24,392 bases of DNA from a virus. A program made the position numbers and the translations under genes. The notes under the pieces are model-generated. The model ran no database searches. It was not told the DNA's origin and was given only the letters and a program-made list of their open reading frames with translations. The stretch lies in IMG/VR virus record IMGVR_UViG_3300037156_000417, positions 1 through 24,392 of that record. The stretch is one strand, 5' to 3'. Positions 1-24,392 of this stretch are shown here, in pieces (position 1 is the first letter of the stretch; each line of letters opens with the position of its first letter).

Positions 1-2082
1 TCACAATGGCGTATTCGATAATGGGATTCCTGAAAACGTCGCCGACAAAGGAAAGTTCAAGTTCCAACTGCTGCCGAGATCAGTGCTGGCGTTCCAGCCG
101 GCCGGCATCGGCATCGCGGAAAAATTGTCGGTAACCGCGTTGCCGCGGCCAATTTGCTTAACACCATATGGATAAAACAGTTGGCATGCGCTGGGAGCGT
201 TCCGCAGTGCGCTACTCAAAATGATTTGCAAATGAGTCGCGTCAACGCGTTGACAGGAAATCGCTGGTACGATCGTTCCATCATTGCCGGGGGTCCCGCC
301 ATCCATAACGGCAAAACCTATACCCGTTACGGCCCGCAGCGGAACAATCAGATCATTCCCGCTGTCATGAACGATCGTGATAACGAGTGTCGTGCTTGAC
401 TGCATATAGACATGCACGATGGAGGGGCCGCCCACTTTCGGCAGGACGGCTGGAAGAGCCGCTATTGAATCCGTATATCCACCGGCGGCGAGGCTCTGCG
501 CTACGATAGGCGCAGCCAGCATGGCGAACCGTAAATTGTCAGCACTGTCTCGATGCGCAGAGTCCCCACCCGTCGCGATGCCCGTTGTAGGGTCCCACGA
601 TGACCCGCGAGGATTACTGTCGCTGGTCTGGGGATTGCCAACAATAACGTTTTGAACTGAACTAGACGCGATACTCTTGACGACCTGTCGATGCATTGTC
701 ATGCCATCCGCCGATCCGTAAGGTATGGCATTCCACCAGACCAGAGGAATTCGGTTGCTCGTGTCCCCTAGCATCGTCCGAAGCAAGGAAAGAAACCGGA
801 GTGCAGCGGCCTGAAAAGTGGCGTACTCGCTGTATTGGCGGAGACTATCGGTCTCGTTCCACGGCCACACTATCGCGCAGAGGTCTGAAACATCCTCGGC
901 CGGGAGGCCGGCCACCGCCTGCTGCACCGCCAAACCATCCGCTCCCAGCGACCAACCTGATGGATTGGAACCGTCTCCTGGATCCGTCAAGAAGCTACCT
1001 GGATATCCCGCACTCGTTACTACATAGATGCCATGTCCGCTTTGCATGGTATAGCTCGACGGGCTACCCGTGGTGGCGAGCACGTTATAGGCAAGGGCAC
1101 CCAGATACCAGGCGATGCCTTGTGCCAATAGAGCGGCGGCCCCATCAGACAGCGAATAATTGATTGCATTCGACTGACCGTTTATTATCAGGAAAAGTCC
1201 CTTGCGAGTCCCGCGGATCCAACGGCTGGTATAAGTAATGAGAGCCGCAATTTCGCTATTCGATAAAGCCCTGTTCCATTCAGCAGCCTCGTGGAGCCAG
1301 CATTGGGCACCACCGTAAAGAGTGCCATCGTGCAGCAGAAGGACCGGTCCGGAGAGCGCCCCTGGCGACCACGGGACGGATTGCGCGACTTGCGTGTTAT
1401 CAAGCCACAGATCGGCACCGGATGCCGGTGAATAGCGGATCACGATGGAATGTGTATGGCGTCGAGCCATATTCGAATTGACGACGATTTGACCGGCGCC
1501 GGGAAATAGAACGAGTCGGTTGGCCCCTCCATAACTGTCCACCTGCAGGATAGCGTGAGACCCGATGGTTAGCAGAGTTATGGGGTTTGCGTTAAATACG
1601 GTCCCTTGTCGCCAATTGGGTCGAGACCACACCAGATACCAGGTCCAACTTGATGTAGTGCTTGCAGTAGATACGGGCAATTGCCAGCCGGAACCCGGGT
1701 CAAGTGCGGGCTGTAGTAAGCCAGCGGTGGTGACGGGATAGCCGACACCACCCATTAAGCCTGAAAGGTGTGGCGAGCCCCGCGGCAAAACTGAACTCGT
1801 CGGGCTGTAGAATGGTACCAGATTCTGACTATTCCCGGATAAATCGGTGAGAGCACTTGCGGCCGAGTTCCAGACGGTCACGGGCGTGTTTCCAAGACCG
1901 AGCAGTCCGCCTGGAGAACTGGCATCCCACCAACCCGCCGCACCCGGGACAGTTTGGATCAATGTTGTTGAGGAGCCGCTCGGGTTGGACGATGTTGTTT
2001 CGGATGGGAGTGGCGCATAGAGGGCGAGTAAATTGTTTCCCAACCCCATCGCCTGACCAGGATGAACGAAAACGAGGCTCAT
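1..2082 (-). CDS. LamG-like plus SGNH/GDSL hydrolase fibre-cassette protein
   Basis: A 693-residue protein, last of the fibre cassette. Residues about 45-285 look like a LamG/concanavalin-type jelly roll: WWDAS near 51, and a late strand-and-helix segment ending NRALSNSEIAAL (270-281) that is typical of this fold in phage proteins. A SGNH hydrolase domain follows: hydrophobic strand then GQSN (302-305, candidate nucleophile Ser304), WSLG (377-380, candidate block II Gly), WPWNETD (406-412) and DSAH (507-510, candidate Asp/His of block V). The GQSN form is that of sialate-O-acetylesterase-like carbohydrate esterases. Residues about 540-650 form a beta-rich C-terminal domain. Inferred role: recognising and deacetylating host surface polysaccharide. 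The ATG lies 3 nt after the preceding fibre gene's TAG, with no strong ribosome binding site, suggesting translational coupling. The stop TGA is the first three bases of the window. Fold assignment is fairly sure; substrate is unknown. Confidence 0.82.
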   Translation of the reverse strand: MSLVFVHPGQAMGLGNNLLALYAPLPSETTSSNPSGSSTTLIQTVPGAAGWWDASSPGGLLGLGNTPVTVWNSAASALTDLSGNSQNLVPFYSPTSSVLPRGSPHLSGLMGGVGYPVTTAGLLQPALDPGSGWQLPVSTASTTSSWTWYLVWSRPNWRQGTVFNANPITLLTIGSHAILQVDSYGGANRLVLFPGAGQIVVNSNMARRHTHSIVIRYSPASGADLWLDNTQVAQSVPWSPGALSGPVLLLHDGTLYGGAQCWLHEAAEWNRALSNSEIAALITYTSRWIRGTRKGLFLIINGQSNAINYSLSDGAAALLAQGIAWYLGALAYNVLATTGSPSSYTMQSGHGIYVVTSAGYPGSFLTDPGDGSNPSGWSLGADGLAVQQAVAGLPAEDVSDLCAIVWPWNETDSLRQYSEYATFQAAALRFLSLLRTMLGDTSNRIPLVWWNAIPYGSADGMTMHRQVVKSIASSSVQNVIVGNPQTSDSNPRGSSWDPTTGIATGGDSAHRDSADNLRFAMLAAPIVAQSLAAGGYTDSIAALPAVLPKVGGPSIVHVYMQSSTTLVITIVHDSGNDLIVPLRAVTGIGFAVMDGGTPGNDGTIVPAISCQRVDATHLQIILSSALRNAPSACQLFYPYGVKQIGRGNAVTDNFSAMPMPAGWNASTDLGSSWNLNFPLSATFSGIPLSNTPL

Positions 2083-2085
2083 GCC

Positions 2086-3954
2086 CTATTGCACCACGAA
2101 CGGGGTTGGATTGACCGTCCGTGCACTGCCGTCGAGACCTTCTCCCCAAGTATACCAGCTACCGGCCGCCGCGGGGGTGGGCACATAAGCACCCCACAGA
2201 CTGTTATTGACGAGTGTCGCCGTAGTCCAACTCGATGGCGGCGTGGTTGCCGATAGCGAAAAGCCGAACTGGACCGGGGAAGCTGCGGGGGAAATCTGGG
2301 CGTTGACGCCGATTGCCCCGCTTCCATGAGTATAGCTTCCGCTCGGAAGCAGGTTGAATGTGATGGAACTTACGGAGCCTGAGGCAGACAGGGTCACGGC
2401 ACTGACGGTGACGGATGCGGACCCGGCACCAGCGCTATTTACGCCGATAATAGAGAAATCGTAGCTAGTTGCTGCCGAGAGCCCGGAGATGGTGTCTCCC
2501 GTTCCGGTGACACCTGAGACTGAGAACGTCCAACTCGATGAACCGGTCACTCTGTATTGAACTGTAAAGCTGGTGGCTGCGCCGGTACCCGTCTGAGATG
2601 ACCAACTAAGCTGGATGGAGCTACTTGATGTCGGGGTCGCCGCCAGACCGCTCACCTGAGTTGGCAGGGTTGGCAGCACAGCACTTGCTGTCACGACAGT
2701 CAGTATCGTGGAAGCGGCGCCAGCGCCGATCGCATTTTGCGCGACCACGACAATATCATAGCTCGTCGCTGATTGAAGGGCTGAAAGTTGGCAGGTTGTG
2801 GCGCTTACAACAGATGAGTTGGTCCATGATGTCGTGCCGGTGAAGCGGAATTGCACGATGTACGATGCTGTGGCACCGCCGCTCGATGGCGATTGCCAAG
2901 ACACCGTGATTGTCGTGGCGGTCGTAATCGAAGTCGCCAGACCACTCACTGGGCCAGGGACAGCGGTAACCGCAATCATCGTTGGCATAGCGGCGAACGC
3001 GATGGTGCCAGCCGAATAGGTGGCACAGCAAAGTGTCGCGGACTGCCAGGGCGTCAGAACGAGGCTGCCAGTGGAACTCACAAAACCGGAACCGAGTGTT
3101 ATGTTGCCGGCACTTGCGTTGATCACAGTGCAATGAAATCCACTGCCCATGTTGGTGGTCAGAGGAGTCAGGGTGATTGGGTGGCTACAAACAAGAATTC
3201 GGCCGTTGTGTACAGTAGTATCCAAGTTTGTATTTGTCGTAATCTCGACGATGGGCGCCTTATAAGTCGGCAGTTTGTTCGCCGCCCAGGCCCAGATAGC
3301 GCTAAATGTTTGCCTCACCATGACATTACTGCCTTGGGCCGCCCAGAACGTGTCCGAATCGCCGGCGGGTCCGGCGGACTGAGCCTGATCGATTGTGATG
3401 CCGTCAAGGAAATTGCTGTACGCGATTGCATAGTCTGATCCAGCATGGCTTACAGCAACCAGATCCTGTGCCGCCAACCCCGTAACGGTCTGCAGCGCAC
3501 CGATAGAGCTTTCCGATACGACAGTGCCTGTAGTCGTGGCTTCGGCCAAAGTCGATATAACGCCATTTGAATCTATAGTGACGTTCTGGCCAGCAGAGAA
3601 CAATTCGCGCAGAAGGGAAGCCTGCATGAGCATAGGGCTTCCCTGATTGGAGATCACCAGGTCAGATCCGATAGGGAGGCTAGAAATTATCGGAAATCCG
3701 GAATGGTCCAATCCATTAGCGACCAATGTGCTGTTGGAAAGGGTTATCCCGACCCCGACATCGACTTGCTCCGGCCCACCCGGACCGAGACTTGTTCTTC
3801 CCAGAAGGGACGACGAATCCACGATGATCGCGGGCTGGGTCGAGGCCAGAAGCGCTCCTACCGATGCAGCGCAGACTGAACCATTCTGGCTTATCGGAAC
3901 CTCGTCGGCTGCCGAAACTGATCCGGCCGAGGGTAATTGGGATATAGTTGGCAT
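2086..3954 (-). CDS. Tail fibre protein with two fibronectin type III domains
   Basis: A 622-residue virion fibre. The N-terminus (MPTISQLPSAGS) resembles that of the upstream tailspike, and short modules of the type D-x-V/I-x-x-S-Q/H-x-G recur at about 18-25, 98-105 and 164-172. Residues about 235-325 form a beta-rich module of a kind common in phage fibres. Two fibronectin type III domains follow, at about 332-423 and 431-522. Each has the VSGLA start, a core Trp (VSW or LSW) and the S-A-T-S-Y-D turn. The C-terminal 95 residues form another beta domain rich in Trp and Gly. FnIII repeats are usual in phage structural proteins and are thought to bind surface carbohydrates or act as spacers. 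The ATG at 3954 has only a weak upstream GAG; the gap to the tailspike stop is 41 nt. No enzymatic motif was seen. Function as a fibre is likely; the receptor is unknown. Confidence 0.85.
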   Translation of the reverse strand: MPTISQLPSAGSVSAADEVPISQNGSVCAASVGALLASTQPAIIVDSSSLLGRTSLGPGGPEQVDVGVGITLSNSTLVANGLDHSGFPIISSLPIGSDLVISNQGSPMLMQASLLRELFSAGQNVTIDSNGVISTLAEATTTGTVVSESSIGALQTVTGLAAQDLVAVSHAGSDYAIAYSNFLDGITIDQAQSAGPAGDSDTFWAAQGSNVMVRQTFSAIWAWAANKLPTYKAPIVEITTNTNLDTTVHNGRILVCSHPITLTPLTTNMGSGFHCTVINASAGNITLGSGFVSSTGSLVLTPWQSATLCCATYSAGTIAFAAMPTMIAVTAVPGPVSGLATSITTATTITVSWQSPSSGGATASYIVQFRFTGTTSWTNSSVVSATTCQLSALQSATSYDIVVVAQNAIGAGAASTILTVVTASAVLPTLPTQVSGLAATPTSSSSIQLSWSSQTGTGAATSFTVQYRVTGSSSWTFSVSGVTGTGDTISGLSAATSYDFSIIGVNSAGAGSASVTVSAVTLSASGSVSSITFNLLPSGSYTHGSGAIGVNAQISPAASPVQFGFSLSATTPPSSWTTATLVNNSLWGAYVPTPAAAGSWYTWGEGLDGSARTVNPTPFVVQ

Positions 3955-3995
3955 TTATGATCTCGACTCGAAAGTGCGCGAACGTGACGGTGCTA

Positions 3996-6900
3996 TTAGG
4001 CGGCGACTACGGAGCCACTACATGAAGAAATCCAGTGCTGGCTGTCGAAGAAGACCTCCACGCCACTTCCGGCTCCTGCCGCTTCAGTGGGTTTTCGCCC
4101 GTTTGATGCGAAAGCCTTGGCCCCCGCTGACCTACCGGTTGGCAGATTCACAACGGTATAAGACGCCAGTACGAGAGGCCCCGAAAACCGCGGCGAAACA
4201 GCATTTGTCCGAAAGAGTTCGCGCCAGAACGAGTTGCCATCCGACATGACATGATAACGGTCATTCAAATTAAGAACGACAGGACCACAGTCGATTCCGT
4301 CTGTTCCACTCGTCAGGATGCTGACTGCGCCTGCCCCAATCACCGAAAATGTAAATCCGGTTCCCGCCGCAACAGTGCTCGCCGGTGGTAATGTGATCGA
4401 GTAGGGGGTGGCACCTGTCAGGAAAATCATCATCCCTGCGGTGTAATTCGGGACCGAGTTCGAGCTCGAAAACTGTTGTGACCAGCCTACAGAGATACCT
4501 TTTCCCACTATATAAGTAATAGTACCCTGATGCCATTGAAGAGTACCAGTTGCACTGTCATATGCCAACGTATTACTGTTCGTGCCCTCAAAGGCGATTG
4601 CCTGGCCGGCGGACATTTTGATAACCGGAGCATTGTTGATCGCCCGCGCGAAGGTCGTATCTAGCACGGCATTTGAAAAAGGGATACAAATGCTGAAGAT
4701 TGTTTTGGCACTTCCCGCACTGGTGCCAAGATTTACGCCAATTATCGTGCCCACCTCGACGGGCGGACCGGACGAGTTGGATTGACCAATGACAAGACTT
4801 TGGATGCACCGGACGTTGGCGTCGTCCAGCCCATTGCCGTACCAGTCCATTTCGACTGTGAGAGATGCATTTGTCACGCTCGACGGTTGGCCCGTTACGT
4901 CGTGGTATTCGATACAGGCCGCCCAGAGTTGTGGTGCAGGTAAAAACGAACCGTTGGATCCGGTCGCCGCTGATTGCCGGATCGTCTGGATGTAGCGGCC
5001 AACATGTTGAGCCGGGGTCGCGGCATAGGGGGTCTGGGTTCCAGCCCAGATCAAGCGATCGAGACCTCCCCACACATAAGTGCCAGGGCTGTTATAGATA
5101 ATCGTGTCGGCGCGAACGTTCGCCACGACCACGCCATTGGTCCCGTTATTGTGATTGACGATATAGGAGGACTGATTAACCGCAAAATCGGTCGTCTGCG
5201 ACGCACCTTGGGATGTTGTATAACCAGAAGGCGCGTTGCCGACGACAAACCCCGGCAACATAAGATTGGTCGGGCCTCCGCCGTTCGGGATGGCCGCGCC
5301 AAGGGGTGTCCCGTCAGGCAGCACTGTTCCATCAACCATCCACTTGACCCGCTTTGTGAGGGAGATTCCCCAGCCGCCCGGGTCCTGTAGGACAGTTGTG
5401 CCATGCGGAACGTAAATAGCGCCACCCGCCGGCGCGGCTTGGTATGCTGCCCGGAAAGCGGCCGTGTCGTCTGTTACACCGTCGATTTTGGCGCCGAATG
5501 GCGGCAGCATCACGTTGATGACACCCTGAGAATTGGGGTTTGCATCAACGTATGACCTTGTAGCTGCGTGCAAAGGAGTCGTTGGCACGCCTGCAAGGGT
5601 AAGCATCCCGGTCAGGGAGCCTCCCGACCGAGGTAATGTGCTTGCGACCTGTCCATCAACATATTGCTTGGTAGCCCCATGCAGCGCTGCTGTCGGAGAT
5701 GCGGCCAATGACAGCAGTCCGGTTAGCGATCCACCCGTGACTGGGAGTGCCGTGCCGATCTGCGTATCCACATAGTGTTTGGTAGCTGCCTGTCCGGAGT
5801 TAATCGGGTCTCCACTAAGTGTAAGATTTCCCGTAAGGCTGCCGCCGGCCCGTGGCAGCGAGGTAAGGACCTGCGTGTCGACGTAGTTTTTTGTGGCAGC
5901 CTGAGCCGATATCACCGGGTCGGCTGCCAGGATTAGTGTGCCGGTCAGGGTGTCGCCGGTGCGTGACACCTTCGTATCAGCATATTGTTTCGTCGCAGCC
6001 TGGGTTGCGATAGTGGGGGTGCCTGCAAGAATCACCGGCCCTGTGAAGGTGCCGCCCGCCGTGGTTAACGCTGTCGAAAACTGATTGTCGATATATTGCT
6101 TCGTTGCCGCTTGCAGTGGAGCTGTTGGGTTTGACGCTAAATAGAGGGCCCCTGTTAAAGTATCACCGTTGCGCATGAGGTGCAGATCGACATACTGCTT
6201 TGTAGTTGCCTGCAATGGTACCGCGGGATCAGCTGCCAACAGCAGCGCTCCAGTCATCGATGACCCGGATCGAGAGATCGACCCCGCGGCCTGTGTGTCC
6301 ACATAGTTCTTTGTCGCGGCTTGGGATGTCAGCACTGGATCTGCCGCCAAGATCAAGGCTCCGGTCAGCGTATCGCCTGTCCGTAGAATTCTCTGATCGA
6401 CATATTGCTTTGTGGAAGCTTGGGCATTGCTGGTGGGATCGGATGCCAGGAACAAACCGCCAGTCAACGTGCCGCCGGACTTCGGCAAGGATACGGAAAC
6501 CTGTGTATCAACATAGTTCTTTGTCGCTGCCTGCAACGCAGACACAGGGTCTGCCGCCAGAGCAAGCACACCCGACAGGGTGTCGCCCGTCCGGGCCAAC
6601 TTTAAGTCGGCATAATTTTTGGTTGATGCCTGCAGGGAGACTATGGGGTCAGCGCTTAAGAGCAGAATTCCAGATAGGGAACCACCGGCTGTCGGCAGCA
6701 TGCCCGCAGCGATGGCATCCGCATATCCCTTCGTCGCGGAGTCCAATGGGTGCTGTGGAGCCGCCGAAAGCGTCAATACTCCGGACATTGACCCACCGGA
6801 CAGCGGCAAGGCGCTGACGACCTTCTGGTCGATGTAGGCTTTGTTTGCCGCGTGTCCTGACGCGGTGGGTACGTCGATCAGGGTAAGATTGCCCGTCACG

Positions 6901-7376
6901 GTTCCCCCCGAAACCGAAAGCATGTTCGCCGTCAGTTGGGCAAGCGACTGACCCGTGCTCGTGCCGGTTGGCGTGACCAAAGCCTGCGATAGATCGATAT
7001 TCGCGATCTCTGAGAGACCATTCAGGAGTTGACCATATGTAACGGCAACATTCGTACCGGCCTGCGACATGGAAATCAAATCGCCACTTGCGGGCACAGT
7101 TCCGGAAGGAAGTGCCGTAACGACGAACGGCGAGGCGATTGCCGCCAGCGTAGAACCGTTGAAGCTGAGATTCTGGCCGACCGTAATAACTTGCGGAGAT
7201 CCCATGCCCGTCCCAATCCGACCGAGCAATGAACCTGCGGGTAATGTTAGTTTTGACTGGGAACCATTTAGAATCTGAGCGCGTGTGACTTTCCGTGCGA
7301 TGCCCGCCTGGCTAACAATGAATTCGTCAGCGTCAGAGGCCGAGTTGGCGGGAGCAAGTTCATCAATTGTCGGCAT
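3996..7376 (-). CDS. Tailspike/tail fibre with heptad-like repeat array and pectate-lyase-type beta-helix start
   Basis: A 1126-residue protein, the largest in the window. I chose the ATG at 7376 over one 24 nt upstream because GGAG lies 10 nt before it and the resulting N-terminus (MPTIDELAPANS) matches that of the FnIII fibre. Domains: N-terminal fibre modules with two S-Q-A-G motifs (about 1-175); twelve tandem 33- or 37-residue repeats of the ATKNYVDTQ/GGSLTG or RTGDTLTG type (177-604) plus a partial thirteenth; a pectate-lyase-superfamily signature at 625-659 (FGAKIDGVTDDTAAF, then IYVPHG); about 430 further beta-rich residues; and a C-terminal tip rich in Gly and aromatics (last 34 residues). 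The repeats are known from trimeric phage tail fibres. The lyase-type region suggests a beta-helix that could bind or cleave polysaccharide, but I could not identify catalytic residues. Confidence 0.9.
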   Translation of the reverse strand: MPTIDELAPANSASDADEFIVSQAGIARKVTRAQILNGSQSKLTLPAGSLLGRIGTGMGSPQVITVGQNLSFNGSTLAAIASPFVVTALPSGTVPASGDLISMSQAGTNVAVTYGQLLNGLSEIANIDLSQALVTPTGTSTGQSLAQLTANMLSVSGGTVTGNLTLIDVPTASGHAANKAYIDQKVVSALPLSGGSMSGVLTLSAAPQHPLDSATKGYADAIAAGMLPTAGGSLSGILLLSADPIVSLQASTKNYADLKLARTGDTLSGVLALAADPVSALQAATKNYVDTQVSVSLPKSGGTLTGGLFLASDPTSNAQASTKQYVDQRILRTGDTLTGALILAADPVLTSQAATKNYVDTQAAGSISRSGSSMTGALLLAADPAVPLQATTKQYVDLHLMRNGDTLTGALYLASNPTAPLQAATKQYIDNQFSTALTTAGGTFTGPVILAGTPTIATQAATKQYADTKVSRTGDTLTGTLILAADPVISAQAATKNYVDTQVLTSLPRAGGSLTGNLTLSGDPINSGQAATKHYVDTQIGTALPVTGGSLTGLLSLAASPTAALHGATKQYVDGQVASTLPRSGGSLTGMLTLAGVPTTPLHAATRSYVDANPNSQGVINVMLPPFGAKIDGVTDDTAAFRAAYQAAPAGGAIYVPHGTTVLQDPGGWGISLTKRVKWMVDGTVLPDGTPLGAAIPNGGGPTNLMLPGFVVGNAPSGYTTSQGASQTTDFAVNQSSYIVNHNNGTNGVVVANVRADTIIYNSPGTYVWGGLDRLIWAGTQTPYAATPAQHVGRYIQTIRQSAATGSNGSFLPAPQLWAACIEYHDVTGQPSSVTNASLTVEMDWYGNGLDDANVRCIQSLVIGQSNSSGPPVEVGTIIGVNLGTSAGSAKTIFSICIPFSNAVLDTTFARAINNAPVIKMSAGQAIAFEGTNSNTLAYDSATGTLQWHQGTITYIVGKGISVGWSQQFSSSNSVPNYTAGMMIFLTGATPYSITLPPASTVAAGTGFTFSVIGAGAVSILTSGTDGIDCGPVVLNLNDRYHVMSDGNSFWRELFRTNAVSPRFSGPLVLASYTVVNLPTGRSAGAKAFASNGRKPTEAAGAGSGVEVFFDSQHWISSCSGSVVAA
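5565..6848 (-). repeat. Twelve-unit tandem repeat array inside the tailspike gene
   Basis: The array encodes residues 177-604 of the tailspike. Units begin with A/S-T-K-x-Y-V/A-D and run, in order, 37, 37, 33, 37, 33, 37, 33, 37, 33, 37, 37 and 37 residues. The short form carries RTGDTL where the long form has SLPRSGGSL. Units 3-10 therefore form four copies of a 70-residue (210-bp) pair at 5787-6626. At DNA level, the segments coding KNYVD or KQYID start at 5881, 6091, 6301 and 6511, exactly 210 bp apart. Copies have diverged at many third positions, so the array is not freshly duplicated. Confidence 0.9.
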
Positions 7377-7392
7377 GGATACTCGTTCTCCG

Positions 7393-7414
7393 GTCCCCAT
7401 GATTTTCTGGGGAC
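7393..7414 (-). promoter_or_regulatory. Hairpin in the leader just upstream of the tailspike ribosome binding site
   Basis: A perfect 6-bp GC-rich inverted repeat (GTCCCC/GGGGAC) with a 10-nt loop sits in the 98-nt gap between the adaptor stop and the tailspike start. Its 3' arm on the coding strand is followed almost at once by the GGAG ribosome binding site. No T-run follows, so it does not look like a terminator. A role in mRNA stability or translation is possible but unproven. Confidence 0.35.
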
Positions 7415-7474
7415 ACCTGATCCGAAGGATGGACGCGGCGGCGGGTGCGCAAACTCAAAGATTGGAAAATAGGG

Positions 7475-7960
7475 TCAACTGCCTGACAGAACCGGATTTC
7501 CATTTTGATCGGTAAGCACAACACCGGCCGCGGTTGTTAGCGCATTGGGCGGAATCGCAGGAACGGAAAGCAAGAGCACGGGCAGCAAGATGCTTCTCTG
7601 AAGTGATCGGCCATTGATTGTGGTTATGCCAAATGTTATAGTATAAATGGTGCCAGCCTGACCCTCCGAGAGCCAAAGTATAATCCGGCTGCCATCCGCT
7701 GTTGTACTCCGAATGACGAGATCACCGGGTTCAGACGGAAAGACACTGACCGATAATGTTGCAATCCCGTCCCCATCGTTGCCAACGATTGCTGGCCCAA
7801 TATCCAGGATATAGTCCAGAATGTCGCCTGGGTCTTTCGTAGGCCAGTTCAGTGGAGGGGGCGCTATAGCGGAAGTGCCACGAGGAACTGGAATAAAAGA
7901 ATCTATTGTCACCAAGCGCGCGCTGCTTGGTTTCCAGACATGACTTACTGTCGTCGACAT
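7475..7960 (-). CDS. Phage fibre-tail adaptor protein
   Basis: A 161-residue protein. The segment PTKDPGDILDYILDIGPAI (about 40-58) matches the K-D-P-x-x-x-L-D-Y-x-x-D signature of the small fibre-tail adaptor family often found just before fibre genes. After it come beta strands with a WLSEGQAGTIYTITF segment and a C-terminal tail (about 121-161) with a hydrophobic stretch (ILLPVLLLSVPAI) probably too polar in context to be a membrane anchor. The gene lies between the glycine-rich fibre and the large tailspike, which fits a role in joining fibre to baseplate. The ATG at 7960 has only a weak upstream purine stretch and follows a run of six T. Family assignment is by memory of the motif, not by a search. 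Confidence 0.7.
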   Translation of the reverse strand: MSTTVSHVWKPSSARLVTIDSFIPVPRGTSAIAPPPLNWPTKDPGDILDYILDIGPAIVGNDGDGIATLSVSVFPSEPGDLVIRSTTADGSRIILWLSEGQAGTIYTITFGITTINGRSLQRSILLPVLLLSVPAIPPNALTTAAGVVLTDQNGNPVLSGS

Positions 7961-8130
7961 AAAAAACCCATTCTTATTAGCATTCTTTAACAGAAATTTT
8001 ATTGGGCCAAAAGACCCTGAGCCCCGAACCGGTCGGCTTCTGACCTAGATGACCGCGATTCCCACAGGCACATAGTGGGACCAATTTCTTATCTCAGCGT
8101 CAGACGATACCGAGAGGGGAGTGCGTAGAC
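7961..8130. other. 170-bp intergenic leader, the longest gene-free stretch in the window
   Basis: This gap lies between the glycine-rich fibre stop and the adaptor start. On the coding strand it holds a hairpin (TCCCAC/GTGGGA, 9-nt loop, 8060-8080), a short CCGA/TCGG stem, and then an A+T-rich 50 nt that contains AAGAATG twice, 12 nt apart, and ends in six T right before the adaptor ATG. No open frame or good promoter pair was found. It could hold a weak internal promoter or an mRNA processing site. Confidence 0.4.
8060..8080. promoter_or_regulatory. Perfect 6-bp inverted repeat with 9-nt loop
   Basis: TCCCAC and GTGGGA flank a 9-nt loop in the fibre/adaptor intergenic region. Neither strand has the T-run of an intrinsic terminator directly after it. 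Its function is unknown; it may be an mRNA stem or an operator half-site pair. Confidence 0.3.
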
Positions 8131-9387
8131 CTACCACCTAATGACAACCAAACCGCTGCCGCCAGGCGCCCCGTCGAACGCAGTATTAAGAGTGGCGCCC
8201 GTGCCGGCACCGGCCGCTCCGCCGCCTGGAAAGGTCCCCGCATTTCCTGTCGTTCCGCTGTTTTGGGTGCCACCCATGGGCGATGCGCCGCCCATGCCGC
8301 CCTGATTTTGTATGCCTGCTTGACCGGCGGACCCGGTGAGATTCACATCACCACCGACGCCAACGCCTGGCGGTGTGGCACCATTCGAGGGCGCTGAGAT
8401 CGTTGCGAGATGATTTAGGCTTCCCCCAGTCGCGTTGACAAATTGACCGAAGCTGGACGCGCCTCCACCGCCTGCGATGGCGCCGCCGGCGGTTCCTGCT
8501 GTCCCACCGATGCCGACTGTCACGGGAACAATCTGACCGGGAATTAGACCGGTGGTGATGAGTTTTCGGGCGTAACCACCACCAGACCCGCCGCCGCTTG
8601 GCAACCCCGGGACGGACGCATAGCTTCCCGACCCGGCCCCCCAAACTTCGACCTCGACACGGGTCACGCCCATTGGAACGGCAAAATTCCCATTACTGGT
8701 AAAGCTTTGCACACCAGATCCAAATCCAGGTCGTAACGACGGCAGCTTCCAGAGCAAAAAGGGAGCGGTCGGAATGACAGTGATGTTGCCGGCGGTTATT
8801 TGCGTCTGGGCGTACGAAACGGTGATCTGATAAAGCCCGATCCATCCCGCGTCCGCTGCAGGCGTGGTCTGGCTACCAGTATTGCCCGGAAGACCCTGCT
8901 TAAGCTGCAATTGGACGCGTTGCGTCCGTACAGTATTTTGCGCCGATCCCGAATTTGACGGCCCGCTGAATGACTGCGCCGGGTTGGCGGCATTATAGTA
9001 AGGCAGGACGACAGGGTTGGCGTCAGCCTCCTGAAACGAGGCCTCGACGACATAATTGATCGACTGTCCAACGCTCGCCGGCGCGGTTAATCCGAAAGTC
9101 GTTGGTCCGGCATTTACACCCATCTTAATGATCAGGTCGGTGAGATCGGCAGGGACCGATCCGTAGGCCAAGGCGTCAACCGGACATAGCTGCGTAATGC
9201 TGCCCGGTCCAATGACGATATTCATGGCGGCGGGGCTTGTCGGTTGACATGCCAATCCGTCGGCAACCGTGTTTGTGCCGAGCACGGCCTGAGCCAGAAA
9301 CCCCAAGCCAATCATCATGTTCCTGTTAACAGACAAAAGGTCGGTATCCAGCGGAATGCTACCGGGATAAATGATATTGCGATCCAT
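8131..9387 (-). CDS. Tail fibre protein with glycine-rich C-terminal tip
   Basis: A 418-residue protein. The N-terminal half (1-about 220) starts MDRNIIYPGSIPLDTD and contains a conserved-looking virion domain with GLACQPTSPA and VIGPGSI segments, seen at the start of many prophage fibre proteins. From about 225 a beta strand pattern (VQSFTSNGNFAVP, then VEVEVWGAGSG) leads into a strongly glycine-rich region (about 255-410) and ends PGGSGLVVIRW. That ending is characteristic of the glycine-rich fibre-tip domain, in which polyglycine-II-type loops face the receptor. It is the first gene after the baseplate wedge gene, 30 nt downstream, with GGTGA about 10 nt before the ATG. No enzymatic motif. 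It is probably a receptor-binding fibre. Confidence 0.82.
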   Translation of the reverse strand: MDRNIIYPGSIPLDTDLLSVNRNMMIGLGFLAQAVLGTNTVADGLACQPTSPAAMNIVIGPGSITQLCPVDALAYGSVPADLTDLIIKMGVNAGPTTFGLTAPASVGQSINYVVEASFQEADANPVVLPYYNAANPAQSFSGPSNSGSAQNTVRTQRVQLQLKQGLPGNTGSQTTPAADAGWIGLYQITVSYAQTQITAGNITVIPTAPFLLWKLPSLRPGFGSGVQSFTSNGNFAVPMGVTRVEVEVWGAGSGSYASVPGLPSGGGSGGGYARKLITTGLIPGQIVPVTVGIGGTAGTAGGAIAGGGGASSFGQFVNATGGSLNHLATISAPSNGATPPGVGVGGDVNLTGSAGQAGIQNQGGMGGASPMGGTQNSGTTGNAGTFPGGGAAGAGTGATLNTAFDGAPGGSGLVVIRW

Positions 9388-9417
9388 GCGGGCTGTTCAC
9401 CACTTCCTTGGATGAGA

Positions 9418-10101
9418 TTAAATGATCCGTAGCCAGGCCACTGCATTGACGGGAAGAAGACTGGATAAAGTTGTCTGAATGTCTGCGTCGGTTACGTGCC
9501 CCGGCAGAAGAGAAAGGTCGATATAGCTGATCGCACCCTGACCGTATCCCCCGTTAGACGTGCCGTAACCCGCCAACATGCCGACACCCGGGGTCGCTGG
9601 ACGCCTAGCCGTAACAAAGAACTGGAGCGGTAGCTTCAGACTTCCCCAACCGCCAGTGAGACCATAAGCCATCCCGGTGCCTGGTATATTGGACATTCCC
9701 TCCGAGGCACCATACGCACCTGTGTCCATGCAATTCGCAGGCTCGAAAATGGTCGGCGGGGCACCAATAAGGTACTCTAGTCCGTCAGATACGGCGTAGC
9801 GTGTGGCAGCCTCTCGCAGCAATGCTGCTTGAATGCGACTCCTGTAGGCGAAATCTGCTTCATTCGTCTTCCGATCAAGCTTGTGCCCGAAGTAATCACT
9901 TGCGATCAGATCAAGCCATTTGTCGGTAGCTGTCGCGAGTCGGGTTTGCGTGATTACATAAGTAATTAAATTGTAGAGCCAAACCCAGGGCGTAGCGATG
10001 CTGGTCAGCAAAGCATCTAGATTGGGGCTTTGCTCCGAGAACCAACGTTTCGGAAGAACCGTCCGCAATCGGGAAATGAAATCGGAGAGGTCACCCGTCA
10101 T
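9418..10101 (-). CDS. Baseplate wedge protein, gpI-like by position
   Basis: A 227-residue protein that directly follows baseplate J and overlaps it by 11 bp. The N-terminal half is helical and contains LPKRWF (16-21), repeated W residues around 39-42 and a TATDKWLDLIASDYFG stretch (57-72). This pattern is shared with gpI/YmfQ-type tail proteins that link the baseplate to fibres. The C-terminal half is rich in Gly and Tyr and ends DADIQTTLSSLLPVNAVAWLRI; the V-N-A-V-A-W ending is also common in this group. In P2 and Mu the same slot is filled by gpI or gp48, the last wedge component before the fibre genes. Assignment rests on position plus general resemblance. Confidence 0.65.
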   Translation of the reverse strand: MTGDLSDFISRLRTVLPKRWFSEQSPNLDALLTSIATPWVWLYNLITYVITQTRLATATDKWLDLIASDYFGHKLDRKTNEADFAYRSRIQAALLREAATRYAVSDGLEYLIGAPPTIFEPANCMDTGAYGASEGMSNIPGTGMAYGLTGGWGSLKLPLQFFVTARRPATPGVGMLAGYGTSNGGYGQGAISYIDLSLLPGHVTDADIQTTLSSLLPVNAVAWLRII

Positions 10102-11227
10102 TAGTGGTAACCATCACTTGGCCAGCCTTTATAACGGTTCCCGCGGGCACGGCAAGATCTGCGATCGAGCCGTTCAATTGAATTCCAATGACATTTTCTA
10201 TACCAGTGCCGGCAAGATAGGCGTTCTGAGCTACGCGGGTGACCGATGCGCTTCTGCCGATAGGTAGACTATTGAGGTAAATGGCAACGTAATTTTGAAT
10301 GCTTGGGATGCCAAGGGAGGCGGTCGTGGAAGAGTTCAGCACGGCTGTGAGCGAAACGCTCACAATCAGGACCTGCGGGGGCACAACGGCAAAAGTCGTT
10401 CCAACGGGACGCACAATATCGACGGCGGTGGCAATAGTCGACAGCAGATCGGAGGACGGATAGCCAGTTCCATCATCGACGATGACCAGGAGAGAGCCGA
10501 CTTGCGCGGTTCCGTCGGGGGCAGTATTTTCCTCAATTGCTACATCTAGGCCCTGCTGAATGTTAGCGATCGCGTTTTGTACCGCAGTGAGTGTCGCTCG
10601 TGATCGACTGGCCAAAAAGCTTTGAAATCGCTTTCGAAATGCCGGGTCGCTTTCGGAATTGGCCCCATCCGAGATTGGGTTTGCGTTGTTGACCTGATCG
10701 ACGCCGGGTAGAGATGCTGCGATTACGGTTATCGTACCCGCCAGGACGTTGCCCATCGATCCGCCAGCCGTGCAAACCACTGGTAAATCAGCCGAACTCA
10801 CGCCGACGGGCAGGACGTACGCTGAAACACTGGGCTGCCAGATTGAAAGCGACCGATCTTGTGTGACGGAAAAACTCAGAGACCCGTCAGTTGTCTTGAC
10901 CGTCGTCCCGATTGGAATAGTAGCGGACAGATTGTTTACAAACCGCGAAAAGGTTACAATGCCCGTGGATGGGACTGCCGGAAGGCGCGTCAGCCCAAAA
11001 TCCAGCATCCAGGAATCCAGATCGGATCCGTTGGATGTTGAGGCCCGAGTAGATGCCAAAACCTGAAGGACAAGCCACTGCAACCAAAGAACGACAGAAG
11101 CATTTGCCTCGAATATAGCACGAACGACGGAGCCGACCGATACGTCAACTAGGCTCGAAGCAGAACTTTGCAGTGCTGCCCCCATGTCCTCGACAAGCTG
11201 CGAGAACGCCTTGAGATTCAAGTTCAT
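10091..11227 (-). CDS. Baseplate J-like protein
   Basis: A 378-residue protein of the baseplate J family (related to P2 gpJ, Mu gp47 and the T4 gp6 core), which forms the wedge ring around the hub. Visible family traits are a helical N-terminus ending in GSDLDSWMLDFGLTR (67-81), a central beta domain with IPIGTTVKT, then GSMGNVLAGTI, and SDPAFRKRFQSFLASRSRATL (about 193-213), a typical J-family helix. A C-terminal PPQVLIVSVSLTAVL domain follows. Length is somewhat over the 300-residue P2 protein but usual for the wider family. The start ATG lies 6 nt after the stop of the gp25-like gene, and the end overlaps the gpI-like gene by 11 bp, so the wedge genes are probably co-translated. Confidence 0.93.
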   Translation of the reverse strand: MNLNLKAFSQLVEDMGAALQSSASSLVDVSVGSVVRAIFEANASVVLWLQWLVLQVLASTRASTSNGSDLDSWMLDFGLTRLPAVPSTGIVTFSRFVNNLSATIPIGTTVKTTDGSLSFSVTQDRSLSIWQPSVSAYVLPVGVSSADLPVVCTAGGSMGNVLAGTITVIAASLPGVDQVNNANPISDGANSESDPAFRKRFQSFLASRSRATLTAVQNAIANIQQGLDVAIEENTAPDGTAQVGSLLVIVDDGTGYPSSDLLSTIATAVDIVRPVGTTFAVVPPQVLIVSVSLTAVLNSSTTASLGIPSIQNYVAIYLNSLPIGRSASVTRVAQNAYLAGTGIENVIGIQLNGSIADLAVPAGTVIKAGQVMVTTNDG

Positions 11228-11233
11228 ACCAGA

Positions 11234-11605
11234 TCAACCCGTAGAGACGTTAAGCTGAACCGGCGCCATGGAGGATGGGTCTGCATAGGAAATAGTAGCG
11301 ACGACATATCCATTGGCGGCATCGACGACACTCGCACTGATCTGTGGAGGCGGCGTCGTCGGCACGACGGTTTCCATGGCGAGTTGCGTTCTCACGATCG
11401 CCTCAATGTCCGCTGGGTTGGCCGGCCTACCCACGAATTGAGCCAATCCGCCGCCGTAGTCTAGGTTCCAGAGGTAGTCGCCTGCATTTGTAAGCAATCG
11501 TCGACAAACGCGCTGATTGACTACGTCGGAGCCAGTCGAGAGGGCCAAATCGCCTCCGCTACTTACTACCAGATCATTACCCCATTCGTGAAATATATCG
11601 TACAT
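11234..11605 (-). CDS. Baseplate wedge protein, gp25/gpW-like
   Basis: A 123-residue protein. It shows the gp25/GpW pattern: an early GDLALSTGSDVVNQ segment (18-31), then RVCRRLLTNAGDYLW (32-46) and DYGGGLAQFVG (49-59), a helix with EAIVRTQLAMETVVP, and a beta C-terminus. Family members sit between spike V and baseplate J in P2-like order, exactly as here, and initiate sheath assembly at the baseplate. The gaps are 5 nt to V and 6 nt to J. Start ATG at 11605. Confidence 0.85.
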   Translation of the reverse strand: MYDIFHEWGNDLVVSSGGDLALSTGSDVVNQRVCRRLLTNAGDYLWNLDYGGGLAQFVGRPANPADIEAIVRTQLAMETVVPTTPPPQISASVVDAANGYVVATISYADPSSMAPVQLNVSTG

Positions 11606-11610
11606 ATTTG

Positions 11611-12126
11611 CTAGTCCAAAGGAGATGGTGCACTGGTTGTTCCGTTTGGCGCCGAATGCGTGTGAGAATTGTAGTGCGCTCGCAGGGCTGACAGAGGTCC
11701 ATGCTGGTCGTATACATCGCCTTGGACATGAAGGTCACCGTTTATGCGAATGGTCCCATCGTTGCAGAGTTTGAGGAAGCTGCCACTCTGGTGCATAAGC
11801 CAAAACTCGCCACCTGGCGCCGCCGGCGGCATTTGCTTATTCGAAAAGCTTCGTCCAATGATGATGCCCTGCTCTACATCACCTTCGTGTGGAACTAGAA
11901 GCACCTGATCACCCGGATTGGGTGGGCACACCATGCCCCATCCGCTTCCGACCCACTGTGATAATACTGGAAGCCATCCGGATAAAACGCCGTCGGGCTG
12001 TATAAGCACACGAGCGGTGCCTTTTTGAGAATTCACCGATGTTACGATGCCAAATTTTATCTGTCCCGACGATTGATCCAGGCTTGCTGCATGAGATTTT
12101 ATCGCGTTCGATAGTCTTTCGATCAT
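11611..12126 (-). CDS. Baseplate spike protein, gpV-like
   Basis: A 171-residue protein of the baseplate assembly protein V group, the membrane-piercing spike at the tail tip. An OB-fold occupies roughly 22-95: FGIVTSVNSQKGTARVLI, SGWLPVLSQWVGSGWG, and PNPGDQVLLVPHEGDVEQGII. A triple-stranded beta region with the repeating IRINGDLHVQGDVYD follows (about 127-141). The end has H-T-H at 155-157 followed by SAPNGTTSAPSP, the known spike-tip pattern in which HxH residues of the trimer hold an iron ion. GAGGA lies about 4 nt before the ATG. It fits the expected trimeric needle on the hub protein encoded upstream. Confidence 0.92.
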   Translation of the reverse strand: MIERLSNAIKSHAASLDQSSGQIKFGIVTSVNSQKGTARVLIQPDGVLSGWLPVLSQWVGSGWGMVCPPNPGDQVLLVPHEGDVEQGIIIGRSFSNKQMPPAAPGGEFWLMHQSGSFLKLCNDGTIRINGDLHVQGDVYDQHGPLSALRAHYNSHTHSAPNGTTSAPSPLD

Positions 12127-12171
12127 GATTCCTCGGTATCAAGCCAGAATTATGGCATAGATGAGCAGAGA

Positions 12172-13209
12172 TCAAGCAATAATGGCGCGAATAATCTGGC
12201 TAGAGCCCGATGTTGTACTGTAGTGACGTTCGATGTTGTCGACTTTATATGTCGTATCGAACAGTGAACTTGTCTCGTCAATCAAGATTTCTGTCCTGGG
12301 TGACAACGTAAGATCCCATGGCATTTCGATGTGCAGTACTATGCCTAGGCGGCTCAACTCGGCGGCATAGCGTCCAGCCGAGTCAGTTACTTGCTGAGAT
12401 GTAAAATTCGATGCAGAAAAGAGAAATGGTTGATCTTCCGACGTCGAAGGCGTCTGTGTCGCGCCAGCACCACCGCTTGCGCCATTGCTGTCATAGGATG
12501 CCATATTTTGGGAATTCCACGACTGAACCCGCGCTGTCGTGCTCGACGCTATGGTCAGAGTTCGCTCGAAGCGTATCGTCTTGACATCGCGAAGGGCAAT
12601 GTGGACGGGCGCGTTACTCGACGAGGTCGCGGGTTGGAAAAACAATTCCGAACCAAGAACAAAGACGTCGAAGCTGTTTTCACGGGCGAGCTGCACCATC
12701 AGATCCCAATCTGACCGAAGGCGCGAAAACTGCCCAAGCGACAGTCGCGTATAGCCGTCGCCATAATAGCGTCCCACACTGCTGGACGTTGCAGTGACAA
12801 CCGGCGTGAGACCGTGGTGCAGTGCTATGGTCGATGCGACTTCTGAAGCCGTCTGGTTCACAAAATCCTGTTGACGATAGGCATCGATCATAGAGGATGA
12901 CAGGTCTCTTCCCTCGATCGCCACCGTCCCCTGTATGGGGTCGACGTGAATTGTATCGATCATGCCGCTGATCAGGCTCTGCAAGGTCGGATCGTACGGG
13001 GTGGTAACGCCAATTTCGACATAGGCCGACGACAACGACGACCAGAAGGCTATATCGCCCAATGGCAACGGACCCATGGCGAACGTCAGAGCATATGAGT
13101 CTGACGAGAAGCAGTTACTCGTCACGATAGATGCGTGGAGCAATCCTTGGATTGGACTCCCGTCCAAAGCAATCTGAAACTCCTTCCCTTCCGTCGCTAT
13201 GCTGGGCAT
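12172..13209 (-). CDS. Baseplate hub protein, late control D family
   Basis: A 345-residue protein like P2 gpD and T4 gp27, the hub that connects the tail tube to the spike. Supporting features are the N-terminal ligand-like beta segment (GKEFQIALDGSPI), the hub-domain elements DTIHVDPIQGTVAIEGRD (85-102) and the SEVASTIALHHGLTPVV helix and strand, SRLRSDWDLMVQLARENSFDVFV (about 162-184), which is a strong family hallmark, and a C-terminal LSPRTEILIDETSS segment. The ATG abuts the TAA of the LysM gene (TAAATG), which implies coupled translation. A 45-nt gap follows before spike V. The X-D-V order matches P2-type clusters. Confidence 0.9.
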   Translation of the reverse strand: MPSIATEGKEFQIALDGSPIQGLLHASIVTSNCFSSDSYALTFAMGPLPLGDIAFWSSLSSAYVEIGVTTPYDPTLQSLISGMIDTIHVDPIQGTVAIEGRDLSSSMIDAYRQQDFVNQTASEVASTIALHHGLTPVVTATSSSVGRYYGDGYTRLSLGQFSRLRSDWDLMVQLARENSFDVFVLGSELFFQPATSSSNAPVHIALRDVKTIRFERTLTIASSTTARVQSWNSQNMASYDSNGASGGAGATQTPSTSEDQPFLFSASNFTSQQVTDSAGRYAAELSRLGIVLHIEMPWDLTLSPRTEILIDETSSLFDTTYKVDNIERHYSTTSGSSQIIRAIIA

Positions 13210-13413
13210 TTATTGGGGCCCGATACCGTCGGAGAAAATCGACGAAAACGGAGGGATCGCAATCTCATTTTGGCCGGAGAGCATCGGGTCGATCAGATTA
13301 TTGGCCCGCGCTATATTGGCCCATTGCAATGCGCTCCCGAGTTGTCTGGCGGCAAGTTCGAACAAATTTCCGCCGATCGTGGTTATCGTCTTCACGTCAG
13401 TTCCCTGAGCCAT
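13210..13413 (-). CDS. Tail protein X with LysM domain
   Basis: A 67-residue protein consisting almost entirely of one LysM-like domain: an early strand (KTITTIGG), helix with NLFELAARQLGSALQWANIARAN, then NLIDPMLSGQNEIAIP. P2 gpX homologues have this size and lie just before D; they are thought to dock the hub or baseplate rather than to bind cell wall. The start overlaps the upstream gene by 17 bp and the stop TAA is immediately followed by the ATG of the hub gene. Confidence 0.85.
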   Translation of the reverse strand: MAQGTDVKTITTIGGNLFELAARQLGSALQWANIARANNLIDPMLSGQNEIAIPPFSSIFSDGIGPQ

Positions 13414-14131
13414 TCAGATTTGTTCCGATGCGGCCTACGTAAGATCCAGCATTGACCGCCGCCGCCAACAATCCCGCACTGCTTACCGTCGCGGAGAGCA
13501 TCAGGCTAAGACTGTCAGGGTCGGCGTTTGTTCCCACCGGCGCACTAAGCTGTGCGGACTGTAGGGTGATTTGGCTATTGATGGCGTCTAGCGTGACCCC
13601 AACCGCAGCGACGGCCTGTGCCTGGTCCGATGTGCCGGTCGTCAACGCATTCGTATTGGAAAGGGCGGTTTGCAGCGAAGCGAGCGAGATCGTTGAATCG
13701 GCGACCGCGGACAATGCGTTCCCAAAGTCCGCCGATATCAAAGCCGACAGGGTTGACATCTGCGTGGTCGCTGCTCCGGCTTGATGGGCGACGACGCAAC
13801 TCACCTTGTAGGGAATCCACCAGGGGCTGTGATAGTCGGCAACGAAGCTCTTCACGATGACTCGATGTCTGAATGATCCCCAGGTCAGCCACACAATTTC
13901 GCCCGATAAGCGTAGGTTGTCGAATGCTCGGACCCTGGATTCGGCGTTGGCTCCGGAAAATGTTCCCTGAAACGCCACCTCGCCGTCGTCCGGCCCGAGC
14001 CGCTCCACAATCCTCCGGCCACCAGATAAATTGTGGACCGTCAACCTGTAACGACCGCCAAAGCGGACCGAAGATGGGATTTCGAAACCTTGAAGGCCTA
14101 TGGGTCCGATTTGGATTGGAGAGTCCTGCAA
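13397..14131 (-). CDS. gpU-like tail/baseplate protein
   Basis: A 244-residue protein between the tape-measure slot and protein X, the place of gpU in P2. The first 120 residues carry a recognisable prophage pattern: GPIGLQGFEIPSSVRFGG, then GGRRIVERLGPDDGEVAFQGTFSG, then WGSFRHRVIVKSF and WWIPYKVSCVV. The remainder is Ala/Ser-rich and probably helical. The start is TTG at 14131: an in-frame TGA lies only 3 nt further upstream, and no ATG gives the conserved N-terminus. GGAAG lies about 11 nt before the TTG. The function of gpU-type proteins is in tail completion or hub assembly. The exact family assignment is less sure than the position. Confidence 0.68.
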   Translation of the reverse strand: MQDSPIQIGPIGLQGFEIPSSVRFGGRYRLTVHNLSGGRRIVERLGPDDGEVAFQGTFSGANAESRVRAFDNLRLSGEIVWLTWGSFRHRVIVKSFVADYHSPWWIPYKVSCVVAHQAGAATTQMSTLSALISADFGNALSAVADSTISLASLQTALSNTNALTTGTSDQAQAVAAVGVTLDAINSQITLQSAQLSAPVGTNADPDSLSLMLSATVSSAGLLAAAVNAGSYVGRIGTNLNGSGN

Positions 14132-14178
14132 GGTTCAGGTCGCTTCCATGAAAAAGTTCCGCAACAGAAATCGTATGT

Positions 14179-15042
14179 TTAAAAAGGTGCAACCCGGCTT
14201 CGTGGTATGGTAGCTCGAGGGTCTACGCCGGTCATGCCAGTGGCGGGCTTTCCCAACGCTCGTTCCAGATGTTGCACGGTCCATCGTCCAAGCGCCGAGC
14301 CGTCGATATGCAATGTCGAAACGGATGACCTGATGCGTTTGGACTGATCGCCCGCTGTCGTCGTCGCATCCCGAGCCGGTGAGGAGGACGGATATTGGTC
14401 GGTAGGACCTTGGTCCCCAGTAGGATTCTCGCTTGGCAGTTGGTGGGGGGGGACAAAGGTAATTTCACCATTATCCTTGATAGTTGGCTGCGTATCCGGA
14501 TAGGGTTCAAATTCCCGGAAACTTTGGCCAAGCGAAGAAGCATGGATCGGTGCGAGTGGGATGGATTGTTTTGATCCAAATCCAATATTGTCTAAACCGC
14601 CAATCAATTGATTTTTCTTTTTGAGAGTAAGAAATTCTTGTCTGGCGGCGACCTTATGCTCGGTGTGATTTTCGAAAGCCTGCCGCGGTTTCGCAATAAA
14701 ATTCGAATTCGATACCAGCCGCCACGGCGAGAGGGCGCTAGTCGGTGGGGACGCAGTCGGACTTACGAAACGACCAACGGTCGTCAAGCCCGGAATATTA
14801 ATAAGCGATGCCGCTCGCTTAAGCATCGGAAGCGACAATGGCTTGGAGCCACTCGATCGTGCGGAGGTGGTGCGGTCACTCCGGGGTGGCAGGATGCCTC
14901 GGCTTGCAGTCTCCAGATCGGATGCCAACAAACCGCGGCTTGGCCGAGTGATTGTCGGCGGCGCCATGAATGATCTTGGAAAACTTACTATCCGTTGTAG
15001 ACCAAGGAACCAGGCGATCCGTTTGGCGTCTGCCTTGAGCAT
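14179..15042 (-). CDS. Protein in tape-measure position; short and disordered-looking
   Basis: A 287-residue protein between the tail chaperone and the gpU-like gene, where a tape measure is expected. It starts with a basic N-terminus and is rich in Pro, Ser, Arg and Thr, without the long helices or transmembrane segments usual in tape measures. A conserved-looking C-terminal motif (DGSALGRW at 247-254, then GMTGVDPR at 269-276) resembles endings I recall in prophage tail proteins of Alphaproteobacteria. AAGGGGG lies 6 nt before the ATG, one of the best ribosome binding sites here. At about 1.5 angstrom per residue it would set a tail of only some 43 nm. It is either a shortened tape measure or a separate tail protein; I cannot decide from sequence. 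Confidence 0.55.
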   Translation of the reverse strand: MLKADAKRIAWFLGLQRIVSFPRSFMAPPTITRPSRGLLASDLETASRGILPPRSDRTTSARSSGSKPLSLPMLKRAASLINIPGLTTVGRFVSPTASPPTSALSPWRLVSNSNFIAKPRQAFENHTEHKVAARQEFLTLKKKNQLIGGLDNIGFGSKQSIPLAPIHASSLGQSFREFEPYPDTQPTIKDNGEITFVPPHQLPSENPTGDQGPTDQYPSSSPARDATTTAGDQSKRIRSSVSTLHIDGSALGRWTVQHLERALGKPATGMTGVDPRATIPRSRVAPF

Positions 15043-15078
15043 ACATGTCCCCCTTATGGTTCTCGTCTGGGCGGGACG

Positions 15079-15264
15079 TTATCGCGTACTTGTCATGGGC
15101 CGTGCCCACTCGAACGCCGGCCAATCAAACGTGTGGCCCTCGAGGGTTCCAAGGGCGATGACATAAGCGGCCCTTTCAGTGGTGGAAAGTGAGAACGCAA
15201 CGTCGAATGGCACCCCGTTCCGGATAAGGTACAGGCAGTCAATCAGGACTGGGTGCCGGGCAAG
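15079..15264 (-). CDS. Minus-one frameshift extension of the tail assembly chaperone
   Basis: An open frame of 61 codons plus TAA, in the -1 frame of the chaperone and not among the larger open frames. Ribosomes that slip at the GGGAAAC site would decode it after residue 114 and yield a 175-residue fusion, next to the 120-residue zero-frame product. The extension reads LARHPVLIDCLYLIRNGVPF and so on, and ends FDWPAFEWARP. The FDW...W motif is typical of gpG-T/E+E'-type extensions that recruit tail tube subunits around the tape measure. Independent initiation is unlikely: no ATG or ribosome binding site lies near its 5' end. Confidence 0.82.
   Translation of the reverse strand, partial: LARHPVLIDCLYLIRNGVPFDVAFSLSTTERAAYVIALGTLEGHTFDWPAFEWARPMTSTR
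15209..15257 (-). promoter_or_regulatory. Frameshift-stimulating RNA pairing downstream of the slippery site
   Basis: GGCACCC (coding strand, 15257-15251) and GGGTGCC (15215-15209) form a perfect 7-bp stem that starts 6 nt after the slippery heptamer, the spacing usual for -1 frameshift stimulators. The 35-nt loop contains the zero-frame TGA and a smaller inner AGTC/GACT pairing. Structure is inferred by eye only. Confidence 0.65.
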
Positions 15265-15605
15265 TTTCCCACATTTGACTTCAGATCGACGGCTTCTTGC
15301 TGATCTTCGACCGCATTGGCGACCGCCGCCAGGCCTTCGTCACCCAACCGATCAATCAGGTTTTCGATTTGCAGCTCGGTCGCTGGTGGCGGTACGGGTA
15401 TCCCATCAATTTCCAGAACCGAGAACGCCAAACCCGCCATGGACAGCCAGGGTTCATTTTGGGCCAGGACTGGACCAGCGGCCTTGAAGAGCCTCAGGGT
15501 ATCAAGTGCCGTGAGACGTCGCAGGGTCAGGCGCCGCCCTTTTCCGTCGACAGCAGCAAAGGTCTTGACGGACGCTCTTACAATGGTTTGTGAAGGGGTG
15601 GTCAT
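15243..15605 (-). CDS. Tail assembly chaperone, zero-frame product
   Basis: A 120-residue protein between tail tube and tape-measure slot, the position of lambda gpG or P2 gpE. N-terminal beta segment (KTFAAVDGKGRRLTLRRLTALDTLRLFKAAG), hydrophobic middle and acidic helical C-terminus (DRLGDEGLAAVANAVEDQQEAVDL) are typical of these chaperones, which keep the tape measure soluble and bring in tube subunits. The ATG shares its A with the TGA of the tail tube gene (TGATG), so translation is coupled. The last 6 codons lie beyond the slippery site. The protein is made in two lengths if the frameshift operates. Confidence 0.85.
   Translation of the reverse strand: MTTPSQTIVRASVKTFAAVDGKGRRLTLRRLTALDTLRLFKAAGPVLAQNEPWLSMAGLAFSVLEIDGIPVPPPATELQIENLIDRLGDEGLAAVANAVEDQQEAVDLKSNVGNLPGTQS
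15264..15270 (-). promoter_or_regulatory. Slippery heptamer GGGAAAC
   Basis: The heptamer reads G_GGA_AAC in the zero frame of the chaperone gene, which is the X_XXY_YYZ form that allows both tRNAs to re-pair in the -1 frame. It is close to the GGGAAAG site of lambda G-T. It lies 7 codons before the zero-frame stop and 6 nt before a 7-bp stem, and the -1 frame is open after it. Confidence 0.82.
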
Positions 15606-16033
15606 CAGATCCGCCGCTTCCGGGTCGCATAGAACTCAAGTTTCTGCTTCACGCTAGAATCGCCCTTCCAAGTGCCAGCGCTGGTCAGTTTGAATACCAC
15701 GCCGTCGAACTGATAGGTCGAAACAGAGCTGTCCGTCTCGGTGATGTACTGATACATCGTACCGGGTTGGGCACCACCCCCATTGTAAAAATCTTGCTCG
15801 AGAGAGGAGATGAAGTCATCCAGCGCAGAAGTTCCTCTCTCAACCTCAAAGCTTCCTTCCCAACCCTTCGGAAGTTCGGCCCCAAGCTGGGTTCCATCAA
15901 GCCGGCTAATCCGAACTGGACTCGTGAGTTGCCGGCTTTCGAAACCGGTGACGTGACTGAGGTCGACTCGTCCGCCGGGACCCATCACTACCAGTTGAGT
16001 GTCACGGCCGATCGAGAATGCTGTCAATGCCAC
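15605..16033 (-). CDS. Tail tube protein
   Basis: A 142-residue protein immediately after the sheath gene, as in all P2-like tail clusters. The sequence is beta-rich, with GRDTQLVVMGPGGRVDL near the start, a middle helix (ALDDFISSLEQDFYN) and a basic ending FYATRKRRI, as seen in many prophage tube proteins. The start is GTG at 16033: AGGAG lies 8 nt before it, and the nearer ATG at 16038 is out of frame and stops after four codons. Many copies polymerise into the inner tube through which DNA passes. The stop overlaps the chaperone start by one base. Confidence 0.85.
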   Translation of the reverse strand: MALTAFSIGRDTQLVVMGPGGRVDLSHVTGFESRQLTSPVRISRLDGTQLGAELPKGWEGSFEVERGTSALDDFISSLEQDFYNGGGAQPGTMYQYITETDSSVSTYQFDGVVFKLTSAGTWKGDSSVKQKLEFYATRKRRI

Positions 16034-16044
16034 TGCATGATCTC

Positions 16045-17607
16045 CTAGTTAACCTGACCCGTGGGCAATGTCTGTCGAGAGACTTGTACGGTCTGCCCCC
16101 CTTCGACATTGACAATGAACCGCTCATTGATCGCCTGATATTGGATCTGAGAGTCTGACTGGACGTAGCCCAGGCCAGTGCGGGAAAGTGGATTATTGCT
16201 CGTATCGCAGATGACGTTGAATGGCAGCGAGCCGTCGGTGCTGCCGAGCAGACCTTGTCCAAACATGTTATTCAGAAACGACAATTGCGTCGCCCTGATC
16301 TGCTGGAACAGATTACTGTTGATAACTTGTCCCACATATTGGCCCATGCCTGCAGCCAATGTCTCGGCAATGTAATTGGTCAGACGAGTATAGTTATCCC
16401 CATCTATCGCTGCGTTCGACGACGTATTGTTTCCACCGCGGACGCCCCAATACGAGCCGCCGGGCTGAGGATTGCAGATAAGGTCAAGACCAGCACCCAG
16501 AAGTGCGCTCAGGTCGGCCGATGAATACGCTGTGTTCTGACCAGAACCGGGGGTTCCGGTGCGTTGGCTGCCGATGACCCCATATATCTGCTTATTGAGG
16601 CTGGACTGTTCCGGTGACAGATTTGCCAATCGACCGGCCGCGAAGCCTTGCGGCGAAACAAGACGGACAGTATTGTTGACTTGGTCGGACCACCACAGCC
16701 AGTCGCCGAACATTAACTTTGTAGCATAACTGTCTAAACCCGCCGCCGCCATAGTTGCAACGGCGTTCGTGATGGTATCCCCTGCAGGCGTCGTCAGGAT
16801 CATGTATATCCCTTCGTCGAGCCCAAAACTCGCCTGGGTGGTCCAAGTCGAGGAACCATCGCAGTCTGCGAGCAGCCCAAGGCCACAGCCTTGTCCCCTC
16901 AACGCGTACATTCCAGTGCGACCGGACATGTCGGCACCGACCAATTGATTGCCGCCGACCTGTGTCGCTCCATCCGACCCAGCGCTCGATGCGCCCAGGC
17001 TCAGCGAGAACGGTGCAGGGGATGCGGTCGTCCCCCCTGTGCTTGCTATGATCAGGAGGGATGGCCCGCGCTGTGGCCCTAAGCCGGAATTGACCGCTGC
17101 GGCCAGACCCGTCCAAAAAGCCGCGCCGTTACCGATAAGTCCATCGTAAATCTCAGGTTCAAACCCGGACAAGAGGACCGACAGCCTCCAGGTGCTGGGT
17201 TGTGTGCCCGCCCCAAGTGTCAGAGTGATGTTGTTGCCGAGAGAGCCAGTATAGATCGCCGTAAAACTCGCGTTGGTGCCCGGAACCGCAGTGTATGCAG
17301 CAGCGTCGGTGCCGTCTGTTACGCGCACGCAGCGGAAATTCTGAGCGCCTTGTTGGACCGCAGTTGCGACCTGCGTACCCATATCGTACTTCCGGGGCAC
17401 GATCGAGCCAAATTGCTGCGCATAGTCGGCCATCGACGCGACGATCGCCGGTTCATCGACAGGACCCCAGGATGCGGTCCCAACGACACCAAGGATGTTC
17501 GTCGGAACCCCGTTCAAGATCAAATTTTGCGGCGGAACGATCTGTACATATAGATCGGGCACAATCAGCGATGTTGTATTGACGCTGCCTTGCTGAGAGA
17601 TTGGCAC
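16045..17607 (-). CDS. Contractile tail sheath protein
   Basis: A 520-residue sheath subunit, which defines the phage as a myovirus. Family traits are the N-terminal PDLYVQIVPPQN and TNILGVVGTASWGPVDEPAIV (37-57), a following AQQFG and GAQNFRCVRVTDG segment, a large beta insertion domain, and the C-terminal sheath domain with RLTNYIAETLAAGMGQYVGQ and ending in GGQTVQVSRQTLP. Length is a little above the P2 FI protein (396) and usual for longer family members. The start is GTG at 17607, with AAGG about 10 nt upstream inside the last codons of the small gene before it. It assembles around the tail tube and contracts on infection. Confidence 0.93.
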   Translation of the reverse strand: MPISQQGSVNTTSLIVPDLYVQIVPPQNLILNGVPTNILGVVGTASWGPVDEPAIVASMADYAQQFGSIVPRKYDMGTQVATAVQQGAQNFRCVRVTDGTDAAAYTAVPGTNASFTAIYTGSLGNNITLTLGAGTQPSTWRLSVLLSGFEPEIYDGLIGNGAAFWTGLAAAVNSGLGPQRGPSLLIIASTGGTTASPAPFSLSLGASSAGSDGATQVGGNQLVGADMSGRTGMYALRGQGCGLGLLADCDGSSTWTTQASFGLDEGIYMILTTPAGDTITNAVATMAAAGLDSYATKLMFGDWLWWSDQVNNTVRLVSPQGFAAGRLANLSPEQSSLNKQIYGVIGSQRTGTPGSGQNTAYSSADLSALLGAGLDLICNPQPGGSYWGVRGGNNTSSNAAIDGDNYTRLTNYIAETLAAGMGQYVGQVINSNLFQQIRATQLSFLNNMFGQGLLGSTDGSLPFNVICDTSNNPLSRTGLGYVQSDSQIQYQAINERFIVNVEGGQTVQVSRQTLPTGQVN

Positions 17608-17612
17608 GTGGA

Positions 17613-17762
17613 CTAACCTTTCGACGTAGTGGGCAGCGCAAACTTCGTAACGAACTTGTTGTATTCGGTGGAGAGTATATCGCTGACTTTTGAGGCATCA
17701 GCGATAATATCACCTCGAACGAAACTAAGAAAAGGCTTCGTAACCACTAGATGATGTGTCAT
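17613..17762 (-). CDS. Small conserved-looking protein of 49 residues before the sheath gene
   Basis: A short open frame filling the gap between the neck gene and the sheath, with a TTAGGT ribosome binding site about 6 nt before its ATG. It begins MTHHLVVTKPFLSFVRGD and continues with a helix containing ADASKVSDILSTEY and a short end FALPTTSKG. This layout (strand, F-x-x-x-x-x-G-D, helix, V-x-K/R-x-A) matches small unnamed proteins I recall next to sheath genes of prophages. The stop is 5 nt before the sheath GTG, and the sheath ribosome binding site lies in its last codons, so the two are coupled. The frame fits the gap exactly, which supports it being real. Function unknown. Confidence 0.68.
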   Translation of the reverse strand: MTHHLVVTKPFLSFVRGDIIADASKVSDILSTEYNKFVTKFALPTTSKG

Positions 17763-17769
17763 GGAATAC

Positions 17770-18579
17770 CTAACCGTATATAATATTGCCGTTTATATCA
17801 GAAGCACCAAAAAGCATCGATGGTTGCTGTAATATCGTGATGGTTGGGTATTCGACTGTGTAGATCAAATCCCGTCGATACAGCAGAGCATTCTGGGCCT
17901 GATCGTAGCTGGTGGTATTTCGATAGATGACCCGGGCGTTGGCATCATCCGGGAGAACCAGGAAGCTCATTTGATCGATTGCCGCGTCGATTGCGGCGGC
18001 AACGGAATCCCGGATAGGCGGGGTCGGACACCAGCAAATGATTCGAAGATCCTTTTCCTGACGGCGGCTTTCGAACGAAGTCGCATTGTCACAGACAACT
18101 CTGACCTTGATCGAACCAGCACCTGGTAGGGCTATAGTAAATCCCTGAGCCGTCGCCGGACGATCAGCCTGGATCAGTTGATTCAAGTTTGAAGCGACAA
18201 GACCTGGGGTATCGCCCTCCTGAATTCGATAAGCATAAGCTGCCCCATCGATTAGCACGCCGACGACATCTCCCACAGCGGGGCTACCTGATATGATGAC
18301 AGTTTGTTCTGACGTACTGGCCGTTACGCCCGGCTGCGCCGACGTGGTCTGCCACTCGGGCAGATATCGGGTTGTCGTCCGCCCCGAATCGTTGTCCGTC
18401 ACGATCGTGACGTTGACCGCGCCGGCGCTGAGATCCGTGTTCAAAGTCGCTGAATTTGGCCAACCGCGATAGACACGACAAAGTGCGCCGATGATGCTGG
18501 CGTGAGAAGAGCCGGCTGGATATAAGATCGAAGTGATAGTGTTTGCGACTGCCTGTTCAACGTCTGAGATGTCTGCCAT
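17770..18579 (-). CDS. Neck or tail-completion protein of unknown family
   Basis: A 269-residue protein starting MADISDVEQAVAN. The ATG at 18579 overlaps the TGA of the preceding gene by one base (TGATG); I prefer it over a TTG one codon earlier. Features are an N-terminal helix, ASIIGALCRVYRGWP (28-42), a beta domain, and a C-terminal half with SFESRRQEKDLRIICWCPTP, YRNTTSYDQAQNALLYRRDLIYTVEY and ITILQQ. The middle strand SPAVGDVVGVLIDGAAYAYRI recalls a domain found in neck proteins. Between head-completion genes and the sheath this is the usual place of a tail terminator or connector protein. It resembles unnamed prophage proteins, and I infer a tail-completion role from position only. Confidence 0.6.
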   Translation of the reverse strand: MADISDVEQAVANTITSILYPAGSSHASIIGALCRVYRGWPNSATLNTDLSAGAVNVTIVTDNDSGRTTTRYLPEWQTTSAQPGVTASTSEQTVIISGSPAVGDVVGVLIDGAAYAYRIQEGDTPGLVASNLNQLIQADRPATAQGFTIALPGAGSIKVRVVCDNATSFESRRQEKDLRIICWCPTPPIRDSVAAAIDAAIDQMSFLVLPDDANARVIYRNTTSYDQAQNALLYRRDLIYTVEYPTITILQQPSMLFGASDINGNIIYG

Positions 18580-19223
18580 CAAGTGGTTGCCATTTTCGCG
18601 CTAATTCGCCATCCCAAATATGTCAGCTCGGATCCAGCGATGGCCGCCGTTCGATTCAGATCGTCAGTGATCAGATCGCCCGGAGATAGTATAATGTGAG
18701 CAATGGCGGGAAGGAGGACGTTCCAATAAGGAATCGCCTGATCCGTCGGCAAATCGGTCGCTGAGGCGCTCGATCTATTTTCACCCAATACACTTGCAGG
18801 CCACCCCTCCATCAGTGGAGCCGAATTGCCTGATGTGTAGCCGCCATATGCATTGCTAGCGGTAATCGTTTGCATGTTGGGCCGGACGATGGAAATGATA
18901 CGGTTAGCCTTGACACACAAGACGGGCAGGAGGGGTTCTTGTGAGGCGACGAAGAAGTTTTCTGTCTCTAGAACTAGGTAATCGCCTGCGCGCGTGTAAC
19001 TGGCATCAAAAATTCCGCGCCAGAGTGGTTCGCCATATACATTTGTTCGTGTGTCATTGCCCTTCGTAGAAACAAATGCCGCTGGCAATCTGAGAAATCG
19101 GTTCTGTTTGTCCAATGGGTTGAATGGTCCCACAGGACGGTACGCATCCGCCGACTGTCCGACGTGACGGGCGGACAGCCCTAAGCCTAAATACAGGCGA
19201 TCCTGCAGCTTCCGGCCATTCAT
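18579..19223 (-). CDS. Unnamed head-tail junction protein
   Basis: A 214-residue protein, start MNGRKLQDRLYLGLGLSARHVG. The R-L-Y-x-G-L-G pattern, RLPAAFVST, GEPLWRGIFDASYTRAGDYLV, FFVASQEPLLPVLCV and IVRPN are recurrent in prophages of Alphaproteobacteria that lack a named function. The gene sits in the capsid-to-sheath interval, 3 nt from the upstream stop, and its TGA overlaps the next start. No enzymatic motif or membrane segment is visible. A structural role in the neck is inferred from position. Confidence 0.6.
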   Translation of the reverse strand: MNGRKLQDRLYLGLGLSARHVGQSADAYRPVGPFNPLDKQNRFLRLPAAFVSTKGNDTRTNVYGEPLWRGIFDASYTRAGDYLVLETENFFVASQEPLLPVLCVKANRIISIVRPNMQTITASNAYGGYTSGNSAPLMEGWPASVLGENRSSASATDLPTDQAIPYWNVLLPAIAHIILSPGDLITDDLNRTAAIAGSELTYLGWRISAKMATT

Positions 19224-19226
19224 TGC

Positions 19227-19607
19227 TCAAACGATCAACGACGCAGTGCCGCTGGAGAGGGCAGGACCCGTTGCAACGCCGAGGAAACCGCATAGCCGCC
19301 GTCTCCATCCGTCGAAAAGTTGGATTCTATCGGATAGTTCGCTTTTGTTTCTTGTCCACATGGATGCTTGATCCGTATCCAGATTGTCTGATGCCGCCGG
19401 AACTGCCAACTCAAGCGTGGTCAGGTTACCCAAATACCGGCGAGCAATCGCGATCTCCGAGTCCGAGAGGTTCGTGAGGCGAAATTCAAGGACGCCGTAG
19501 ACCTGAAAGTAGCGCCATGATTGCATGCCGGTGGGGGCGGCTCCATAGGCTGGATACCCGCAAAAGCGCCGGATATCTACCTTTTCGGCGTCTGTTAGAG
19601 GGGTCAA
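19227..19607 (-). CDS. Small head-tail connector-like protein
   Basis: A 126-residue protein with MTPLTDAEKVDIRRFCGYPAYG at its start, then a helical region, a NLDTDQASMW segment (about 74-83) and RIQLFDGWRRRLCGFLGV (about 93-110). Proteins of this style with a mostly helical, gp6-like head-tail connector shape are frequent after capsid genes in prophages. The start is a TTG at 19607 overlapping the TGA of the preceding gene; no ATG is available at this N-terminus. It is probably part of the connector ring under the portal. Confidence 0.62.
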   Translation of the reverse strand: MTPLTDAEKVDIRRFCGYPAYGAAPTGMQSWRYFQVYGVLEFRLTNLSDSEIAIARRYLGNLTTLELAVPAASDNLDTDQASMWTRNKSELSDRIQLFDGWRRRLCGFLGVATGPALSSGTASLIV

Positions 19608-19912
19608 GCGAACGATCCGTCGCCGCGGCTGAACAGGATTGTACCCGATCCAGAAGGTGAAATCGCGGCTGCGTAGGAGATCAGGCTGTTAATCGATAGG
19701 ATCAATTTGCTGCTGGGCAATATCGGCATGTCCGCAGTTGATGCTGCAACAGTCGGATCCGAACCGAATCTGATATACGCCAGGGCGGTCGTGGTATTGG
19801 TGACTACAATTGAATCACCACCGCCTGACAGAGGCGCATTCGCGGAAACGCTGCCCACCGACACGCTGATCGTACCGGTGGGGCGGAATGGACTTACGGA
19901 ACCTAACGGCAT
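19604..19912 (-). CDS. Small beta-sandwich head protein of unknown function
   Basis: A 102-residue protein, first after the major capsid gene. It looks all-beta: VTNTTTALAYIRFGSDPTVA, ADMPILPSSKLIL and ISPSGSGTILFSRGDGSFA. A product of this size directly after the capsid gene may be a head decoration or stabilising protein. The ATG at 19912 lies 24 nt after the capsid stop, and the ribosome binding site is weak (AGAAGAG about 11 nt upstream). Role inferred from position and size. Confidence 0.55.
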   Translation of the reverse strand: MPLGSVSPFRPTGTISVSVGSVSANAPLSGGGDSIVVTNTTTALAYIRFGSDPTVAASTADMPILPSSKLILSINSLISYAAAISPSGSGTILFSRGDGSFA

Positions 19913-19936
19913 GACGATTGTGCTCTTCTAACGGAC

Positions 19937-21259
19937 TTAACCGATGTGTTCCACGATCACGGCGCGCTTGTAGGCGGCGTTGGTCGCGGTAGGAACGGTT
20001 GTCGGGTTCGTCGTCGTGTCGGATGGTGCACAGAAGCCGCCGATCCAGTACCAGGATTGTGCGATAATCTGCTGCAGTCGGTCGATTGCTTCCCGGGTCA
20101 CCATTGCAATTCCATCAACCATCGTAACGATAGAATCTGCCGGCGCTACGTCCGTAGCAGCTATTCCCGCGAAGTCGCCTTCGATCAGCGCACCTTGGCC
20201 GCAGATCATCGGCCGCCGGATCATTAGGCCAGCCAGAGTCGGATGCGGTTGGACGAATGCCTCGGTCGTCGGAACGAACCGAAGGCCAAGGAAGTCATTC
20301 GTCATACCCTTCTTGAAGACCTGGTTCGCGGAAGTGGCACCTTGGAAGAGTTGCTTGAAATCCGGGTCGGCGAAAAGTTGGCGAGACGAAATCGGATCGA
20401 GATGGCAATTGTAGGCTCCCTCGATTTCAGGAACAGCATTCAGACGTAGTTTGGCAACCGCATCGAGAAGGTTGGACATCGTCAACGTATCCGAGGCCGT
20501 GATCAAGGAGCTGTTCCCGCGCTGTGATGGCCGCACAATCGTCGAACCGCTCGCTGCGGTAGCCGTACTACCGGCTGTTCCGTCCGATACAGAGACGTTG
20601 CCGGAGAGCGTTAGCACGCCGGATACACCGTTCGGTGCTGTGGATACGTTCGTTGTGTCGACCGCGGCACCGACAAGTGTATACACGTTGGCGCCGATCG
20701 TGACGGTCATCGGCGTGCTGCTGCTGACAGCCTGCTGAACACCATTGACGAACACGGTCTGGAAGCCTCGCAGGTCATCAACAGAGACCGTTGGCCCGGC
20801 ACTCGCAAGCGTAGTTCGGACACGAGTATTGCCACCCAGATAGGCGCCGAACAGTGAGTTTCGGCTTAATTCGTCCAGACTGCGGGCAGCTTGCTCGCCG
20901 TTCACATAGGCGTTGTGCAGGAACTGGGACGCAATGCCGACCCGCTCGGTCACGACGTTAAGATCGGTCGTCGCTGCATAGAGATTGATGGTGACAGTGT
21001 ATTGCTCAACACCCCATCCGGTCGGCGTTAGCCCATTGTCGAAGTTGGTATTCATTGCCGGCGCCAACGGCGTCGTCACGGACGGCTTCAGGCCGGCACG
21101 GGTTTTGGTCAGCGTTTCACCAATACCAACCGCAACTTTGACACGGTCGGCGCAAGCCCGATAGCCCAGACGCGACCGCAATGCCTGCGAGAATTCACGT
21201 TCGAGAAAGCCCTGCTGAATGATCGGCTGCAGCGAAACAGGGAAATTTTGAATACCCAT
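19937..21259 (-). CDS. Major capsid protein
   Basis: A 440-residue protein with traits of HK97-fold coat proteins: N-terminal arm and helix (QQGFLEREFSQALRSRLGYRACADRV, in parts), a central stretch ending in SQFLHNAYVNGEQAARSLDELSRNSLFGAYLGG (spine helix region, about 111-143), and a C-terminal domain with CHLDPISSRQLFAD, FLGLRFVPTTEAFVQP and REAIDRLQQIIAQSWYW. Residues about 166-248 form a Thr/Ser/Val-rich beta insertion. I prefer the ATG at 21259 (AGGA 6-7 nt upstream) over a TTG one codon before it. No separate maturation protease gene is visible. Fold confident; subfamily not. Confidence 0.87.
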   Translation of the reverse strand: MGIQNFPVSLQPIIQQGFLEREFSQALRSRLGYRACADRVKVAVGIGETLTKTRAGLKPSVTTPLAPAMNTNFDNGLTPTGWGVEQYTVTINLYAATTDLNVVTERVGIASQFLHNAYVNGEQAARSLDELSRNSLFGAYLGGNTRVRTTLASAGPTVSVDDLRGFQTVFVNGVQQAVSSSTPMTVTIGANVYTLVGAAVDTTNVSTAPNGVSGVLTLSGNVSVSDGTAGSTATAASGSTIVRPSQRGNSSLITASDTLTMSNLLDAVAKLRLNAVPEIEGAYNCHLDPISSRQLFADPDFKQLFQGATSANQVFKKGMTNDFLGLRFVPTTEAFVQPHPTLAGLMIRRPMICGQGALIEGDFAGIAATDVAPADSIVTMVDGIAMVTREAIDRLQQIIAQSWYWIGGFCAPSDTTTNPTTVPTATNAAYKRAVIVEHIG

Positions 21260-21285
21260 CAATGGTCCTATCTAAAATCTGCGGG

Positions 21286-21302
21286 CGTCATCTTGTGTGA
21301 CG
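21286..21302. promoter_or_regulatory. Small hairpin in scaffold/capsid gap
   Basis: A 5-bp inverted repeat (CGTCA/TGACG) with a 7-nt loop in the 48-nt gap between scaffold-like and capsid genes. No T-run follows it on either strand, so it is not a terminator by eye. It might help raise capsid mRNA stability; this is speculative. Confidence 0.2.
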
Positions 21303-21307
21303 AACGA

Positions 21308-21718
21308 TCAGAATTGGAATTTCGTCACCGCGGTCCGAGCCGTGGCGTATTCTTCATCGGTCATCTCCAACGCGGTTTTCTGCCGAACCGGCTGAGATGC
21401 TGGGGCAACAGCAGCACTTGACGAAGATGCCACCCCAAACAACCAAGGTTTCGTCCGCCGGAGATCATCCATCAGCTTACGACCGCCGATTACCTTGTCG
21501 TCATTGCCTAGCCGAACAGCGGAGATGTCGATTAGTCTCAAGCCGTCCAAATCCACCATTCCGGCCCGGACAGCTTCCGTCCTCAAGTTCGCCACGACGA
21601 GACGGGATTGAAATTCGCTGCGTAATTTAACGATCTCTTCAGATTCCTTATCCGGCAGTTGGTCCGGATCGCCTTCCTGTTCGGAGGCAAGTGGCACTTC
21701 GGGCAAATCATCGTCCAT
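21308..21718 (-). CDS. Scaffold-like protein between portal and capsid
   Basis: A 136-residue acidic protein. The start at 21718 is chosen because it follows the portal TGA after one base (TGAAATG), with GGGA upstream; two earlier start codons have no ribosome binding site. N-terminus is rich in Asp/Glu (MDDDLPEVPLASEQEGDPD), followed by a helix (EEIVKLRSEFQSRLV), an AVRAGMVDLDGLRLID segment (about 49-64), a KPWLFG motif and a helical C-terminus (DEEYATARTAVTKF). The charged N-terminus and helical end resemble small scaffolding proteins found before the capsid gene in prophages. Direct proof of scaffold function is lacking. Confidence 0.6.
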   Translation of the reverse strand: MDDDLPEVPLASEQEGDPDQLPDKESEEIVKLRSEFQSRLVVANLRTEAVRAGMVDLDGLRLIDISAVRLGNDDKVIGGRKLMDDLRRTKPWLFGVASSSSAAVAPASQPVRQKTALEMTDEEYATARTAVTKFQF

Positions 21719-21719
21719 T

Positions 21720-23132
21720 TCAATCCCGTGGAATATCATCAAGAGTTGTTGAAATCAGTCCGTCCTCGACATATTCTATGTCGTAACAAGCCGCGATTGC
21801 CTTCAAGGCAATCTCCCGGCTGATGCATCCGGCTGCAACCAATGACGTTAGTGACTGAACGTCCTTTTGGCGGTCATCCGCTGTCGTGGGATACCATCTG
21901 GGCCATTTGAGGCTCAGTGATGCACTGGGGTCTAAAGGTTCAATCGCTTCGCCCAGAACGACAAGACTGTACATTTGTGACGCACGGACAATAAGTCGGG
22001 CAAGTTGCAAGAGGCCTGATTCGCCGTAACTGGTGCGCAGATTGTCAGTGAGCCAGATCAGTCCCTGGTTCAACAACTCCAGCGCTCGGCCGGATTGCGC
22101 GGCGGTAATTCGCTCAGGACTTGCCCGATTCCCGTGGATGCTTTCAAGCGCGAGCTCACGCAGAGTACGAACATATTCAATTACCGCGGCAGAGGCAGTG
22201 CCGCCGATTTCCAGGAGGCGAGCATCGCCCTTTTCCGAAACGATAAGGGCATTGCCAGCACCTTTGATCAACTCTCCGTCGGGAAGGGCAGGGTCTTTCA
22301 ACAACAAAGTCGGGTCACTACTGTATTTTAGCCCGCGACCAACTTGACTAAGCTGATAGTCGATTTCGACTTGGGTATGCATCGCCGCTGCGAAAGTGCA
22401 TGCGCCATCGGCATTGTTGCCGGTCGTGGGCGAACCGGGTAAATTTCTGATCCATACGATCGGCACGACACCAAGTTTATGCGAGACAGAGCGCGATTCA
22501 TCAATGATTGTGGGAAATGATTTTCCGACAGGTATTGGCTCAAACCAGGTCTCGCTTTCGTTGTCCCAGCACCGTGCGAACCAATACTGCCCATCTGGGT
22601 CATCGATCTTATAGCCGTTCCGCAAGAGGTCCGCGCCAGAGACTTTATACCGCTCATCGACCCGGGCAAGTGTATCGGGAGCTGATGGGTCCCAATTGGG
22701 TGTAAGGTACATGGTATCCAGAACATCGACGAAGATTCGGCCCTTTAGTAAGCGCAAGAGCAGCGCGACAGATCCCGTAGCGCCTCTCATAGCTGCCTGG
22801 GTCATCGTCAGGTTCAGGCGGGTTTCTTTGACGATATTGGCGAAAGCCGTGCGTACTGTTCGATCAGCGCTATCGATAGTTGGGAAATGGCCCTCGCTGA
22901 ACAACAGCGAGACACTATCTTCCACGACGATGCGACACAGTGGATATCTGACGCTCGGGCGACGTTGACGTAACGGAATGTATTCTCCGGCTTCGCTTCT
23001 CTCCTCATGAAAATGATACGGAAGAACGTCATAGAGCGTCCCGTCAAGAACGTGATCCAGGATCGTTAGCTCACGGACACGCTTGGGGTAATCACTGTCA
23101 TATGGGACCAAATCGCAGAGTGTATCAAACAT
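21720..23132 (-). CDS. Portal protein
   Basis: A 470-residue portal of the SPP1 gp6-like type, forming the dodecameric DNA gate at one vertex. Support includes its place directly after the large terminase and these segments: an N-terminal helix with FHEERSEAGEYIPLRQRRPSVRYPLCRIVVEDSVSLLF (in parts), a wing beta domain (RIFVDVLDTMYLTPNWDP), KLGVVPIVWIRN (about 218-229), a stem helix region MHTQVEIDYQLSQVGRGLKYSSDPTLLL, and a crown with SGRALELLNQGLIWLTDNLRTSYG (about 352-375). Length is typical. The ATG has GGA about 7 nt upstream, 30 nt after the terminase stop. No truncation is visible. Confidence 0.9.
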   Translation of the reverse strand: MFDTLCDLVPYDSDYPKRVRELTILDHVLDGTLYDVLPYHFHEERSEAGEYIPLRQRRPSVRYPLCRIVVEDSVSLLFSEGHFPTIDSADRTVRTAFANIVKETRLNLTMTQAAMRGATGSVALLLRLLKGRIFVDVLDTMYLTPNWDPSAPDTLARVDERYKVSGADLLRNGYKIDDPDGQYWFARCWDNESETWFEPIPVGKSFPTIIDESRSVSHKLGVVPIVWIRNLPGSPTTGNNADGACTFAAAMHTQVEIDYQLSQVGRGLKYSSDPTLLLKDPALPDGELIKGAGNALIVSEKGDARLLEIGGTASAAVIEYVRTLRELALESIHGNRASPERITAAQSGRALELLNQGLIWLTDNLRTSYGESGLLQLARLIVRASQMYSLVVLGEAIEPLDPSASLSLKWPRWYPTTADDRQKDVQSLTSLVAAGCISREIALKAIAACYDIEYVEDGLISTTLDDIPRD

Positions 23133-23162
23133 GCGGTTCCAAACTTTAACTTCGGCGGTTGG

Positions 23163-24392
23163 TCAGCGGCTCAGTATCGATACGGCTATCGAACCTGGTG
23201 AGCGCGGGCGCGTCGTCAATGTGGTAAATGCGCGCACCAAGGCATCGACCTGATCGTCTTTCCTGCCCCACGGAAAATCACGCATCTCATCGAGAAGCGT
23301 TCGGCTCCATTCGGCGCGAATGATAGAGACATTGCCGGCTTCCACTTGGGAGGCAAGCGGCATGGCTCGTGTCGCCTTCGAGCCGGTTTCGCGTGATGAA
23401 ATCACATGGAAACCTGCCAATTGCCGCGTCAGATACGCCATTTGACTTTTGCCGGCCTGACCTGGGTCTTCGGGGATTGCCACGATAACTTTTATGCCGT
23501 CCTTTTGCGCTGTGTTTACTATGAGCTCCTCGACCTGATGAGGCGTCCCACGGATGCGTGCGACATCCAAAATTAGATATTGGCCAGTATTTTCGCGAGA
23601 AAGCTTGATGCCCACAGTCCAATCGGGATCGTTGCGCCCGGTATTTCCGGTAGCGGCCAAGTCCCAGGCGCGAACGGTTGTTTCAGCATTACGCTCCGGC
23701 TGGACGACGGCGATACGGTCGACAGAAAATAGCCTGCCGCCAGATGGCAACGGCGTTTGCTGGAACAGGGCCGACCAGGCGCGTTCGCCTATGAGCTCAC
23801 GCTTTCGCGTCAACGCGTCGTGATCTTCCCACTCAGGCCACAAAGGCGCGCCGATAGATCGGCCGAGAGGGTCATCTGCTTCCGCGAATGCAGGGAGGCG
23901 TACGACGCGCCATTCTAGCCCCGATTTTTCCAGTAGCTGGCCTCCCAGATCTTCCGGGTGCCAGCGTGTCATGATCAAAACGACTTTGCCGCCTGGTTTC
24001 AGGCGCGTTGTGATATCTGATTTGTACCAATCCCAAATATGGTCGCGCTGCCGGCCACTTTCGGCGTCGGCTTGCGATTTGATAGGATCATCGATAATGA
24101 CTAGATCAGCTCTGCGGCCTGTTATTGCCCCATGGACGCCGACCGAGAGGTATTCGCCACCACTGCTGGTGGTCCACGCATCTATTGCACGCTGATCCCG
24201 GGTGACACTAAATCCAAGATATTGTTGCTTCGTTAGAATCAGTGTACGAACACGCCGACTAAAATGTTCTGCCAGGCTAAGAGAGTGGGAAGCGCTGATT
24301 ACGGAAGAGCGAGGGTGTTGGGTAAACCACCATGCCGGAAAAACGACCGACGCATAAGTCGATTTGGCCGATCCTGGGGGCATCAGGATCAT
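23163..24392 (-). CDS. Terminase large subunit, N-terminus beyond window
   Basis: At least 409 residues of the packaging motor and headful nuclease; the gene runs off the right edge and a Met codon falls by chance on its last three bases. The visible ATPase parts are a Walker A of the form PPGSAKST (5-12), Walker B LVIIDD (97-102) and the coupling motif TRWH (142-145). The nuclease domain shows D244 in AWDLAAT, acidic E308/D309 in PEDPGQ, and D380/D383 in KDDQVDALVRAF, the usual metal-binding set. Missing are probably the adenine-binding segment and first 40-100 residues. No frameshift is seen. The small terminase subunit should lie just outside the window. Confidence 0.93.
   Translation of the reverse strand: MILMPPGSAKSTYASVVFPAWWFTQHPRSSVISASHSLSLAEHFSRRVRTLILTKQQYLGFSVTRDQRAIDAWTTSSGGEYLSVGVHGAITGRRADLVIIDDPIKSQADAESGRQRDHIWDWYKSDITTRLKPGGKVVLIMTRWHPEDLGGQLLEKSGLEWRVVRLPAFAEADDPLGRSIGAPLWPEWEDHDALTRKRELIGERAWSALFQQTPLPSGGRLFSVDRIAVVQPERNAETTVRAWDLAATGNTGRNDPDWTVGIKLSRENTGQYLILDVARIRGTPHQVEELIVNTAQKDGIKVIVAIPEDPGQAGKSQMAYLTRQLAGFHVISSRETGSKATRAMPLASQVEAGNVSIIRAEWSRTLLDEMRDFPWGRKDDQVDALVRAFTTLTTRPRSPGSIAVSILSR

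Follow-up and report, generated by a model that had tools for sequence, protein, structure and literature searches.

How many proteins does the tail assembly chaperone gene of this virus encode? The window, that is, the whole 24,392-nucleotide stretch of DNA analyzed here, carries this gene on its minus strand, and a preliminary description had proposed that ribosomes slip into the -1 frame close to its 3′ end. Based on a comparison of the locus with its relatives, we consider it highly probable that programmed -1 ribosomal frameshifting lets the gene encode two tail assembly chaperones, at a G_GGA_AAC site that a stem presumably assists. Recoding of this kind is known; what appears to be new is a conserved, covarying stem at a fixed spacing, together with a heptamer that re-pairs non-cognately in the A site and a Mu-like tail module. 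The features at the center of the question are the following:

15243-15605, minus strand: zero-frame tail assembly chaperone open reading frame, 120 amino acids, ATG start, TGA stop
15264-15270, minus strand: slippery heptamer G_GGA_AAC, in frame, conserved in 139 of 149 loci
15079-15264, minus strand: -1 frame extension, 61 codons plus TAA, giving a fusion of 175 amino acids

Read on the minus strand, GGGAAAC (15270 to 15264) falls in the X_XXY_YYZ register of the 120-residue open reading frame, since its first G occupies the third codon position (counted from the ATG at 15605, its offset is 335, and 335 mod 3 = 2). Six sense codons (LPGTQS) lie between the heptamer and the zero-frame stop, TGA at 15245-15243. 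After the heptamer, the -1 frame runs for 61 codons, LARHPVLIDCLYLIRNGVPFDVAFSLSTTERAAYVIALGTLEGHTFDWPAFEWARPMTSTR, and ends in TAA at 15081-15079; the predicted products have 120 residues (zero frame) and 175 residues (fusion). Register, position, the open frame and both product lengths agree with the preliminary description. No other X_XXY_YYZ motif is found in the usable overlap, from 72 nt upstream of the heptamer to the zero-frame stop, where the -1 frame is open. The count of GGGAAAC in the window does not depart from chance (2 found, 3.08 ± 1.72 expected), and the weight of the argument must therefore come from comparison with relatives. What rises above chance is the conservation of the heptamer in place and frame, and its tie to a downstream stem.

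Among 149 loci with a homologous extension, 139 have GGGAAAC, nine have AAAAAAC and one has neither, so that an X_XXY_YYZ heptamer in the zero frame is kept in 148 of 149 loci spanning Acetobacteraceae prophages and viral contigs. Loss of the heptamer or of the open -1 frame in close relatives had been named in advance as an outcome that would speak against frameshifting; the retention seen here favors it. Scanning viral contigs for the zero-frame protein yielded 54 loci, two of which run off the contig. The remaining 52 comprise 50 with GGGAAAC at the same place, one with AAAAAAC (L054) and one without a heptamer (L055), which is the most distant match of this first scan (38% identity). With the extension as query, genome contigs gave 50 loci, nearly all titled Acetobacteraceae, Rhodopila or other Rhodospirillales or Proteobacteria MAGs and including Swaminathania salitolerans and Rhodopila globiformis DSM 161, the latter with a single copy of the locus; the corresponding scan of viral contigs gave at least 501 stretches, of which 80 were kept. 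A DNA-level search in phage records found no match, and tblastn matched phiKX1 and phiKX2 only. In relatives at a greater distance, some of them carried by plasmids of Gammaproteobacteria and Betaproteobacteria, the heptamer's place is taken by AAAAAAC, AAAAAAA, AAAAAAT or AAAAAAG.

The position of the zero-frame stop among the 149 loci is either directly after the heptamer or six codons later. In L042, L044, L061, L069 and most AAAAAAC loci the stop abuts the heptamer (AAC followed by TGA, TAG or TAA), and competition with release factor could thus be part of the signal. The only close locus without a heptamer, L102 (around 8001), retains the conserved extension and has also lost the 5′ arm of the stem described below; it possibly uses another shift site or carries a relaxed gene. 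In L185 (Rhodovastum atsumiense plasmid RHOApd, 6339), a homologous chaperone gene has CCCTTTG six codons before its stop and no GGGAAAC-type site, and this heptamer may be a further, independent slip site in use.

The extension itself bears the marks of a translated protein. With the stem arms and the overlap set aside, its -1 frame is free of stops and has a pN/pS of 0.16, versus 1.39 and 3.05 for the other frames, a pattern that indicates purifying selection in the -1 frame only. Mean identity per column among 48 extensions is 76%, and an AlphaFold2 model (pLDDT 81) has three helices and a beta hairpin. The extension gave no significant family in Pfam or PHROG and no match below E 0.5 in fold searches. 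By hhalign it pairs with a Komagataeibacter-type set at a probability of 98.9% and with lambda T, P2 E′ and Mu 41′ at probabilities of about 0.1% each; because the lambda, P2 and Mu templates were single sequences, these low values are weak evidence of non-homology. An alignment with gpE′ and gpT, suggested earlier as a check, thus detected no relation. The FDW-x4-W motif noted before is present (FDWPAFEW), but its description as typical of chaperone extensions finds no support, given that no relation to these three extensions emerged. A C-terminal extension reached by a frameshift near the 3′ end and conserved in relatives, as seen here, is what chaperones of the G/GT type possess. As anticipated, annotators have overlooked the fusion: the extension is a separate hypothetical CDS in phiKX2 and has no CDS in Rhodovastum and most Pantoea records, as read from an incomplete gene table.

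The second half of the signal, absent from the preliminary description, is a putative stem downstream of the heptamer:

15258-15263, minus strand: 6-nt spacer from heptamer to stem (ttgccc), same length in all aligned relatives
15250-15257, minus strand: 5′ arm of the putative stimulatory stem, GGCACCCA, with 7 of 8 pairs forming in the window
15217-15249, minus strand: 33-nt loop, in which as many as six additional weaker pairs, interrupted by small bulges, lengthen the stem
15209-15216, minus strand: 3′ arm of the stem, GGGGTGCC, within extension codons G17-V18-P19

The stem, GGCACCCC/GGGGTGCC, starts 6 nt downstream of the heptamer and closes the 33-nt loop. Its arms constrain synonymous positions: across 136 distinct extensions, Gly17 is GGG in 134 and Val18 is GTG in all, CGG and AGG are the sole codons for Arg3, and CAC encodes His4 132 times; the same amino acids elsewhere in these extensions use all their codons. 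Pairing holds for 98.7% of the stem cells in 134 close sequences, among which L091 shows the one double change, from C-G to U-A. The stem mostly persists with compensatory change in distant relatives, namely plasmids and phages of Pantoea, Aquitalea, Paraburkholderia, Rhodovastum and Komagataeibacter, and likewise in 109 further viral loci. Over 80 sequences at most 86% alike, pair 16-60 is CG in 64, AU in 11, GC in four and GU in one, and is never unpaired; pair 19-57 appears in the same set as CG, UG, GC, GU and UA. The first base of codon 4 (His, Asn or Asp) is tracked by the silent third base of Val18. For these two pairs, none of 500 shuffles matched the observed covariation score or number of double-changed cells. 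Relatedness is ignored in these shuffles, but a slid-register control that keeps it also stays far below the observed values. The inner extension of the stem to 14 pairs is above controls as well.

Relative to synonymous-codon shuffles, the mean z of the minimum free energy is -3.1 for GGGAAAC (129 loci), -2.3 for AAAAAAC and 0.0 for AAAAAAG, and at least seven of the eight stem pairs form in all 122 distinct GGGAAAC sequences and in 60 of 65 with AAAAAAC. A strict requirement for the stem with AAC can be ruled out, because L421, L422, L432, L228 and L054 have AAAAAAC and fewer than seven pairs. In a group of distant relatives (L293-L297, L423-L428), A_AAA_AAG is followed by a zero-frame stop one codon later and the stem is entirely absent. 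Folded as a single sequence, the 100 nt downstream do not stand out (z -0.40), and this result misleads when taken alone; the structure shows only through comparison. When the bare stem, with neither protein nor heptamer, served as the query for a blind search of viral contigs, a slippery heptamer stood exactly 6 nt upstream in 117 of 119 stretches among the matches listed; the 107 distinct ones among these matches divide into 83 GGGAAAC and 24 AAAAAAC, and some of the contigs overlap the earlier set.

The 6-nt spacer falls inside the range of 5-8 nt at which bacterial stimulators start after the heptamer (PMC4066793), and with covariation and synonymous constraint it gives the stem the properties of the downstream structure expected 5-9 nt from the heptamer in -1 programmed ribosomal frameshifting. 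An Rfam search with the stem returned no entry, and no consistent Shine-Dalgarno-like element is found upstream, where GGAG and AGGA are scattered and any motif occurs in at most 25 of 150 loci. We found no description of this stem in the literature, of which many relevant papers lie beyond our coverage, so that this absence is not proof. Site, frame, coding extension, stem and the linkage between them emerge from the comparison of relatives, and conserved site, coding extension and stem support the -1 frameshift as it was originally proposed.

It could be argued that the frameshift is real and that the stem serves another purpose, such as mRNA stability or binding of a protein. Relatives with AAAAAAG (L293-L297) and with AAAAAAC (L421, L422) presumably shift without this stem. 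However, the stem is locked at 6 nt from the heptamer, the two co-occur in the blind search (117 of 119 among the matches listed), and L102 lost heptamer and 5′ arm together; we regard a separate purpose as unlikely. Alternatively, the extension might be a small gene of its own with an internal start, for instance at the GTG codon of V18, which is invariant in 136 of 136 Acetobacteraceae-type sequences and preceded by GGAAC; the annotation of phiKX2 indeed gives the extension its own CDS. A start at this codon is ruled out, since distant relatives have GTT or GTC there, which are not starts and which match the pairing base in the other arm of the stem. Moreover, residues 1-17, upstream of V18, are as conserved as the rest and hence translated, and an internal start leaves no reason for keeping the heptamer, which makes a separate gene very improbable.

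Slightly less credible still is transcriptional slippage, in which realignment of RNA polymerase would open the -1 frame. Although runs of six or seven A occur at the slip site of distant relatives, the window and 139 of the 149 close loci have GGGAAAC, in which no base is repeated more than three times in a row, and a heptamer in codon register with a downstream stem at fixed spacing is a ribosomal signature. That the reads or their assembly are at fault, or that the gene has decayed and shifted frame by chance, has a negligible probability; nothing was found in its favor, and the relatives already refute it, given the same arrangement in more than 100 independent contigs, in cultured Rhodopila globiformis, in Swaminathania salitolerans and in phage phiKX2, and the pN/pS of 0.16 in the -1 frame.

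For programmed ribosomal frameshifting, we propose the following course of events. Most ribosomes would read through G_GGA_AAC and stop six codons later, releasing the 120-residue protein. The stem (GGCACCC/GGGTGCC, weakly extended inward) would impede the ribosome with GGA and AAC in the P and A sites, whereupon a fraction of the tRNA pairs would slip back to GGG and AAA, and the translation of 61 more codons would produce the 175-residue form. By analogy with lambda G/GT, the short form may serve as a coat for the tape measure protein, with the long form recruiting tube subunits; both would then be made at a set ratio and be needed for tail assembly. We infer the stimulation of slipping by the stem, its efficiency and the role of each product.

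Is the gene a tail chaperone? The surrounding tail module comprises:

16045-17607, minus strand: tail sheath (phrog_23, tail sheath, E 2.8e-46)
15605-16033, minus strand: tail tube candidate, 142 amino acids, in the position of Mu gp40 (phrog_12993, function unknown)
14179-15042, minus strand: candidate tape measure, 287 amino acids, by position only, no family match
11611-12126, minus strand: baseplate V / spike (PF04717, E 2.5e-10), downstream of the chaperone as in Mu
10091-11227, minus strand: baseplate J (PF04865, E 1.7e-33; phrog_6)

The zero-frame protein matches phrog_20383, whose function is unlabelled (E 7.8e-18), and weakly phrog_508, "tail assembly chaperone" (E 0.032). Its AlphaFold2 model (pLDDT 87.5) has as its best PDB fold match the HK97 tail assembly chaperone, 2ob9 (probability 0.91, TM 0.46/0.50, E 0.077), which is suggestive only. 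The gene sits between the tube and tape measure candidates, both assigned by position only, as a G/GT-type chaperone would. Fold match and position support the identity given in the preliminary description. The P2-like tail order that it also proposed does not hold: the sequence V-W-J-I-H-G upstream of the sheath, with D last, is not found here, and only the core of sheath, tube, chaperone and tape measure is shared with P2. Sheath, tube candidate, chaperone and 287-residue gene stand in the Mu order, and the hub, V and J and the W and I candidates all lie downstream of the chaperone, as in Mu.

The gene in the tape-measure position encodes 270-306 amino acids in most close relatives and 338-386 in a few; should it be the tape measure, an unusually short contractile tail would be expected. 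Two overlapping adjacent open reading frames on the minus strand, 13397-14131 and 13210-13413, match parts 3-206 and 258-312 of phrog_21362, so that a protein that is single elsewhere seems to be split here. A fibre-like protein of 1134 amino acids (3996-7400, minus strand) contains many imperfect repeats of the TKQYVD...GGTLTG type.

G_GGA_AAC is best known as shifty on mammalian ribosomes (a "mammalian-type" site). We tentatively suggest, as a possibility that falls somewhat short of probable, that in this lineage of proteobacterial contractile-tail phages a strong stem compensates for the poor slipping of bacterial ribosomes on the codon in the A site, mostly AAC, and that the stem was lost where A_AAA_AAG arose. 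If true, heptamer and stimulator would be traded against each other in evolution while one chaperone ratio is held constant. This idea rests on one event, because the AAAAAAG group consists of three distinct, closely related sequences. More broadly, phrog_20383, listed as unknown, gains a likely function and a hidden C-terminal half, and the extension defines a family without a library entry; the stem likewise has none in Rfam. About 200 distinct sequences with a fixed spacing differ naturally in heptamer, stem and stop position, and they can serve directly as a panel with which to study the use of G_GGA_AAC by bacterial ribosomes and the way in which phages hold the chaperone ratio.

Frameshifting in tail chaperone genes is established for lambda, P2 and Mu (Xu et al. 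2004, as cited in PMC5009743 and the Mu record). Lambda gpG/gpGT shares with our locus a chaperone between the major tail gene and the tape measure, the -1 direction and a C-terminal fusion extension, but its T region is longer (the annotated T ORF has 144 amino acids), with no detectable sequence relation to the extension described here. The lambda heptamer, G_GGA_AAG, differs from G_GGA_AAC in the last base alone. Nonetheless, the slip site is not lambda-like as had been supposed: the lambda A-site codon AAG re-pairs cognately, whereas AAC does not. Efficient heptamers in E. coli permit cognate A-site re-pairing, AAC to AAA being an example of a poorly tolerated change; AAC and other heterogeneous ZZN codons shift less well there, and G_GG.A_AA.C is absent from a selected list of efficient E. 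coli motifs, although the host ribosome here is not that of E. coli (PMC4066793). Signals of the IS3 family and dnaX likewise combine X_XXZ_ZZN with a hairpin that begins 5-8 nt downstream of it (PMC4066793); they reside in other genes, and the best known use A_AAA_AAG with cognate A-site re-pairing.

The same heptamer, or one of its class, is found at the chaperone genes of Caulobacter phages Colossus (GGGAAAC) and phiCbK (AAAAAAC) (PMC3556154) and of the haloarchaeal virus HCTV-1 (G_GGA_AAC) (PMC5009743), for which the available excerpts of the two reports describe no stimulatory stem. P2 gpE/gpE+E′ has the same core of sheath, tube, chaperone and tape measure, a -1 shift and a short extension; it differs in its heptamer (TTTTTTG), in an extension without detectable relation to ours, and in having V-W-J-I-H-G upstream of FI, whereas the baseplate genes here lie downstream of the chaperone. 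Mu gp41/gp41′ shifts by -2 rather than -1 and has an extension without a relation detectable by hhalign, yet its tail order matches throughout: sheath, tube, chaperone, tape measure, N-like, hub, V, W, J and I.
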